Origin: Pseudomonadota bacterium
Lineage (GTDB): Bacteria; Desulfobacterota; Desulfobulbia; Desulfobulbales; JAGXFP01
Assembly: GCA_018814305.1 (NCBI GenBank)
Contig: JAHJAA010000082.1
Location: 1-64,000 of the forward strand
Direction of reading: 5' to 3'
DNA length: 64,000 nucleotides
In this document: positions 1 to 64,000 of the stretch, piece by piece
Numbering within the stretch: the first letter of the stretch is position 1
Layout of the letters: each line of letters starts with the position of its first letter
Translations under genes and position numbers: made by a program
Notes under the pieces: model-generated
Seen by the model: the letters and a program-made list of their open reading frames with translations, nothing else
Databases searched by the model: none
Told to the model about the DNA's origin: nothing

Positions 1-475
1 ATATTCTTATGGTGCATGAAAAGCCTCCGTTTTGGTCAGGGTTTCTTTTGGTAGGGACTCCCTTGTCATTATAGAGGCTTTTCTGTCTTATGTAACCGTT
101 TTCATTGAATATTCATTGAGTCTTTTCAACACCATTTTTAGTTCGTTCCATTTTCATAAATGTTCTTTTTGTTGAGTTTCTGCGTCATGCTCAAAAATAA
201 TGCTCGGAATATCGTATATATGCCGGCGCATATTTTTTCGCAGGCCTTGATCTTCAACGAAAACCCTCAGTTATGGACAGACCCTGGTTATCAGTTTATT
301 CTTGATCGTGGGTAAAATGCTTGAAGATTAACGGATAACATAATACTATGTTTCTGATTTACTTTATCTTCATTCGCCATGCAGAACTTTGTCTGTCCGT
401 TCTTCGCAACGTGTCCCATGGGCCCATGCGAGAGTCGGGGCAGGACGTATTGATTGTTAATCCACCGGAGACAGC
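1..475. other. Intergenic region, no gene recognised
   Basis: No convincing coding sequence is seen on either strand. A 10-bp inverted repeat (GAAAAGCCTC at 18-27, GAGGCTTTTC at 74-83) encloses about 46 bases and could fold into a structured leader or a long-range terminator arm. Its role is unknown, and the window edge may cut off the rest of the element. The rest is AT-rich and without a recognised RNA gene. Confidence 0.4.
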
Positions 476-799
476 ATGACTTTGCACAGGCTGGGACCTT
501 TATTCATTTTATGTATTGTTCTCGGATTTTTTTTCGCAGGGCCGGTCGGCAGTGCTTTTGCCAATGAGGACGATTCCAACCGAGTAGACGGCCTTCGAAA
601 GGTTGAATATAAAATCAATATTCAGGTCAATGTTCTGCGTCTCTGTGTCAACGGCTTTGCCTATGACCTGATTGAAGCGGAAAATGAAGGGAATGGCCCG
701 TCCATTAAACCACATGTGGTTGAGGCTGTAACCAACAGAGGCGAGCCCCTGTCCTGTGGTGAAAAATCAGCAGACTCGCCTGCTCCTGCCACTCCTTAA
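476..799 (+). CDS. Small secreted protein of unknown function
   Basis: This encodes 107 aa. Residues 1-29 form a clear signal peptide (short basic start, long hydrophobic core, Ala-Phe-Ala cleavage region). The mature part is about 78 aa, polar, with two cysteines about 35 residues apart that could form one disulfide. The C-terminus is rich in Pro and Ala. A Shine-Dalgarno-like GGAG lies 6-7 bases before the ATG. I do not recognise the family. The gene stands alone, with about 370 bases before the next gene. Export to the periplasm or outside is inferred from the signal peptide only. Confidence 0.6.
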   Translation: MTLHRLGPLFILCIVLGFFFAGPVGSAFANEDDSNRVDGLRKVEYKINIQVNVLRLCVNGFAYDLIEAENEGNGPSIKPHVVEAVTNRGEPLSCGEKSADSPAPATP

Positions 800-940
800 C
801 CCTTTCTTCCCCTTTTGGTGCTTTTTATAACCAATCGCTTGTTTAAGGTTCAAATAGTATATAATAGTAGCGTATGGTTGCATAGATGATCTAATCAGGA
901 TTTATTCCTAACCATTTGTCTGATTGTCCGATAAAATTTA

Positions 941-969
941 TTGACAATATGTGAGTCGTTGCTGTTATA
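941..969 (+). promoter_or_regulatory. Sigma-70-like promoter
   Basis: A perfect TTGACA (941-946) is followed after 17 bases by GTTATA (964-969). The predicted transcript would begin near 975 and run into a terminator-like hairpin at 1027-1067, so it may make a short RNA or an attenuated leader for the gene at 1175. Confidence 0.4.
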
Positions 970-1026
970 TTAAGTTTACGTGGTTATCCGTCTTTTACCC
1001 CCTTTTAAGATTTGATTACCACGGGA

Positions 1027-1067
1027 GCCGGTCAGCAATTAACAGGTTGTTGGCCGGCATTCTTTTT
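1027..1067 (+). terminator. Rho-independent terminator
   Basis: GCCGG/CCGGC outer stem continued by CAGCAA/TTGTTG (one G-T pair), loop of about 8 bases, then a T-rich run (1060-1067). It lies about 50 bases after the probable start of a transcript from the promoter at 941. Confidence 0.6.
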
Positions 1068-1076
1068 GGGGCCCTT

Positions 1077-1137
1077 CCGGGAGGAGATTCTCCCGGTATA
1101 ATTATTGTTTGACTTTTTGAGAATTTTGATAATATAA
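1077..1137 (+). promoter_or_regulatory. Hairpin plus weak promoter before the 90-aa gene
   Basis: A 7-bp perfect stem CCGGGAG/CTCCCGG (1077-1083, 1090-1096) is followed by TTGACT (1109-1114), a 17-base spacer and ATATAA (1132-1137). This would place the start of transcription about 30 bases upstream of the ATG at 1175. The role of the hairpin just upstream of the -35 is unknown. Confidence 0.35.
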
Positions 1138-1174
1138 GCTAACTAAGACACTACACATCAGCATGGAGTGCCAG

Positions 1175-1447
1175 ATGAATGAAGAAATTACCCATACTGC
1201 GGTTGTTGTTCTAACCAGGAATTATCATATTTCAGGTTGTATCGACCTTTTGCCAGGGTCTCGTCTGACCGATTATATCGGTGCGGTGAAATCATTTTTT
1301 GCCGTAACCGATGCGGTGGTCAGAGATATACAGTCCGGGAAGGTGGTTTTTGCTGGAAAATTTATGGATGTGAATCGGGAGAATGTTGAAATTATTCTCC
1401 CGGCCGGGGAAATTACTAGAACAAGTGAAAGTTTCTGTGATGAATAA
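1175..1447 (+). CDS. Small conserved-looking hypothetical protein (90 aa)
   Basis: The start at 1175 is chosen because GGAG sits 6 bases upstream; an in-frame ATG at 1163 would place that GGAG inside the gene. The product is cytosolic-looking, with no signal peptide or membrane segment, and has alternating beta-strand-like stretches: a hydrophobic strand after residue 8, a Gly-Ser turn near residue 28, then further strands ending in an acidic tail. This suggests a small beta-barrel-like fold, but I cannot name the family. It is followed by a strong terminator at 1538, which it may share with the convergent operon on the other strand. Confidence 0.5.
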   Translation: MNEEITHTAVVVLTRNYHISGCIDLLPGSRLTDYIGAVKSFFAVTDAVVRDIQSGKVVFAGKFMDVNRENVEIILPAGEITRTSESFCDE

Positions 1448-1537
1448 TCATGTTCCTCTTCTTCCTTTTCCTTGGGCGCGGAACGTGAGTTGAGCAGTTC
1501 AACTACCCTGATTATCTCAACCAATAAAACTAATATG

Positions 1538-1578
1538 AAAAGGCGAAAAGTGCATAGACACTTTCCGCCTTTTTTGAT
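1538..1578. terminator. Bidirectional terminator
   Basis: AAAGGCGAAAAGTG pairs with CACTTTCCGCCTTT (14 bp with one mismatch, 6-base loop). T-runs flank the stem on the plus side, and the A-run at 1538 gives T's for the minus strand. It lies between the convergent 90-aa gene and the radical SAM gene, so it can end both transcripts. Confidence 0.75.
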
Positions 1579-1617
1579 TACGGTATGACAGCTTGTAAAG
1601 CGCTTCTTGATTGGGGA

Positions 1618-2658
1618 TCAAGTCTTCTCCAGCCAGCACAGGGGGTCGGCGGCAAGATAGTCGCCCGTTACCTGATAGGCATGACCACGGCAACCATAGC
1701 AGTATTCACCAAAATCACATTCCCTGCATTTCCCCTTGATCATGGTCCTGATGTTGCGCAGTTCTTGAATGGGTTTGCTGACCCGAAGAATTTCCGCGAG
1801 GGAGTTGTCTCGGATATTCCCGGCCGCCACGCTGACCCCGGGGCATGGTTGGACATCCCCACAAGCGGTAACCGTGCAGGAGTATTCATGACGGGCGCAC
1901 TGGGACGCAGCTAAGGGGGGATGTGGGGTCCAGTTAGTGCCGAATCTTTCCCGATCTATTATTGAAAGCTTTTCAAAAAGGGCCTTAATCTCGGCAATTG
2001 ATACTTCAAGTTCGGGATGCTCGGTTGCTCTCCCCTGCATGGTCATCATTTCCACATAGGGGATGATACCCTGTTCTCGGGCCCAAATCCATAGATCAGG
2101 CATTTCATCGTAATTTTGACGGCAAATGATGGTTTCGATACCGAGGGTATGTTTTTCGTCGGGGTATCCTGCTCGACGTAAAGCGGCTAAACCTTTTTCA
2201 ATGGAGGCAAAGGCCCCGGACTGACCGGCCAGCATATCCTGGATCGAGGGGTTTCTGCTGTTCATCTTGACTACTACCGCCATATTTCGCTCGTAGAGCG
2301 CCCTGGCTTTTTCTTCTGTGATCAACATCCCATTGGTGAATAGATCTGCGTCGACTCCCTTGGCAAGGATGGCATCAATTACTTGGAAAAGATCTTTATA
2401 CATGAGGGGCTCGCCACCGCCGAGCACGATGATTTTACGGGCTCCCAGGTCGACTGCCTGTTCGATGACGCTGTTGATCTCAGTAAGGGTTAACTCGTTG
2501 GCCATGGGCAGACCGGATTCGGCATAACAATAGATACACCGGAGGTTGCAGGCCCGAGATAATTCCAGTTCGAGAGACAGCAGGCCGTTGTTGGCCCGAG
2601 CTGTCTGGATTTCTTCTGGGGAGAATTCAAGCCCCCAATGTTCGCCAAAACATTTCAT
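1618..2658 (-). CDS. Radical SAM/SPASM-domain protein
   Basis: This 346-aa protein has the radical SAM cluster motif CxxxCxxC (Cys37, Cys41, Cys44) followed by a Gly-rich GGGEPL-type SAM-binding motif near residue 80. The C-terminal 100 residues are a cysteine-rich SPASM region (CxxCxxxxxC, CxxC and a last Cys near the end) expected to hold auxiliary 4Fe-4S clusters. Family members do peptide maturation, anaerobic sulfatase-type maturation or other radical chemistry; the substrate here cannot be read from sequence. It is the last gene of the KS/ACP/ligase operon, 5 bases after the ligase stop, so a role in modifying that operon's lipid or polyketide product, or a partner protein, is an inference. 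Confidence 0.85.
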   Translation of the reverse strand: MKCFGEHWGLEFSPEEIQTARANNGLLSLELELSRACNLRCIYCYAESGLPMANELTLTEINSVIEQAVDLGARKIIVLGGGEPLMYKDLFQVIDAILAKGVDADLFTNGMLITEEKARALYERNMAVVVKMNSRNPSIQDMLAGQSGAFASIEKGLAALRRAGYPDEKHTLGIETIICRQNYDEMPDLWIWAREQGIIPYVEMMTMQGRATEHPELEVSIAEIKALFEKLSIIDRERFGTNWTPHPPLAASQCARHEYSCTVTACGDVQPCPGVSVAAGNIRDNSLAEILRVSKPIQELRNIRTMIKGKCRECDFGEYCYGCRGHAYQVTGDYLAADPLCWLEKT

Positions 2659-2663
2659 AATGG

Positions 2664-3974
2664 TTATTTCCCGCGTAAATCAATAAATCGTTTAAGTTTA
2701 CGACCGCCATCGGCTTCCATGACCCCCAGAACTTCATTGTAGGAACGGATCAGTATATCCGGCCGGACCCGAAGAGTTGATTGGAGGTGTTCCTGGATAG
2801 GGGCGGTTGCCATTGCTCCTGGGTTGTCGACACCGATCACCACAGTAATTTCATCTGATAAATCATACGAAGACCGGACCTCAAGGTAGGATGCCCTGAT
2901 TTCGGGTTGGTCTTGTAATGCCTGGAAAATCATTTCGGGATAAAGGGTCGTTCCCCGGTATTTAAGTCTCTGGGCCAGGCGCCCTTCTACTGCTCCCAGC
3001 CTGGGTGTTTGCCAACCGCACTGGCAGGGTGCCGTATGGAGTCTGGCCACATCGCCTGTTCTGAAACGGATCAAAGGCAAGCCCTGGACACCGAGGGGCG
3101 TCACCACAATTTCTCCAGCCGTGCCGGGAGGGAGGTTCCTTCCGGATTCATCGACTATTTCAACGAGCATCAGTTCCGGGTGAATATGACCACCCATGCA
3201 AGCGGAACATTCACAGAAAGCAGTTTCGAACTCAGTGGCACCATATGAAGAAATCACCTGCCCTCCCCATAAACTTTCGAGCTCTCGCCCGAGTGGGGTG
3301 AGGCTATGATCGGGTCGGCGAACCGGTTCTCCAATGGTGATCAGGGCGCGGATGCCGATGCTTCTTGGGCTTAAACTGTGTTCAACGCCCCATTCGGCTA
3401 ATTTCAGGAGAAAAGACGGCACTCCAACCAGGCCGGTTGGGGACAGCCGTCGAATCAACTCCCACTGACGGGCTGGTTGTCCAGGACCGCTTCGGATGGT
3501 GGCTGCCCCAAGCCGGGTTAATCCGGTGTAATAGGCCAAACCAGCAATAAAACAACGGTCAATGGTCACACACAGCAGCATGGTATCGTCAGGGGTTATG
3601 CCGGCCCCATGGAAATTCATCTCCTCGTTAAAAGCCAGTCGAGTCAAGTCAGAAACGGTATAGGGGACAAGCACTGGATTGCCAGTGGAACCTGAGGTCA
3701 GGGCAATGTCCGCCCAACTCTTTTTGGGGACGGCGAAAAAACCTTCGGGGTTTCGATCAAGGTCACTTCGGGTGGTTAACGGCAGGTCGGCCAGGTTGGA
3801 CAGGGTGATGTCATTTGGCCGGTAATCGATATCTGCAAATATATTCTTATAAAAAGGTGACTTGATGGCATGTTGGATATGCTGGCGAAGGAGATTTGAT
3901 TGCAGGGCCTCAATCTCGACTGGTGATGCCGCTCGGATACTTGTGGCCTGTTTGATTTTGTAGAGTGGATTCAT
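2664..3974 (-). CDS. Phenylacetate-CoA ligase-like adenylating enzyme (PaaK/F390 synthetase family)
   Basis: A 436-aa ANL-superfamily enzyme. The P-loop-like TSGSTGNP lies at residues 93-100, a YGATE adenylation motif near 240, and a TGD motif near 315. Two short Cys clusters (CxCxxC near 250 and CxCGW near 320) could bind a metal, as in PaaK-like proteins. It should activate a carboxylic acid with ATP, then load CoA or an acyl carrier protein; the acid is unknown. It lies 5 bases downstream of the plsC-like gene and near an ACP gene, so acyl-ACP loading is a reasonable inference. It is not in a phenylacetate pathway cluster. Confidence 0.8.
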   Translation of the reverse strand: MNPLYKIKQATSIRAASPVEIEALQSNLLRQHIQHAIKSPFYKNIFADIDYRPNDITLSNLADLPLTTRSDLDRNPEGFFAVPKKSWADIALTSGSTGNPVLVPYTVSDLTRLAFNEEMNFHGAGITPDDTMLLCVTIDRCFIAGLAYYTGLTRLGAATIRSGPGQPARQWELIRRLSPTGLVGVPSFLLKLAEWGVEHSLSPRSIGIRALITIGEPVRRPDHSLTPLGRELESLWGGQVISSYGATEFETAFCECSACMGGHIHPELMLVEIVDESGRNLPPGTAGEIVVTPLGVQGLPLIRFRTGDVARLHTAPCQCGWQTPRLGAVEGRLAQRLKYRGTTLYPEMIFQALQDQPEIRASYLEVRSSYDLSDEITVVIGVDNPGAMATAPIQEHLQSTLRVRPDILIRSYNEVLGVMEADGGRKLKRFIDLRGK

Positions 3975-3979
3975 GGTTG

Positions 3980-4798
3980 TTACACCAGTCCGTTTTGCTG
4001 AAAAGTATTAATTGACTGATCCTTGATGGGGGCGCAGAAAACTTTGATCTCTTCGCTTGAAAGCGAATGGTTGTTTGATGCAAGTTCCTCGGAAATTTCT
4101 TGGTGGGTCTGTTCACGAATCATTTGGATCGTTTCTGGTGAAGGTTCCAATCCTGAGGTCTTGATTGGAGGGAGAATTACCATCCTGATTCGAGCTGGAT
4201 TGAGCAGGCGGGAGCCGGGCGGTAGGATTTGGTGGGAGCCGATGATGCAAACTGGCACCACTGGTCTGCCGGTGGCCAAGGCCAGGCGAAAAGCACCGTT
4301 CTTGAACCGCCCCAATTTCCCGGTTCGGGACCGATGACCCTCAGGCCAGATAATCAACGAGCATCCTTTTGCGATCAAATGACAACCTTGTTCATGGACA
4401 TGGTGCCAGCCCCTGGTAGAGTTGATATAGCCGGCGTGTTTCATGAAGAAATTGTACAAGGGGATACGAAAAGGCCAGGAAGTGACAAAGGAATTGTCAA
4501 GGGGGAGCATCCCGAACAGGTACGGGTCCACCGAAGAATTATGATTGGGGACAAAAATAGCCGGCGTTTCCAGGCCGCCCGAGCGATCCTCGATGGTTAC
4601 CGGCGCCATGAAAGGAATGACGCGGACAATGATCCAGCCATAAATTTGAATGCCCCGGCGGACCAGATAGCCGGTATCTAATTTAAAAACAAGAATATTG
4701 GCAAGCAGAATGAGCGGTGCCAAAATACAACCCGTCAGGGTGGTCAACAAAAACATCGGCCAAAAATAGATATTTAAGAAAAGTTTGCGAAGGGCCAC
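3980..4798 (-). CDS. 1-acyl-sn-glycerol-3-phosphate acyltransferase family protein (PlsC-like)
   Basis: A 272-aa protein with an N-terminal hydrophobic anchor (residues about 8-38). The catalytic HX4D motif is at His86-Asp91, and WPEGHRSRTG (151-160) is a variant of the usual PEGTRSR phosphate-binding motif. The family moves an acyl chain from ACP or CoA to a glycerophosphate or similar hydroxyl at the inner membrane. The start is a GTG 9 bases after the ACP stop. Placement inside a KS/ACP operon suggests it transfers the special acyl product made there into a lipid; this is inferred. It is unlikely to be the only housekeeping PlsC. Confidence 0.85.
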   Translation of the reverse strand: MALRKLFLNIYFWPMFLLTTLTGCILAPLILLANILVFKLDTGYLVRRGIQIYGWIIVRVIPFMAPVTIEDRSGGLETPAIFVPNHNSSVDPYLFGMLPLDNSFVTSWPFRIPLYNFFMKHAGYINSTRGWHHVHEQGCHLIAKGCSLIIWPEGHRSRTGKLGRFKNGAFRLALATGRPVVPVCIIGSHQILPPGSRLLNPARIRMVILPPIKTSGLEPSPETIQMIREQTHQEISEELASNNHSLSSEEIKVFCAPIKDQSINTFQQNGLV

Positions 4799-4807
4799 GA
4801 AGAAACC

Positions 4808-5065
4808 TTATTGTCCGGCGGGTTTTAAGCTGATAATCAAGGCAAAAATATCGGCCATGGTGCGAACCGAGCGAATTGACTCTTCATTGGCGAGTTTGAC
4901 CCCGAATTTTTTCTCAAGGGCGACCACCATGTCAACGGCATCAAGGCTATCGAGGCCAAGATCGTCATAGAGGGTCGCTTCCGGGGTCAGTGCGACCGGG
5001 TCGAGTTCAAATTCTTCGGCAATCACTTCGATAACCTGCCGGCGGATTTCTTCATCATGAATCAT
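4808..5065 (-). CDS. Acyl carrier protein
   Basis: This encodes 85 aa with the phosphopantetheine attachment motif DLGLDSLD, the modified serine being Ser40. The surrounding helix pattern and acidic character are typical of ACPs. The ATG at 5065 is chosen because AGGAG stands 7 bases upstream; a longer reading of the same frame would overlap the KS gene by over 100 bases. The real gene overlaps the KS stop by 11 bases, which implies translational coupling. It presumably carries the growing chain for the two ketosynthases and hands it to the PlsC-like enzyme. Confidence 0.93.
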   Translation of the reverse strand: MIHDEEIRRQVIEVIAEEFELDPVALTPEATLYDDLGLDSLDAVDMVVALEKKFGVKLANEESIRSVRTMADIFALIISLKPAGQ

Positions 5066-6311
5066 GAACGGTTCTCCTGAATACCAGGGCGCAGTTAACA
5101 CCACCCAGGGCAAAATTGTTTTTAACCACGGTTTCAACCTTTCCCGGGTGGAGTGAACGGACAAGATTGATGGAGGAACAGGCGGGATCTGGGTTGGTGA
5201 GAAACTGGGTCGGGATCAATTCCTGTCGGGCCATCATCTCGGTCAGGATAATGGATTCCAGGGCACCCGCCGCACCGAGGGTGTGACCGATATGGCCCTT
5301 GAAGGAACTCACTGGAACGGTGCTGCCGAATACATTTCCGATGGCGCATGCCTCGGCCTCGTCGCCTTGTCTCGTCCCCGTGGCGTGGGCGTTGACATAG
5401 TCTATTTCCGCAGCCGTAACCCCGGCCTCCTTCATGGCCAGAGTCATGGCCGTGGCCATGGCCTGATCATGGGGGTTGGCAATGTGCTGGGGGTCGCTCA
5501 CATGGCCGAAGCCCAAGATTTCTCCGTAGATAGCGGCCCCTCTGGCACGGGCTGAGTTGAGGCTCTCCAGTACCAGAATACCACTGCCGCCGCCGCAGAC
5601 CACCCCGTCGCGGTTGACGTCGAAGGGGCGAGGGGTGGCAAGAGGCGTATCATGGCTACGGGAGGCCGCTTTCAAAACGTCAAAGGTCATGGTGACCGTT
5701 GGGTGCACCTCTTCGGCGCCACCACAGAGCATGGCATCCTGGCGACCGCTTCTGATCAGTAGATAGCCGAGGCCCAGGGCCTGGGCTGCTGAAGTACAGG
5801 CGCTGGACGGTGCCCATTGCTCTCCGTTGATACCGAGACTTAAACTGACATTGGCGGCACAACTATGCCCCATGACCTTGAAAAAGAACCCTGACTTGAT
5901 CTCTTCAATTGATTGGTCGGGGAGGTACATCCGATAAAAGGTGTCATAAGCCTCGGGGCTTCCGGTGGTGGAGCCGATGGCAACTCCGATCCGGCCCGAA
6001 GCCAATTGTTCAGCGGAAAGGTCGGAATCGTTTACTGCCTCCCGAGCTGCAATGGCGGCATATAATGCCATATTGCCCATTGAGCGGCGCTGAACCCTCG
6101 GGAAATAGGGCCGAGGATCAAAATCCGGGACCGGTGCGGCCAGTAAAGACTTCAGGCCGGTGATCGCGGCCCATTCCTCCATGATCTTAACCCCGGAATT
6201 TCCCTGTCGGATTCCGTTAAAAAGGGGATCACAGCCAATGCCGAATGGGGAAACAGCCCCTCGGCCGGTTATCACTACTCTTGTCGTCGACACATCGTTA
6301 CCTGTGTTCAA
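5055..6311 (-). CDS. Beta-ketoacyl-ACP synthase, FabF-like
   Basis: A 418-aa thiolase-fold ketosynthase with all catalytic residues: Cys172 in SSACTSA, His309 in NAHATGT, Lys338 and His343 in the KGHIGHTLGAAG loop. It should condense malonyl-ACP with an acyl chain. The longest frame begins with TTG overlapping the previous TGA; a GTG six codons later (6293) has AGG at good spacing and is an alternative start. Together with the second KS at 7841 it gives two active-type ketosynthases in one operon, with no ketoreductase or dehydratase beside them. Reduction and dehydration would have to come from the housekeeping set. Confidence 0.92.
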   Translation of the reverse strand: MNTGNDVSTTRVVITGRGAVSPFGIGCDPLFNGIRQGNSGVKIMEEWAAITGLKSLLAAPVPDFDPRPYFPRVQRRSMGNMALYAAIAAREAVNDSDLSAEQLASGRIGVAIGSTTGSPEAYDTFYRMYLPDQSIEEIKSGFFFKVMGHSCAANVSLSLGINGEQWAPSSACTSAAQALGLGYLLIRSGRQDAMLCGGAEEVHPTVTMTFDVLKAASRSHDTPLATPRPFDVNRDGVVCGGGSGILVLESLNSARARGAAIYGEILGFGHVSDPQHIANPHDQAMATAMTLAMKEAGVTAAEIDYVNAHATGTRQGDEAEACAIGNVFGSTVPVSSFKGHIGHTLGAAGALESIILTEMMARQELIPTQFLTNPDPACSSINLVRSLHPGKVETVVKNNFALGGVNCALVFRRTVHDS

Positions 6312-7825
6312 GTAAGGACCTGATCCCAGATTGTTTCCAGACCGATGATTTCACCGGCGGTGACCAGTCCGGCTAAGGACGAGCCAAGTAATCCGGTCAT
6401 TAAGGTGCTTTGACCGGAAAGGGTAAGCCCCTCGACTTTGGTTCGGGCCCGTGGGGCGAATTGGGTCATGTTATGCTGGGTGCCGTAAACTCCTCCCTGC
6501 GGCCCACCCAGTTCATCCCGGAAAGTCAAAGGGGTTCCGGTGGCCAGGGGGGTGATTTTGGGACAGAGATCACCGAAACACTTTTCGACTTCGGTCAGGA
6601 GGGTGGTGGCAGTCTCCTCCTTCCATGTCTGATATCCTGTTCGCCTTTTCTTGTGGCCCAGATCATAGGTGGCGGCTTCTTCCCATGAGGCCGGACGCAT
6701 GACGATCACCCCGTTTGCGGCCGGTGCGTCAGAACCGTCACTTACGTCCCGACGTCCGGGGGCGGTGACGAGTAGCGTTTCACCGGCGGTGCCCGGTGAA
6801 GGTGCATCCATGATGTCGACACCCGGCGGGAGGGAGTACAGATTTGTTGTCGCCAGTCGGGGCCCATCATCGGGGCAATCGAGTTTGCCGAAGAGAATAA
6901 ACATCGACTTGGTATCCTCAAGATCCTTGAGCCGATGGATATAAGCCGGCCGGAAAGTGCCTTTTGCGGTTAAGTCCGGTAGGGCATTCGGCTGTCCGGT
7001 ATAGATGACTTGTTCGGCTTTGATCTCGTGACCGCCAGCGATAACAGACTGGACGGTTCCATCTTTTACCGTAATGTGTTCCACCGGGCAGTTGGTGATG
7101 ATTTCAGTCCCGGTCCTTTGTAAAACCGTAATAAAGGCATCAACAATGGCCTGGCCGCCCCCGACTATGCCGTATGCCCCAGAGTAATAGCCATGGGTGA
7201 CGGCGGAATGCAAGGCAAAACCAGCATTCCTGGGGGGGATGCCGTAAAGCAGGGCCGGCGCCGCAAGGATTGCCTGGAGCTCAGGATCTTTAACCGAGGT
7301 CTGGATGACATCGGCGAGGCTCCGGTTACCAGCGGTCAGATAGTCACGCAGAAACGGGGTCAGTGGGAGATCCAGGTTGTAAAAGGGGACGGTTCGGCAG
7401 ATCCGGCGAATATTCGCCAGGAAGTCTCGGATTCCGCCAGCTTCCCTGGGGAAGTTGGTGATAAGTTCTTCCTGAAGAAGGTCATAAGAATAGTATGCTC
7501 GGACAGAGCGCCCGGATTTCCTGAATCGGAAGAGATCATGTCCTCCCGGATGCAGGGGCACGGCGGTGATGTTTGGCCATACCCCCAAGTATTCCCACAG
7601 GACCCTGAGTATCTCTTTGTTGCCTAACCCCCCAGTATAATGGAACCCAATATCAAAAGGGATTCCAGCCCGTTTAAAGCGCCGTAACGCCCCGCCAGGT
7701 TTTTTGTTTTTTTCAATAAGAACGACCTGCCTTCCGCTTTTAGCCAGCAGGGCAGCCGTTGTCAGTCCACTGATTCCACTGCCGATGACGATGGCGTCGG
7801 CTTGATGGGGCGGCACGTATGGCAC
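6308..7825 (-). CDS. CrtI/phytoene-desaturase-like FAD oxidoreductase
   Basis: A 505-aa protein with an N-terminal dinucleotide-binding GxGxxG (GSGISG near residue 17) followed by the EKNKKPGG motif typical of the phytoene desaturase / retinol saturase family. A C-terminal Gly-rich FAD-contacting segment (near residues 470-490) matches the family plan. Such enzymes desaturate, saturate or isomerise long unsaturated chains. The first codon is GTG; a second GTG three codons on (7816) has AGAGG at 8 bases and may be the true start. Inside a KS/ACP operon it probably acts on the acyl chain rather than on a carotenoid, since no other carotenoid genes are present. Substrate is unknown. Confidence 0.82.
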   Translation of the reverse strand: MPYVPPHQADAIVIGSGISGLTTAALLAKSGRQVVLIEKNKKPGGALRRFKRAGIPFDIGFHYTGGLGNKEILRVLWEYLGVWPNITAVPLHPGGHDLFRFRKSGRSVRAYYSYDLLQEELITNFPREAGGIRDFLANIRRICRTVPFYNLDLPLTPFLRDYLTAGNRSLADVIQTSVKDPELQAILAAPALLYGIPPRNAGFALHSAVTHGYYSGAYGIVGGGQAIVDAFITVLQRTGTEIITNCPVEHITVKDGTVQSVIAGGHEIKAEQVIYTGQPNALPDLTAKGTFRPAYIHRLKDLEDTKSMFILFGKLDCPDDGPRLATTNLYSLPPGVDIMDAPSPGTAGETLLVTAPGRRDVSDGSDAPAANGVIVMRPASWEEAATYDLGHKKRRTGYQTWKEETATTLLTEVEKCFGDLCPKITPLATGTPLTFRDELGGPQGGVYGTQHNMTQFAPRARTKVEGLTLSGQSTLMTGLLGSSLAGLVTAGEIIGLETIWDQVLT

Positions 7826-7840
7826 CTCTCGGTGGGTTGT

Positions 7841-9112
7841 TTATGATAAATCCAAGCTCTCACTGCCCTGGTTGTTTCTGATGACCAGACAGGCGTTTGT
7901 CCCACCGAAACCCGCAGCGTTACAAAGGAGAAAACGGCTCCGATTATATACCTTTTCCCTTGGTAAGCGCAAGGCTTTTACCGATTCATCGGGGTGTTCC
8001 AGGTTGCGATTGCCAGCGACAAATCCACCTCCGGCCATGAGGAGACCGTAGACGACCTGGGAGGCTCCGGCCATCCAGAATTCATGGCCGGTCAATCCCT
8101 TGACTGCCGTGACCAAAGGGGAGGGGTGATCTTGATCCGGCCGGAAGATGGCCTGCAAGGCTTGCCCTTCGGCCTCATCGCCCACCGGAGTAGAGGTGGC
8201 ATGGGCCAAGACCAGATCAATCTTTTCTGTTAGCAGGTCGGCATCATCCAAGGCCGTGGCCATGGCCCGTTCAATCCCCTTGCCGCTGGGCATGACGATA
8301 TGGTACCCATCGGCGGCATGGCCGTAGCCCAGGATTTCACCGAGAATGGTTGCTCCCCGGGACTGGGCGGAGGCAAATGATTCAAGAAACACAGCTGCAC
8401 TGCCTCCGCTGGGGACCAGGCCATCCCGTTCCCGGTCAAATGGGCGGGACGCGCCAGCCGGATCTTCTTCCCGTCGGGAGAAGGCCCCGAGGGTATCGAA
8501 GCTGCACATGGATTGCCAGGAGATTTCCTGAGCCCCTCCGCAGATCATTCGGTCCTGGCGACCAGTGGCAATGAGTTCCGCGCCTTGTCCGATGGCCATG
8601 GCGCCACTGGCACAGGCGCTGCTTACGGTCCAGACTGCGCCCTGGAGGCCGAGGATGGTGCTGATATTCAAGGTGATGGTGGAATTGAGCAACCGGAAGA
8701 TATGGCCGCTGCCAATCTGTCGTGTCTCACCGGTTTCCTTGAGCATTTCCACTTGTTCGACGGCGGTGACGGCGGATGAATCGTTACCAAAGATCATCCC
8801 GCTGCGGTGGTCGCCGGCGAGTCGTGCCCGGTCGATCCCTGCCTGGGCAAGGGCCTGGTCAACCGCTGCCCAGGCCCAAACTGTGAAGTCGGGCATGGAT
8901 TTTCTTTTTTTCCGATCCAGGTGGTCTTTAGGATTAAAATCACTGACGACCCCGCTGAGGCTGCTCAGGAATCCACGGGCTTTACGATCAGGTAGCAATT
9001 GGATACCGCTACGGCCGAGAGCCAAAGACTCGGTAACCTGCTCGCGGTTGAGACCCAGACAGGAGATGATGCCCAGTCCTGTTATGGCGATACGGTTAGG
9101 ACCGCTCTTCAT
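7841..9112 (-). CDS. Beta-ketoacyl-ACP synthase, second, more divergent
   Basis: A 423-aa ketosynthase with a complete active site: Cys167 in SSACASG, His304 in LAHATST, Lys338 and His343 in VKGLTGHEF. It is therefore not a chain-length factor, in which the Cys is lost. The loop after the last His (GHEFWMAGAS) differs from the usual GHTxGAAG, hinting at an altered substrate pocket. A GGGAGG ribosome site sits ahead of the ATG. This is the first gene of the seven-gene operon, so its promoter should lie in 9113-9230. Confidence 0.9.
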   Translation of the reverse strand: MKSGPNRIAITGLGIISCLGLNREQVTESLALGRSGIQLLPDRKARGFLSSLSGVVSDFNPKDHLDRKKRKSMPDFTVWAWAAVDQALAQAGIDRARLAGDHRSGMIFGNDSSAVTAVEQVEMLKETGETRQIGSGHIFRLLNSTITLNISTILGLQGAVWTVSSACASGAMAIGQGAELIATGRQDRMICGGAQEISWQSMCSFDTLGAFSRREEDPAGASRPFDRERDGLVPSGGSAAVFLESFASAQSRGATILGEILGYGHAADGYHIVMPSGKGIERAMATALDDADLLTEKIDLVLAHATSTPVGDEAEGQALQAIFRPDQDHPSPLVTAVKGLTGHEFWMAGASQVVYGLLMAGGGFVAGNRNLEHPDESVKALRLPREKVYNRSRFLLCNAAGFGGTNACLVIRNNQGSESLDLS

Positions 9113-9472
9113 CTGGAGGCCTCCCAGGCGGAGTGGGTGATCATGAAAGGTCGGTGAACTGATCCGGTCATATCTGGTTACCGTGGCAATCCAAGTTGAG
9201 TAATAAATTGAAATTACAGGAATAAATCAGTTAGTGTAGTTTGTTGTTTTTTTCAAGGTATTTCACGAGAGTCCGATGACTTAAACGTTGAAATATTGGA
9301 CATGAATACAAAGGGATGAAGACATTTTTTTTGCGATGGTATTTGTTGCCAAGAATGTTGTTCTGGGGTATTAAGCATGCTTTTGAGTTTCTTGTAGCCT
9401 GTTTTTTTCTTATTGTTGAGCGGGAGGTTCGGCAGGGTGCCGGGAAACCGCTGTTGACCATGGAGTCGTGCT
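9113..9472. other. Divergent intergenic region between the KS operon and efp
   Basis: 360 bases without a supported gene. It must hold promoters for the minus-strand lipid operon and the plus-strand efp. An open frame of 76 codons on the minus strand (9231-9461) has no family resemblance and poor composition, and I do not call it. No clear -35/-10 pair or operator stood out. Confidence 0.4.
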
Positions 9473-10036
9473 ATGTTCTCTGCCTCTGATTTACGGAAAG
9501 GTTTGAAGATCCTGATGGATGGGGATCCTTATATTATCACTGATTTTGATTTCACCAAACCAGGAAAGGGCCAGGCTCTATACCGTTGTCGGCTCCGGAA
9601 TCTGATCAATGGTAATTCCACCGATCGCACCTTTCGTTCCAATGATAAATTTGAAAAAGCCCCCCTGGAGGAGAGAACCATGCAATATCTTTACTCTCAG
9701 GGTGATGAATTTCATTTCATGGATAATACCAGCTATGAACAACTCTTTTTGACCCGGGAGCAGGTGGGGAATAATCTTAACTTCATGGTCGACAATATGG
9801 AGGTCTCTGTTCTGTTTTTTAATGAGACCCCACTCGACATTACCCTGCCCATCTTTGTTAATCTGAGCGTGACGACGGCTGATCCCTGGGTGAAGGGTGA
9901 CACCAGTGGTTCCGATACCAAACCGGTCACCGTTGAAACCGGCTTTGTCCTCCAGGTTCCCCCTTTTGTTGAGGAGGGTGACAAAATCCAGATTGATACC
10001 CGGACCGGTGAGTATATTACCCGGGTCAAAGAATAG
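9473..10036 (+). CDS. efp: Translation elongation factor P
   Basis: A 187-aa protein, the standard EF-P length, with the three beta-barrel domains. Domain I carries the PGKGQA loop whose lysine (E. coli Lys34 equivalent) is the site of beta-lysylation, and the C-terminal signature with GDKIQIDTRTGEY is present. EF-P rescues ribosomes stalled on polyproline stretches. GGAG sits 7 bases before the ATG. The lysine ligase gene follows directly, which fits the KPGKG-type loop needing EpmA for activity. Confidence 0.97.
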   Translation: MFSASDLRKGLKILMDGDPYIITDFDFTKPGKGQALYRCRLRNLINGNSTDRTFRSNDKFEKAPLEERTMQYLYSQGDEFHFMDNTSYEQLFLTREQVGNNLNFMVDNMEVSVLFFNETPLDITLPIFVNLSVTTADPWVKGDTSGSDTKPVTVETGFVLQVPPFVEEGDKIQIDTRTGEYITRVKE

Positions 10037-10169
10037 AAATGAAAGGGCCTTGAGTCGTGGTGAGTAACTCGGAAAGTTCACTTTAGTCCGTCGGGACTTG
10101 TTGTTGATTCATAGAGGTTTTGATCGGGGTGTTCCCGGTCAAGACCTCTTCTTGTTTGGGGAGGGGGGC

Positions 10170-11069
10170 ATGATTTCAGGGGGGATGTTGCGGCGGCGGT
10201 CCGAGGTGCTCCAGGAGGTGAGGAACTATTTTGTGGCACATGATTTTCTGGAGGTGGATACCCCTATTCTATTACCTTCCCTGGCCCCGGAGCCATGGAT
10301 AGAACCGATTGAGGCAGGGGATCGTTTCCTGCAGACCTCGCCTGAACTTTGCATGAAACGATTAATCGCCGCTGGAGAAAAGCGGATCTATCAAATCTGC
10401 CGCTGTTTTCGCCAGGGTGAGCGGGGCCGTCGTCATCTACCTGAGTTTCTTATGATTGAGTGGTATCGGGCTGATGCTGATTATCGTGATCTGATGAAGG
10501 ACTGCGAGGGTTTACTCCGGGCGGTGGCCGGGACCTGCTCAGGAGGGTTATTGACCCGGCATGGGAGCCGGATCAGCCTGGAACGGCCCTGGCCCCGGAT
10601 AACAGTGGCTGAGGCCTTCAGCCGTTATGCAGGAATCACCCCGGAGACGGCCTTGACCGAAGGGTGTTTCGAAGAGGTTCTTGTGGAACAGGTGGAATCA
10701 AACCTGGGTTTTGAAACTCCGGTCTTTTTAATCGATTATCCCGGTGCCCTGGCCTCGCTTTCGCGATTAAAAAAGAATGCGCCGGGGGTGGCCGAACGGT
10801 TTGAGCTTTACGCTGGTGGTCTGGAGATTGCCAATGGTTTTTCCGAGTTGATCGATCCTGTTGAGCAGCGGCATCGTTTTGAAGGAGCCCTAGCCGAGAT
10901 CCGTCAGGACGGTCGGCGGCCTGGCCCGATGCCGGAGTCGTTTCTCAAATCATTGCCGACAATGCCTGAGACGGCCGGTATCGCCCTTGGTCTCGACCGG
11001 TTGATCATGCTGGTCACCGGCGTTGATGAAATAGATGGGGTGGTTCCCTTTGTTCCGGAAGAGTTGTAA
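10170..11069 (+). CDS. epmA: EF-P--(R)-beta-lysine ligase EpmA (GenX/PoxA)
   Basis: 299 aa from the ATG at 10170, which has a purine-rich GAGGGGG just upstream; a TTG-initiated longer frame from 10098 is less likely. The protein is a stand-alone class II lysyl-tRNA synthetase-like catalytic domain: motif 2 (FRQGERGRRHLPEFLMIEWYR) and motif 3 (GIALGLDRLIMLV) are present, and no anticodon-binding domain is found. It ligates beta-lysine to EF-P. The position right after efp supports this. The lysine 2,3-aminomutase EpmB needed to make beta-lysine is not in this window. Confidence 0.95.
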   Translation: MISGGMLRRRSEVLQEVRNYFVAHDFLEVDTPILLPSLAPEPWIEPIEAGDRFLQTSPELCMKRLIAAGEKRIYQICRCFRQGERGRRHLPEFLMIEWYRADADYRDLMKDCEGLLRAVAGTCSGGLLTRHGSRISLERPWPRITVAEAFSRYAGITPETALTEGCFEEVLVEQVESNLGFETPVFLIDYPGALASLSRLKKNAPGVAERFELYAGGLEIANGFSELIDPVEQRHRFEGALAEIRQDGRRPGPMPESFLKSLPTMPETAGIALGLDRLIMLVTGVDEIDGVVPFVPEEL

Positions 11070-11095
11070 ATACCCGATAAATCAAATTTTAGGGG

Positions 11096-11851
11096 TCAAT
11101 TCTGGCGTAATTTTTCAAGAACCAGCTGGAGATCATCCCAGCAGGCCTTTTTTAACTCGGGATTTTTTATCAGAAAATGAGGATGGAAGGTGGCCATCAG
11201 GGGAGTGCCGTGATAGTCATGAAAGTGCCCCCTGAGTCGGAGCAGGGGTTGGTTCTTGCCGGTCATGGTCTGGGCGGCCAGTGGTCCCATGGTGCAGATC
11301 ACCTGAGGATTAACGGCGGCAATTTGCCGGGTCAAGTAGGTGAGGCAGGTCTTGATCTCATGTTCATCAGGATCCCGGTCCTGGGGGGGGCGACATTTGA
11401 TGATCGAGGTTAATGAGACCTCTGCTCTTTTGAAACCCATGGCAGAGAGCATCCGGTCCAGCATGGCGCCGGGTTCTCCGGCAAAGGGGTATCCAGTCGA
11501 CTCTTCAATTTCGCCCGGTTGGTCTTCTATGATCATTAATGTCGCTTGGGCGGCACCATTGCCGGCTATCGCCCGAATTCTTCCCTGGTGGAGGGAACAG
11601 CGGCGGCATTGCTCGATTGCAACGGCGATTTCGGCCAAGGGGACGTCCGGCGGTGGGGCGTAACCCGGTTCTGGTTCTCGGCACGCTATCCCCTCTTTAA
11701 AAGGCATCGTCGAGATCTGCTTTTGTGCCAGAAAGCTCAAAAGCCTTGGATCTGCCGGATATTGGGTCAGGCCGATGCCTTGGTGAAAGGCCAACAGATT
11801 GCGAATCTGTTGGATCAATACGGTGAGGTTTTCACTCTTTTCCATGGCCAT
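11096..11851 (-). CDS. Uracil-DNA glycosylase, family 4-like (Fe-S)
   Basis: A 251-aa protein. After a variable N-terminal 75 residues comes the UDG fold with CxxC (CRRCSLHQ) and two further cysteines in the KCRPPQDRD...C segment, which make the four ligands of the 4Fe-4S cluster of family 4 enzymes. The usual GEAPG motif is altered to EDQPGEIEE, and the second motif is FHPHFL instead of HPSYLL. It removes uracil from DNA in the cytoplasm. It converges with epmA and stands alone. The changed first motif leaves open a different substrate range or weak activity. Confidence 0.85.
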   Translation of the reverse strand: MAMEKSENLTVLIQQIRNLLAFHQGIGLTQYPADPRLLSFLAQKQISTMPFKEGIACREPEPGYAPPPDVPLAEIAVAIEQCRRCSLHQGRIRAIAGNGAAQATLMIIEDQPGEIEESTGYPFAGEPGAMLDRMLSAMGFKRAEVSLTSIIKCRPPQDRDPDEHEIKTCLTYLTRQIAAVNPQVICTMGPLAAQTMTGKNQPLLRLRGHFHDYHGTPLMATFHPHFLIKNPELKKACWDDLQLVLEKLRQN

Positions 11852-11894
11852 ATGGTACCCGGGGCTGGCGATTTCCGCAAGAAAGAGCGATCTT

Positions 11895-12023
11895 TTGGCC
11901 TTTCCTAAACAGGACAGGAGTATATCAAAATGGTTTGTCTTCGCTTTAGTGGTCGGGGTGGTGGTCGGGTTTGCGACCTATGTTTTTATTTTATCAATTA
12001 AACCACGTATGCCACAAACTTAG
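11895..12023 (+). CDS. Possible 42-aa single-pass membrane protein
   Basis: From a TTG at 11895 (AGAAAGAG just upstream) the frame encodes about 14 polar residues, one clean hydrophobic helix of about 20 residues, and a short basic tail (IKPRMPQT). There is no in-frame ATG close by, so the start is uncertain. It lies between the divergent UDG gene and a large stem-loop that follows its stop directly, which supports a transcribed unit. No family recognised. Confidence 0.3.
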   Translation: MAFPKQDRSISKWFVFALVVGVVVGFATYVFILSIKPRMPQT

Positions 12024-12074
12024 GGGCCGTCATAAAACAACATGACCATTTATAGTCATGTCATTACGGCCCCT
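12022..12074. terminator. Strong stem-loop, likely terminator
   Basis: AGGGGCCGT (12022-12030) pairs with ACGGCCCCT (12066-12074), and a nested ACATGAC/GTCATGT stem forms the tip. It lies between the convergent small gene and the M1-ChaN gene. There is no good T-run, so termination is inferred from position and stem strength. Confidence 0.5.
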
Positions 12075-12122
12075 TATGCCATTCAGCTTGTTTGTTTGGC
12101 CATGTTATTTGTTGACAGAGAC

Positions 12123-15100
12123 TTAGAGGGGAACCACGATCTCTGTGGTCAGATCAGGGAGCAGAAAACGATCACGCTTGACTCTCACTCGAATCGTGTC
12201 ACCTTTTTCCTTGTACAACAGGATAATTTTCAGATCTTCAACGGTCTTGACCGGTCGGTCGTCCAGGGCCAGAATGATATCCTCGGCCTTCACCCCCGAA
12301 TCCCCGGCCTTGCCGTGGGGGGAGAGCTTTTCGATGAGCAGGCCTTTGTCCGTTTCCTTAAGCATGACTCCCAAGACGACCCCACTTGGCATGGCAACGG
12401 CAGGTGAGAAGATCAGGTAATCGGCGGTGGCGGCCGTGGTCTCTTCCTGGGCCGCATTCAGGATAACGCTTTGGGCGAGATCGATTCGTCGATAGACCCG
12501 GGGTGGGATGCCATTCTCTTTGGAAATATGACCCCGACCGGCCAGGACCGCCATTCTCCGCTCCGGATTGGCCAGGAGATAGGTGCTGATCGTCTCCGCC
12601 ATGGTCTCATCCCAGAGGGATTGGGCCTGGAAAAAGTTGTTGAGTTTATCCAGGGTTGCCCCATGGGGGGTGTGCATGAAGAAGACGTTGCTGATCCGTT
12701 GGCGGTAGCCGGGCATGGAGAGATCACGGTCAGCCGGGATACCCCCCCGATCCTCGTCGCTCAAGCCGTCGATGCCCTGTCCCTTGTAGACGCCACTGAC
12801 GATCTCTTTGGGCAGATTCAGGGCGATGATCGGGATGCGGTGCCGTCGGGCAAAATTGAGAATGGGTCGGTAGAGTCGGTAATCATACCCCCAGGTGGCA
12901 ATGAAGTGGGACTGCCTCAGAAATTCCTCTTCGTCAATGGTCTGGTCGAGGATATACCGGTCGATACTCTCCTGGGCGGGGCGATTGAACATCTCCATGC
13001 CGATGGCCAGATCAGGGTTCTGTTGATACATGGCCCTGATCATGTGCAGCTGGAGCAGATGGTCTTCATAGCTGGTGTGGGCCTCGCCGATATAGACCAC
13101 CCGTTGATCGGCCATGCGTTGGGTGATCTGGTCAAGGTTCAAATTTCCCCTGAGATCCAGCCCGGCCGGTGGCGTTTCAATCAGGTAACCCTGGCCGGCG
13201 GCACTGGGGGTGATCTTCTTTTCGACGATGCGGCCCTGATCAAAATGAAGATAGCTGTATTTCCCGTAATGGCGGATTTTATGGGCGGCCGCCTGGACTT
13301 CCTCTGGTGTGTCAGCGGACAGGAGAACCGCTACTTCATCAGGGTTTAACGGGTTGTCGCGGATATCAACGGTCAGGCCCTGGGCCTGATGGAGAGGTTT
13401 GGCAAAGAGCCCTCGGCTGGCCAGGGATGAGGTGCCGACAAAGATGACCGATCCTTTGGCGATCATGTCATTGGTTACTTCAAAATCGGCCATCACCTCA
13501 CAACCCATTTCTTGGAGGATCCCAAGCAGGGGGGCAAAGGTTTTTTTGGAATTATTTTCAACCACCGCCAGCTTTGTAGGAGCTCCTTGAAAACGCACCC
13601 AGGTAGGCGGTACCTCCGATGGGGTCAACTGCCGCATCAGGTCATAGTTCTCGTCGATGATCAACTCCCTGGGTCGAGACGAAAGGGGAATTTCAAACTT
13701 TTTTTCCGCTTCGTTTGTGGTCAGGTGCTGGGTGATTCGACCCTCCGGAGTAACGATGGTTACAGGGACTGTCAACTGGTAGGGGGTTCCCTTAAAGACC
13801 TGTTTGAGTAAGAAATGGAGCATGGGGCGCCCCTCTTCTTCTTTGATCGTCAGGTTCTTGACGGAGAGGAGTGGGACATCGGATCGATTGAGCCATTGAT
13901 CGAAGAAACCGGATAATTTTTGGTTCTCAACCTCTTCAAAACTTGCCGCCAGGTCCTCCCAGCCGGCCCGTTGATGTTTCATGCGATGATAAAAGTTTCC
14001 CAGCCCTTGGTAGAAGGCATGGTCGCCTAACTGTTGCCTGAGCATGTGAAAGACCATGGCTGACTTGGTATAGCCCACGGCCCGGAATGATTCCTGGCCA
14101 GGCACAAGATGACTCTGGACCCCGGCGAAGTTGCTCAGACTCAGCTCGGATTGATGGGGTACCACTGCCTGGTAACGGATCAACTGGTTTTTGCGGAAGT
14201 CCACATCCTCACCCTTGTCGACGGCGTAGAGCTGATCGGCAAGATAGGTGGCCAGACCCTCGGTCCAATTACCCCCCTCATGGGGCGGTCGGACTGCGTT
14301 GCCGAACCATTGGTGGAGGATTTCATGGCCCAGTGAGGTCTCGGTAATAAATGGTAACCGGGCAACACTCTGGCCGAGAACCGTGAAAGTGGGCATGGCA
14401 TAGCCGGTGGGTAACCGATTTTCGACAATGCTGAACCGTTTATAGGGGAAAGGGCCGATCATCTTTTCATAACGGTCCAGATAGACCAGGGCCTTGTCGC
14501 GGTAACTCTCGACCAGATCCTGATCTTCGGCAAAGAAATAGGTGTAGAGTTGAATGTCGTCGTGAAAGGGGGTCTTTTCTACCTGAAAGGGGCCGGCGAT
14601 GAAGTTGATTCCGGAGAGGGGATGGGGAAAGAAAAAATTCACCTCTTTGCCGCCCAGTCCTGAGCTCATGGTGATCTCTTCCGCCTCGGAGATCGCTTCA
14701 AAGTTTTCCGGGATCACCACGGACAGTTGAAACACCACATCCTGATGGAGAAACGGATGCCAGACCCCGGTCAGGGAGATTCCGGATTCATCGACCAGGT
14801 CGCTCAAGGGTGAGGTGCGGGATGAAAGATCAAGGGTGTAGATCACGATGACTGTGGTGGGCGTCGGGGTTGGAGCGATGATGAGTTCATGGTCCGGATC
14901 GGCAAAACAGGGTTGGCTGCGATCTTCGAGATCGATCATCCGACCGTTGATCTTGATGGATTCGATGATAAACCCAGGCATGTGGTAGAGGTCACCACTG
15001 TTGGCCGGAAATTCAATAGTCGAGATGCCCCTGATGGTCGAGTTGGCGAGATCAAAGGTCAAAGCCAGAGTATGTTTGGGTGAAAGAGCAGCCCCTTTTG

Positions 15101-15185
15101 CCGGTAAGGTTGATAATACAATAGCGAGGCAGCAGAGCAGCGGTAAGGTAGTGAGGAAGAGGTTGAGAGAGGATTTATAGACCAT
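12123..15185 (-). CDS. Secreted M1-type metallopeptidase fused to ChaN-like and PDZ domains
   Basis: 1020 aa from the ATG at 15185, which overlaps the trmFO stop by 11 bases. Order of parts: signal peptide (about residues 1-32); M1 aminopeptidase-like region with HEILH (about 287-291) and the third ligand Glu in WTEGLA 18-20 residues later; a linker; a ChaN/Tiki-like (DUF399) domain from about residue 705 beginning RVVYIGEAHTSYEDH, with its characteristic GE.H metal or haem-binding start and GMEMF motif; and a C-terminal PDZ domain (last about 80 residues). The usual GxMEN exopeptidase motif is not seen, so it may act as an endopeptidase. Export to periplasm or surface is likely. The combination suggests a haem- or metal-linked protease; this is inferred. 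Confidence 0.85.
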   Translation of the reverse strand: MVYKSSLNLFLTTLPLLCCLAIVLSTLPAKGAALSPKHTLALTFDLANSTIRGISTIEFPANSGDLYHMPGFIIESIKINGRMIDLEDRSQPCFADPDHELIIAPTPTPTTVIVIYTLDLSSRTSPLSDLVDESGISLTGVWHPFLHQDVVFQLSVVIPENFEAISEAEEITMSSGLGGKEVNFFFPHPLSGINFIAGPFQVEKTPFHDDIQLYTYFFAEDQDLVESYRDKALVYLDRYEKMIGPFPYKRFSIVENRLPTGYAMPTFTVLGQSVARLPFITETSLGHEILHQWFGNAVRPPHEGGNWTEGLATYLADQLYAVDKGEDVDFRKNQLIRYQAVVPHQSELSLSNFAGVQSHLVPGQESFRAVGYTKSAMVFHMLRQQLGDHAFYQGLGNFYHRMKHQRAGWEDLAASFEEVENQKLSGFFDQWLNRSDVPLLSVKNLTIKEEEGRPMLHFLLKQVFKGTPYQLTVPVTIVTPEGRITQHLTTNEAEKKFEIPLSSRPRELIIDENYDLMRQLTPSEVPPTWVRFQGAPTKLAVVENNSKKTFAPLLGILQEMGCEVMADFEVTNDMIAKGSVIFVGTSSLASRGLFAKPLHQAQGLTVDIRDNPLNPDEVAVLLSADTPEEVQAAAHKIRHYGKYSYLHFDQGRIVEKKITPSAAGQGYLIETPPAGLDLRGNLNLDQITQRMADQRVVYIGEAHTSYEDHLLQLHMIRAMYQQNPDLAIGMEMFNRPAQESIDRYILDQTIDEEEFLRQSHFIATWGYDYRLYRPILNFARRHRIPIIALNLPKEIVSGVYKGQGIDGLSDEDRGGIPADRDLSMPGYRQRISNVFFMHTPHGATLDKLNNFFQAQSLWDETMAETISTYLLANPERRMAVLAGRGHISKENGIPPRVYRRIDLAQSVILNAAQEETTAATADYLIFSPAVAMPSGVVLGVMLKETDKGLLIEKLSPHGKAGDSGVKAEDIILALDDRPVKTVEDLKIILLYKEKGDTIRVRVKRDRFLLPDLTTEIVVPL

Positions 15186-16494
15186 GCGCAAGACACCAAT
15201 CTTCGAGCGATTTTTTTGCGATTTCAGCACGATAGGAACCTCTTTGCTTTTTGGGCATCTTCCCGGTGATGATCGGAAAGAGGCCGAAAGTGATGTTTGA
15301 CGGTTGAAAGTTTTTGACTGGCGTCTCCGTTAAATGACGGATTAGGGCGCCGAGGGCGGTATCGATCGGAGGGGGGGCCGGAATCTGGTTTTTGGCTAGA
15401 AAGGTTGCGTTGAGCCCGGCCAACAGACCCATGGCGGTGGATTCCACATAGCCCTCCACCCCGGTCAGTTGGCCGGCCAGGAGAAGATCGGGACGATTTT
15501 TCACCTGGAGCGTCGGAGTCAGCACTTCTGGCCCGCAGACAAAGGTATTTCGGTGGATACTGCCCAAGCGGGTGAACTCGGCATTTTCAAGACCAGGGAT
15601 GAGCCGGAAGACCTTTTGCTGGGAGGGATAGGTCAATTTGGTCTGGAATCCGACCATATTGTAGGTCGTTCCTTCGCGGTTTTCCTGTCGTAACTGGATG
15701 ACCGCATAGGGGTCGTAATCGGTGCGGGGATCGGGCAGACCCACCGGCTTCATCGGGCCGAATCGCAGGGTGTTGTCACCCCGGTCCAGCATGACTTCGA
15801 TGGGCAGACACCCCTCGAAGTAACGGGGGTCCTCAAAGGATTTCAGGGGAACCTTGTCCGCCTCTTTCAAGGCTTCGATAAATCGGTGATATTCATCACG
15901 GTTCATGGGGCAGTTGAGGTAGTCACCAGGGCCGTCATCGTAGCGGGAGGCCCGGTAAATAACCGACAGGTCCAGTGATTCAGCGGAAATAATTGGAGCG
16001 ATGGCATCGTAAAAGGCGAGATTTTCACGTCCGGTGAGAGCAATCAGGGACTCGGTCAGGTCAGCGGAGGTGAGAGGGCCGGTGGCCATGATGATCGGGG
16101 TATTGCCCACAGGCGGGAGCTCGGTCAGTTCCTCTCGGATGATTTCAATTGCCGGGTGGGCTTCCAGCCTGGAAGTGATCATTCCGGCGAATTTTGTGCG
16201 GTCGACGGCCAGGGCTTTTCCCGCCGGGACCCTGGTCTGTTCGGCAATCTCAATAATCAGGGATCCGAGACGACGCAGTTCGGTTTTTAAGAGCCCCACG
16301 GCAGAGTCCGGGGCATCGGAACGAAGGGAATTGCTACAGACCAACTCTCCGAGATCAGGAGATTCGTGGGCCGGGCTGAAGCGATGGGGCTTCATCTCGT
16401 AGAGGCGTACTTGGCCTCCCCGCTGTGCTACTTGCCAGGCGGCCTCGGAGCCAGCCAATCCGCCGCCGATAATGGTGATCTGCTGAGTTGTCAC
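15175..16494 (-). CDS. trmFO: Methylenetetrahydrofolate-tRNA (uracil-5-)-methyltransferase TrmFO
   Basis: A 439-aa flavoprotein with the N-terminal FAD motif GGGLAGSEAAW and the family signature near residue 50 (LGELVCSNSLRSD) including the conserved Cys. It uses methylenetetrahydrofolate and FAD to make m5U54 in the tRNA T-loop. The length is typical. The reading frame overlaps the following M1-ChaN gene by 11 bases, so the two are probably cotranscribed although no functional link is known. Confidence 0.96.
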   Translation of the reverse strand: MTTQQITIIGGGLAGSEAAWQVAQRGGQVRLYEMKPHRFSPAHESPDLGELVCSNSLRSDAPDSAVGLLKTELRRLGSLIIEIAEQTRVPAGKALAVDRTKFAGMITSRLEAHPAIEIIREELTELPPVGNTPIIMATGPLTSADLTESLIALTGRENLAFYDAIAPIISAESLDLSVIYRASRYDDGPGDYLNCPMNRDEYHRFIEALKEADKVPLKSFEDPRYFEGCLPIEVMLDRGDNTLRFGPMKPVGLPDPRTDYDPYAVIQLRQENREGTTYNMVGFQTKLTYPSQQKVFRLIPGLENAEFTRLGSIHRNTFVCGPEVLTPTLQVKNRPDLLLAGQLTGVEGYVESTAMGLLAGLNATFLAKNQIPAPPPIDTALGALIRHLTETPVKNFQPSNITFGLFPIITGKMPKKQRGSYRAEIAKKSLEDWCLAHGL

Positions 16495-16550
16495 AATGAA
16501 TTAATCCGTCAAGGGTATATGGTGCGTGATGTATGAAAAATGCTGGGACC

Positions 16551-16607
16551 TTCACCCACGGATTCCGGGTGAATACCGTCGGTCCCGGATATCTTCGGAA
16601 CCGACGG
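16551..16607 (-). terminator. Tandem stem-loops between adk and trmFO
   Basis: Two hairpins sit end to end: CCGTCGGT/ACCGACGG (16576-16607) and TTCACCC/GGGTGAA (16551-16573). In the minus direction they follow the adk stop; T's occur only later. They may terminate or attenuate adk transcription before trmFO, or stabilise the adk mRNA end. Confidence 0.45.
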
Positions 16608-16624
16608 CCTGTGGGGACAGCTCG

Positions 16625-17272
16625 TTACAGTGAGAGGGCTTTCTCTATTGCTGCCACCACCACGTCACTGGAAGTGCCGGTCACGGTTTTAAGTAAGCCT
16701 TCCTTTTCATAAAAACCGGCCAGGGGCGCGGTCTTTTCATTATACGTATCGAGGCGATGGCCGATGGCCACCTCGGTCTCGTCGGCCCGTTGGACAATGT
16801 TGCTCCCGCACTTGTCACAGATGCCTTCAACCTTGGACGGCATGCTCTTGACGTTGTAGATGGCCTGGCATTTGGTGTTTTCACAGGTTCGACGGGTGCA
16901 GAGTCGGTCGAAGATCACATCCCGAGGCACATCGATATTGACCACCATGTCCAGGCTGATTCCGATTTTATTCATGAGGGTCTTTAAGGCCTCAGCCTGA
17001 GGGATGGTCCGGGGAAAACCGTCAAGGAGAAAACCGGTTTTACAGTCATCCATCTGGAGACGTTGCTCCATGATCCCCATGATCAGGGAGTCAGGAACCA
17101 GATCCCCTCGGTTCATGTAGCCTTCGGCCTCTTTGCCCAGTTCCGTTCCGGCCTGGACCGCACCGCGGAGAATATCACCGGTGGAGATCTGAACCGAACC
17201 ATCGATGGCGGTGAGTCGTTTGGCCACAGTGCCTTTGCCGGCGCCGGGAGCGCCCAATAAGATCAATTTCAT
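16625..17272 (-). CDS. adk: Adenylate kinase
   Basis: 215 aa from the second ATG of ATGATG at 17272, 5 bases after AGGAGG. P-loop GAPGAGKGT is at residues 7-15. The long-form LID domain carries four cysteines (RRTCENTKC ... CDKC), expected to bind a structural zinc as in Gram-positive-type enzymes. It interconverts ATP, AMP and ADP in the cytosol. Length and motifs are standard. A frame extended 33 codons upstream has no ribosome site and is rejected. Confidence 0.96.
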   Translation of the reverse strand: MKLILLGAPGAGKGTVAKRLTAIDGSVQISTGDILRGAVQAGTELGKEAEGYMNRGDLVPDSLIMGIMEQRLQMDDCKTGFLLDGFPRTIPQAEALKTLMNKIGISLDMVVNIDVPRDVIFDRLCTRRTCENTKCQAIYNVKSMPSKVEGICDKCGSNIVQRADETEVAIGHRLDTYNEKTAPLAGFYEKEGLLKTVTGTSSDVVVAAIEKALSL

Positions 17273-17589
17273 CATTACCTCCTGTATTTTATAAAATTTG
17301 AAGTCGTACTGGTTTTTTCCGGGAAACAAGTCTTTGGCCCGTACGGTAAAATCGTCCGGGTAGAAAGTCAAAGGGGGGTAAAATATACCCGTTTTTTTAA
17401 AATCTGAATAGCCCTTTCTCTTGCCTTTCCGACTAAATTTTGGGATTACTGAAGCTGTTGCTCCCTTCGTCGATCCGTTTTAAATTTACTGATCGATGAG
17501 AGTGAATAGTGATGGTCGCCTTTCGGGCTGAAGCCATAGCGCTGTATTTCTACGGAAATATTCAGGAACTATAAACCAGGGAGGTTGTG

Positions 17590-17688
17590 ATGAAAGTTTT
17601 TCGATTGCTTGTTGTTCTGGTGACCGCCATTTTTTTGGGTTGTTGCGGAGTCGTTTTGGATCGATTTTCCCAGCAAACTAGGCGATAA
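17590..17688 (+). CDS. Tiny membrane protein or lipoprotein (32 aa)
   Basis: GGAGGTTGTG sits right before the ATG, a near-perfect ribosome site. The product has a basic N-terminus, a hydrophobic stretch of about 14 residues, then GCC and a short basic tail. The LGC could act as a lipobox, giving an entericidin-like lipoprotein, though the -3 residue (Phe) is unusual. The gene overlaps the 3' end of the convergent DUF445 gene by 11 bases. Too short for standard gene callers; supported mainly by the ribosome site and the hydrophobic pattern. Confidence 0.4.
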   Translation: MKVFRLLVVLVTAIFLGCCGVVLDRFSQQTRR

Positions 17689-19258
17689 AGAGTAGGTTCA
17701 GCAGGCCGATCACGAATCCCAGCAGGGCTCCGAACAGGTTGATGTACTTGAACTGTTCCTCCATGATGGAGAGCAGTAATCGTTCAAGACTTAAAAGATC
17801 GAGGGAATCGACCTTGCGGGTTACGATTTCATGAATCTTCAGGGAGTTCAGCAGGTCTGGAACTTCACGGGCCAGCAGATCATTGACCTGTTCCAGAAGA
17901 AACCCATCAATCCCTTTTTTGACCTCGCGGGGCAGGAACAATTCAAGTCGACCGATGGGGGTGGTCAAAAGTTTTCCCTCAATCAGATCGGCCATCAGGG
18001 CGTTCAACACCCGGTTGAAATTTCGCGATCGGATTGTGGCCAGCAGGGAACTGCTTAATTTCTCTCCGGCCTTCTTGACCCCATTTTCTCCGGTGAGGAG
18101 GGTGAGAGCCGTTCTGACATCTTTATGTTGGCCTGCTTCAAGGGATTTTCTGAGCAGGGTGCAGACCGCTCGTCCGGTGATTGGATCACGGAGAAAGCTT
18201 AAGATTAATCCGGCCAGCCAGTGCCGACCCTGGTCAATAGTGGTCGGTTTGATATTTGACAGGAGATCGTGCCAGGGGGTATTGAGGACTTTTTCCGCCT
18301 TGTCCCGAAGCATGGTGGCAATTTTGACCTGGGTGTCGTGGTCAAACAGGACTTTGCCCAGGTCGTCACCCTTGGTGGCGAGATAGTTTTTGATTTTTTC
18401 GGCAATGACTTCAGGCTTGATAAAGTTGCCGATCAGGGCTGCCATGGGACCGAGGGAGGCGGCGAAATCATTGATCGCCTTAACCAGAACCTCGGCGATC
18501 TTTTCCTGGGTTGCCGGTTCCCGGAGCAGGGTGGCTAATTTGGCAATGAGGGCCGGGGTCTGTTCCGCGATCAGGTCAAGGATGCGGTTTTTGAATTCAT
18601 CCGGCAAGAGGTCTGCCGGGGTCCGACCTGAGTCAATGGCAGTATTCATCGCGTGGTCGAGAGATTCCTCGATCCAGGCTGCTACCTCCGGACTTTCCAT
18701 GAACCTGGCGGTGGCTGATTCCAGAAACTCAAAGAAATTTTCAATGAATTCATCGGGCAGAATCTCATTCAGATCCCGGTCCAGGAACGTACTGAATTTT
18801 TCTGCCACGGCTTGATCCAACTGGGCAAGGAAATGGTCTCCGGCCAGATAGGCGGTCAGGTGCTTATGGGATCTCCAGCGCAGGATCTTGACTCCGGCCT
18901 CGAAATAGGAGCGGAAACGCCGGGGAATCAGAGAACTGACCGGACCCAGATCACGCTGGAGCAAGGTATGGACCCTTGATGAGATCAGGTCTGAGAGTTC
19001 TTTTTGAAATTTATCCTCGGCCAGGGCATGGGAGAGATCAGAGCCGGTCAACAGATGGCGACCCACCATGTCGCCAATATTTATCGCCAGGTCATGGCGT
19101 TTGGATGGGATAACCCCTGGGGTCATGGGAAGCCGATACCCCATTACTCGCCATGGTTTCAGGGGACGAAACAACATCCGGATGGCGACGTAATTGGTCA
19201 GGTACCCGATGAAAGCGCCTAGGGCGGGCGGGGCGAGCCAGGTATATACTGGTGACAT
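17678..19258 (-). CDS. DUF445 family membrane protein
   Basis: A 526-aa protein with the DUF445 N-terminal signature: a first membrane segment containing GAFIGYLTNYVAIRMLFRP, followed by MTPGVIPSKR. A long helical, largely charged middle (about residues 60-490) is probably coiled, and a last hydrophobic segment ends the protein. The biochemical function of the family is unknown; members are inner-membrane proteins with large soluble middles. It lies 21 bases downstream of the prephenate dehydratase/dehydrogenase fusion and may be cotranscribed. Confidence 0.88.
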   Translation of the reverse strand: MSPVYTWLAPPALGAFIGYLTNYVAIRMLFRPLKPWRVMGYRLPMTPGVIPSKRHDLAINIGDMVGRHLLTGSDLSHALAEDKFQKELSDLISSRVHTLLQRDLGPVSSLIPRRFRSYFEAGVKILRWRSHKHLTAYLAGDHFLAQLDQAVAEKFSTFLDRDLNEILPDEFIENFFEFLESATARFMESPEVAAWIEESLDHAMNTAIDSGRTPADLLPDEFKNRILDLIAEQTPALIAKLATLLREPATQEKIAEVLVKAINDFAASLGPMAALIGNFIKPEVIAEKIKNYLATKGDDLGKVLFDHDTQVKIATMLRDKAEKVLNTPWHDLLSNIKPTTIDQGRHWLAGLILSFLRDPITGRAVCTLLRKSLEAGQHKDVRTALTLLTGENGVKKAGEKLSSSLLATIRSRNFNRVLNALMADLIEGKLLTTPIGRLELFLPREVKKGIDGFLLEQVNDLLAREVPDLLNSLKIHEIVTRKVDSLDLLSLERLLLSIMEEQFKYINLFGALLGFVIGLLNLLFIA

Positions 19259-19279
19259 GGTCTTTTGTGCCGTTAAGAA

Positions 19280-20959
19280 TTAAGAAAGAATTATTTTGCC
19301 CAGGGTTTCGTCAACCGCCAGAGCCTGTTGCATTCGATTCTTGAGAAACTCCTCGGTCAGGTATTGGCGGCTTTCTTCCAGAATGCTGACCAACGGGTCA
19401 ATCTCCTTTCGGTCGGCGAGATCCATGATGGAGGAAAGGTTTCTGATGAAATCGCGGACAATTTTCCGACCAGCGCCTTCCGTGGAGAGGATTTCGCCGT
19501 ATGTCCTCGGGTTCTGGGCATGGACCCGGCTCATGGCCAGAATGCCGTAAAGTGAGGTGAGGGTCGAATGACTGCCGATATCCTCCGGTTTGATTCCATT
19601 GTCTTTTAAGGCCATGGCCATGGCGGTGGAGATGGCCGTAGGTAATTTTTGACTGACCCCCATCAGCAGGTCGTGGGCCACCGGGGTGTCACGGCTGATG
19701 ATGGCGCCGTGTTTGTAGAGAAAGGATTCAAACTCCGAGCATAGGACACCGCTGCTTCGGGTCTTGACCACGGAGACATTTTTGTCCTTCATGGTGGCAG
19801 CCTGGGGTCCCCAGAGGTTATGGACCAGCATGGTCTCGACTCCGGGAGCACAGGTCTCAAGGGCTGCGGCCAGGGTGTTTTCGGCCTCACCGGCCATGAT
19901 GATCAGGGCCTGCTTGTCACTGAGCAACGGGCCGTACCGTCTAATGGTTTCGGCGGTGACGCTGATTGGTACGCAGACGATGATCAGATCGGTTCCGGGA
20001 ATCATCTCCTCGGGTTTGGTTTCACTGTTTCGGCCGGTGAGGGTGACCTGGTAGCCTTCACCCTGTAATCGATTGGCGAACCACTGGCTCATGGCTCCGG
20101 TGCCAATGAATCCCACCGTGCGGATCAGCTTCGTGCGTAAATCGATCCGGGGAAAACTGCCCAGGAGCCGGAAGGCCCCCGGTTCCTGGATGATGGTATT
20201 TTCAATCCGCTGGATGGCCTGTTGCATGGATGGATCATCGATATGTCCTTCGGCCTCAACATAGAACATCAATTTCTGGGTCTTCAGGTCATTTTCGGTG
20301 CGCAAATCCTGGAGACTGATGCCCCGGCGGGTAAATTCACCGAGGATATCGTAAAGCAAGCCGACGCGGTCCTTGAGAGGGAAGGTCATCAAGGCGGTGG
20401 CGTCATAGCCGCTGGCCGCCAGGGGAGAACGTCCAAGGACTGCGTATCGGGTACGGTTGTAAGGGGCGACCTCACGTTCTCTTACGGTGAGGCCGAGGCC
20501 GGTTAGTCTTGTTTCCCGGGCGATAACTCCCCGGGTGAGGATGTTTTGTTCCTTGAGGGAGGCCACTTCCTGATCCAGTTTCTGAATGGCCATCAGGGTG
20601 GCATCGGGGAAATTCTCCGCCAGGTACTCTGAGCATTGTTTGAGATGCTGGGCATCACCCATGATCAACTCAAGCCTGGATGAAGTGTCCACGGCTCCAA
20701 GAGAGAGATGGACCGGCATCATCAGGTTATCGATCCAGACTCCCGGATCGAGCATGGCCATGGCGCGGAAGAATTCTTTGCTTTCCCCCTCCCGGGTATT
20801 ATAGGCGGGAATTACGGCCAGATCGGCCCGGCCTTGAACAAAGGCGTTGATCACCCCGTTTAGATTGGAAAATATTTTCAGCTCGGCGTTCGGTTTATAG
20901 CGGTGGGCCGCTTCCCAGTTGAGGGAACCTTCCGGTCCCAGGGTGGCGATGATGGTCAT
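19280..20959 (-). CDS. Fused prephenate dehydratase-like / ACT / prephenate dehydrogenase
   Basis: 559 aa. Residues 1-185 match prephenate dehydratase (start LGPEGS; NRTRY at 168-172 equals the catalytic TRF motif). About 190-265 form an ACT regulatory domain. From about 280 a dinucleotide-binding GFIGTGAM begins a TyrA-type prephenate dehydrogenase with HNLWGP in place of HPMFGP. Both end steps of phenylalanine and tyrosine synthesis would thus sit in one chain with a single ACT domain between. The usual PIENS motif of the dehydratase part is changed (PAYNT near 51-55), so dehydratase activity may be lost or altered, leaving a sensor-like domain. AAGGA stands 9 bases before the ATG. Confidence 0.85.
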   Translation of the reverse strand: MTIIATLGPEGSLNWEAAHRYKPNAELKIFSNLNGVINAFVQGRADLAVIPAYNTREGESKEFFRAMAMLDPGVWIDNLMMPVHLSLGAVDTSSRLELIMGDAQHLKQCSEYLAENFPDATLMAIQKLDQEVASLKEQNILTRGVIARETRLTGLGLTVREREVAPYNRTRYAVLGRSPLAASGYDATALMTFPLKDRVGLLYDILGEFTRRGISLQDLRTENDLKTQKLMFYVEAEGHIDDPSMQQAIQRIENTIIQEPGAFRLLGSFPRIDLRTKLIRTVGFIGTGAMSQWFANRLQGEGYQVTLTGRNSETKPEEMIPGTDLIIVCVPISVTAETIRRYGPLLSDKQALIIMAGEAENTLAAALETCAPGVETMLVHNLWGPQAATMKDKNVSVVKTRSSGVLCSEFESFLYKHGAIISRDTPVAHDLLMGVSQKLPTAISTAMAMALKDNGIKPEDIGSHSTLTSLYGILAMSRVHAQNPRTYGEILSTEGAGRKIVRDFIRNLSSIMDLADRKEIDPLVSILEESRQYLTEEFLKNRMQQALAVDETLGKIILS

Positions 20960-21482
20960 TTGGTGTGTTCCTTAATGGTGATCAGTGAGGGTTGTTCGAC
21001 TGTTATGAATGCACGTCGAAACACCCGTATTTATGTAGTGATTTCAGATCGCCACGTCAACCGGTTTGTGGAAAAAGTTCAGGATCGGCTCGTGAAAATG
21101 TTGCGAACTCTGGGCTTCTGGCCACTGTTTGAGATCTAATCGGAGAGTACGATCCATCGATTTCAAGGGATAAATCGCTTTGATTGAGTTCAGGGATGGG
21201 TTGAGCTGGTTATGAAATCGTCTTTTTTTCCCAAATTTAACCATGTGTATAAGATGCTGATTTATTTAATATAAAGAGTATCTCTGATGACAGGTCATAC
21301 CTTTAATGCTCATATGCTATAAAGAAAAGAAGGAAAGATGGGTTGCTTGGGAATTGTAGTTGTAAGTATAGCGGGATGAAACGGTACGTAAGATAATAGT
21401 GGAAAAATCTGTCTCGTGAAATATAATCGAGATTGAATCCTATATATGGTCCAATCTCTAATATACGTTTCGGTAGGGTGCG
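20960..21482. other. Intergenic region between divergent genes
   Basis: About 520 AT-rich bases holding the upstream regions of the aromatic amino acid fusion gene (minus) and the HD-GYP gene (plus). Short open frames here look random. I see no leader peptide with Phe or Tyr runs, no known riboswitch and no clear terminator. Confidence 0.35.
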
Positions 21483-22418
21483 ATGGAAAACTTTCTCCTA
21501 AAGTACGATGTTCACTCGATTCGCGGTGAATTGCTCCTGCCCTCAGGGGCGCAGGTTGATGAATCCCTTATTGCAGAATTTGTTCGAAACCGCAATGACA
21601 AGGTCTCTAAAGAATATTATTTTGCCGAGCTGGGTAGTCCGCTGGCTGACTTGACAAGGTTTCTGGCCAAACCGCCATATAACGCCATCTTCTCCGATCC
21701 GGCTGAAACCGAGGAAATTCTCGCCATAATGGGCCAGGTCCGGTTGCTTGAGCCCGTAATTGATTCCCTCGACTATTTTAGGGAGAAGGATTTTCATACC
21801 TATCGCCATAGCCTCATGGTTTTCGCCCTTTCCACCCTGCTGGCCCGGCATCTCTATCCCAATGATCGGACCGCGCTTCTGGGTTCTCTGGCCGGACCTT
21901 CCCATGATCTTGGTAAGTCGTGTGTCCACGTGGAAATTTTACAGAAAAAGACCCCGTTGACCCGCCCTGAACTGGCCATGCTGAAACATCACGTGTTCGC
22001 CGGGTATATTCAACTCTCTTTTTATACCGGAGATCCTCGTCATCTCACCGCTCAGGTTGCCCGTGACCACCATGAACGTCGCGACTGTTCCGGGTACCCT
22101 CGGGGGACCGGGAACTTTACTGAACTGGTGGAAATCGCCATCTTAAGCGACATTTATGATGCCCTGATCTCGCCCAGGCCTTATCGGCCGGTTTCCTATG
22201 ATAACAGGAGTGCCTTGGAGGAGTTAACCAAGATGGCCGAGAAAGGACAGGTCGGATGGCTGGCCTTGAAGGCCTTGGTTGCTTTTAATCGACGGAACCG
22301 GCCTGACTATCAGGAATGCGAAGTGTCCCTTGAGCGGCGGGGGATGCCGCCGGCAAATAATGTCTATGGCCTGATTGCTGAGGAGAACGACGGAGACTCT
22401 GGTGGAACAGGAAGTTGA
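21483..22418 (+). CDS. HD-GYP domain protein (putative c-di-GMP phosphodiesterase)
   Basis: A 311-aa cytosolic protein. The N-terminal 90 residues are unassigned; the C-terminal 200 form an HD-GYP domain with HDLGK, a KHH...GY segment, ARDHHERRDCSGYP and SDIYDAL...RPY. HD-GYP enzymes hydrolyse cyclic di-GMP. The canonical HHExxDGxGYP is here HHERRDCSGYP, with Cys in place of the first Gly. The metal-ligand residues look intact, so activity is plausible. With the GGDEF and PilZ proteins elsewhere in the window it is part of a c-di-GMP network. Confidence 0.85.
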   Translation: MENFLLKYDVHSIRGELLLPSGAQVDESLIAEFVRNRNDKVSKEYYFAELGSPLADLTRFLAKPPYNAIFSDPAETEEILAIMGQVRLLEPVIDSLDYFREKDFHTYRHSLMVFALSTLLARHLYPNDRTALLGSLAGPSHDLGKSCVHVEILQKKTPLTRPELAMLKHHVFAGYIQLSFYTGDPRHLTAQVARDHHERRDCSGYPRGTGNFTELVEIAILSDIYDALISPRPYRPVSYDNRSALEELTKMAEKGQVGWLALKALVAFNRRNRPDYQECEVSLERRGMPPANNVYGLIAEENDGDSGGTGS

Positions 22419-22469
22419 GGAGTTCCTTTTTGAGGCGTATTGGACAGATCCAGAATTTTCAGGGGATAC

Positions 22470-23207
22470 TCAGGATTCCACCAGGTGATCCGGGAAGGTG
22501 GTTGATGCCTCGGGCAACCAGGCCGCCAGCTCTCCCAAGGCAGTAGAGGTGGTTAGATATGGCTCCCGGTTTGCCATTGTCCGTTGTTGGATTTCTGTGA
22601 GTAATTTTTGAAGCGACCATGATCCGACTCGGTTTCCAGAAACGTTTGGATAATCAGAGACATACCCCCACATATGCTGCAGGGCATTTTGTAACCCCCC
22701 GGCGGTCGGTTGCTGCCGTATGGTTCCGGAGAGAAGATTTGCTAGATCGGAAAAGTCCTGGTGGGGCTTCATGAGAGATACCTTTCGGCCCAGGTTTTTA
22801 TAAAGAGGTACGTCCCGAGCCAGCACCGAATACTTGTGTTGGCTCCAGAGTTGTTGAGCGTCTTTCGGGAAGGGGATTCTCCCCGGTTCCCGTTCTCGGT
22901 GTTTTTCGGCAAGGATGGCAAATTGCCGACCCGGTTCATCGATAAATGAATCCGGCCAGATCCCGGGGCGTGATTGCAATAGTACTGGGGTCCGGTCGGT
23001 GTATCCCCGCAGCGCCATTTCTGCGGCCAGCAACCGGTGGCGTTGTTGTAGTGCCCAGCCGTAACCAAGCCACCGGAGGGTCTCGGGGTGACGGGAGTAC
23101 CCCTTTTTGCCATTGACCAAGATGGAGACGATGCCATGGAGTTCCCGATGCTCTCCCAGGAGGCTCTGCCGGTTGAGGTATCCCGGATTGATGTCCCAGA
23201 TCCTCAT
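22470..23207 (-). CDS. Pyrimidine dimer DNA glycosylase-like domain fused to DUF1722
   Basis: 245 aa. Residues 1-130 match the pyrimidine-dimer excision family (start [33 protein letters not shown]), the bacterial relatives of T4 endonuclease V. Residues about 130-240 match DUF1722 (YbgA-type): [33 protein letters not shown]. The first part is expected to cut at UV photodimers; the role of DUF1722 is not established, though it often accompanies photolyase-type repair genes. The start overlaps the msrAB stop by 4 bases, so it is coupled to an oxidative-repair operon. Confidence 0.82.
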
Positions 23208-24313
23208 TTTTGCGAGGAAGATTCCGGGGATTTTGTATCGGTAAAAAGTGGCAGGAACTGACCATACCCCTCAGTCTCCAGATCGCTTACCGGGATAAAC
23301 CTTAAGGCCGCGGAGTTCATGCAGTAGCGCTTGCTGGTGGGAGGCGGGCCATCATCAAAGACATGGCCAAGATGGCTGTCCCCCTGTTTGCTTCGAATTT
23401 CTGTCCGTACCGACAGGAACAGGATACGGTCTTTTTTAGTGATGATATTTTCCGGGGCCAGCGGTTTGGTAAAGCTCGGCCAACCGGTGCCGGACTTGTA
23501 TTTATCCAGAGAGCTGAACAATGGCTCGCCTGAGACGAGGTCCACATAGATCCCGGGTTTATTGTTATCCCAGTACTCATTGTTAAAGGCCGGCTCTGTT
23601 CCTTCTTCCTGGGTTACCTTGTACTGCAAGGTGGTCAGCCTTTGTTTGAGTTCCTTTTTGCTCCAGGGTTTACGTTCCTTCCCCCAGATTTTATCAAGGT
23701 ACTTGTCGCGGCCGGAACCGTTCCGGTAATATTTGTATCTCAGTGGGTTTTTCTTGTAGTAGTCCTGATGGTATTCTTCTGCCGAATAGAAGGGCTGGGC
23801 CGCTAAAATCGGGGTTATGATGGGTTCCGGGAACACGTGGCGGGCCTCAAGCGCCGCCTTTGATCGTTCCGCCTGTTGTTGTTGGGCCTCGTTGGCGAAG
23901 AATATTGCCGAGATATACGGATGACCCCGGTCCACGAACTGTCCTCCCGCATCGGTGGGGTTAATCTGCATCCAGAAGATTTCAAGAAGTTTTTCGTAGG
24001 AAACCCGGGTCGGATCATAGGTGATTTTGACAACTTCGATATGACCACCTTCACCATAATTACGGTACGTAGGGTTGGTGGTCTGGCCGGCAGAATAGCC
24101 AGAAATCACCGAGCGGACCCCAGGCAACTCCTCAAAGGGCTTTTCCATACACCAGAAACAGCCACCGGCAAAGATTGCTGTTTCGAACTCAGGGGCCGCC
24201 TCGGTTTTCATTCCGGGCTCATCGCCGGCAACGGTGGGCGCGGTCGGGAGAATGGCGAATCCTGATACAATAATGAGCAGAAACACTAGGTTCCTGACGG
24301 TGATTTTTGTCAT
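23204..24313 (-). CDS. msrAB: Secreted peptide methionine sulfoxide reductase MsrA-MsrB fusion
   Basis: 369 aa: signal peptide (about 1-30), MsrA domain with catalytic GCFWCME (Cys52), then an MsrB domain with SGTGWPSF and the catalytic cysteine in RYCMNSAAL (about residue 335). The two halves reduce the S and R forms of methionine sulfoxide in proteins, here in the periplasm. Order A then B is the common one. GGAGG precedes the ATG. The gene is 27 bases after a putative MsrA-like selenoprotein gene and overlaps the pyrimidine-dimer glycosylase gene, making a three-gene repair operon. Confidence 0.95.
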
Positions 24314-24340
24314 AAGCGGACCTCCGTATCGTGTCGTTTT

Positions 24341-24682
24341 TTAAAGTCTGTTGGCACCTTCCGTTCCAGATCGTAGCGGCGGGGGTGTTCCCAGGGTTTT
24401 GATATAGGTTCCTTCCTGCTGCAGTCGGCCAATTATCTGTTCCACCGTTATTCGCTGGGGATCAAACACGACCCGGTTAACCTCATGCATTCTTTGCCAG
24501 CCGCTTTTAACCGTCAGCACGCCAGGCCGCCCGTCCAGGGCGGCTTTGCCGACATCGTATCAGCGGACGGCAAAGGTCGCCTGGCTGGTGTCTGCCGATT
24601 GACCGGCATGGATCGTTTCGAATTGCTGAAAAAGAATCAGATTCAAAAGTATACCGCAGAAGATCAATACTTTTAGGATCAT
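24341..24682 (-). CDS. Putative selenoprotein: short MsrA-like protein with in-frame UGA (Sec41)
   Basis: ATG at 24682, with GAGGTG 5 bases upstream, opens a 113-codon frame with one internal TGA (24562-24560) and a TAA at 24343-24341. The product has a hydrophobic signal or anchor (1-18), then FAVRUYDVGKAALDGRPGV. This aligns without gaps to [19 protein letters not shown] of the adjacent MsrA, with U exactly at the catalytic Cys. The rest (HEVNRVVFDPQRITVEQII) matches the MsrA segment [20 protein letters not shown]. The frame stays protein-like after the TGA, no start codon would serve the second half alone, and a bacterial SECIS hairpin follows. The FWxxE substrate residues of MsrA are missing, so it may be a redox partner or a distant MsrA relative. 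Confidence 0.82.
24526..24544 (-). promoter_or_regulatory. Bacterial SECIS element (candidate)
   Basis: On the minus strand GCCGCCC-TGGAC-GGGCGGC forms a perfect 7-bp stem with a 5-base loop. The loop begins 22 bases after the UGA, and G is its second base. Known rules for bacterial SECIS elements ask for a loop 16-37 bases after UGA, a 4-16 bp stem and a G in the first two loop bases; all are met. It should bind SelB to insert selenocysteine. Confidence 0.8.
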
Positions 24683-24845
24683 TTTTTCACCTCGCATGGT
24701 GGTTTTGGCGATAATCAAGATCGGATCATTCTTTCATGGGGGCGGAAATTTCGGTTACCTTTTGATCATAGGGTAAGCAGTGGAGGTAAAGGCAGGATAA
24801 CGGCAAGGTAAAGATTTGATGAAGAAAGGGAGAAAGGAGTAGCGA
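24683..24845 (-). other. Gap between histidine kinase and selenoprotein gene
   Basis: 163 bases without a gene. Same direction as both neighbours, so the two-component pair and the Msr operon might be cotranscribed or the Msr operon might have its own promoter here. No convincing -35/-10 pair or terminator was seen. Confidence 0.3.
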
Positions 24846-25922
24846 TCAGCCCGGGAGCAGGAACCAGACACGGGCTACGTCGGGAGAGCTGTCCGCGCCG
24901 ACCATGCCGCCGTGGGCTTCGATCAGTTCCTTGACAATGGCCAGGCCGATTCCGGCGCCCCCGGCCAACCGTGATCGGGAGCGGTCGGCTCGATAAAAAC
25001 GTTCGAAGATGTACGGCAGGTCCTGTTCGGCAATACCATTGCCGCTGTTGGTGACAATCACCTTGATGCCCTGGGCGGTACGCTGACTGCTGATTTTGAT
25101 ATGGCCGTCGATAGGGGTGTATTGGCAGGCGTTGGCCAAAAGGTTGCGGATGGCCAGCAACAGCTTGTCTCGATCTGCCATCACCCGATTCGCATCAGCA
25201 GGGAAATCGGTCCCCACCAGGATTTTTTTCTCTTGCAGGGTCAGGCCATACAGGGGGAGCAATTGCCCGACCAGTTCGGAGACCTGGAGCTCTTCGCGGT
25301 TGAGGTAGGCCCGGGCGGCATCGGCCTGGGCCAACTGGCGAAGATCATCGACCAGATGGACCAGGCGCAAGGTCTCCTGCTGCAGCATCTGAAAGGTTTC
25401 CCCGGAGGGGGGAATCACCCCATCGTTTAAACCTTCAAGATATCCCCGGAGATTGGTCAGAGGGGTCCGGAGTTCATGGGCTACATCCGCCACCATGGTC
25501 TTACGGAGCTTTTCCAGCTTTTCGAGATTGTCGGCCATCCGGTTGAAGGCCAGCCCCAGTCGGCCGATCTCGTCGGCGGAGATGATATCCACCCGGGCCG
25601 AAAAGGTCCTGTCTGCCATGGTTCCGGCAATGGCGGTCATCTGGGACAGGGGCCGCAACACCCGGCGGATCAGAAGAAAGCTTAAAATAAAGGCCAGGGC
25701 CAGGGCGGCAAGACTTGACCAGATCAGGTAACGGTGGATGGATGAGAGGAACATCCGGTGGATATCGGTGGGCGATACATCATACTCGTGCATCAGGGCC
25801 ATAAAATAGTCGGCGGCCAACTGGTCGATGGCCAGCCAGATCACCAGGATAACAACCCCGATCACCGGAACGATATTGATCAACAGGAGTTTCCAGAGCA
25901 GGCGGCCTTTCACGTGGATCAA
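24846..25922 (-). CDS. Sensor histidine kinase (HAMP, HisKA, HATPase)
   Basis: A 358-aa membrane kinase: two membrane helices (about 10-30 and 65-88) enclose a short periplasmic loop of about 35 residues, then HAMP (88-140), HisKA with the phospho-acceptor in VADVAHELRTPLTN (near 150) and an HATPase domain with N, G1 and G2 motifs (NLLANACQYTP, GNGIAEQDLP, AGGAGIGLAIVK). It resembles BaeS/ResE-type kinases. The start overlaps the response regulator stop by 4 bases. The small sensor loop gives no hint of the signal; proximity to msr genes suggests envelope or oxidative stress. Confidence 0.92.
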   Translation of the reverse strand: MIHVKGRLLWKLLLINIVPVIGVVILVIWLAIDQLAADYFMALMHEYDVSPTDIHRMFLSSIHRYLIWSSLAALALAFILSFLLIRRVLRPLSQMTAIAGTMADRTFSARVDIISADEIGRLGLAFNRMADNLEKLEKLRKTMVADVAHELRTPLTNLRGYLEGLNDGVIPPSGETFQMLQQETLRLVHLVDDLRQLAQADAARAYLNREELQVSELVGQLLPLYGLTLQEKKILVGTDFPADANRVMADRDKLLLAIRNLLANACQYTPIDGHIKISSQRTAQGIKVIVTNSGNGIAEQDLPYIFERFYRADRSRSRLAGGAGIGLAIVKELIEAHGGMVGADSSPDVARVWFLLPG

Positions 25923-26608
25923 CCCTCATCGGTGAATTTGTAGCCAAAGCCCCTGACGGTCAGGATATAACGGGGAGTGGTAAGATTCTCTTCGATTTTC
26001 TGCCGGAGTTTACCGATGTGAACGTCGATTACCCGGTCGATCACGGATTCGCCATGTTGATAGAATTTGTCCAACAGTTCATCCCGAGTGAAGACCTTCC
26101 CCGGCACGGTCATCAGGGCCTGGAGCAGTTTATATTCCGAGGTGGTCAGCTGGATTGTTTGTTCTCCGAGGGTCACTTTGTGCTTTTCTGGATCCAAGGT
26201 TAACTCGCCAGACTTGAGAAGCTTGGCCCCAGGGTGGTCTTCGGAAAGGGTCCGCCTCAAAATCGCCTTGACCCGTTCCACCAGTTCCCGGGGACTGAAT
26301 GGTTTGACCACATAGTCATCGGCGCCGAGGGAAAGCCCCATGATCCGGTCAATTTCCTCCTGGCGAGCGGTCAGCATCAGGATCGGTACATTTGATTCAG
26401 CCCGTAACCTTCGGCAGACATCCCAGCCATCGATTTCCGGGAGCATCAGGTCAAGAATGACAAACATCGGTCGGTGGCGACGGGCCATGTCCAAGGCCTG
26501 TTTGCCGTCGGGGGCAATGAGGGTGGTAAAGCCCTCGCGCTCGAGATAGGTCCGGACCAGGAGCGCGGTATTGGGATCGTCTTCAACGATTAGTATAGGT
26601 GCGGACAT
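25919..26608 (-). CDS. OmpR-family response regulator
   Basis: 229 aa: receiver domain (1-120) with the acidic pocket and phospho-Asp in VILDLMLPEIDG, Thr in LMLTAR and Lys in VVKPFSP; then a winged-helix trans_reg_C DNA-binding domain (130-228) ending in VRGFGYKF. It is the partner of the kinase that overlaps its 3' end. The upstream gene (TPR protein) is only 18 bases away in the same direction, so the pair may lie in a longer unit or have a promoter inside that gene. Confidence 0.95.
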   Translation of the reverse strand: MSAPILIVEDDPNTALLVRTYLEREGFTTLIAPDGKQALDMARRHRPMFVILDLMLPEIDGWDVCRRLRAESNVPILMLTARQEEIDRIMGLSLGADDYVVKPFSPRELVERVKAILRRTLSEDHPGAKLLKSGELTLDPEKHKVTLGEQTIQLTTSEYKLLQALMTVPGKVFTRDELLDKFYQHGESVIDRVIDVHIGKLRQKIEENLTTPRYILTVRGFGYKFTDEG

Positions 26609-26626
26609 GGCTGGCTTTTCCCGAGG

Positions 26627-28507
26627 TCAGGAACCCTTGGGCTGGGTTCTTGATATTTTGGCTTTGATCTCACGGGTAAAAGAGTTGATCTTTGCCCAGT
26701 TTGAATCGGCCGGAGTGAGCAGGGCGCGGGCCTGATTCAGGGCTGTGACGGCCTCCTGATAGCGTCTTTGGGGTTCAAGGGCCACGGCCAGCCACATGTA
26801 GAGTCTGGCATCCCGGGGGGCAAACGAAATCCCCTGGCGCAGGGCCTCTTCCGATTGGCGATGTTGCCCTAAAAGACCCAGGGCGACTCCGAGATTCAGA
26901 TAGCCGTCCGGAAAGGCCGGGTTGATCTTGGTCGCCCAACGGGCCTCTTCAATGGCCTTATCGAGTTGGTTCATTCGGATGTAGTTAAAGGCCAGGTTGC
27001 TGTGGGCCTCATGGAGGTTCGTTCGGGAGGAGAGGGTCAGGATCTGCTGGAAGGCCTGGACACTTTCCCGGTACCTCCCCAACTCCTGGTAGGCCACGCC
27101 TAGATTTAACAGGGCCTCGCCTGCCTCCTTGGAATCCGGCTTCAGGGCAATGGCCTTGCGCGAGTATTCGATTTCTTTCTGGTTATTCCCGGCAGTGCCG
27201 TAGGCGAGTCCCAGGTTAACGTACGCCCGGGCTAAACGGGGGGATTTACGTGCCACATCCTCCCATAGGGTGATTTCATTGGCCCACACCTGGTTCCGTT
27301 GCCAGGTGAAGAAGAGTAACAACATTGTCAGGAGTGCGGCCGTCCCCCGAAAATAATGGGTCCGGGTGGCGGTTATTCGGGACAGTGAAACGAGCACGGC
27401 GACCATGAAAAACATAGAGGGGAGATAGAGCCGGTGCTCGAAGATCAACTCTAAAGGAATGATCGAAGATTCCATGGCCAGATTGAGCAAAAACCAGAAG
27501 ATGGCAAAGCTCCAGAGGCGGTCTTTTCGGAAGAGATAGAGTGCTGCAACGACCAAGGCCACAAGGCCGGTTAGGGCAAAAAAGGTTTGGGGGGGACTGA
27601 ACAACCCGGTGGATAAGGGATAGTCATAGGTGAAGTTTAGTCGACCGGGCAGGGGAAGAATCAGCAGGCTCAGGTAATGGAAGATGATGCGGCCCTCGGT
27701 CAATAACCGCTGGCCCAGGGTGAAATCACGGGAGCCATAACCGGCAAGGAGCCCTTGCCAGATATTATTCCCGAGGATAATCCAGGCCGTTAGGGCGAAA
27801 AAGATAAGGGAGCCGACTGCTGCAATCGTAATTATCTTTTTGTGCCGGCCAAGGTCGCTGCGGAGAAAATAGATTTCATAGCCAACAATGGTAAAGGGGA
27901 GAACAAAGGCGTTTTCCTTGCTGGCAAAGGCGGATAATCCCATAATCAGACAACCGGCAAACCACAGGCTTTTTTGGGTCGTGGAGCCCTTGCCGGTTCT
28001 GCCGCGCACATAGCAGAAGAGGGCGGCGATATAAAAGAGAGCGGCCATGATCGTCATCCGTTGCACAATATAGGTTACGGCATTGGTGTTAACCGGATTG
28101 GCGCCCCAGAGGAGCGTTGCCAGAAAAGATATTTCCATGGCCCGCTGCTTTTCAAGCCCGGACCAGGGCAGGCGGAGGGTGCTGAACAATAGGCCATAAA
28201 GGAAGAAGGCCGTTAGAAGATGGAGGAGAATGTTGACGACGTGGTATGAATAAACATCGGTGCCGCTGTAATAGTAATTGAGGGCAAAGGAGATATTGGG
28301 CAACCAGCGCCTTTTGCTCGGACTCTTTAATGCCGTCTGCTGGAAGGACGAAAAGGATAAATCGGGTAATTGGATGAAGGTGTTTTTGGTGATATTCGGT
28401 TCATCATCAAAGGTAAAGGGGGAATGGAGGGTGTTACTGTATGGCAGGGCAATAAGAATAGCCAGAATTGCCAATGCCATGAGATGAATATATTTTTGTT
28501 GTATCAT
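26627..28507 (-). CDS. Polytopic membrane protein with C-terminal TPR repeats (TMTC/DUF1736-like)
   Basis: 626 aa from the ATG at 28507; a longer frame starts 33 codons earlier without a good ribosome site. About 10-11 membrane helices fill residues 8-420. The first loop carries FDDEPNI, like the acidic DDE-type motif of GT-C glycosyltransferases such as TMTC proteins. From about 430 to 600 there are five to six TPR repeats (NLGLAYGTAGN, NLGVAYQELGR, NLGVALGLLGQ). This build is that of protein O-mannosyl- or O-GlcNAc-type transferases, but activity is not shown. No sugar-metabolism genes adjoin it. Confidence 0.8.
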   Translation of the reverse strand: MIQQKYIHLMALAILAILIALPYSNTLHSPFTFDDEPNITKNTFIQLPDLSFSSFQQTALKSPSKRRWLPNISFALNYYYSGTDVYSYHVVNILLHLLTAFFLYGLLFSTLRLPWSGLEKQRAMEISFLATLLWGANPVNTNAVTYIVQRMTIMAALFYIAALFCYVRGRTGKGSTTQKSLWFAGCLIMGLSAFASKENAFVLPFTIVGYEIYFLRSDLGRHKKIITIAAVGSLIFFALTAWIILGNNIWQGLLAGYGSRDFTLGQRLLTEGRIIFHYLSLLILPLPGRLNFTYDYPLSTGLFSPPQTFFALTGLVALVVAALYLFRKDRLWSFAIFWFLLNLAMESSIIPLELIFEHRLYLPSMFFMVAVLVSLSRITATRTHYFRGTAALLTMLLLFFTWQRNQVWANEITLWEDVARKSPRLARAYVNLGLAYGTAGNNQKEIEYSRKAIALKPDSKEAGEALLNLGVAYQELGRYRESVQAFQQILTLSSRTNLHEAHSNLAFNYIRMNQLDKAIEEARWATKINPAFPDGYLNLGVALGLLGQHRQSEEALRQGISFAPRDARLYMWLAVALEPQRRYQEAVTALNQARALLTPADSNWAKINSFTREIKAKISRTQPKGS

Positions 28508-28707
28508 TGCAACGAGGCCTTTGGTCTCTTTTGGGAGCAAGAGGTCTGAAAATCCCTTGTTTTTCAGGGGATTCGTCAAAATAAAAATGAGTAATGAAAT
28601 TATCATAAAAGAAGGGACACTGCTACTAACGAATAAAATTTGATTTTTTACGGTTTGTGTCGAAGGCGAGTTTTGAGTTTGACCATACAGGAATTGGTGA
28701 CGAGGGG

Positions 28708-29364
28708 ATGGTGAATCAGATGCCGGATCGGTTTCGGGGGTCTTCGGTTGTCGGAATGATTATTGTTATGGTTCTCTGGCCGGCGATGTTTCCGGGGCGG
28801 GTAGTCTCCTTTCAGGATTCATCTATTGCTAGGATCTCCAAGCCTCAGGGTGGAGTTTCAGTGGCTGTTTTATTTCCGTTTCAAGAGGTTTACCGGATTC
28901 CCCTGCGGGTGCATCTCGCAGGTAGTAGTCGGTCCCTTCATGATTTTATCCCGATCTATAACGAGATCAACCGAATCTGGTTTTCCCAGGCCGGGATCTG
29001 TTTTGATGTTGAATCGGTGATGGACGATGTTGACCTTGATTCAGATGGCTTCGATATGTGGTTTACGCCGGATCTCGGTGGATTCAATGGTTATTTCGAT
29101 GGAGAATACATCCAGATGAAGGATGTGCCGGTCCTGGCCCCAGCCGAGAATCCTTCATCGGATCCTGCGGCCAGGACTGCCGCCCATGAACTTGGCCATG
29201 CCCTGGGCCTTGGGCATCGTCAGGACTCCGTCGAGAATCTGATGCGGTCGAAGACTTTTGGTTGGCGGTTGTATCCGGAAGAGATTGAGATCGCTCGGCA
29301 GAATGCCGCAGAAATTACCTTACCCCAATCTGCCGATGATCAGGATTCTTGTCCCATCCAGTGA
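28708..29364 (+). CDS. Exported matrixin-like zinc metalloprotease
   Basis: About 218 aa. The C-terminal third holds AAHELGHALGLGH, the HExxHxxGxxH zinc motif of metzincins, followed by ENLMRS, where the methionine fits the Met-turn. Residues 11-34 are hydrophobic, suggesting a signal peptide or anchor. Start choice is uncertain: GTG at 28657, ATG at 28708 and ATG at 28720 are all in frame; GAGGGG lies between. It is divergent from the TPR gene and converges with the cytochrome gene. It probably cleaves proteins outside the cytoplasm. Confidence 0.8.
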   Translation: MVNQMPDRFRGSSVVGMIIVMVLWPAMFPGRVVSFQDSSIARISKPQGGVSVAVLFPFQEVYRIPLRVHLAGSSRSLHDFIPIYNEINRIWFSQAGICFDVESVMDDVDLDSDGFDMWFTPDLGGFNGYFDGEYIQMKDVPVLAPAENPSSDPAARTAAHELGHALGLGHRQDSVENLMRSKTFGWRLYPEEIEIARQNAAEITLPQSADDQDSCPIQ

Positions 29365-29441
29365 GGGGGGCGGTAAAGACCGCACCATCCGTTAATAACA
29401 AAATAATGGCTCTGGTTTCTGATATCACAAGGCAGCGCTGA

Positions 29442-30641
29442 TTATTTTGCGGTGTGGCAGCCAAGGCAGAGCTCTTTTGCTGGATTGGCCACGGTCCTGA
29501 ACGGGTAATTTGAGGTATGGGGCTCATGGCAGGAGGTGCACGCTATCCTGCCGTCCGAGAGGGTGCGGTAGTTCGGCGAAACTACCATTCCTCGCTTTGG
29601 ATAAACGTTTACCGGGTGGGGAAATCGTTTTTTGAAGTTTTCATGGCATCGGTAGCAGATCCTGATATTGGTGATTATTTCATTATTGGTCAGGATATGT
29701 TTTATCACCTCTGGTGACTGGCTAACCGTTAAAGGAGCATCGTCTTTCGATTGTTGAATGCCCAGGGCAATCAGTACCGGTCGATTGGCCGTTACATTGA
29801 TCAGGTAGTTATTCCCGCGGCGGAACATGGCCTGTTCAATTTCTAGTTTTACTGAATTGGATGTTCGGTCTGAGCCCGAATATTCTTCCCTGGCAAATTC
29901 ATCGTCGGTGGGAAGTGACAGCGGATACAGGTCCGAGGTTGTCCTCTGCCCTGAAATATCCTCGGCAATGATTTTGTACTTGAAGTTAAGGCAGCTTCGG
30001 GCGCAGGTGATGGTGGCTAAATGGTCGGTGCTGTAACGATGGGAGAAGGTGGAGGTGAGAGAGAGTTGTTTATTACCGTAATAAATCACAGCATTGGTCG
30101 GTCGATCGGTCTGCCAACTGATGGTGACGGTAGGTAAGAGCCCGGATGAGAGGGTATGGAGTTTAACGTCAAAGATCCTGGGAGGTGTGCTAAATCCGGG
30201 AGGTTTCGTCAGGGTTGAAAGAACTGGAAGTGGTACTTCTCTTGAGATTCGGTTGATCCGGTTGTCATTTGCCTCAATAATCAGGGTGGTGGGGCGAGTA
30301 TCGGTCTTAAATTCAAACCAGTGACTGGTCGCCGGAGACCTGAACCTGCCAATCCATCTGATGGTGTTTTCGGAATATTGGTTGGGTTCGTCTGGGTCAG
30401 GAATCGGAGTTAGCGGGGCGGCGTGACAGAATAAACATTTTTGTTCTTTGAACGGCTGGTGAATAATTTTTTTTTGAAGTTCTTTTTCCCAGTATGTCTT
30501 GTGGCAAGACAAGCAGTTTTCTGCAGCCGGGGTCTGTTTGGCATAAGGAGCCGCCATCGTGGGGAGGGTGGCAAGCATTATCAGAGCTATGAATATTCTC
30601 GGATAGAGGAATCCCGATGATCGCTGCACGGAAATGCTCAC
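29442..30641 (-). CDS. Pentaheme c-type cytochrome with a central beta-sandwich domain
   Basis: 399 aa with a signal peptide (about 12-31). Five CxxCH haem motifs: CLSCH and CLFCH near the N-terminus; CYRCH, CTSCH and CLGCH near the C-terminus. Between them (about residues 85-300) lies a domain with fibronectin/purple-acid-phosphatase-N-like strands (TVTISWQTDRPTNAVIYYG) and two more cysteines. Extra histidines occur near the haem sites as possible sixth ligands. It is a periplasmic or outer-surface electron carrier; split haem clusters around a sandwich domain are unusual. No other cytochrome or porin gene adjoins it. Confidence 0.88.
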   Translation of the reverse strand: MSISVQRSSGFLYPRIFIALIMLATLPTMAAPYAKQTPAAENCLSCHKTYWEKELQKKIIHQPFKEQKCLFCHAAPLTPIPDPDEPNQYSENTIRWIGRFRSPATSHWFEFKTDTRPTTLIIEANDNRINRISREVPLPVLSTLTKPPGFSTPPRIFDVKLHTLSSGLLPTVTISWQTDRPTNAVIYYGNKQLSLTSTFSHRYSTDHLATITCARSCLNFKYKIIAEDISGQRTTSDLYPLSLPTDDEFAREEYSGSDRTSNSVKLEIEQAMFRRGNNYLINVTANRPVLIALGIQQSKDDAPLTVSQSPEVIKHILTNNEIITNIRICYRCHENFKKRFPHPVNVYPKRGMVVSPNYRTLSDGRIACTSCHEPHTSNYPFRTVANPAKELCLGCHTAK

Positions 30642-30941
30642 AATGATCTCCTTTGTCCCCGGATATCACATGGTATCACAGGAGGAGATCATAAGGTGAA
30701 GGGAAATCCTGATCCGGTGTATTTCTTGAGCATTTTTCTCTTCGTGGTTTGGGGGAAATACCAAGGCCCATTGTTCTTCGTTATATCGATTCGATGAAAC
30801 AAAATAAATTTTTCATTTACCTCCCAGTCGTTATATAATCTAAAACTATGGAAGTCCTTGGGACCAACTTCGAGGGATACTCATTTTTGAAGATCAACCA
30901 GAATTTGGCCGCTCATTACAGCGGCAAACACAAGGAGAACA
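30642..30941. other. Divergent intergenic region
   Basis: 300 bases between the cytochrome gene and the HDOD gene. It holds the two upstream regions and a short direct repeat (TATCACA.GGTATCACAGG, near 30662-30681). No gene or clear promoter was recognised. Confidence 0.3.
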
Positions 30942-31790
30942 ATGCCATCACTTGCCCAGCGACTTGATGCGATCGAAGACCTGCCGACCATCCCCCATAC
31001 CATGCAGGCGGTTCTTTCGAGTCTTGACTCGGTGTCAACCTCAGCCTCCAGGCTGGAAGATATCATCAAGGAAGATCCTTCCCTGACTGCCAAGGTGCTC
31101 AAAATTGCCAACTCTTCGTACTATGGAGCTTCCCAGGGAATTTCAAGTCTCTCAAGGGCGATTGTCACCGTTGGCTTTGAGGAAGTTCGCAGTATCGTTG
31201 TGGGCCTTTCTCTTTCTGGTATTTTTTGTGATGATCTGGGCTTTGAAGAATTCGATGCAGTGGATATCTGGCTCCATTCCATTGGAGTTGCCACCTGTGC
31301 AAAAATGATCGCCAAGGAAGTACCCGACCTCGATCCAGATGAGATGTTTACCGTGGGTATGCTGCACGATCTAGGCAGGATTCTTTTTTGTCTCTACTTT
31401 GCTGAAGAACTCCGTGAAGTACTGAATTGCATGAATTCTGAGGGGGTGAGTCTCGCTGAGGCCGAAGAAAAATGCGGACTCGGTCATAGTGATATCGGAG
31501 CGCACCTTGCCCAGCGTTGGCAGTTGAGCCCGATGATCGTCAAAGTGATCAGATATCACCACAACTATAACCGGGCCGGGGAGTTCACCAAGGCAGCGGC
31601 AGCCATCAACTTGGCGGACAGTTTGAGTATTTTGATCAAGGTCGGCTGGGCTGGACTCGGTCCGCCGCAAAAGACCTTAATTCCAAAGATTCTGGGACTT
31701 GATAACACCAAGGTGAAAAAGATCGCTCAGAAACTCCAGGATCAGCGGGAGGAATTGGTAAGTGGGTGGAGTAATTTAATTAAGACCTGA
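30942..31790 (+). CDS. HDOD domain protein
   Basis: 282 aa. HDOD signature from residue 10 on: LPTIPHTMQAVL, DPSLTAKVLKIANSSYYG, SLSRAIVTVGFEEVRSIV; then MLHDLGRILF and YHH near 205. HDOD proteins are non-catalytic relatives of HD hydrolases that act in signalling. The second half keeps an HD pair (LHDLG), so some hydrolase function cannot be ruled out. GGAG lies 4 bases before the ATG. It precedes a convergent GGDEF protein. Confidence 0.9.
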   Translation: MPSLAQRLDAIEDLPTIPHTMQAVLSSLDSVSTSASRLEDIIKEDPSLTAKVLKIANSSYYGASQGISSLSRAIVTVGFEEVRSIVVGLSLSGIFCDDLGFEEFDAVDIWLHSIGVATCAKMIAKEVPDLDPDEMFTVGMLHDLGRILFCLYFAEELREVLNCMNSEGVSLAEAEEKCGLGHSDIGAHLAQRWQLSPMIVKVIRYHHNYNRAGEFTKAAAAINLADSLSILIKVGWAGLGPPQKTLIPKILGLDNTKVKKIAQKLQDQREELVSGWSNLIKT

Positions 31791-31908
31791 GGTCCTTCCT
31801 GGAGGAGACAGCAAAAAATGTGATCAAATACCCTGCTTGCCTTAAAGTTTTTATTTGGTCGCCCTTCGCGAAGTACCTTCGTTTTTTGTGAGCAACCATG
31901 ACACGACA

Positions 31909-32814
31909 TTAGTGCATAATCGAGTCAGGCTTAATTCCCTTGAACAAACTTTCTTTGGTTGTTTTATACTGTTTTTTGTCGGCATACATCCTGTTGTCGG
32001 CTTCATTAATAACGGTCATCAGATCATCTTCGGCTTGGAGAATAGCGTGGCCGATACTGAAACTGATCGGCGTCTGTTCGTTCTTGTTGTTGGTATTCCA
32101 GTCTGCCAGATTGTGGTATATCCGTTCCTGTAGAATAGTGGTTTCGTGGTCGCCAGCCTTGGTCATGACGATGACGAACTCGTCACCGCCGAAGCGGAAG
32201 AGGATATCCGAAGCCCGGATCGAATGGCTCAGGATCCCAGCGCATTCCTGGAGGATGTGATCGCCATAGAGATGACCACAGGTGTCGTTTATAAATTTAA
32301 AGTCGTTGACGTCAATCATGATGATCGACATGGTTTCCTTGGTCCGTTGGATTTTTTTTGCCTCTAACGGAATATACAGGTCAAAGAAATGTCTGTTTTT
32401 GAGGCCGGTTAAGGGGTCCTGGGTAGCCATCTCCTTGAGTTCCATCTGCTTTATTCGCAGGCTATGGACCAGGGTAATGATCTGTTCCTGGATCTCTGAG
32501 ATGGGATCTTTGCCAATGTTGGCCAGGTAAATTTCACAGTCGCAGCAACTGGTGCGATTCTTGCCGTTGGGATGGGTTTCGGAGCAGAGCGTGCTGCTAA
32601 TCAACCAGCAGCGGCCGCATTCACTCCTGTAGGCCGGGCAGTCACTGTTGGCACAACGGTTCTGCTGCCAGCAGCGGATTTCAATCTCCCGAGCCACCGA
32701 CGAAATCCATTGGCTCCAGGATTTATCATCACCCTTGACCGAAAGTTCGATAAACGTGCGTAGACTGGACGTGATATCGTCCAAAGATTTCTGAAACTCT
32801 TCCCCAGAAGACAT
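31909..32814 (-). CDS. Diguanylate cyclase with N-terminal two-CW cysteine-rich domain
   Basis: 301 aa. Residues about 45-100 form a cysteine-rich region with two CW pairs (CWQQNRC, CPAYRSECGRCW) and a closing CxC cluster, the pattern of two-CW domain proteins. A coiled-coil-like linker leads to a GGDEF domain (about 140-295) with FRFGGDEFVIV, intact for making c-di-GMP. An RxxD inhibitory site is not obvious before GGDEF. The Cys region may bind a metal or Fe-S cluster and act as a redox sensor; this is inferred. A second two-CW protein is encoded at 51572. Confidence 0.88.
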   Translation of the reverse strand: MSSGEEFQKSLDDITSSLRTFIELSVKGDDKSWSQWISSVAREIEIRCWQQNRCANSDCPAYRSECGRCWLISSTLCSETHPNGKNRTSCCDCEIYLANIGKDPISEIQEQIITLVHSLRIKQMELKEMATQDPLTGLKNRHFFDLYIPLEAKKIQRTKETMSIIMIDVNDFKFINDTCGHLYGDHILQECAGILSHSIRASDILFRFGGDEFVIVMTKAGDHETTILQERIYHNLADWNTNNKNEQTPISFSIGHAILQAEDDLMTVINEADNRMYADKKQYKTTKESLFKGIKPDSIMH

Positions 32815-33035
32815 GGTTCTCTCCCCTTGTTATGTATCATTGGTAACTTTTAAATGTATCATTTGGTGGGCACCATTTTTTTCTGGATACCCGACTTTAA
32901 CGTATCGATTGCATGGCCCACTGATCAGAAATCAGCTTCCCCGACCATTTTCGAATTGGAAAAAACTATAAATTAATCAAGTAAAACACACAATAAAATA
33001 ATGGTAAGAAAGAGAGAATTTTTTCGAAACTTCAA

Positions 33036-33806
33036 TTACATGTTAGCTTTTGGTGGATGCTTGTCTGGTTGGGGATTACTCGATTTTAGAGGGGTGCGGC
33101 GATCCTCTGCCGACGTAATGGGACCGATCAGTCGGTGAAACCAGCCCGGAAGGGGGGCGGTAAAAGTGCGCTGGTCTTTGCGGTGGGGATGGGTGAAGGT
33201 GAGACTTTCGGCGTGGAGGGCCATCTTCTTATGACCGTCTTTAGCGAGGCCATATTTTTTGTCCCCGATGATGGGATGGCCGAGATCGGCAAGATGGACC
33301 CGGATCTGGTTCTTGCGGCCGGTATGGGGAGTGATGAGCAGCAAGCTGAGGTCAGCGGTTTCTTTTAGGACCAGGTAGGAGGTCGAGGCCGCTTTGCCTT
33401 TGCTGGTGTCGTTGGTCGAGTACATCTTTAAGGCTTTATTTTCGACCAGAGATGAGTTGATCGTACCACTTTGTTCTTTGCATCGGCCATGAACTATGGC
33501 CAGATATTCTTTCCGAGTGTCCTCCCAGTGATCCTGCAGAAAACGTTTAGCCTCTTCGGTCTTGGCAAAGACCACCACCCCCGTAGTGTCACGGTCCAGC
33601 CGGTGGACGATGAAAATCCTATTCTTTGATTTGACGGCACCTTTTCGGACGTAGTCGGTCAGAATGAAGTAAGCGGTGCGCTCCTTCTCGGTATCGGTGC
33701 CCATGGTCAAAAGACCTGCCGGCTTGTTGACCACCAGGATATCTCGGTCTTCGTAAATGATGGCCAGCCCAAGGGGCAGGTGGCGGGAGGCAGAGGGTCT
33801 GGGCAT
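33036..33806 (-). CDS. RluA-family pseudouridine synthase
   Basis: 256 aa with the catalytic motif HRLDRDTTG (Asp in about residue 70), the start IIYEDRDILVVNKPAG and the later TGRKNQIRVHLADLGHPIIGD. No S4 RNA-binding domain precedes it, as in RluA/TruC-type enzymes. It converts uridine to pseudouridine in rRNA or tRNA; which site cannot be told. It ends in a short unrelated tail. It lies between the GGDEF gene and the VTT membrane protein gene, in the same direction. Confidence 0.93.
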   Translation of the reverse strand: MPRPSASRHLPLGLAIIYEDRDILVVNKPAGLLTMGTDTEKERTAYFILTDYVRKGAVKSKNRIFIVHRLDRDTTGVVVFAKTEEAKRFLQDHWEDTRKEYLAIVHGRCKEQSGTINSSLVENKALKMYSTNDTSKGKAASTSYLVLKETADLSLLLITPHTGRKNQIRVHLADLGHPIIGDKKYGLAKDGHKKMALHAESLTFTHPHRKDQRTFTAPLPGWFHRLIGPITSAEDRRTPLKSSNPQPDKHPPKANM

Positions 33807-33980
33807 GGTTGGCTCCTGAGGGTTGACGAAGGGTGCAATGTCTGTCGTAGAGAGATCGGTGGGGAATTAAGGTTGGGGGCGGCGGTGCATCTTCCCCTCC
33901 CGTTTTGAGTCATGTAAATCTGCCATGGATGACCCGGTCTGTCAATTATCGGTTAAACTTTTGGGGTGAGAGGTGTTTTT

Positions 33981-34637
33981 TTAAGTTATGGTCAGCACGT
34001 TTTCTTTGTTCTTCAGATGACGGGCGAGGAGTAAGCTCCCAGCCAGGGAGGCAGCCGCCAACCCAAGAAATCGGAGATCAAGGAAGGAGCTACCCAGCAG
34101 AGTGTAGGTCAACAGACCGGGAATGGTTCCGATCAGTGAACCTAGGGCAAAGTCCTTGTGGCGGATGCAGCAGAGGCCCGAGGCGTAACTCACCAGGTCA
34201 AAAGGCAGGAAGACCAGGCGGGAGACCATCACCAGGGTGAAGCCGTTTTTCTGACTGTAGCAGGTCATTTTGGCCGCAAGTCGGGAAGAAGGGGAGAGAT
34301 ATTCCAGGAGGCCAGCCTTGAAATAACGGCTGATCAGGTAGGACAGGTTGGCGCTGATGTTTTCGCCGATCAAGGTCAGAAAAAGCCCCTGGACTGGTCC
34401 GAACAAAGCCCCAGCAGTCATGGTTAACAGACTGGCCGGAAAAAGAATCAGACCGCGGACCGAGTAGATCCCCAGATAACTCATGGGCCCCCAGATACCG
34501 AGACCTTCAAGGTATTGGGTAAGTATCCCAATGATCTCTTGGGGGGAAAGGCCACTATGGATAACTCCGGTCAAGGCTGCGGCAAGGAAGGCCCCCCAAA
34601 CCATAAGGAGGGCTGTTTTGAGTCGTTTTTCGTCCAA
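33981..34637 (-). CDS. TVP38/TMEM64 (VTT-domain) membrane protein
   Basis: 218 aa with five to six hydrophobic segments and the VTT core: SVRGLILFPASLLTMTAGALFGPVQG, ENISANLSYLISRYF, and the conserved FVLVVSRLVFLPFDLVSYASGL-like segment. VTT/DedA proteins are linked to lipid scrambling or undecaprenyl-phosphate recycling in other bacteria. The exact role here is unknown. The gene stands alone upstream of the RluA-type gene. Confidence 0.87.
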   Translation of the reverse strand: MDEKRLKTALLMVWGAFLAAALTGVIHSGLSPQEIIGILTQYLEGLGIWGPMSYLGIYSVRGLILFPASLLTMTAGALFGPVQGLFLTLIGENISANLSYLISRYFKAGLLEYLSPSSRLAAKMTCYSQKNGFTLVMVSRLVFLPFDLVSYASGLCCIRHKDFALGSLIGTIPGLLTYTLLGSSFLDLRFLGLAAASLAGSLLLARHLKNKENVLTIT

Positions 34638-34784
34638 TTTCTTTTGTACTCCCCGATTCTTTGAAATAGGTTTTGTGAATTGTCTGTTTCGTTTATTACA
34701 GTGAATAAAGCAAGAATCGTGCTAGGTATACTGTATATTATAAACAATTAAAAACAATAGGTTGCGATTATTGTAGTGGAGGGA

Positions 34785-34802
34785 TGTTCATCCGAATGAA
34801 CA
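34785..34802. promoter_or_regulatory. Palindromic operator-like site upstream of tex
   Basis: TGTTCAT-CCGA-ATGAACA, a perfect 7+7 inverted repeat with a 4-base centre, lies about 100 bases before the tex ATG and near TATACT/TATATTATA sequences at about 34729-34742. It looks like a repressor site for a dimer; the regulator is unknown. Confidence 0.4.
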
Positions 34803-34904
34803 CTATTCTTCATTGATCCATAAGAGAGGGAATAATAGTGTCCAGAGGTAACTGATGGACTAGTGAAATAGTTCAATTTGGCGTTTTGCTCTTCAAAGGG
34901 AATC

Positions 34905-37028
34905 ATGGAAGATTATAAAGAAATTATTGCCGGAGAACTGAAGTTAAGGGCCGCTCAGGTCGCATCCGTGACGAGTCTGCTTAATGACGGAGCCACCGTG
35001 CCATTTATTGCCCGTTATCGGAAGGAGATGACCGGTGAGGTGGATGAAGTCGGGGTTGCCGCTATTCGAGATCGTCTGGCTCAGTTGGGCGAACTCGATA
35101 AACGACGGGAGGCTATCATTACATCTCTTCAAGAAAGGGAACTGATGACCCCGGAGCTCCAGGCCTCCCTCCGGAGTGCCGCTAATTTGACGATCCTTGA
35201 AGATCTCTATCTGCCCTATCGTCCCAAACGGAGAACCAGGAGTACCGTAGCCAAGGAAAAGGGCCTTGAACCGCTGGCCCGGGCAATTTTCTCCCAGGAT
35301 CAAAAGCCGTTTGCTCCGGATCAATTTGTCAATTCGGAGCTAGGTGTTCTTGACGCTTCCGAGGCCTTGGCTGGAGCGCGCGATATTATCGCCGAATGGA
35401 TTAGTGAAGATCTTTCGATCCGAACCGCGTTACGCAAGGTCTTTGAGGGACAGGCCATCATAAGTGCCAAGGGTGTCAAAAAGAACATGGAAGCCGGGGC
35501 TAAATTCCGGGATTATTTCGATTGGCAGGAACCCGCCGCCAAGACCCCGAGTCATCGTCTCCTGGCCATGTTGCGCGGTGAAAATGAAAAGGTTCTGACC
35601 CTGACTATGCGGCCTCCGGAAGAGGTGGCCCTTATTCTTTTGCGTAAGCGATTTGTAATAAGTGACCATAGCTCGGGCCAGCAGGTTGCCTTGGCAGTAG
35701 AAGACGGGTACAAGCGTTTACTGGCTCCCTCTCTGGAAAACGAACTGCGGACCAATCTCAAGGAAAAGGCTGATCGTGAGGCGATCAAGGTCTTTGCCGA
35801 CAACCTCCGGGAATTATTGCTGGCTTCACCCTTGGGGCGGAAGCGAGTCATGGCCTTGGATCCAGGCTTTCGGACCGGGGCAAAACTGGTCTGTCTGGAT
35901 GACCAGGGGCAACTGTTGCATTTTACGACTATTTATCCAACTCTTTCGGCCCAGCAGGCTCGGGAGGCGGCAAAGATCGTCACCGAACTGAACGGGACAT
36001 ACCGGATTGAGGCCATTGCCATTGGCAACGGGACCGCTGGTCGAGAGACCGAGACCTTTGTTCGGGAACTGGACCTGCCTTCGTCGATCCTGATCACCAT
36101 GGTCGATGAAAGTGGGGCCTCGATTTATTCTGCGTCGGAGACGGCTCGGGTGGAGTTTCCTGATCTCGACCTGACGGTGCGCGGGGCGATTTCCATCGGC
36201 CGACGCCTGCAGGATCCGTTGGCCGAACTGGTGAAGCTTGATCCCAAGGTCATCGGGGTCGGTCAGTATCAGCATGATGTCAATCAGGCTGCGTTGAAAA
36301 AAAGCCTGGAGGACACGGTGATCAGTTGCGTGAATCGGGTCGGGGTTGAACTGAATACCGCCAGTGCCGAACTTTTGAGCTATGTCTCCGGGTTGGGCCC
36401 GGTGCTGGCCAAAAATATTATTCAATTCCGGAATGAACAAGGCCCTTTTCTGAGCCGAAAAGATCTGTTGAAGGTCGCGCGGTTGGGGGCCAAGGCCTTT
36501 GAGCAATGCGCCGGGTTTCTCCGGATCCATGGCGCCGCCAATCCGCTCGATGCTGGTGGGGTTCACCCGGAGCGGTACCCTATCGTTAAACTGATAGCCA
36601 AGGATTGCGGTTGTCGGGTGGTTGATCTGATCGAACAGCCGGAGATGAGAAAACGGGTGGATATTAAACTCTATGTGACGGATTCGGTTGGTCTACCCAC
36701 TTTAACCGATATCATGGCGGAACTCGCCAAACCGGGACGTGACCCACGAACAATATTTCAGGCCTTTTCTTTTGCCGAAGGCGTCAACAGTATCAACGAT
36801 CTTGAACCGGGTATGCGGTTGCCAGGCCTGGTCACCAACGTCACCAAATTCGGGGCCTTTGTCGACATCGGCGTCCATCAGGATGGGCTGGTCCATATCA
36901 GCCAACTGGCTGATCGCTTTGTCAAGGACCCAGCCGAGGTGGTCAAGGTGCGCCAGCAGGTCATGGTCCGGGTGCTGGAAGTTGACCCGGATAGGAAGCG
37001 AATTGCCCTTTCTTTACGGGAGGGGTAG
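34905..37028 (+). CDS. tex: Transcription accessory protein Tex
   Basis: 707 aa from the ATG at 34905 (AAGGGA just upstream; a TTG-started frame is nine codons longer). Domain order is that of Tex: N-terminal helices, YqgF-like RNase H fold (MALDPGFRTGAKL near residue 320), helix-hairpin-helix region (VSGLGPVLAKNII; LLKVARLGAKAFEQCAGFLRI), and a C-terminal S1 RNA-binding domain (GLVTNVTKFGAFVDIGVHQDGLVHISQL). Tex is a nucleic-acid-binding protein implicated in transcription and stress survival. The gene is monocistronic and converges with the Cys-rich PAS gene. Confidence 0.96.
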   Translation: MEDYKEIIAGELKLRAAQVASVTSLLNDGATVPFIARYRKEMTGEVDEVGVAAIRDRLAQLGELDKRREAIITSLQERELMTPELQASLRSAANLTILEDLYLPYRPKRRTRSTVAKEKGLEPLARAIFSQDQKPFAPDQFVNSELGVLDASEALAGARDIIAEWISEDLSIRTALRKVFEGQAIISAKGVKKNMEAGAKFRDYFDWQEPAAKTPSHRLLAMLRGENEKVLTLTMRPPEEVALILLRKRFVISDHSSGQQVALAVEDGYKRLLAPSLENELRTNLKEKADREAIKVFADNLRELLLASPLGRKRVMALDPGFRTGAKLVCLDDQGQLLHFTTIYPTLSAQQAREAAKIVTELNGTYRIEAIAIGNGTAGRETETFVRELDLPSSILITMVDESGASIYSASETARVEFPDLDLTVRGAISIGRRLQDPLAELVKLDPKVIGVGQYQHDVNQAALKKSLEDTVISCVNRVGVELNTASAELLSYVSGLGPVLAKNIIQFRNEQGPFLSRKDLLKVARLGAKAFEQCAGFLRIHGAANPLDAGGVHPERYPIVKLIAKDCGCRVVDLIEQPEMRKRVDIKLYVTDSVGLPTLTDIMAELAKPGRDPRTIFQAFSFAEGVNSINDLEPGMRLPGLVTNVTKFGAFVDIGVHQDGLVHISQLADRFVKDPAEVVKVRQQVMVRVLEVDPDRKRIALSLREG

Positions 37029-37042
37029 CGTTCTCCTTATGG

Positions 37043-37537
37043 TTAGATTCTGGTAAAGCTCCTGATGGCGAGAAGGGCAGAGGGGCCGATTCTTTCCGTT
37101 GCGATGGACACCCCGTAGGCCTCGAATCCATGGGGTGTTTTTATGGGCAGTACTGTTTGTACCTCATTTTGTGATACCCCTGTGGTCAAGGTCTCGATCA
37201 CGGCTTCCTTGATTGTACAATTGAGACAATTCTCGTCCAGCCCACAGCCTGCTTCACTGAATGAATGGCGGCATTCAAACACCTGGCCCCCTCGGAGACC
37301 GCTGACCTGGGCAGGACTCTTGCCGAAAAGGACTTGTGCCCCATGGTTTGCGGTAACGACCAGTCTGGGGTTGCTCTGCATTAAAAGGGTGGGGACCTCA
37401 ATTTTATTCAGAAAAGATTGGAGGCGGTCCGGATTACCTAAAATCATCTCGGTGCACGCCGGGCACAGTCCGTGGGTGACATTTTGGACCTGCGGGGTTT
37501 GGGTGCTATTACCACAGGATCGGCAGGCTTTCTTCAT
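37043..37537 (-). CDS. Cys-rich PAS-like protein with N-terminal zinc-ribbon-like motif
   Basis: 164 aa from the ATG at 37537 (AGAGG 7 bases upstream); a frame 11 codons longer overlaps the previous stop. The N-terminus has CRSCG...CPAC, a zinc-ribbon-like pair. The rest is PAS-like: IEVPTLLMQSNPRLVVTANHGAQVLFG, followed by a cysteine cluster (C..H......GCG....C..C) typical of some deltaproteobacterial PAS domains. It may sense redox state or bind a metal cofactor. It is the third gene of a unit with a LytS-like kinase and a LytTR regulator, so it may feed a signal to them. Confidence 0.7.
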   Translation of the reverse strand: MKKACRSCGNSTQTPQVQNVTHGLCPACTEMILGNPDRLQSFLNKIEVPTLLMQSNPRLVVTANHGAQVLFGKSPAQVSGLRGGQVFECRHSFSEAGCGLDENCLNCTIKEAVIETLTTGVSQNEVQTVLPIKTPHGFEAYGVSIATERIGPSALLAIRSFTRI

Positions 37538-37566
37538 GGCATTTCCTCTGTTATTCAGTTCATCAT

Positions 37567-38334
37567 TCACATTTGCCGGAACAGATGGGTATACGAGCGA
37601 CTGACGGTCAGTTGTTCCGGGCGGTCGGCCAGGCTGACCACAAAACGACCGGTCAAAGAGCGGTTGACCTTGGTGATTTTACCGACATTAACCATGGTCT
37701 TGCGGTGGATCTGCCAGAATTTTGCCGGATCCAGTTGTTCGGCGAGTTGTTTGATGCTGATCCTGATGAGATGTTCGGCCGATGCGGTCATCACCTCGGT
37801 GTATTTGTCGGAGGCCCTGAAGAAACTGATTTCGTCGACCGGCAAGAGCTTAATGCCCTCACCATGCCGAACCTTGATCCAGTCCAGAAATCCGGGGGAG
37901 ACTGGTTTCCCAAGGTTTCGGAGCAATGATTCGACGGTTGAACGGAAAGCGTGATCTGATCCCGGCGGTGCCTGGATTTCCTGGCGGAGCCGGGCAACGG
38001 TCTTGGTGAGCCGCTCCACGGACAAGGGTTTCAGCAGATAGTCCAGGGCGGCATGATCAAAGGCCTCAATGGCATATTGGTCATAGGCGGTGATGAAAAC
38101 GATCCGGCACTGTTCCGGGGCCTCCGCCGCCACCTCAAGTCCGGTTAATCCGGGCATCCGGATATCCAGGAAGGCGATATCCGGCCTTGTTTTCAGGATC
38201 AGGTCCCGGGCCTCAATACCGTTTTCGGCCTCACCGCAGAGCTCCAGATCCGGCCAGATCTCCGTAAGAGTGGTCCGCAGATGCGTTCTGAGGATCGCTT
38301 CGTCATCGGCGATGAGGGCACGTACCGGTTTCAT
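37567..38334 (-). CDS. LytTR-family response regulator
   Basis: 255 aa: receiver domain (1-120) with the phospho-Asp in IAFLDIRMPGLTG, and a C-terminal LytTR DNA-binding domain (about 150-255) with the family pattern FRASDKYTEV...WQIHRKTMVNV. It is the output of the membrane kinase gene that overlaps it by 4 bases. LytTR regulators of this type control cell envelope or metabolite uptake genes; targets unknown here. Confidence 0.94.
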   Translation of the reverse strand: MKPVRALIADDEAILRTHLRTTLTEIWPDLELCGEAENGIEARDLILKTRPDIAFLDIRMPGLTGLEVAAEAPEQCRIVFITAYDQYAIEAFDHAALDYLLKPLSVERLTKTVARLRQEIQAPPGSDHAFRSTVESLLRNLGKPVSPGFLDWIKVRHGEGIKLLPVDEISFFRASDKYTEVMTASAEHLIRISIKQLAEQLDPAKFWQIHRKTMVNVGKITKVNRSLTGRFVVSLADRPEQLTVSRSYTHLFRQM

Positions 38335-39458
38335 TGAACACCCTGTGGATGGTCTTTAGGGATGAAGCGGGGCAGGGTCATGATGACCTTGAGCCCCTGG
38401 GGAATGTTTCTCTCAAACCGGATCTGGGTCATGTCTATGCCGTATATCCCATGAATTCTTCGGAAGACGCTGGAGGTCCCGAATCCAGGGTGGTTTTTTT
38501 CTGAGAGGCCTTGGCCGGTATCAGTAATTTCGATCCGGAGCATCGATTCTTGGCGACCGATATGGAGGGTAATGGAGCCGCCCTCAACCATCGGTTCCAG
38601 GCCGTGCTTGATACTGTTCTCAATGAGTGGCTGCAGCAGCATGGGAGGGATCTCTTCCTCGCCGATTTCATCAGTGAGCTCAATTCCATAGGTGAGGCGA
38701 GAGCCCATCCTGATCTTCATCAGCTCAAGATAGGCCTCGATCAAGGTCAGTTCATCCTTGATTGTGATCGAGGCCAGCCGGCTTCTCGCCAGAGAGGTGC
38801 GGAGATAGCCGGTGAGATTCAACAGCATCCGGCCAGCGGACTCACGGTCGGTTGTCAGCAGACAATGGATATGGGCCAGAGTGTTAAACAGAAAATGCGG
38901 CTCCACCTGGGCCTGGAGGAGTTTTAATTCGAGCTCCACTGCCTGCTTTTCCCGGGCGAGACGACGGATTTTTTCTTCTTGGGCCAGGGCCTTGATCTCC
39001 TGGATTTTCTTTTGTGAGATATAGAGATAACTGACCATGGTGCCGCAGCAGAGACTGACTAATAATACCTGCCAAAGGAAGCGGTGGTCGTTGAGTGAAA
39101 AGGTTAACCGGGTCTCCTCGGGGAGGAAGAGATGGGTGAGTCCCATGCCGGTGATTGCCCCCATGGTCAGGGCCAGGAAGATGATGATCAGTTGGCCGAT
39201 CGGTGAAAATTTATTAAAAAAACCATAACTTCCCCGCACCCAGGTGTATATGGAAAAACCGATGAGTTGGGAATAAATCAGGCTCACCCCCAGTGCCTCG
39301 GCAAAGCCGATGCCCTGGAGGGTGAAAGCGATGATGGAGTTGATCAGAACGAGGACAACAAGTTCCTTGATCAGGCCTGGCCAGGTAAAAGTCAGCGCAG
39401 TCCCCATCGGGGCGGGCTTGAAAATGGCGCTGTTTTCGGTTGAACGATTACCTGGCAA
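38331..39458 (-). CDS. LytS-like sensor histidine kinase (His_kinase/HATPase)
   Basis: 375 aa: four membrane helices (about residues 25-150) without a clear extracellular domain, a coiled-coil linker (about 160-190), the LytS-type phospho-acceptor in QAQVEPHFLFNTLAHI (near 187) and an HATPase domain with ENSIKHGLEPM and DTGQGL. The stop overlaps the regulator start. The absence of a sensor domain suggests it senses the membrane or works with a partner; the Cys-rich PAS protein two genes down is a candidate. Confidence 0.93.
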   Translation of the reverse strand: MPGNRSTENSAIFKPAPMGTALTFTWPGLIKELVVLVLINSIIAFTLQGIGFAEALGVSLIYSQLIGFSIYTWVRGSYGFFNKFSPIGQLIIIFLALTMGAITGMGLTHLFLPEETRLTFSLNDHRFLWQVLLVSLCCGTMVSYLYISQKKIQEIKALAQEEKIRRLAREKQAVELELKLLQAQVEPHFLFNTLAHIHCLLTTDRESAGRMLLNLTGYLRTSLARSRLASITIKDELTLIEAYLELMKIRMGSRLTYGIELTDEIGEEEIPPMLLQPLIENSIKHGLEPMVEGGSITLHIGRQESMLRIEITDTGQGLSEKNHPGFGTSSVFRRIHGIYGIDMTQIRFERNIPQGLKVIMTLPRFIPKDHPQGVQ

Positions 39459-39479
39459 AATTGGACCTTCAAATATGCA

Positions 39480-39941
39480 TTATTGAACGGTTATCTTTAC
39501 CACCTTTTCTGGCGAATCCAACCGGAAAAGTGCCTTTTGGAATGGCGGTGGGCCGAAAGGAGAGCGGGCGCCATTGGAAAAGGCGTATCGTTCCAGAGGT
39601 ATACCCAGCAGGGGGATCTTGTCCAGGGTCCGGTTCCCGTTTTCATCATGATAGAGCTTTATTGCATATTCGCCGAAGGGGAGATCGGTAAAGAGTCCGT
39701 GACTTTGTCGGTTTTGGATCGGGATTTCCAGTGAGCGGAAATATGGTTCCCCCTGGTGAAAACTTTTTTGCGAATTAATCAGCGCTACCCGCACCCGGCC
39801 ATGATCATTCTTCATGCCGTCAATTTCGATTCGGAGCGTGCCGGAATGAGCGGCCGGTTCGGCCGATGAGGATGCAATCCACCCCTGTAGAAACAGGACG
39901 AAACCGATGATGATCCATGATGCCCGCGTTAATTTTTTCAT
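39480..39941 (-). CDS. Secreted DUF2141 protein
   Basis: 153 aa. Signal peptide about residues 1-27; the mature part is a beta-rich DUF2141 domain with the typical GRVRVALINS, FTDLPFGEYAIKLYHDENGNRTLD and GIPLERYAFSNGA. The family occurs in many Gram-negative bacteria and its function is unknown; the DENGNRTLD loop may bind calcium. It sits 26 bases downstream of the TM-flavodoxin-SCP2 gene in the same direction, so they may be cotranscribed. Confidence 0.9.
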   Translation of the reverse strand: MKKLTRASWIIIGFVLFLQGWIASSSAEPAAHSGTLRIEIDGMKNDHGRVRVALINSQKSFHQGEPYFRSLEIPIQNRQSHGLFTDLPFGEYAIKLYHDENGNRTLDKIPLLGIPLERYAFSNGARSPFGPPPFQKALFRLDSPEKVVKITVQ

Positions 39942-39967
39942 TGTTTTTGGTCCATTGTTTTTAGGTT

Positions 39968-41785
39968 TTATTGCATCGCTGCCCGCATCTTCAACAAGAG
40001 GCCAAGGTCACCTTCCGCCTCATAGAGTCCTTTTTGAAAGGCCTCGGTGCCAGAGATTGCGCCAGAACTAATCGCGCGCCAAACCTCCCAGGGAGTCTTG
40101 ATTTTCAGGTCGGCTCTAGCTGCTTGTCCTCGGTTCAGGTGGCATTTCCCCGGGGAGAGATCGAAAAAATACTGTCCGTCATCGCGATCTATGATCTCAA
40201 ATTGCAGGACCCCCTGCAGGGTGCCAGCTTTTAAAGGATTATACTTGGAGGCCATGCCGCCAAAAAGCATCCGGGGTTGGTTCCGCAGATAGTCCTCACG
40301 GTCCGGGAGTGCCGCTTTTGTTTTTTTCTTTTCTTCGTACTCCAGCAGCGTCTCCCAGGAATAATTGGCGACCTGCCGGAAACCGTCGACATTACCATGG
40401 AATGGCTGTGCTATCTGTTGTTCGGTGATCGGGCTGACATAGCCCTGTTCAGCCACTTGGCGCCCCGCTTGATGGAGGGAAGCCAGCAGATGGTCGTAGC
40501 GGTCCTGGTACCGTTCATGAAAGGTCAAAGACTCGGAGGAGGTGCGCAGGATTTCCCCGACGATGGTTGCTCCGCCGCTTGTGGCCATGGCCCGGTACAT
40601 GGCCACAATCGGCGCGAAATGGCTGATCTCCGGAAATCCGCAGACCGAGAAGAGCAGGAACCGTTCCGGGTTCGATTCCCGCCAGCGTGAGGGGTGTCGG
40701 GTGGAACCATCGGGCCTTTCCACGAGAAACGGCTCCAGTTTGGGCAGTGAACGATCAAGGAAATTTTTCATGATCCCGGGAACGGAAAAGGTATAGAGCG
40801 GTTGGGCATAGACGATCAGGTCGGCAGACCGCATTTTTTTAAGCAGGTGCGGCATGTCATCCTGGTGGATGCATCGACCGGGGGTCTTGACCCAGCAGGA
40901 AAAGCAACCGATGCATGGCTTGATCGTAAGTTCGGAGAGCAAGATCAATTCTTGCTCGATACCGCCAGCCGCCATCCCCTCCATGAATTTCTCCAGCAAT
41001 CGATAAGTATGACCGTGCCGGCCTCGGGGACTGCCGAGTACGATCAAGGCCTTTTGGATTGGTCCCTGGCGGCGTGCCTGAAGTTGGCGTTGCTCATCTG
41101 TTTGGTTGATACTCTCAACATTAGATGGCAGGACGGTTGTTTGATCTTCTGGGGTTTTCCCACTATTGGGCGCTGTGCCTGGAACCGTTTGATGTTTTCG
41201 GAGAGCATACGCCGGAAATTTTTTGTTAAGAGGAATGCCGATCAGGATCATCAGTCCAATCGGCACGATGATTTTAAAGAGGGCGGACGGGAAGAGCGAG
41301 ACCATGAACGCCACTAAAAATAATCCGGTCCAGATCATCGACATGGTTTGATTAATCGCCAGAAACGGTTCCGTCTGCCAGACTTCCGGGGCACTGTTGC
41401 GTTTGGCAAAGGGGATGGTAAATGGTTCGACGTTCCTGGTGAGGGAGAGAGCTGCGACCAGAAAAAAAGTAAAATAGAGTATGGAGGTGAAGTGGTCATT
41501 ATAAAGCCAGATGGCGGTATCCTGCCAGAGAACCATGGCAACCAATCCGACCAGCCAGAATAAGACCATGGCGTAATCAAGTTTGGTTTCTTGGTTTTCT
41601 TTATGCGCCAGCAGGGTATAGCTGATGGTATAAGTGGCGGCTATTCCTGCGGCAATCGGAGTGCTCGTCTGTTCCTTTACCGCAAAATAGATAAAAATGG
41701 CGGGAAAAGTTCTGGTGAAGAGCATGATTTTTGTAAACAGTCCCATTGGTATCCCCCAGTCCAAATTGAACGATACTTCTTTCAA
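39968..41785 (-). CDS. Membrane protein fused to a flavodoxin-like FMN reductase and an SCP2 lipid-binding domain
   Basis: 605 aa in three parts. About 1-200: six membrane helices of unassigned family. About 240-440: NADPH-dependent FMN-reductase/flavodoxin-like domain (VLGSPRGRHGHTYRLLEKF flavin-binding start; CIGCFSCW with three Cys; YAQPLYTFSVPGIMKNFLDR). About 505-605: SCP2 sterol-carrier-like domain (LQFEIIDRDDGQYFFDLSPG; ADLKIKTPWEVWRAISSG). It could pass electrons to a lipid substrate held by the SCP2 part near the membrane; this is inferred. An ATG at codon 14 is an alternative start. Confidence 0.82.
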   Translation of the reverse strand: MKEVSFNLDWGIPMGLFTKIMLFTRTFPAIFIYFAVKEQTSTPIAAGIAATYTISYTLLAHKENQETKLDYAMVLFWLVGLVAMVLWQDTAIWLYNDHFTSILYFTFFLVAALSLTRNVEPFTIPFAKRNSAPEVWQTEPFLAINQTMSMIWTGLFLVAFMVSLFPSALFKIIVPIGLMILIGIPLNKKFPAYALRKHQTVPGTAPNSGKTPEDQTTVLPSNVESINQTDEQRQLQARRQGPIQKALIVLGSPRGRHGHTYRLLEKFMEGMAAGGIEQELILLSELTIKPCIGCFSCWVKTPGRCIHQDDMPHLLKKMRSADLIVYAQPLYTFSVPGIMKNFLDRSLPKLEPFLVERPDGSTRHPSRWRESNPERFLLFSVCGFPEISHFAPIVAMYRAMATSGGATIVGEILRTSSESLTFHERYQDRYDHLLASLHQAGRQVAEQGYVSPITEQQIAQPFHGNVDGFRQVANYSWETLLEYEEKKKTKAALPDREDYLRNQPRMLFGGMASKYNPLKAGTLQGVLQFEIIDRDDGQYFFDLSPGKCHLNRGQAARADLKIKTPWEVWRAISSGAISGTEAFQKGLYEAEGDLGLLLKMRAAMQ

Positions 41786-42055
41786 ATGGCATCATCATAA
41801 TGGTGTCATCTGGTTTTCACCATGCCAATGGGATGAAGTGGATATTGTTGCGACGAAAGGGGGGGGAGATGGCAATCTTCGGGGTTACAAAAATCCCGGT
41901 AAATGGAGCAATGAGGACCAACTATCCGGGGGGAGAATGGACTTTGTTGGAATGGTCGGAAAAAACAGTGTTGGATTAATAAAAACTCATGATACTATGG
42001 CGTTATTTGATTCTTCACCAGCGTGTTCCCGATAAACCTCACACAAGGCGTAGCC

Positions 42056-44773
42056 ATGACCGAGATCAATGGATCGGATTCGACCACCGAGGCCCTTCTG
42101 GAAAGTGAGCGGCGATTATCCCGCGCTCAGGCCATCGCCCATGTGGGTGACTGGGAGTGGGAGGTGGCCACCAATGTTGTCCGCTGGTCCGACGAGCTTT
42201 ACCGTATATACGGGTTTGAGCCTCGGGAGATTGCCCCCGATTACAGCCTTATTCTCCAGCAGATGCACCCTGATAGTAAGGCGGAATTCCTGGTGGCAAT
42301 CGAGGCGGCCCTGAATGACGACACCCCCTTTGAGATGAATTACGCCTTCTTTCGCCGAGACGGCAGCGAGGCTTACCTGCATACCATCGGCCAGGTGATT
42401 CGTGATGAAAAGGGAGCGCCGGTGCGGATGGTCGGGGTGGTCCAGGATATCACCGAACAGCGACGCGCCGAGATACTGCTGATGGCCTCGGAGGATAAAT
42501 GTCGAACTATTTTTGATAAGGCCAACGACGGTATTTTGATCACCGATATCGAGAAAAATCGGTTTGTTGAAGCTAATCGGACCATCGGTAAAATGCTTGG
42601 CTATACCAAGGAAGAGTTGTTTGCTTTAGGAGTTGACGATATTCATCTCCCTCAAGATTTACCGGCTGTCCGTGATGTTTTCGCGCGCCAACTTCGGGGC
42701 GAGCTTTCCCTGGCCGAGAATGTTCCGGTGAAACGCAAGGACAACAGCCTGTTTTTTGCAGACATCAATGCCGCCGTAATGAATATTGGTGGCCGGGCCT
42801 GTCTTTTAGGGGTTTTTCGTGATGTCACCGAACGTCGATTGGTTGAAGAAACTCTGAAAGCCCAGGGGCAGAGACTTGCCGAATCCCAGCGGATTGCCCA
42901 TATCGGCAGTTGGGAGCATAATTTGGAGACCAATCAGGCGATCTGGTCCGATGAACTCTTTCGTTTGTTGGGCCTTGATCCGCAAAAAGACCATGAGGAT
43001 TTTGATCTCTTTTTCAGCATGATTCATCCCGAAGACCAGCCGCAGCTGAAAGGGGCCATTGAAGAGACTCTCCGGTCCCAGAAACCCTTTAATGTCGAAT
43101 ATCGATTTAACCGCAATGATGGACAAAGCAGAATTCTGCACGCCCAGGCAGAACTCATTCCCGATAGTTCTGGTAAACTGGTCGTGCTCAGCGGGACCGG
43201 TCAGGATATAACCGAGCGAAAGCTGGCCGAGGAGAAGATTCGCCGGAGCGAAGAGTATGTTCGGAATATCCTCGACACCGTTGACGAGGGATTCATCGTG
43301 GTCGACCGTTCCTACCGGATTATGAGTGCCAACCGGGCGTATTGCTCGGCGTTTGGGGTTCCTGTTGATCAGGTCCTGGGGCGCTACTGTTTTGAGGTGT
43401 CCCATAAGCTTGAGATGCCCTGCCATGAGGCGGGTGAGGAGTGCAGTGTCAACCGGGTTTTTGCTACCGGCCTTCCCCATACCACGTTTCATCGACATGA
43501 GGATGCGGAAGGCAGTACCACCTACGTGGAGACCAAGGCCTTTCCCCTTAGGGATGAGACCGGGGCTGTCACCCAGGTAATTGAGACCATTAATGACATC
43601 ACCGAAAAACGGCTGCTGGAGGAGGAACGTCTCAAGGTCCAGAAACTGGAAGCCATAGGGACCCTGGCCGGAGGCATTGCCCATGATTTTAATAATCTGT
43701 TGCAAGGTGTTTTTGGCTATATCTCTTTAGCAAAGATGGGCACCGGACTCAACCGGGAGACCAACGAGTTTTTGGAAGAGGCGGAGAAGGCGCTTAACCT
43801 CACGGTTAATTTAACCACCCAGTTGTTGACCTTTTCCAAGGGCGGCAAACCAGTGAAGAGATCGGCCAATCTGGGGCCGGTGGTCGAAAATGGAGTTCGT
43901 TTCTCCTTAAGTGGTTCCTCCACCGGGTGCTGTATTGTCCAGGAGGACGACCTCTGGCCGGTGGAGATGGATGAAGGGCAGATCTCTCAAGTGATCCAGA
44001 ACATTATCTTAAATGCGTCCCAGGCCATGGCTGAGGGCGGCCGGGTGGAGGTTTCACTCAGGAATATTCCTTCTGGGGATCCGGTTTTACCCGATGGCTT
44101 AGCGGTTGGACCGTATGTGGAAGTTGCTGTCCGTGATGAAGGGATCGGCATTCAAGAGAAGAATCTTACCAAAATTTTTGATCCCTATTTTACCACCAAG
44201 ACCAAAGGAAGCGGGCTGGGATTGGCCACTTCATACTCCATTATCAAGAACCATGATGGACGGATCATGGTGGCCTCTACCCCCGGAGAAGGAACGACCT
44301 TCCATCTTTTCTTGCCGGCGTCAGAAACCATTCAAGCCGACGATCAACCGATTGTGGTGAACAACGAACCGATCAGACCGGGTAAGATTCTCATCATGGA
44401 TGACGAACCAATGGTCTGCAGCATTGCCGGTGCCATGATCAAGAGTCTTGGTCATCAAGTGGATTACGCCAGCAACGGCGAGGAGGCGATTGATACGTAC
44501 CGGGTCGCCATGCAAAAGGAAGAACCTTTCGACGTGGTCATTCTTGATCTGACGATCCGAGGGGGAATGGGTGGCGAGGAGACTATCCGCCGATTATTGG
44601 CCATGAATCCGGAGGTTGTGGTTGTGGTCTCGAGCGGGTATGCCGATAGCCCCATTCTAGCCAACTATCGTGAGTATGGCTTCAAGGCCATTCTCAGTAA
44701 ACCGTATACCCTGAAGAACCTGGAGAGCGTTATCCAAGCCGTTTTCAATCGCGAAAAACAGGGAGTGCTCTAA
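42056..44773 (+). CDS. Hybrid sensor histidine kinase with four PAS domains and a receiver
   Basis: 905 aa, soluble, from the ATG at 42056 (AAGG 7 bases upstream); a GTG 11 codons earlier is also in frame. Four PAS/PAC units (about 15-130, 140-265, 280-395, 400-525), HisKA with GTLAGGIAHDFNNLLQ, HATPase with GSGLGLATSY, and a C-terminal receiver (about 785-900) starting KILIMDDEPM with phospho-Asp in VILDLTI. The fourth PAS carries CFEVSH...MPCHE...EECSV, a cysteine pattern like that of the PAS protein at 37043, so redox or metal sensing is possible. No DNA-binding domain; a partner regulator must lie elsewhere. Confidence 0.94.
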   Translation: MTEINGSDSTTEALLESERRLSRAQAIAHVGDWEWEVATNVVRWSDELYRIYGFEPREIAPDYSLILQQMHPDSKAEFLVAIEAALNDDTPFEMNYAFFRRDGSEAYLHTIGQVIRDEKGAPVRMVGVVQDITEQRRAEILLMASEDKCRTIFDKANDGILITDIEKNRFVEANRTIGKMLGYTKEELFALGVDDIHLPQDLPAVRDVFARQLRGELSLAENVPVKRKDNSLFFADINAAVMNIGGRACLLGVFRDVTERRLVEETLKAQGQRLAESQRIAHIGSWEHNLETNQAIWSDELFRLLGLDPQKDHEDFDLFFSMIHPEDQPQLKGAIEETLRSQKPFNVEYRFNRNDGQSRILHAQAELIPDSSGKLVVLSGTGQDITERKLAEEKIRRSEEYVRNILDTVDEGFIVVDRSYRIMSANRAYCSAFGVPVDQVLGRYCFEVSHKLEMPCHEAGEECSVNRVFATGLPHTTFHRHEDAEGSTTYVETKAFPLRDETGAVTQVIETINDITEKRLLEEERLKVQKLEAIGTLAGGIAHDFNNLLQGVFGYISLAKMGTGLNRETNEFLEEAEKALNLTVNLTTQLLTFSKGGKPVKRSANLGPVVENGVRFSLSGSSTGCCIVQEDDLWPVEMDEGQISQVIQNIILNASQAMAEGGRVEVSLRNIPSGDPVLPDGLAVGPYVEVAVRDEGIGIQEKNLTKIFDPYFTTKTKGSGLGLATSYSIIKNHDGRIMVASTPGEGTTFHLFLPASETIQADDQPIVVNNEPIRPGKILIMDDEPMVCSIAGAMIKSLGHQVDYASNGEEAIDTYRVAMQKEEPFDVVILDLTIRGGMGGEETIRRLLAMNPEVVVVVSSGYADSPILANYREYGFKAILSKPYTLKNLESVIQAVFNREKQGVL

Positions 44774-44839
44774 GGGGAATGAGGTCTCCTGGTCGGCGGT
44801 AGGTCCATTGAGTGGCGTGGTTGTGCTGCCGGGCAATGA

Positions 44840-45676
44840 TTACCGCCTGACCAGTTTAATCCCGTTGGCGTCCATGGTGATCAGCCGTTTCTTGTAAAGG
44901 GCGCCGATGGCCTGCTTGAATACCTTTTTGCTGATCCCGAACAGGGTGTAGATTGTTTCCGGGGGGGTGTCGTCAGTTACCGGAACGCGGCCACCCTGTT
45001 CTTTGATTTTCATCAGGATGGTCTGGGCGATTTCATCGATTTTTTGATACCCTGGTCTGAGCAGGGTCAAGTCGATCTTCTGATCTTCGCGGACTTTTTT
45101 GATGTATCCTTTGAGCTCTAAGCCGACGGTCAGTTTGCGAAAGAGTTCGTTTTTGTAGAGGACACCCCAGTGGGTGTTATTGACAATCGCCTTATACCCT
45201 AGAACCGTCTTGTCATAGATCAGGAGATTGACCTCTTCGCCTGCTTTATAGGTCGGGGGCTGACGACTTAAAAATTTATCCACTTTTGATGAGGCGGTGA
45301 TGCGGTTGGTTTTTTCATCCAGAAAGACATAAACCACATAGAAGGTCCCCTCTTCCATTTTGACAAGTTGTTCATTCTTGGGGACAAATAAATCTTTTTG
45401 CAGGCCCCAGTCCAGGAAGGCGCCAACCGGTGTATTCGTCACAACGCGTAATTTGGCGAACTGCCCAACACTCGCGTAAGGTTTCTGGGGGGTGGCGCGG
45501 AGGTGTCCTTCCGTGTCTGAATATACAAAAACTTCAATACTATCTCCTGGAGCGCAATCCTTGGGGACATGTTTTTTAGGAAGAAGGATATCTCCTAACT
45601 CCCCACCATCCAGATGGACTCCATAGTCCCGTATTCTCTTCACTGTGAGTTGGTTGATTCTGCCGAGCTGTGCCAT
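44840..45676 (-). CDS. cvfB: CvfB-family S1-like RNA-binding protein
   Basis: 278 aa with repeated S1-like folds: start MAQLGRINQLTVKRIRDYGVHLDGG, a second (FAKLRVVTNTPVGAFLDWGLQKDLFVPKNEQ) and a third (YKAIVNNTHWGVLYKNELF), and a C-terminal winged-helix-like end (YTLFGISKKVFKQAIGALYKKRLI). This is the CvfB/YitL plan; CvfB in Staphylococcus affects virulence gene expression by RNA binding. In this organism it is probably a general RNA-binding regulator. Standing alone and convergent with the hybrid kinase gene. Confidence 0.92.
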   Translation of the reverse strand: MAQLGRINQLTVKRIRDYGVHLDGGELGDILLPKKHVPKDCAPGDSIEVFVYSDTEGHLRATPQKPYASVGQFAKLRVVTNTPVGAFLDWGLQKDLFVPKNEQLVKMEEGTFYVVYVFLDEKTNRITASSKVDKFLSRQPPTYKAGEEVNLLIYDKTVLGYKAIVNNTHWGVLYKNELFRKLTVGLELKGYIKKVREDQKIDLTLLRPGYQKIDEIAQTILMKIKEQGGRVPVTDDTPPETIYTLFGISKKVFKQAIGALYKKRLITMDANGIKLVRR

Positions 45677-45939
45677 GTTTATCCTTGTTTATTCCTGTAT
45701 ACACCCGCTCCGGAAGGCCAACTTGAGTGCCATTGAGCGAAGCGACCGGTGTTTCAGATTTTATATGCGGGGTGATAAAGTTGAATTGTTAACCACTATA
45801 GATGTGAATGGAGGAAAATGCCAAAGAATTGAGGTGATGAAATTGATTGAGGCCCTGTGAAGGATTAAAGAGTTTGTTGTGTGGGAGATTCCGTGGGTTA
45901 TCGGCTTAATCGGGAGTTGTTTGCGGACTGTTCTTTAAA

Positions 45940-46314
45940 TTACTGATGTGCCGATGCCTCAAGTAGACGGTTCGACTTTGGGGCCTTGTGAAAATACATG
46001 GCAAATATCGGCCACCATTCAAGATCACCATCAAAATTGACCCCGCACCCCTGGTGGTCGCGTCTGACTATTAACCCGTCTAACTTGATGGTGAGTTCTG
46101 ATTTTTTACCAATCAAAGCGATCTGAACCTTACATTTGGTGCCAACCGGGAAGCCGAAGTCAACATTGGCGAAAAGGCCTGTCATGCTAATATCACGTAT
46201 ACTCCCATCGAGGTAAAAAGATTTGTTCTCGGTGGTCAAAGTTACCCTGGCACTGGCAGGTATCCGGGTTCGTTCTCGCTTTTCGTGGTTTGGTAGCACT
46301 GTACAGTACCTCAA
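45940..46314 (-). CDS. PilZ domain protein
   Basis: 124 aa, a single PilZ domain: RxxxR-type KRERTRIP at the start, then DISMTGLF (variant of DxSxxG), a beta-barrel, and the GCGVNF strand near the end. Such domains bind cyclic di-GMP and change the activity of partner proteins. With a diguanylate cyclase and an HD-GYP protein in the same window it may be one receptor in this organism's network. Single-gene unit. Confidence 0.85.
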   Translation of the reverse strand: MRYCTVLPNHEKRERTRIPASARVTLTTENKSFYLDGSIRDISMTGLFANVDFGFPVGTKCKVQIALIGKKSELTIKLDGLIVRRDHQGCGVNFDGDLEWWPIFAMYFHKAPKSNRLLEASAHQ

Positions 46315-46587
46315 TATTTAGCCCGGTTGAACAATAGCAGAAAATATTGTCAATACAGGCGGATGGAGTGATCATAGTAATGAATCCCAAACCTTATACA
46401 CTATATCATAATCATTGTCTGCCGGTAAATGCTGAATATCTTGGAGGACGATTCCTACAAGAGAATCCAGGATGTTGTTTTGGATCCTGTCGGGGGCTTA
46501 TGATGTTTCAACCCGAAATGAGATTTTTTGAGAGATGGGATGAGATCGAGGGTGTAGAGGGGGGAGCGGGGTGGGGGGATGATGTTT

Positions 46588-49029
46588 TTAAGATTCCAGC
46601 GAAATAATCTGGTCGGTGACTTCGGTAAATGCAATATCATGACTGATCAGAAAGAGTTGGTCATACCAATGCTCGGTCACTTCTTCGCGGCCCACGTCAA
46701 TCGCCCGGAAGGCGTGGGCCAGGTTCTCCCGGCGAGCGGCATCGAGATTTGAGGTCGGCTCGTCGAAAAAGGCGATTCGCGCCCCAATGGTTTGCAGTAA
46801 GGCCAAGCGGAGGGCAACCACCGCGCTCATGGTCTGGCCACCGGACAGCTGGTCGTCGCTACGTTCCCGGATCGTCCCGTCCTGCATGTCCCGCAGGACG
46901 ATCTGGTATTTGTCGCCCCAGTGAAGTTCTTCATCGGTTTCGGCGATATTGCGGTAGATGCGGTCGGCCCGCAGGCTGATCTCTTCCCGGAAACGTTCCG
47001 AGAGCTGGGCCGAAACATTATTGAAGATCTTGCTCCGCAAAAAGGTGACCAGTTCGGCTTTGCCGGCAAGAATTTTCTTCTCAGCCAATTTCCCCTTGAT
47101 TTCTTCCTGAATCTTGTTCAGCCTTTTGATCTCTTCTTCAAGGCGCAGGCGATTCTTGCCAAGATCAGCGATCTTCTGCTTGATCGTCGCAACCACGGCC
47201 AGCAGTTGTTCCTTGGCCAGACGGACCTCGGCGTGGCGCTTCAGGTCATAGTCTTTATCCAGTTTGACCAGCACTTTCTGTTTGGCGGCCAGTTCGGTTT
47301 TGATCTCTTCTAAAAGTCTCGTCCATTCCTTCAAGGTTGCCCGCCGATTATCCAGATCCAGAGCGTCTTTCTGGTTGGCAAAGAAGGTATCCCGGGCCGC
47401 CTGATGTTCAATCCGCAATTTTTCGACTTTGGCAATTTCGGTTTCCAGTTTGCTGAACTTTTTGAGCTCTTCCTTTCTGGTCAGGGCCTTTTGCTCGGCT
47501 TCTGCCTGTTGCTTTTTCATCCCGTCAAGGGGACGTTTCCGATTGTTGTTTTCATCCCGCCGCCTGGTCAGGCCGGTTAACTGTTTCTCAAGTTCTTGAG
47601 TCCGTACCTTCAGTGAATCCAGTTCATGCTGGGCTTGTTCGGCCTCCGCAATTTTCTGCCCCAGGCCAGCCAATCGTTTCTCCAACTCAAGGATTTCTTT
47701 GTCCAGATCGTCCACTCTGGCGGTGAATACATCCCGTGGGGCAATCCCTTCAATATTCCGGCACTCTTCCTTGAAAAACGGACAGACTCCCTCGGCCAGT
47801 TTTTCCTTCCCTTCCATCAAGCCGGCCCGCCTCCCGTCAAGCAGTCCCTGGCCCTTGCGGATCTCTTCTGCCTCCTTGCGCAGTTCAAGCAAACGGGACG
47901 CTGTTTTGCTTAAATTATCATCTGCGGTCAGGGCTTTCCGGTCTTTTTGGAGCTGGCTTTCTTCTTCGCTCAGTTGCTTTTCGGTTTTTTCTATTTCCCG
48001 GAGTTCGTGTTCAAGGGTCTGGGTGAGGCGGGTACTTTCCTTGTCCAGTGAAGTGATATCTTTCTCGATTTCCCGTTGCAGTTTCTCCTGCTCCCGTAAA
48101 GCCTTCAGGCTAGCTTCAGCACCCTCGAAGGCTTCCTTTCCCGCCTTGCTCTTATCTATGGTTGCCAGGGCCAGCTCGGCTTCTTCTACCCGTTTGTTCT
48201 GATCGGTTATTTTCCCTTCCCCGTCCCGGATACGATTCTCCAGAACCTGGATTTCCGACTTCACAACATTGGTTGTTTTCTCCTGTTCATCAAGACCGGC
48301 GAGCTGCTTATCGGTTTCGGCCAGAGACTTTTCCTTCCCGGTCAGGTCCTTTTCCTGACCTTCGTTTTCAGTGGTTAAGGTGGCAAGTTCCTTCTGTCGT
48401 TCGGGCAGGGTGTCAACCTGCTCCTGTTTGCCTTCAATCTCCACGGTCAGGACTTCGATCTTGCTTTGCACCGCCTTTAAAAGGGTGCTGGTGCCTTTAT
48501 AGGTCTTCCGCCAGGCATCGATACCGAGGATCTCATCAAAGGCTTCCTGCCTTCTGGTCGGTTGCTTGAGAACAAAGGGGCCAAGAAATTCGTTCTGGAA
48601 GGGGCCGATCACCAGCTTGAACTGATCGGCCAGAGGTCGGCCACTGTCAAGTCCGAGCAGTTCCTTGATCCGGTTTTCCGTTTCCGGGGCGCCGGAATGG
48701 TCCTCGACCTCAAAATCCCCGTCAATCTCCCTGGCCAGCAGCCATTTGGAACCGGCTCCGACACTGCGGGAAACCCGATAGGTTTCAGCGGAGTCGGAGG
48801 TAAAGGTCACGGCTATTTCACCCTTCTTGGCGCCGATGGTGATGAAGCGCTCAATGTTGCCGACAAAGTCACGGGCATCAACACCGAACAGGGCATAACC
48901 GATGGCCTCGAAGATCGTACTCTTGCCGACCCCGTTCACCCCGGACAGAACGTTGATCCCCTTGACGAAATGCAGTTCCTTGTCCCGGTGGGATTTGATG
49001 TTCTTGAGGGTGATCGAGAGAATTTGCAT
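46588..49029 (-). CDS. sbcC: SbcC/Rad50-type SMC-like ATPase
   Basis: 813 aa. N-terminal Walker A GVNGVGKST, long coiled coils (about 190-400 and 440-640), a hook region with CPFFKEEC (Cys-X6-Cys rather than the classic CxxC zinc hook), C-terminal signature QLSGGQTMSAVVAL and Walker B IAFFDEPTSNLD. With SbcD it cuts hairpins and double-strand ends in DNA repair. The gene follows sbcD by two bases. The length is shorter than E. coli SbcC and nearer to Rad50 of archaea. The altered hook may still hold a metal. Confidence 0.92.
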   Translation of the reverse strand: MQILSITLKNIKSHRDKELHFVKGINVLSGVNGVGKSTIFEAIGYALFGVDARDFVGNIERFITIGAKKGEIAVTFTSDSAETYRVSRSVGAGSKWLLAREIDGDFEVEDHSGAPETENRIKELLGLDSGRPLADQFKLVIGPFQNEFLGPFVLKQPTRRQEAFDEILGIDAWRKTYKGTSTLLKAVQSKIEVLTVEIEGKQEQVDTLPERQKELATLTTENEGQEKDLTGKEKSLAETDKQLAGLDEQEKTTNVVKSEIQVLENRIRDGEGKITDQNKRVEEAELALATIDKSKAGKEAFEGAEASLKALREQEKLQREIEKDITSLDKESTRLTQTLEHELREIEKTEKQLSEEESQLQKDRKALTADDNLSKTASRLLELRKEAEEIRKGQGLLDGRRAGLMEGKEKLAEGVCPFFKEECRNIEGIAPRDVFTARVDDLDKEILELEKRLAGLGQKIAEAEQAQHELDSLKVRTQELEKQLTGLTRRRDENNNRKRPLDGMKKQQAEAEQKALTRKEELKKFSKLETEIAKVEKLRIEHQAARDTFFANQKDALDLDNRRATLKEWTRLLEEIKTELAAKQKVLVKLDKDYDLKRHAEVRLAKEQLLAVVATIKQKIADLGKNRLRLEEEIKRLNKIQEEIKGKLAEKKILAGKAELVTFLRSKIFNNVSAQLSERFREEISLRADRIYRNIAETDEELHWGDKYQIVLRDMQDGTIRERSDDQLSGGQTMSAVVALRLALLQTIGARIAFFDEPTSNLDAARRENLAHAFRAIDVGREEVTEHWYDQLFLISHDIAFTEVTDQIISLES

Positions 49030-49031
49030 AG

Positions 49032-50276
49032 CTAAACATTCCCCCCGAACAATCCCAGCAATTCATCATCTTCCATATCGCCCTTTAGAACCAGGTCACG
49101 GATCGCCAGCGATAATCTGGTTAGCTCCTCTTCCCGGCCCTGGTATTGGCTGTGGGCCCCGATCAGTTCATGCAGCACATCATTTTCGATCTCGGACAGA
49201 GACTTCTTGACCACTTCCTCTCCGCTGGTCCTCGACACCAGAGAAAGATGGTTTTTGATCTCGACATGGAGAGGTGCGGCGAACTCATCAAGGGTCAGCC
49301 GCAACCGTTCCCGGCCCAGTTCAAAGGGATGAAATCCGACCCGGCCGGCCAGTTTCAGCTCCAATAGCGGTTTTCGCTCTTCGTCCAGCCCGGCCAGCTT
49401 TTTCTTGAGCTGTTCCCGGAAACGGGCCAGGGCGGTATCACTATCTTCAGCCCCGTCCAGATTGATGGCTTCGACCAGCATCGGCCTGGGATCGGTTCGC
49501 CTGAATTCGGGGGAGAATTTACCATCTACGACCGTCACAAAATAATAGCCCTTGTCGTACTTCTCCTCGCCGAAGTTGACCCGCTCGGGAGCGCCTGGGT
49601 TATAGGCGTATGGTTTTTCTTGTGGGGTTTCGATCACGTATTGTTTGTGGCCGTGACCAAGGGCGACATAACCGAATTTTTCGGCCAGAGGATGGGCCTC
49701 TTCAATCTTCATATTGCCGATCTCGACCGGCGAGTACTTCCAGATCCCGACATGGAACAGCAGCAGATTGTTCCCGGTGGTCACCGCCTCACAGATCCGC
49801 TCCACGTGGCTCCCGGCATTGGCTCCGATATACCCCAACCCATAGATATTTAAACCACCGATCTCGATATGCCCACCGGTGCCGGTCTCTTCAGCGAACG
49901 GATCGAATCGATAGCCACCGTCCTCGAAGCGGGAAGGGCGCAGCAACCGGATATAACCCATCTCAGAAAGAGCTTCCATCCAGGAGATATTATGCCGCCG
50001 ATGTATCCAATCGTGATTGCCTTCAATAGCAATACAAGGGATACCGGCTGCTTTCAGGGGCTGGAGGATTTCGATGGTTTTGGCAAAGGTCTTGGGCAGG
50101 ATTTGACCGGTGTGGAAGAGGTCTCCGCAGATCAGGATGAAATCGACTTTTTCGTCTGAGGCAGCTTCGACAATGCCTGATAGGCAACGAAAAAAGTCTT
50201 CGTAGCGCTCCGCCTCACCCAATGAATTGCGATATGTTTTACCTAGGTGGATGTCAGCGGTATGGATAAAGCGCAT
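49032..50276 (-). CDS. sbcD: SbcD/Mre11-type nuclease
   Basis: 414 aa from the ATG that begins MRFIHTADIHLGK. Phosphodiesterase motifs: HTADIHLGK, CGDLFHTG, EGNHDW and GHGHK, all metal-binding. The C-terminal 150 residues form the DNA-binding and SbcC-contact part. It is the nuclease subunit of SbcCD. It overlaps no other gene; a group II intron-like fragment begins about 60 bases upstream of its start, so that element replaces the ordinary upstream region. Confidence 0.93.
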   Translation of the reverse strand: MRFIHTADIHLGKTYRNSLGEAERYEDFFRCLSGIVEAASDEKVDFILICGDLFHTGQILPKTFAKTIEILQPLKAAGIPCIAIEGNHDWIHRRHNISWMEALSEMGYIRLLRPSRFEDGGYRFDPFAEETGTGGHIEIGGLNIYGLGYIGANAGSHVERICEAVTTGNNLLLFHVGIWKYSPVEIGNMKIEEAHPLAEKFGYVALGHGHKQYVIETPQEKPYAYNPGAPERVNFGEEKYDKGYYFVTVVDGKFSPEFRRTDPRPMLVEAINLDGAEDSDTALARFREQLKKKLAGLDEERKPLLELKLAGRVGFHPFELGRERLRLTLDEFAAPLHVEIKNHLSLVSRTSGEEVVKKSLSEIENDVLHELIGAHSQYQGREEELTRLSLAIRDLVLKGDMEDDELLGLFGGNV

Positions 50277-50336
50277 TGTCATTGGTTGCCTTTTTTGCAA
50301 ACGCTCACGTAGTGTATCATATGAGGCGTATTCCGA

Positions 50337-50408
50337 GAGAACTGCCCTGTGCGGAGCCGCATGCAGGGTGTGTGGGGGTTGGGGGTTAGAAACCCCCGGC
50401 TACCCGAT
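50337..50408 (+). mobile_element. Group II intron 3' end remnant (domain V-VI-like)
   Basis: A 34-base segment (50337-50370) can fold as a domain V-like hairpin (CCCTG.TGCGG / CCGCA.CAGGG). A domain VI-like stem with a perfect GGGGGTT-AGA-AACCCCC hairpin follows, then the CTACCCGAT-type end. This is the usual 3' tail of bacterial group II introns as I remember it. No reverse transcriptase precedes it, so only a 5'-truncated relic remains. Confidence 0.5.
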
Positions 50409-50433
50409 TAGCGTGATGGTTAGCCGTACTTTT

Positions 50434-50709
50434 TTATTTTAGATACTTCTTTAGGTCACGATAGTAGTTTTCATGCGGCCCAAGCATGATAAGTTCTAAT
50501 GCCGTTTTAGTAAATCTGTATGCCAGGAGGTGTTGTGCGGATTTGATTTTAAATTTGTGCACAAACACTTCACGCAGATCTCCTTTTTTTTCAATTCCTA
50601 CTTCTGGTTCAGCGATAATTTTTTTAATTTCTGTATCAAGAGTAGTTTTCTCGGCTTTTGATAATTTTTTGACTTTTTGAGCGAATGATCTCGATTGGAA
50701 TATTTTCAT
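50434..50709 (-). CDS. RelE/ParE-superfamily toxin
   Basis: 91 aa, with the ParE/RelE-like alternation of helix-helix-strands: start MKIFQSRSFAQKVKKLSK, a central YRFTKTALELIMLGPHENYYRDLKKYL strand-helix end. Basic protein, no signal peptide. It should poison translation (mRNA cleavage) or gyrase when free of its antitoxin. It lies 5 bases after the antitoxin gene and shares its operator. Confidence 0.85.
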   Translation of the reverse strand: MKIFQSRSFAQKVKKLSKAEKTTLDTEIKKIIAEPEVGIEKKGDLREVFVHKFKIKSAQHLLAYRFTKTALELIMLGPHENYYRDLKKYLK

Positions 50710-50714
50710 TCTTG

Positions 50715-50933
50715 TTACCCAAAAGTATATTCGGTTTTTTCACCTTGATCTAGTTCTTGGATTCCAATGAGTATATCTTTGATGAGATCGTAGGTTAAAT
50801 CTGGATTTTCTTCGACGCATTTCCCAATACGCGCCCAGTGTTCAATTTGACCAGTTATAGACCTGTGGTCTACTTTGCTGTGTTTTCTTGCATCAGTCAG
50901 GAGATTTTCGGAAATTCTTACTGCGGTTGCCAT
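50715..50933 (-). CDS. ParD-like antitoxin
   Basis: 72 aa. The start MATAVRISENLLTDARKHSKVDHRSITGQIEHWARIGK is the ribbon-helix-helix-type ParD-like antitoxin pattern (DNA-binding end), followed by an acidic tail that should bind the toxin. GGAGG precedes the ATG by 7 bases. It binds the inverted repeat just upstream (50947-50991), a typical autoregulation layout. Confidence 0.85.
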   Translation of the reverse strand: MATAVRISENLLTDARKHSKVDHRSITGQIEHWARIGKCVEENPDLTYDLIKDILIGIQELDQGEKTEYTFG

Positions 50934-50946
50934 TTTATTTCCTCCA

Positions 50947-51001
50947 CTATGTTATGAATTGATCTGTACTATATTCTAATTCATAACATAGCATTTTGCA
51001 A
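50947..51001 (-). promoter_or_regulatory. Toxin-antitoxin promoter and palindromic operator
   Basis: Perfect 14-bp inverted repeats CTATGTTATGAATT (50947-50960) and AATTCATAACATAG (50978-50991) with a 17-base spacer. On the minus strand TTGCAA (51001-50996), 17 bases, then TAGAAT (50978-50973) forms a promoter buried in the repeat, so antitoxin binding would block RNA polymerase. Confidence 0.8.
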
Positions 51002-51017
51002 TGGTGTGTTTTTGAGG

Positions 51018-51219
51018 GACCGGGTAGGTCAGGATCCTTGCGGCTCCATTCCCCCCTCAGAATCGTACGTGACAGTTTCCCGTCATACGGCTCAAGCATC
51101 TTAAAGGCCCCCCTTGTTGGGCGGCCCGACTGTTTGACCTCTTATGCTGCGTCAACCATGGCCCTGAATTCCCGGGCGGTGTAGGTTGGCAGCAGCTTGC
51201 ATTTCTTAATGTCTTGCGT
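51018..51219 (-). mobile_element. Group II intron 3' remnant with domain V
   Basis: On the minus strand a 34-base domain V occupies 51093-51060: GAGCCGTATGACGG-GAAA-CTGTCACGTACGATTC pattern with the catalytic AGC triad and GAAA loop. A domain VI-like stretch follows (TGAGGGGGGAATGG...) to about 51018. Upstream, to about 51219, the minus-strand frame reads ...RSNSRAAQQGG...RMTGNCHVRF, a relic often seen at intron ends, but no reverse transcriptase remains. It is a truncated intron facing the other remnant at 50337. Confidence 0.6.
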
Positions 51220-51278
51220 AACCTGACCGCGCCAATGAAGTTGCCGCGTAGCGCCGCCAATGTTCACGCGGTCAGGTT
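51220..51278. repeat. Perfect 12-bp inverted repeat
   Basis: AACCTGACCGCG (51220-51231) and CGCGGTCAGGTT (51267-51278) enclose 35 GC-rich bases. It borders the intron remnant on its right and could be a terminator-like stem, a target site or the end of another small mobile element. No transposase is nearby. Confidence 0.55.
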
Positions 51279-51571
51279 GAAAAAATTGAAAAAAACAAGG
51301 TTGCTCTTTAATGAGCTAAAAATTAGGGCTCCCGGGCTTAGGTTTGAGTATAAATGTCCGGGGGGGGGTGAGGCAGAAAGGGATTTTGAGGATATCAGCT
51401 GTCCCCATCGATTAGTAAAACCTTTAGAATATTTTGTATCGATTCATAATACCTTTGGAGGAGGCTTTTTGTTGACAGGTTTCTTCCCTGTGGTTACATG
51501 TACTTCGTGTGGATACTATCTGTTAGTTGATTGTCGGATTGATGGTGCGAATCTTAAAAAAGCTGGCAACT
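51279..51571 (+). other. Region before the two-CW gene, no assured gene
   Basis: An open frame on the plus strand runs 51214-51678 through this stretch, but it starts inside the inverted repeat and overlaps the two-CW gene in another frame. Its Cys pairs (CTSC) are suggestive only. TTGACA (51472-51477) with TACATG 17 bases later could be a weak promoter for the next gene. Confidence 0.3.
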
Positions 51572-51886
51572 ATGAAACCAAAAAATTGTTGGGAAGTGAA
51601 GCAATGTGGTCGGCAACCCGGGGGCAAGAATGTTCTGGAATATGGATTGTGTCCGGTTACCATATCAGGAAAGTTTGATGGGGTTAATCAAGGGGAAAAC
51701 GGGGGCCGGTTTTGCTGGCGAATCGCCGGGACCCTTTGTGGCGGTGAACCCCAGGGGACGGCGGCGCAAAAACTGTTTAACTGTCTTACCTGCGAGTTTT
51801 TCAGGCTGGTCGTCGCGGAAGAAGGTGCCGGTTTTATATTGTCACCCGCAGATCTCAAAGAGAAGGTGACGGAAAACGTAGAATAA
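51572..51886 (+). CDS. Two-CW domain cysteine-rich protein
   Basis: 104 aa from the ATG at 51572. Cysteines lie in the two-CW pattern: NCWEVKQCG, LCP, FCWRIAGTLCGG and a final NCLTCEFF. The spacing CWx4CG ... CW.x4.T.CGG ... CxxC is that of a small metal- or Fe-S-binding domain seen also in the diguanylate cyclase at 31909. The family function is unknown; a redox-related sensor or regulator is a guess. The ribosome site is weak. Confidence 0.75.
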   Translation: MKPKNCWEVKQCGRQPGGKNVLEYGLCPVTISGKFDGVNQGENGGRFCWRIAGTLCGGEPQGTAAQKLFNCLTCEFFRLVVAEEGAGFILSPADLKEKVTENVE

Positions 51887-51895
51887 GCCGACAGG

Positions 51896-52579
51896 CTAGG
51901 TCGGAAGTCCTTCCGAGCCGATTTTGACCAGACAGCCCGGGGCATCGTTTTTCGGGTTGTTGACCATGGTGCTGACCGGCCAGGATGTCATCATCATTGA
52001 AGACCATGGTTTGAGAATCTGGCTGAGAATCGTGGTGTCGGTTGTCGGATTTAACCATAGTCCGTATTGTTCCCGGTCGATGATGACCGGCATCCGTTCA
52101 TGGATCCTGGTCACGAAACTGTTGGCCTCCGTGGTTATAATGGTAAAGCTCAACACGATTTTTTCCGCCGGATCCCGCCACGACTCCCACAGGCCTGCCA
52201 TGGCAAAGAGCTTGCCTCCTTTTAATCCGATATAATAGGGTTGTTTCCGATTGCCCTGTTGTTGCCATTCAAAAAAACCGCTGGCCGGTATCAGGCAGCG
52301 CCGGGTCTTATAGGCCGTGCGGAAAGAGGGTTTTCCCGCCAAGGTTTCACTTCGGGCGTTGATCAGTTTTGCTCCGATCTCAGCCGATTTAGCCCAGCCG
52401 GGAATTAACCCCCAGCGCATGGGGGTAATCTCCATGGTGGTGAGGGACTTCTGTCTGATCACAATCGTTTCCTGGGTCGGGGCGATGTTGTAACGGGGGG
52501 GAACAGCCAGTTCCGACCTGACCAAAAAATGGTCCATGACTTTGTTGAAGGGGATGGGTAGGGCAAATCGGCCGCACAT
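51896..52579 (-). CDS. SOS response-associated peptidase YedK/HMCES (abasic site processing)
   Basis: 227 aa from the ATG whose second codon is Cys: the start MCGRFAL provides the catalytic Cys2, which forms a thiazolidine with abasic sites in single-stranded DNA. Other family motifs: YNIAPTQ, MRWGLIPGWA, NARSET, RRCLIPASGFFEWQ and HERMPVI with the conserved His. It protects abasic sites from cleavage. A longer frame from 52618 would overlap the EEP gene by about 20 bases and lose Cys2, so it is rejected. Confidence 0.94.
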   Translation of the reverse strand: MCGRFALPIPFNKVMDHFLVRSELAVPPRYNIAPTQETIVIRQKSLTTMEITPMRWGLIPGWAKSAEIGAKLINARSETLAGKPSFRTAYKTRRCLIPASGFFEWQQQGNRKQPYYIGLKGGKLFAMAGLWESWRDPAEKIVLSFTIITTEANSFVTRIHERMPVIIDREQYGLWLNPTTDTTILSQILKPWSSMMMTSWPVSTMVNNPKNDAPGCLVKIGSEGLPT

Positions 52580-52598
52580 TTTTTCTCCTCGGAATGGA

Positions 52599-53315
52599 TC
52601 AAGATTTGAATTCGGCATACAGGGGACAGTGATCGGCCAGTCTCTTCCAAACCGGTCCGTCCAGGCGTCGAGCGGTGATCAGTTCCAGGTTTCGGTAATA
52701 GATCCGGTCCATGCGGAACAGGGGGTAGTGGACCGGATAGGTCCTGGGGGGGCGGCCATGGATCTCATGCAGGGCCTCATGGAGTCCGCAATTCAGCATG
52801 ATCTGATGGGTTCGGCTTCGCCAGTCATTAAAGTCTCCTGCCACGATTACCGGAGCATCGAAAGCAATCTGGTCGAGACACTTAAGCAGGGCGCGTCCCT
52901 GGTGGCGGCGTTCCCAGGCCAGGAGCCCAAAATGAACACACAGCAGATGGACGCCTTTTTCGGTTTCGACATGGAGGATCCCCCTTTTGGAAAAGACCCC
53001 GATACTGACATTGTAGTTGTTGTTGCTCACCAGAGGGTATCGGCTGAGAATGGCATTGCCGTGATGACCATGGAGGTACCGAACATTCTCGCCATAGGCA
53101 TGGTGCTGGCGAATCTCATCCGCCAGGTATTCAGATTGGGCCATGGGAATCCAGTCCCGCCGATTTCGGGTGTGTCGGCTGTTTTCGCCAACAACTTCCT
53201 GGAGCAGGACCAGATCGGCATCAACGGCATGGATGGCATCGCGGATGGCGGTGAGGACTACTGAGCGGTTGCCCAGGTTAAAGCCTTTATGGATATTGTA
53301 GGAAAGAACTCTCAC
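52599..53315 (-). CDS. Endonuclease/exonuclease/phosphatase (EEP) family protein
   Basis: 238 aa with the full set of EEP motifs: LSYNIHKG at the start, LLQEV, GDFNDW, DRIYYR and the end DHCPLYAEF. Metal-dependent phosphodiester cleavage is expected; the substrate may be DNA or a phospholipid headgroup (ElsH- or cardiolipin-type relatives exist). No signal peptide. It lies just upstream of the YedK gene, gap about 19 bases, likely the same transcript. Confidence 0.9.
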   Translation of the reverse strand: MRVLSYNIHKGFNLGNRSVVLTAIRDAIHAVDADLVLLQEVVGENSRHTRNRRDWIPMAQSEYLADEIRQHHAYGENVRYLHGHHGNAILSRYPLVSNNNYNVSIGVFSKRGILHVETEKGVHLLCVHFGLLAWERRHQGRALLKCLDQIAFDAPVIVAGDFNDWRSRTHQIMLNCGLHEALHEIHGRPPRTYPVHYPLFRMDRIYYRNLELITARRLDGPVWKRLADHCPLYAEFKS

Positions 53316-53640
53316 TGGCAGAGCCTGTTGTTTAGGGTTGAAAGTGCTTCAATCTTCATGGGTATCATTTGAGGTCAAACCAGTAGTTCTTAGAAAAATA
53401 GAGCTGTTCTATCCTCCTGGGGGGACAGAGCCCGGGTGGGCGTTTTCCAGCAAGCGCCGCATGAGGTGCATGGTGAAGGTCATCTCAATCCTGTTGCCAT
53501 AAGTGTATCATGGCCCATGACCAGATTGTAATTTCATTTTCAGAGCATTACCTTACAAATCAAGCTGCTATACTGTAAAGTATGGGAAGATGGTTTCTCT
53601 TTCCAACCCAGCCACCATTGGACATCAAGGTTCATTGCCT

Positions 53641-54348
53641 ATGACGATTAACTCCTTGCCACCTGAAATAATCATCGAGGCCCAGGATCTCTCCCGATCA
53701 TTTATCATCGATCATCGAGAGATTCCTGTATTGCAGAATGTTTCTCTGGCGGTCAGCACTGGCGAATTCGTGGTTATCGATGGTCGCAGCGGCAGCGGTA
53801 AGACTACCCTGCTGACTCTCCTCTCCGGGTTGGATCGGCCCACCAGCGGCCGGATTTTTATCCAGGGTAAGGATGTCACCGACTTCAGTGAAGATGCCCT
53901 GGCCCCCATGCGTAACCGGACCTTTGGGTTCGTCTTCCAGTCCTTTCATCTGGTCCCATCCCTGACCGCTCTTGAGAACATTACCTTCCCGGCCGAATTG
54001 CGGGGGGATGCCGAAGGCGTCTCCCGGGGGGAGGAGTTGCTGCGGCGGGTTGATCTGCTGGATCGTCGTAATAGTTTCCCTCGTCAACTCTCCGGGGGTG
54101 AGAAACAGCGGGTGGCAATCTGCCGGGCCCTGATCAATCGGCCCCGGATTGTTTTTGCCGATGAACCCACCGGTAATCTGGACAGTATCAGCGGCGACGA
54201 GGTCCTGAATCTGCTCCTGACCCTGCGGCGCGAAGAAGGAACCGCTCTGGTGCTGGTGACCCATAACCGTGAGCTTGCCGGGCGGGCCGATCGAGTTCTT
54301 CATCTCCAGGATGGGCGCATTTTCCATGATGAAATCGCAACAACCTGA
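53641..54348 (+). CDS. ABC transporter ATP-binding protein (YbbA/LolD-like)
   Basis: About 235 aa from the ATG at 53641 (an earlier in-frame ATG is at 53590; neither has a strong ribosome site). Walker A GRSGSGKTTLL, Q-loop FVFQSFHLVPSLTALENI, signature LSGGEKQRVAICRAL and Walker B IVFADEPTGNLDS. This is the MacB/LolD-type ATPase class. The 3' end overlaps the permease gene start by 23 bases. It powers the FtsX-like permease that follows. Confidence 0.93.
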   Translation: MTINSLPPEIIIEAQDLSRSFIIDHREIPVLQNVSLAVSTGEFVVIDGRSGSGKTTLLTLLSGLDRPTSGRIFIQGKDVTDFSEDALAPMRNRTFGFVFQSFHLVPSLTALENITFPAELRGDAEGVSRGEELLRRVDLLDRRNSFPRQLSGGEKQRVAICRALINRPRIVFADEPTGNLDSISGDEVLNLLLTLRREEGTALVLVTHNRELAGRADRVLHLQDGRIFHDEIATT

Positions 54349-56860
54349 TCAGGGTCGAGTTCTGATGCCGCGCCTGATGGTGCGGGAAGGTGCGGCCATG
54401 GGGTTCCAGGCCGTGCTCTTTTTGCTCTGTGTTATTCTGGCCATGGTCTCTCTGGTGGCCGAGCGGGGCCTTTCCGGCAGTATTGATAGTGTTTTGCGCC
54501 AGGATGCCCGGAGTTTTCTGGGCGGCGATATTGTTATTCATTCCCATAGTACCATGGGTGAATCCCTGCAAAGTCAAGTTGATGACCTCGTCGGGCAGGC
54601 CAAGGTGCAGGCAGCGGCCACTTATACCTTCTATTCCATGGTTCGTTCGGCGGACTCCCAGGAGAGCCTTCTGGCCCAGGTCAAGGTGGTGGCGGATGGG
54701 TACCCTTTTTATGGCCGAGTTGAACTGCAGTCCAATCGGGACCTGGCCGAACAGCTCCAGCCCGGTTCAGCCCTGGTTGAACAGGCCCTGCTTGATCGTT
54801 TGGAACTGAAGGTTGGGGATACCCTCCGACTCGGCAATGCCGAGCTGCTGATCCGCGATGTAATTATTCGTGAACCAGATCGGCCGGTGGAGTTTTTTTC
54901 CTTTGGTCCCCGGGTTATGGTGAATACCGCTGATCTCACTGCCATCAATCTCATCAGGCCGGGCAGCCGGGTTTCCTATGATCTGCTGCTCAAGGTTACC
55001 AGGGAAGCTGATCTGGAATCCATTGCCGATCAGTTGTCGCGCCTGGCGGAAGCGACCAGGGAGCGAGTTTCCACCTATCGCAATGCTCCATCGGGGATCC
55101 GGCGTTTCTATGATAATTTTCTCTTCTTTCTTAGTCTCATTGCTATCTTTACCCTCTTGCTGGCCGGGATCGCCATGGAGCGCTCGGTCACCGCTCTGTT
55201 GCAGGGGCGCATCCCTACCATTGCCATTCTCCGGACCCTGGGGGCGAAGGGTTCGACAATTTTGGTCAATTACCTGCTCCTGATTCTCGGACTCGGGCTT
55301 TGCGGAGCATTGCTTGGACTGATTCCGGGTTTGGGGTTGCAACGGTTACTTTTCGAGCTGGCCGGGAGCATTCTCCCCAAGGATGCCGTCTTTTCCTTTT
55401 CCTGGATTGAGATTTTACGGGCCCTGGGCACAGAGCTGGTGGTGGTCCTGGTCTTTAGTCTGCTCCCCTTGTTGCGTCTGCGTGATGTTAAGCCGGCGTC
55501 GATTTTCTCCGGCGCTCTGCCGACCGGGCAACGAAAATCCGTAGTACTCCTGGCCTCTATTGTGATCCTTGGGTTTTTTATAACCTTAGTGATGCAGGCG
55601 GTGGAAAGTGTGCGCACCGGGCTCATCTTTATTGGTGGGACCATTGGCTTACTGACGGCCTGTTATTTGTTGGTCCGGGGATTTTTCTTGGTCTTGGATC
55701 GGTTGCGTTTCAGGTCACTGGTTATCCGGCGCGGGGTTCGGGGGCTTTTCCGCCCGGGGAATTCCTCCGTTGCTATTCTGACCACCCTCAGTGCCTCCTG
55801 CGCCCTGCTTTTTACAATTTTTCTGGTTGAACAGAATCTGAATGCGGTCTTTGTCGATTCCTTTCCCGAGGAGGCCCCCAATCTCTACTTCGTCGATATT
55901 CAGAAATCGCAAATTGATGAATTCAACGGGTTGATCGATATGCCGACCGTCAGCTATCCGGTGGTGCGGGGCCGGGTGGAAAAGGTCAATGGGATTTCGG
56001 TCAACCGAGATATGCAACAACGGAAACGGGGTGATAATCTGGCCCGTGAATTTAGTCTGACCTGGCGGGATTCTCTGCTGGCTGATGAAACCATTCTGGA
56101 GGGGGAATCTCTTTTTCAACCGGGCCTGACTTCAGCCCAAGTCTCGATTCTTGACTACATGGCCGAGGACAACGACCTCAGGCTGGGCGACGTTATTTCC
56201 TTTAATATCCAGGGGATGCCACTTGAGGCGACCGTGACCAGTATCCGTGGACGTCGTGATCGACCGGCCCGGCCTTTTTTCGTTTTTGTCTTCCCGAGCT
56301 CGGTCCTTGCCCAGGCACCCCAAACCTATTTTACCGGGGTCAGGGTTGAAGCGCATCAAGTGGGGGAGATTCAGAATCGGATCGTTTCCCGGTTGCCCAA
56401 CGTTTCGGTGATCGATATCGGTTCCATCGTCTTGTCCATTGCCGGTCTCCTTCATAAACTCGTCTTCATTGTCAGGTTTATGGCTCTGCTCAGTTTTCTG
56501 GCCGGGGTGTTGCTTATTGCCGGTTCTATCACCGCCACCAGGGCGGAGCGGATTCGGGAAGCGGTATTTTATAAGGTCCTCGGCGCTGGTAGTGGGTTCG
56601 TCAATACCATGTTCCTTCTGGAGAACAGCCTGTTGGGTATCGGTAGTGGACTCATCGGAATGTTGCTTGCCCAGGGGATTGCCTGGGCGGTCTGCCGTTA
56701 TCAAATGCGGATTGACTATCTTTCCTTTGCCGGTTCGTCTCTGGTCATGATGGTAGGAGTGGTGGTTTTGGCCGTGATGAGCGGTTGGTTGGCATCGATC
56801 AGAATCCTGCGCCAGAAACCGGCCACCTATCTCCAACAAACAGAAGGGGGAGATGGATGA
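54326..56860 (+). CDS. FtsX-like ABC transporter permease (YbbP-like)
   Basis: About 844 aa with membrane helices at the N-terminus (near 20), in two groups (about 265-395 and 410-470) and at the C-terminus (about 710-840), plus large extracytoplasmic domains between, the YbbP type with a doubled FtsX module. Start at 54326 or 54329 (ATGATG) is chosen. It couples to the upstream ATPase. YbbA-YbbP in E. coli lies next to tesA, and here too a TesA-type esterase gene overlaps its stop (ATGA), which supports a common role in fatty acid or lipid handling in the envelope. Confidence 0.9.
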   Translation: MMKSQQPDQGRVLMPRLMVREGAAMGFQAVLFLLCVILAMVSLVAERGLSGSIDSVLRQDARSFLGGDIVIHSHSTMGESLQSQVDDLVGQAKVQAAATYTFYSMVRSADSQESLLAQVKVVADGYPFYGRVELQSNRDLAEQLQPGSALVEQALLDRLELKVGDTLRLGNAELLIRDVIIREPDRPVEFFSFGPRVMVNTADLTAINLIRPGSRVSYDLLLKVTREADLESIADQLSRLAEATRERVSTYRNAPSGIRRFYDNFLFFLSLIAIFTLLLAGIAMERSVTALLQGRIPTIAILRTLGAKGSTILVNYLLLILGLGLCGALLGLIPGLGLQRLLFELAGSILPKDAVFSFSWIEILRALGTELVVVLVFSLLPLLRLRDVKPASIFSGALPTGQRKSVVLLASIVILGFFITLVMQAVESVRTGLIFIGGTIGLLTACYLLVRGFFLVLDRLRFRSLVIRRGVRGLFRPGNSSVAILTTLSASCALLFTIFLVEQNLNAVFVDSFPEEAPNLYFVDIQKSQIDEFNGLIDMPTVSYPVVRGRVEKVNGISVNRDMQQRKRGDNLAREFSLTWRDSLLADETILEGESLFQPGLTSAQVSILDYMAEDNDLRLGDVISFNIQGMPLEATVTSIRGRRDRPARPFFVFVFPSSVLAQAPQTYFTGVRVEAHQVGEIQNRIVSRLPNVSVIDIGSIVLSIAGLLHKLVFIVRFMALLSFLAGVLLIAGSITATRAERIREAVFYKVLGAGSGFVNTMFLLENSLLGIGSGLIGMLLAQGIAWAVCRYQMRIDYLSFAGSSLVMMVGVVVLAVMSGWLASIRILRQKPATYLQQTEGGDG

Positions 56861-57537
56861 AGCAGGTGATTCTTGTTGGGCTGTTGTTCTGCCAGATTCT
56901 GGCCTTGGTCGGCTGTGAACGGAAGGCGACGGAACTTCCCCAAAGTCCAACGTCCCCTTCGGTTAACTATGATGGAACAATTGTGGCCATGGGAGACTCG
57001 CTGACTGCTGGGCTCGGAGTTGAAGAAGCTGAGGCCTATCCGGCCCTGCTCGACCAACTGTTACGGAAGCAGGGCTTGAACTGGCGAGTGATTAATGCCG
57101 GAGTCAGCGGCGAGACCAGCAGTGGCGCCCTTGAACGGACCAAGTGGGTCTTGTCGTTTGCCCCGGATGTCGTGATACTTGAGACCGGGGCCAATGATGG
57201 GTTGCGTGGGATTGATCCGGAGTTGACCCGGAAGAATATTGCAGCGATCATCGGGCTCTTTCGCCAGAGTGAGGTCAAGGTAGTACTCTGCGGCATGGAT
57301 ATGGTGCGGAACATGGGTGAGGAATATACCTCGCGATTCGCCGCGATCTACCCGACCCTGGCTAAGGACAATGAAGTGCTCTTTATGCCCTTTTTCCTTG
57401 AGGGAGTGGCCGGGGAGGCTGGCCTGAACCAAGCGGATGGTATTCATCCAACTGCGACCGGTTATCAGCGGGTTGTCGTGAACCTTCTCCCCACGGTTCT
57501 GGAGGCGATCAGGACCCGGAGTGGAGAAGGGAACTGA
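56857..57537 (+). CDS. tesA: GDSL esterase / TesA-like lysophospholipase (lipoprotein)
   Basis: 226 aa from the ATG at 56857 that overlaps the permease TGA. The N-terminus is a lipoprotein signal with LVGC at about residue 20. SGNH motifs: block I GDSLTAGLG (Ser), block II GVSGETSSG, block III GANDG, and block V DGIHPTATGYQ with Asp and His. It cleaves acyl esters or thioesters in the periplasm, probably anchored to a membrane. In E. coli TesA is soluble, so the lipobox is a difference. Last gene of the ybbA-ybbP-tesA unit. Confidence 0.9.
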   Translation: MKQVILVGLLFCQILALVGCERKATELPQSPTSPSVNYDGTIVAMGDSLTAGLGVEEAEAYPALLDQLLRKQGLNWRVINAGVSGETSSGALERTKWVLSFAPDVVILETGANDGLRGIDPELTRKNIAAIIGLFRQSEVKVVLCGMDMVRNMGEEYTSRFAAIYPTLAKDNEVLFMPFFLEGVAGEAGLNQADGIHPTATGYQRVVVNLLPTVLEAIRTRSGEGN

Positions 57538-57583
57538 ACAATCTCTCCCTCCGGGCCAGAAGTCTCAGGAGTTTCTTCCCCTA

Positions 57584-57745
57584 TCAAGCCATCGGCTCAA
57601 ACTGATCTTTCTCTGCACCGCAGACCGGGCAGATCCATTCGTCCGGAATATCCTTAAAGGCGGTGCCGGGTTCAATCCCGGAATCCGGGTCGCCTTTAAT
57701 GGGATCATATACATACCCGCAGACCGTACATACGTATTTTTTCAT
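57584..57745 (-). CDS. Rubredoxin
   Basis: 53 aa, standard rubredoxin length, with [10 protein letters not shown] at the start and [13 protein letters not shown] near the end, i.e. the two CxxC pairs that bind one iron. KKYVC begins the protein. It transfers electrons in anaerobes, often to oxygen- or peroxide-reducing enzymes. No partner gene adjoins; it converges with tesA. It is too short for many gene finders but its identity is certain. Confidence 0.95.
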
Positions 57746-58151
57746 AAGCGTTCTCCAAAGATGTTTTATTTAAAGGTTCCTTTCCTATGCTACAGATTCC
57801 TCCGGGGCGGGGTCAAGTGATTTTGGAATGTTCTTCGTGGTTCAGGTGGTCAGCCTTCATGGGAATGATGCCAGGTTGTCATCCGAGGAAGGACTTTTTG
57901 AGTATCTATCTGTTGAGTGTCGGCGATGTTGTGGCACTCAACATCTATCAACTTTGCCGGATCGATAATCGAGCCGTTATGTATCTGTTGATAACCGGCG
58001 CTTATCAATCAGTTATTCGGGTATATCTCTTTGATCTGTTGCGTGACTTGATGGCAAAGGTTACTATTGTATGAATAGTTTTTGGCCCGTTTGGCCATTT
58101 CGGCCGGGAAAAAATAGTACCGGAACAAAACATTAAAGGAGTTAATCAGCC
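57746..58151. other. Intergenic region with an inverted repeat
   Basis: About 400 bases upstream of the TRAP genes and the rubredoxin gene. A 9-bp inverted repeat TGTTGAGTG/CACTCAACA (57911-57919, 57935-57943) with a 15-base spacer may be an operator or a terminator. An open frame of 95 codons (57787-58074) has no recognisable features and is not called. Confidence 0.4.
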
Positions 58152-59138
58152 ATGGGAAAGAACATTCGTCTGACCGTTATTTTTGCCGTTCTGCTCTCCT
58201 TCATCAGCTTGCCCTTGGTAGCCATGGCAAAAGAACGGCTCGCCTTCTCCGGGGGACCGGAAGGTGGCACCTTTCAGTATTTTTCAAACGGTATATCGGT
58301 GAAACTCTCCAAGGATATGCCCGATATAGAACTCTCCAATATGGCTTCAGCCGGGTCACTGGAGAATCTCAGACGGGTTAATTCTGGTGATGCCGACTTC
58401 GGGATCGTGTACTCCGGCGACACCTTTCTGGCCTTGAACGGGAAGTTGACCCAGGATACCAAAAAGTACACCAATATCAGATCCATGGCCTATCTGTATG
58501 GCGCTCCGGCCCATCTGGTGGTTAAAGCCGATAGTGGGATCACCTCAATTGAACAGCTTGTCGGTAAGCGGGTTGCGGTAGGCGGCCCTGGGTCCGGTGC
58601 GGCCAGCGCCGCCCAACGGTTTTTTACCTCGGTCGGTTTATGGGACAAGATGAACATCGAGTTTCTCGGTTATTCCAAGGCGGCCTCCGCTCTCGGTGAT
58701 AATCTGATCGATGCCTTCTGGGTTTTTGCAGGGTACCCGAACTCCTCGATCATTCAGGCTGCGGCCAGCAATCAGATTCGGCTTCTTGATGTGGTCGAAG
58801 CGGCCCGTAAATCCGGGTTCTTTAAGGACTACCCGTTTTACTCTGACCTTACAATTCCAGCAGGAACCTACAGTGGGGTTGATACTCCCACCGCTTCTTT
58901 CCAGGATTCGGCCCTCTGGGTAACCGGCACCCATATGAAGGATGATGTTGTATACAAGGCCCTTGCCGATATCTATTCTCCGGAGGGGTTGGCCTATATG
59001 GTGAAGGTCAAGAGCACTGCCAAGGCCATGTCTGTGGCTGATGGGCTGAAAGGCATTGTGACCCCGGTTCATCCCGGGGCCATCAAGTACTGGTCGGAAA
59101 AGGGTCTTGCGATTACCCCTGAACAGCAAGGTAAATAA
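58152..59138 (+). CDS. TAXI-type TRAP transporter substrate-binding protein
   Basis: 328 aa with a signal peptide (about 1-27) and the TAXI-family start RLAFSGGPEGGTFQYFSNGISVKLS. Later motifs include GDADFGIVYSGDT, GKRVAVGGPGSGAASAAQRFF and AFWVFAGYPNSSIIQAA. It captures a substrate, probably a carboxylate, in the periplasm and delivers it to the fused permease encoded next. AAAGGAG lies about 10 bases before the ATG. Substrate unknown. Confidence 0.93.
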   Translation: MGKNIRLTVIFAVLLSFISLPLVAMAKERLAFSGGPEGGTFQYFSNGISVKLSKDMPDIELSNMASAGSLENLRRVNSGDADFGIVYSGDTFLALNGKLTQDTKKYTNIRSMAYLYGAPAHLVVKADSGITSIEQLVGKRVAVGGPGSGAASAAQRFFTSVGLWDKMNIEFLGYSKAASALGDNLIDAFWVFAGYPNSSIIQAAASNQIRLLDVVEAARKSGFFKDYPFYSDLTIPAGTYSGVDTPTASFQDSALWVTGTHMKDDVVYKALADIYSPEGLAYMVKVKSTAKAMSVADGLKGIVTPVHPGAIKYWSEKGLAITPEQQGK

Positions 59139-59343
59139 TCAGGATAGTGTCGTCAAAAGTCAGCTCCGTTGGGTTGGAGGGTGGCGAACTTTTGGCTTAG
59201 CCTCCCTGATATACTTAACGAATGGCTCAATCTGCAAAAAAGATTGATATCCCGGTCGGGTGGTTTGCCCGGCTGGGATGTGTTCGTTGCTGATTACCCA
59301 AAATTTTTCAGGTGACCCGCCCATCCATTATAGGGGAATGACC

Positions 59344-61773
59344 ATGTCGGAAGAACTGGAAGACGAGATTAAAACCCTTGATCAACAGGGGCAGCTGAAA
59401 CTGAAGGCGCTCGTTGGCAAGGAAGCCATGGTTGCTCGAAGGCCTTCAGGGGTCTGGAAATGGATCGCCGCCCTCCTCGCTGCGTTCATGGTTGTCTTTT
59501 ATTTCTATACCGCCAGTATTTCCGCAGTATCCACCCAGTTTCATAACGGGGTTTACGTCTTTATCACCTACGTCCTGGTCTTTATTCTGTATCCAGCCGG
59601 GAACGGGCGTGTCGGTATTTTGCTGTCTACCCTGGTGGGTTTCGTCCTCTCTTGTGCGCTGGTTGTCTTATTGAAGCATGGCGGCGAGGTGGTTGCCTTT
59701 CACGAACACCTGATGACCGTCCACGATGCCTTTGCCAGCCAAGGGATTGCGGCCGGTCTTGCCATGTTGACCGGGTTCACGGGAGTGCTGGCCGGAACGG
59801 TGGTGATCTCTGTCGGGCTGTTTTTCTCCGACCGCTGGATGTCACAGCGGTGGGAGGCCAACCCGACCTTGTCTGATATCTTTCTGGCCCTGATTGCCGC
59901 TTCTTCGGTATCCTATTGGATTGTTCAGTTTGAGACGCTGAATTATCGAGCCGGGGCCGAAAATGATCTTGATGCCCTGGTCAGTATCGTGGGTGTCCTC
60001 ATCTCGTTGGAAGTCTGCCGCAGGGTTCTCGGTTGGTCCATGACCTTCATCGGGGTCGCAATGCTGGCCTATGCCTATTTTGGGCCTTACTTCCCGGACA
60101 TCATCGCTCATCGGGGGTTCGGATTCGAGCGCTTAAGCATTGCCCTCTTTCTCACCACTAATGGGGTCTTCGGGGTCATGGCCAATGTTCTGGCCACCTA
60201 TGTTATTCTGTTTATCTTTTTCGGTGCCTTTCTCCAGAAGTCCGGGGCCGGGCGTTTCTTTATCGATCTGCCCATGGCCCTGGCCGGGAAGAGTACGGGA
60301 GGCCCGGCCAAGGTGGCAGTCATGGCTTCGGCCCTGTTTGGATCGGTCTCCGGGAGTGCCATTGCCAATACCGTGGCGACCGGTTCTTTTACCATTCCGC
60401 TCATGAAAAAGGCCGGCTTTAAACCGCATGTGGCTGGTGCCATTGAACCGGCGGCCTCAATCGGTGGCATGTTCATGCCGCCGATCATGGGGGCGGGGGG
60501 CTTCCTGATGGCGGAACTCACTGAATTGCCCTATTCCTATATCATGATGATTTCCATTTTTCCGGCCTTTCTGTACTTTTTTTCCGTCTTCTGTATGATC
60601 CACTTCGAAGCGAAAAAAGAGAATATTCAGGGAATTGTCGGTGAAGATCTGCCTCACTGGACCGTCGTTCTCCGGCGAGAATGGTATTACTCACTGCCTC
60701 TTGTCGTTATTACGGCTCTGATGATCATTGGTCGCTCTCCCGGTTATTCAGCCTTCTGGGCCACGGTGTCGTGCATTGGGATCAGCTGGGTCAATCGGGA
60801 AACCCGGATGGGAGTGAAAGAGATCTGGGAGGCCATTCAGACCGGGGCCCGCAACACCCTGATCATTGGTGCCACCCTGGGGGTTATCGGGATCATTGTC
60901 GGGACCATCTCGCTGACCGGGATCGGACTTAAATTCTCTGACATCATTATCTCAATGGCCGGGGGCAATCTGTTGATCGCCCTCCTCTTGATCGGTTTGG
61001 CCTCATTGGTTCTCGGGATGGGGGTGCCGGTGACCGCAGCCTACCTGATTACGGCGGTCCTGGCGGTGCCTCCCCTTGCCGATATGGGAGTCGTGGTCAT
61101 TGCCGCCCATATGATCGTCTACTGGTTCAGCCAGGATTCAAATATCACGCCTCCGGTCTGTGTTGCGGCCTATGCCGGAGCGGCCATCGCCGGTTCCGAC
61201 CCCTGGAAAACGGGCTGGACCGCCTTTAAGTTCGCCAAACTTCTCTATGTGATGCCGATCCTCTTTGCCTTCACCCCCCAGATCCTCTTTGAGGGTAAGC
61301 CCATCTTGGCCCCGGTCATTGAAGATCAGCTCATGGGGGCGATGGTCCTCGATTTGAAGATCGCCAATGGCCAGGAGTTTGATGAGGGCCAGGTGTTGGC
61401 TGTGGTCATGGATGGTGAGACGGTGAAGAAAATTGTCGCCCCCCGGGATGGAGTGATTAAAAACCTGGTCATCAGCAAAGGAGAACGAATTGAGAGTGGC
61501 CGGGTTATTGCCGAGGTAAAACCACGTCCCTTAAAGATTTTTTCCTCGATGGTTTCGGCGCTGCTCGGGACCCTGGCCTTTTCGGCGTTGACCATGATGT
61601 TTTTCATCCGCCGGACCAGTGTGCTGGAATGGATAATCTTGGCTGCCGCGACCATTCTGTTGTATTGGCCGACCATTGCCACCGATGTGGCAGGTCTCGT
61701 GCTCTGGGCCATTGTTTATGCCATGCAGAAGGCCAAAAACTTAAAAGACCTCCAGCAGCCGCTGCCGGCCTGA
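59344..61773 (+). CDS. Fused TRAP permease (DctQ/DctM, TAXI type) with a lipoyl-like insert
   Basis: 809 aa from the ATG at 59344 (AGGGG 7-8 bases upstream; an in-frame ATG at 59338 is also possible). Membrane helices fill about 40-650: a DctQ-like small part and a long DctM-like part with repeats such as GSVSGSAIANTVATGSFTIPLMKKAGF and PVTAAYLITAVLAVPPL. About residues 660-725 read as a biotinyl/lipoyl-like beta domain (VLAVVMDGETVKKIVAPRDGVIKNLVISKGERIESGRVIAEV) without the usual modified Lys, followed by two last helices. It works with the TAXI binding protein upstream, driven by an ion gradient. Confidence 0.92.
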   Translation: MSEELEDEIKTLDQQGQLKLKALVGKEAMVARRPSGVWKWIAALLAAFMVVFYFYTASISAVSTQFHNGVYVFITYVLVFILYPAGNGRVGILLSTLVGFVLSCALVVLLKHGGEVVAFHEHLMTVHDAFASQGIAAGLAMLTGFTGVLAGTVVISVGLFFSDRWMSQRWEANPTLSDIFLALIAASSVSYWIVQFETLNYRAGAENDLDALVSIVGVLISLEVCRRVLGWSMTFIGVAMLAYAYFGPYFPDIIAHRGFGFERLSIALFLTTNGVFGVMANVLATYVILFIFFGAFLQKSGAGRFFIDLPMALAGKSTGGPAKVAVMASALFGSVSGSAIANTVATGSFTIPLMKKAGFKPHVAGAIEPAASIGGMFMPPIMGAGGFLMAELTELPYSYIMMISIFPAFLYFFSVFCMIHFEAKKENIQGIVGEDLPHWTVVLRREWYYSLPLVVITALMIIGRSPGYSAFWATVSCIGISWVNRETRMGVKEIWEAIQTGARNTLIIGATLGVIGIIVGTISLTGIGLKFSDIIISMAGGNLLIALLLIGLASLVLGMGVPVTAAYLITAVLAVPPLADMGVVVIAAHMIVYWFSQDSNITPPVCVAAYAGAAIAGSDPWKTGWTAFKFAKLLYVMPILFAFTPQILFEGKPILAPVIEDQLMGAMVLDLKIANGQEFDEGQVLAVVMDGETVKKIVAPRDGVIKNLVISKGERIESGRVIAEVKPRPLKIFSSMVSALLGTLAFSALTMMFFIRRTSVLEWIILAAATILLYWPTIATDVAGLVLWAIVYAMQKAKNLKDLQQPLPA

Positions 61774-61885
61774 TGGAGGGAGGCGCAACCATGATCCTGT
61801 TCTCGGAAATCGGAAAACGTCATAAGGGTTTCCGAGCATGGTCCAATCCGGCAGCCCAGAGCTCTATGGTCCGGGAACCGGAAAA

Positions 61886-61905
61886 CCGCCGGGGGAACCC
61901 GGCGG
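61886..61905. other. GC-rich hairpin between TRAP and AEC genes
   Basis: CCGCCGGG/CCCGGCGG, a perfect 8-bp stem with a 4-base loop. It has no T-run, so it may not be a terminator; it could stabilise mRNA or slow transcription before the next gene. Confidence 0.4.
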
Positions 61906-61925
61906 AATGGTCCTAACTCCTTCCC

Positions 61926-62858
61926 ATGCTCTCCCCGCTGACAATACGAATATTTGAAACCCTGACCGCTGTTTTTCTTACGGTGATGGTTGGCTTTTTT
62001 TTGCAAAGACGGAAATTTCCCAGTCCGGAATTCTGGCCGGGGGCGGAACAGCTCACCTATTACCTGCTGCTGCCAGCCCTGCTGTTTTCTGCTATCATCT
62101 CGGCCCAGGTGGATTTAGCCAGTTATCTTGGATTGGTAATTCCCTATATGGCCCCCTTTCTGTTCATGGGGCTCATTCTCTTGCTTTTTCGCAAGCGTCT
62201 GGGGCAGGATTATCCAGCTTTTACCTCCATCTTCCAGGGGGCCATTCGGTTTAACTCCTATGTCGGTTTTTCGATTGCCCTTGCCGTTTTTGGCCAGGAG
62301 GGCCTGGCCAGGGCAGCCATGTTTATTGCCCTGGTGATTCCGTTGGTCAATGTCATGACCGTTTTAGTGCTTTCTGGTGGCGGTCAGCCAGGAGGTATCC
62401 GCATTCTTCGTTCCCTGGTTCGTAATCCCTTGATAATCGCCTGCGTCAGTGCGCTCTTTCTCAAAGCCTTGGAGGTTAAAGTCCTCTCCGTTCTGATTGA
62501 GTTTTTGTCAATACTTGGCCGGGCTTCCCTTCCTTTAGGTCTCATGGTCGTAGGTGCGGCCCTCTGCTTTCGAAAGCCGGCGGAAGATCTGCTCCCCATA
62601 ATGATTGCAGGCGGGAGCCGACTTATTCTGATGCCGCTACTGATGTTTGCATCCTGCCATGCTTTGGGGGTGACCGGACTCGCTCATTCAATCGCCGTTC
62701 TATTCGCTGCGCTGCCGGGGTCACCCGCCGCTTATGTGCTGGCCCGCCAGATGGGTGGTGATCATCGGCTGATGGCCAACCTTACCACGGTTCAGATTCT
62801 GGTCTCGTTTGTCACCCTGCCGATTGTTCTTGCTCTGGAGGGGTATTTTGCTTCCTAA
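61926..62858 (+). CDS. AEC (auxin efflux carrier) family transporter
   Basis: 310 aa with about ten membrane helices in two halves. N-terminal features (GFFLQRRKF, YYLLLPALLFSAI) and later NSYVGFSIALAVFGQEG and SLPLGLMVVGAALCF match the AEC family. AEC members move small organic acids or related compounds; the substrate is unknown. The stop overlaps the probable TTG start of the helicase gene by 11 bases. Confidence 0.9.
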   Translation: MLSPLTIRIFETLTAVFLTVMVGFFLQRRKFPSPEFWPGAEQLTYYLLLPALLFSAIISAQVDLASYLGLVIPYMAPFLFMGLILLLFRKRLGQDYPAFTSIFQGAIRFNSYVGFSIALAVFGQEGLARAAMFIALVIPLVNVMTVLVLSGGGQPGGIRILRSLVRNPLIIACVSALFLKALEVKVLSVLIEFLSILGRASLPLGLMVVGAALCFRKPAEDLLPIMIAGGSRLILMPLLMFASCHALGVTGLAHSIAVLFAALPGSPAAYVLARQMGGDHRLMANLTTVQILVSFVTLPIVLALEGYFAS

Positions 62859-64000
62859 AGGGATTTCGGTCGGTGAGGTAGGAGAGTATATCTCTGCCTT
62901 AAAGGAGTCGCCCCGCTTTGGGGTTCAGGTTGTGCACCATGAGGAGATATCGGGCAGTGAGGCCCGGTTTGCCGATCTTGCCCAACCCCTGCCGGAGAAT
63001 CTGGCCCGGGCGTTGTCCTTTGCCGGGTTTCAAAACTTTTATCGGCATCAGGCCCTGGCCATCGATGCAGTCCGGAGTGGTCGAGATGTGGTGGTTGCAA
63101 CACCCACGGCCAGCGGTAAGAGTCTGATCTATAATGTCCCGGTCTTCGAAGCAATTATGACCGGTGGTGGTCGGGCGCTCTATCTTTTTCCCTTAAAGGC
63201 CCTGGCCCAGGATCAGTTGAAGGCCTTGGAGCGGTTGGTCGGGGAAATCATCGGTGCCAAGATCCCTGCTGCCGCCATCTGTGACGGTGATACCTCTTCG
63301 TATCGTCGTAAAAAAATCCGGGAGAATCCCCCTGATATCCTCATTACCAACCCGGATATGCTTCATCTTTCCATGCTTCCCTATCATGATCGCTGGGCCG
63401 GACTTTTTGCCGATTTAACCCATATCGTCATCGATGAAGTTCATACCTATCGAGGAGTCTTCGGTAGCCATATGGCTTGGGTGCTGCGGCGATTGATCCG
63501 AATCTGCGAGCACTACGGTTCCCGACCTTCCGTCATTATGTCTTCAGCCACCATTGCCAATCCAGGCGGACTGGCAGCCGATCTTCTGGGACGTGAGGTG
63601 CTGGTGGTTGATGGGTCCGGGGCCCCCAGGGCCGGACAGCATTTCATTATTATGGATCCCCATGACAGTGCCTCCCACGCTGCCTGCCAATTGTTGGAGG
63701 CGGCGCTCAAACGAGGACTCCGGACCATCGTCTATACCCAGTCCCGCAAAATGACGGAGTTGATCTCGGTCTGGACTCGAACCCGTCTTGGCGATCTGGC
63801 CTCGAAGCTCTCTTCGTACCGAGCTGGGTTTCTTCCTGAAGAACGGCGAGAGATAGAGGAGCGCCTTACCTCAGGGGAACTCCTCGGCGTAGTCTCCACC
63901 AGCGCCTTGGAGCTGGGAATTGATATCGGGGAACTGGATATCTGTATCCTGGTGGGGTATCCCGGATCGATCATGGCTACGTGGCAGCGAGGGGGGCGGG
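62848..64000 (+). CDS. DEAD/DEAH-box helicase, YprA/MrfA-like (5' part only)
   Basis: At least 384 codons, open at the window end. Probable start is TTG at 62848 with GGAGGGG a few bases upstream; it overlaps the AEC gene. Motifs: Q-like FYRHQALAIDAV, Walker A VVATPTASGKS, DEVHTYRGVFGSH (Walker B region with DEVH; YprA-type enzymes share the TYRGVFGSH part), SSATIANP (motif III), and TSALELGIDIG (motif V). YprA/MrfA enzymes take part in DNA damage repair together with MrfB. The C-terminal DUF1998 part would lie beyond the window. Confidence 0.88.
   Translation, partial: MLPKGISVGEVGEYISALKESPRFGVQVVHHEEISGSEARFADLAQPLPENLARALSFAGFQNFYRHQALAIDAVRSGRDVVVATPTASGKSLIYNVPVFEAIMTGGGRALYLFPLKALAQDQLKALERLVGEIIGAKIPAAAICDGDTSSYRRKKIRENPPDILITNPDMLHLSMLPYHDRWAGLFADLTHIVIDEVHTYRGVFGSHMAWVLRRLIRICEHYGSRPSVIMSSATIANPGGLAADLLGREVLVVDGSGAPRAGQHFIIMDPHDSASHAACQLLEAALKRGLRTIVYTQSRKMTELISVWTRTRLGDLASKLSSYRAGFLPEERREIEERLTSGELLGVVSTSALELGIDIGELDICILVGYPGSIMATWQRGGR

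Follow-up and report, generated by a model that had tools for sequence, protein, structure and literature searches.

A short gene on the minus strand of the window (by which we mean the whole 64,000-nt stretch of DNA that was analysed) runs from an ATG at 24682-24680 to a TAA stop at 24343-24341 and contains a single in-frame UGA, followed by 72 sense codons (Table 1). The original prediction described a candidate selenoprotein gene with a good ribosome site, a signal-like N-terminus and a UGA in frame at codon 41, all of which we find in this frame. The first frame of the plus strand over 24341-24682 was rejected because it is not open. Relatives of the protein likewise begin with a hydrophobic segment, with a lipobox-like Cys in a few, and export is predicted. 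The mature domain includes the sequence TFAVRUYDVGKAALDGRPGVLTVKSGWQRMHEVNRVVFDPQRITVEQIIGRLQQEGTYIKTL, where U is the predicted selenocysteine (Sec). Because the key codon resembles a stop, gene callers miss or truncate this protein. Beyond msrAB, a gene at 22470-23207 on the same strand overlaps the msrAB stop by 4 bases and encodes Pyr_excise (pyrimidine dimer DNA glycosylase) and DUF1722 in one protein.

Table 1. Features of the selenoprotein locus and its neighbours in the window
Feature	Position	Strand	Remarks
Predicted selenoprotein gene, mini-MsrA-like, putatively exported	24341..24682	-	113 codons plus TAA, UGA read as Sec
UGA codon 41, predicted selenocysteine	24562-24560	-	TGA in 70/72 distinct loci
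bSECIS-like hairpin GCCGCCC-UGGAC-GGGCGGC	24526..24544	-	7-bp stem; loop 22 nt after UGA
Ribosome-binding site GAGGTG	24693-24688	-	5 nt 5' of ATG; from sequence
Signal-peptide-like N-terminus, residues 1 to ~26	24605..24682	-	hydrophobic; from sequence
Mature domain	24344..24604	-	beta-alpha-beta-beta-alpha-beta, AlphaFold2
msrAB, MsrA-MsrB fusion with signal-like N-terminus	23204..24313	-	same strand, 27 bases 3' of the selenoprotein gene
Sensor histidine kinase (HAMP-HisKA-HATPase, BaeS-like)	24846..25922	-	upstream; kept beside many relatives
OmpR-type response regulator, partner of the kinase	25919..26608	-	upstream

Searches among relatives, then in the class and phylum, and then in a genome collection yielded 72 distinct loci of a family that we call mini-MsrA selenoproteins, most of them in Thermodesulfobacteriota and some in Nitrospirota, SAR324 and Myxococcales. 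Homologues lacking Cys or Sec at the UGA would have spoken against the original prediction; the codon is UGA at 70 loci, Cys (TGC) at one (G097) and Ser at one (G270). The genome collection was searched with a degenerate DNA pattern that contains TGA itself. Loci found in this way were left out of the TGA proportion because the pattern requires TGA; among loci from protein and profile searches free of that requirement, TGA is found in 28 of 30. Loss of the Sec machinery as the source of the Cys form was ruled out, since selA is present in G097. The 72-codon continuation had been described as protein-like, and the closest pairs give dN/dS values of 0.07-0.29 downstream of the UGA; judged from these sequences, the stretch is under purifying selection. 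Two further gene copies, L098 (G034) and L099 (G122), both beside msrAB and from one genus, are decayed. The family tree, built on 62 columns, is poorly resolved.

The hairpin just downstream of the UGA was also part of the original prediction. Its 7-bp stem and UGGAC loop are real, but it is the loop, and not the stem, that starts 22 nt after the UGA, and an outer stem lengthens the structure to about 24555-24519. The 45-nt fold at this site has an energy of -22.2 kcal/mol (z -2.6), equalled by 1 of 200 shuffles. In bacterial SECIS elements about 16-37 nt separate the UGA from the loop, which starts with a G. Family members with TGA agree with this rule in having a stem-loop just downstream whose loop begins 22-25 nt past the UGA and carries a conserved GG. 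The four innermost pairs, of G-C type, form in 66-69 of 69 distinct sequences, and 480 of 552 stem cells are paired, against a mean of 431 and a highest value of 456 in column shuffles that ignore kinship. The three outer stem pairs covary, and pairing is lost when the partner is slid. Codon choice within the hairpin is nearly invariant (Leu CTG 68/69, Ala GCC 62/69, Gly GGG 64/67) at third positions that were left free in the DNA search pattern; GGG is used at nearby Gly codons in only 6/69 and 8/69. Against synonymous reshuffling the mean z of the hairpin is -1.8, while that of the rest of the gene is about -0.2. SelB would decode the UGA as Sec, aided by this hairpin.

A genome without selA, selB, selC or selD would have told against Sec decoding; all four are present here, with two selB-like genes that pass the selB cut-off and a tRNA-Sec with anticodon TCA. 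Among genomes with family members, selA was found in 56 of 60, and in 22/22 of the well-assembled ones. The occurrence of Sec or Cys in relatives, the Sec genes and the non-random UGA together support the reading of 24682..24341 as a selenoprotein gene. This genome also has two selD genes, of which one carries TGA in frame; coordinates noted for the selD and selB-like genes are G000:C18:28023-28952, G000:C10:58557-60455 and G000:C19:2750-3856.

No Pfam or NCBIfam model reached its cut-off with the window protein; it scores 13.9-15.1 bits with PF01625 (MsrA), below the gathering score of 23.7. Profile-profile comparison bears out the predicted MsrA likeness with Sec at the catalytic Cys: hhalign gives MsrA a probability of 94.7, or 96.5 under other settings, where the match spans 59 columns including the Sec. 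Sec falls over catalytic Cys51 and an invariant Glu (57/57) over catalytic Glu94, the general acid of MsrA (PMC6210582). The family shares with MsrA (PF01625, TIGR00401, including Sec-MsrA) a Sec/Cys nucleophile at the end of beta 1, the spacing from the nucleophile to PGVxxVxSG[YW], the Glu, a [YF]DP motif and a ferredoxin-like core. It differs in having UYD for GCFW, in lacking the NPTY loop of about 15 residues that bears Tyr82, and in lacking the C-terminal half with its substrate-site residues Asp129 and Tyr134 and the resolving Cys. A gapless alignment with MsrA, as originally proposed, therefore holds up to SGW/SGY and breaks down beyond, where the 15-residue loop is absent. The claim that the FWxxE residues are missing was partly right: neither F nor W of GCFW is kept, but the equivalent of Glu94 is invariant. 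Ordinary MetO reduction is doubtful because Trp53, Tyr82, Asp129 and Tyr134 are absent. The mature domain has a single Sec and no Cys, hence no resolving Cys, in 58/59 loci.

For all 57 members scanned the best NCBIfam match is to NF041383 (VPGUxxT thioredoxin-like (seleno)protein type 2, also OS_HP5), in its second domain, with a best E-value of 6.8e-12, and hhalign gives this domain 97.0%. It is MsrA-like (ACFWTGE...GW...REVTxVTYH), but it contains Cys, keeps CFW and follows a thioredoxin-like VPGU/C domain in a fusion. The window protein matches model positions 140-204 only, at 41 bits against a cut-off of 275 bits, and has no thioredoxin-like domain in front. NF041383 proteins, seen at L055, L056, L058, L170 and L173, combine a thioredoxin-like domain with an MsrA-like half domain, an architecture not reflected in the name of that family. 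The possibility that mini-MsrA stands in for a missing MsrA lost ground, since 25 of the 28 member genomes tested carry MsrA; none was found in G272, G068 and G653. Several MsrA-family matches have an in-frame TGA (G606:C238:1537-1947 and others), one of them two.

Neighbourhoods were counted at the 52 loci whose flanking sequence reaches 1.5 kb or more in each direction. At 30 of these an msrA or msrB gene in the same orientation lies no more than 1.5 kb away; if 4 Mb of genome holds two to four msr genes, chance would be expected to place one beside well under one locus. At 5 more the neighbour is a sulfite-oxidase-family molybdoenzyme gene, and 17/52 have neither. The msr arrangement varies by lineage. 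The gene may be 5' of msrAB (the window and its order), 3' of msrAB, 3' of msrB-msrA or beside msrB alone, and in G606 the family domain is fused to the MsrB C-terminus. That the two partners occur together in such varied orders suggests a shared function rather than descent of a single cluster, and both the context and the fusion favour the partnership with MsrAB that had been suggested. For the molybdoenzyme genes we prefer the name sulfite-oxidase-family (SorA/SoxC/MsrP) to 'MsrP-like' because no NCBIfam cut-off was reached. In several lineages a short gene of this family (about 216 aa) lies 5' of the selenoprotein gene, at L101, L102, L105, L113, L122, L143, L157 and L169. Upstream of the L126 member, the histidine kinase and selenoprotein genes are separated by a gene for a secreted protein that matches Spondin_N below threshold.

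Our preferred reading, to which we give a probability of roughly 60%, is that the gene encodes an exported half-size MsrA-like selenoprotein that uses its single Sec catalytically in periplasmic methionine-sulfoxide repair, together with MsrA/MsrB or a sulfite-oxidase-family enzyme. Its sole redox residue would be the Sec at the place of MsrA Cys51, with the invariant Glu at the place of Glu94. In the periplasm the selenolate would attack an oxidised substrate while the Glu donates a proton. The substrate would most likely be a sulfoxide or a related product of oxidants that full MsrAB handles poorly. The resulting selenenic acid may then be reduced by a thiol of another protein, an outside thiol being proposed because the domain has no resolving Cys. 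Besides the MsrA/MsrB or sulfite-oxidase-family partner, the gene often has beside it what would be a dedicated two-component system. Counting against this reading are the missing MsrA substrate residues, the full MsrA encoded elsewhere in most member genomes, the equally HMA-like fold and sequence hits, and the 17 of 52 loci with neither kind of neighbour. More tentatively, and with odds somewhat short of even, this minimal single-Sec relative of MsrA may carry out a repair or detoxification reaction of its own in the periplasm of anaerobes, dependent on selenium and requiring no more than a selenolate, a Glu and a thiol from outside; its partners would be two unrelated kinds of redox enzyme, MsrAB and the sulfite-oxidase-family molybdoenzyme.

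We rank first among the alternatives, as an unlikely one, that the protein has no substrate of its own and acts as a redox relay, a reductant or regenerating partner that passes electrons to MsrA/MsrB through a selenenylsulfide between its Sec and the Msr catalytic Cys. The several msr adjacency arrangements and the direct fusion to the MsrB C-terminus would fit such a role, as would the fusion of the nearest related domain to a thioredoxin-like VPGC/VPGU domain. There is also a parallel in PilB of Neisseria, where an N-terminal thioredoxin-fold domain is joined to MsrA-MsrB (PMC6210582). PilB resembles the present case as an exported multi-part Met-sulfoxide repair system, but it has neither selenocysteine nor a mini-MsrA domain. 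A relay normally needs two redox groups, however, whereas the family has its one Sec and no Cys (58/59 loci), and the sulfite-oxidase-family molybdoenzyme that adjoins it in other lineages is not expected to accept electrons from a selenol.

The neighbourhoods also bear on a role as periplasmic oxidant sensor, with oxidised Sec signalling to the adjacent histidine kinase to induce msrAB. Two-component genes lie within 4 kb at 29 of the 52 covered loci, including some without msr (L168, L160, L133, L126 and L082). Yet the kinases belong to an ordinary BaeS/WalK-like class, some members with msr neighbours (L091, L092 and L094) have no kinase beside them, and we know of no precedent for a selenoprotein sensor of this kind. 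We place this second among the alternatives and regard it as improbable.

The third alternative, slightly less probable again, is a metal-binding selenoprotein of HMA/MerP type with the Sec as metal ligand. AlphaFold2 gives the mature domain a beta-alpha-beta-beta-alpha-beta fold (mean pLDDT 87.8, pTM 0.74), and HMA chains lead its structural matches on both E-value and Z (MerP 1osd: Z 10.7, rmsd 1.7, 66 residues aligned). The lowest rmsd values in the Foldseek list, 1.3-1.4, are those of E. coli and poplar MsrA. The domain does have the HMA fold, but because this fold is common to HMA and MsrA it does not decide the matter by itself. In sequence there are weak matches to the NF041115 UxxU model and to CopZ/MerP models (MerP has E 0.0017 when PDB sequences are searched), and MsrA models are matched at about the same strength. 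The UxxU metal-binding (seleno)protein NF041115, MerP and CopZ share with the family the fold and a position for Sec at the site of the second CxxC Cys. The family nevertheless stays below the 95-bit cut-off and has no CxxC or UxxU pair, its one Sec being accompanied by no second ligand and, in 58/59 loci, by no Cys at all; it has instead the invariant Glu and stands next to Msr genes rather than metal genes. The hhalign probability for HMA is 15% under the settings that give MsrA 94.7%, and 88.5% under those that give 96.5%, in the latter case over 41 columns without the Sec as against 59 columns with it. We favour MsrA over HMA on the catalytic residues, the bridging NF041383-type domain and the gene context. 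Going by the topology of this fold, the Sec would share one end of the sheet with the Glu that opens beta 3 and a conserved Thr that opens beta 4.

That the UGA is a true stop and the remainder a decaying pseudogene or chance frame, as the original prediction had itself considered, agrees with the fact that a gene caller would stop at codon 41 and with the visible decay of the G034 and G122 relatives, but is scarcely credible given the conserved TGA, the Cys codon TGC at the same place in G097, the purifying selection (dN/dS as above) and family-wide conservation 3' of the UGA, the constrained hairpin and the full Sec machinery.

A mini-MsrA selenoprotein family appears to be new as well as widespread. 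A 2026 review tabulates 119 prokaryotic selenoprotein families, among them full MsrA and OS_HP5/NF041383, and none of the 119 matches it (PMC13188914); nor does it occur in the accessible part of a 2022 selenoprotein list (PMC9312934). Members are found in Olavius-associated genomes (L123, L126 and L151), and the family may have been sighted earlier without a label, for example in Olavius symbiont data. The bacterial selenoproteome gains a well-supported family that gene callers truncate. If our preferred catalytic reading is right, selenium would be tied directly to envelope methionine-sulfoxide repair in largely anaerobic bacteria, and the minimal active site, a Sec and a Glu with no resolving Cys, would offer a clean test of how little the sulfoxide or related chemistry of MsrA needs.

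An Rfam scan of the window gave nothing at 24341-24682. Its only match in the window is to a group II intron (RF00029, 60.9 bits) at 51019-51095 on the minus strand.
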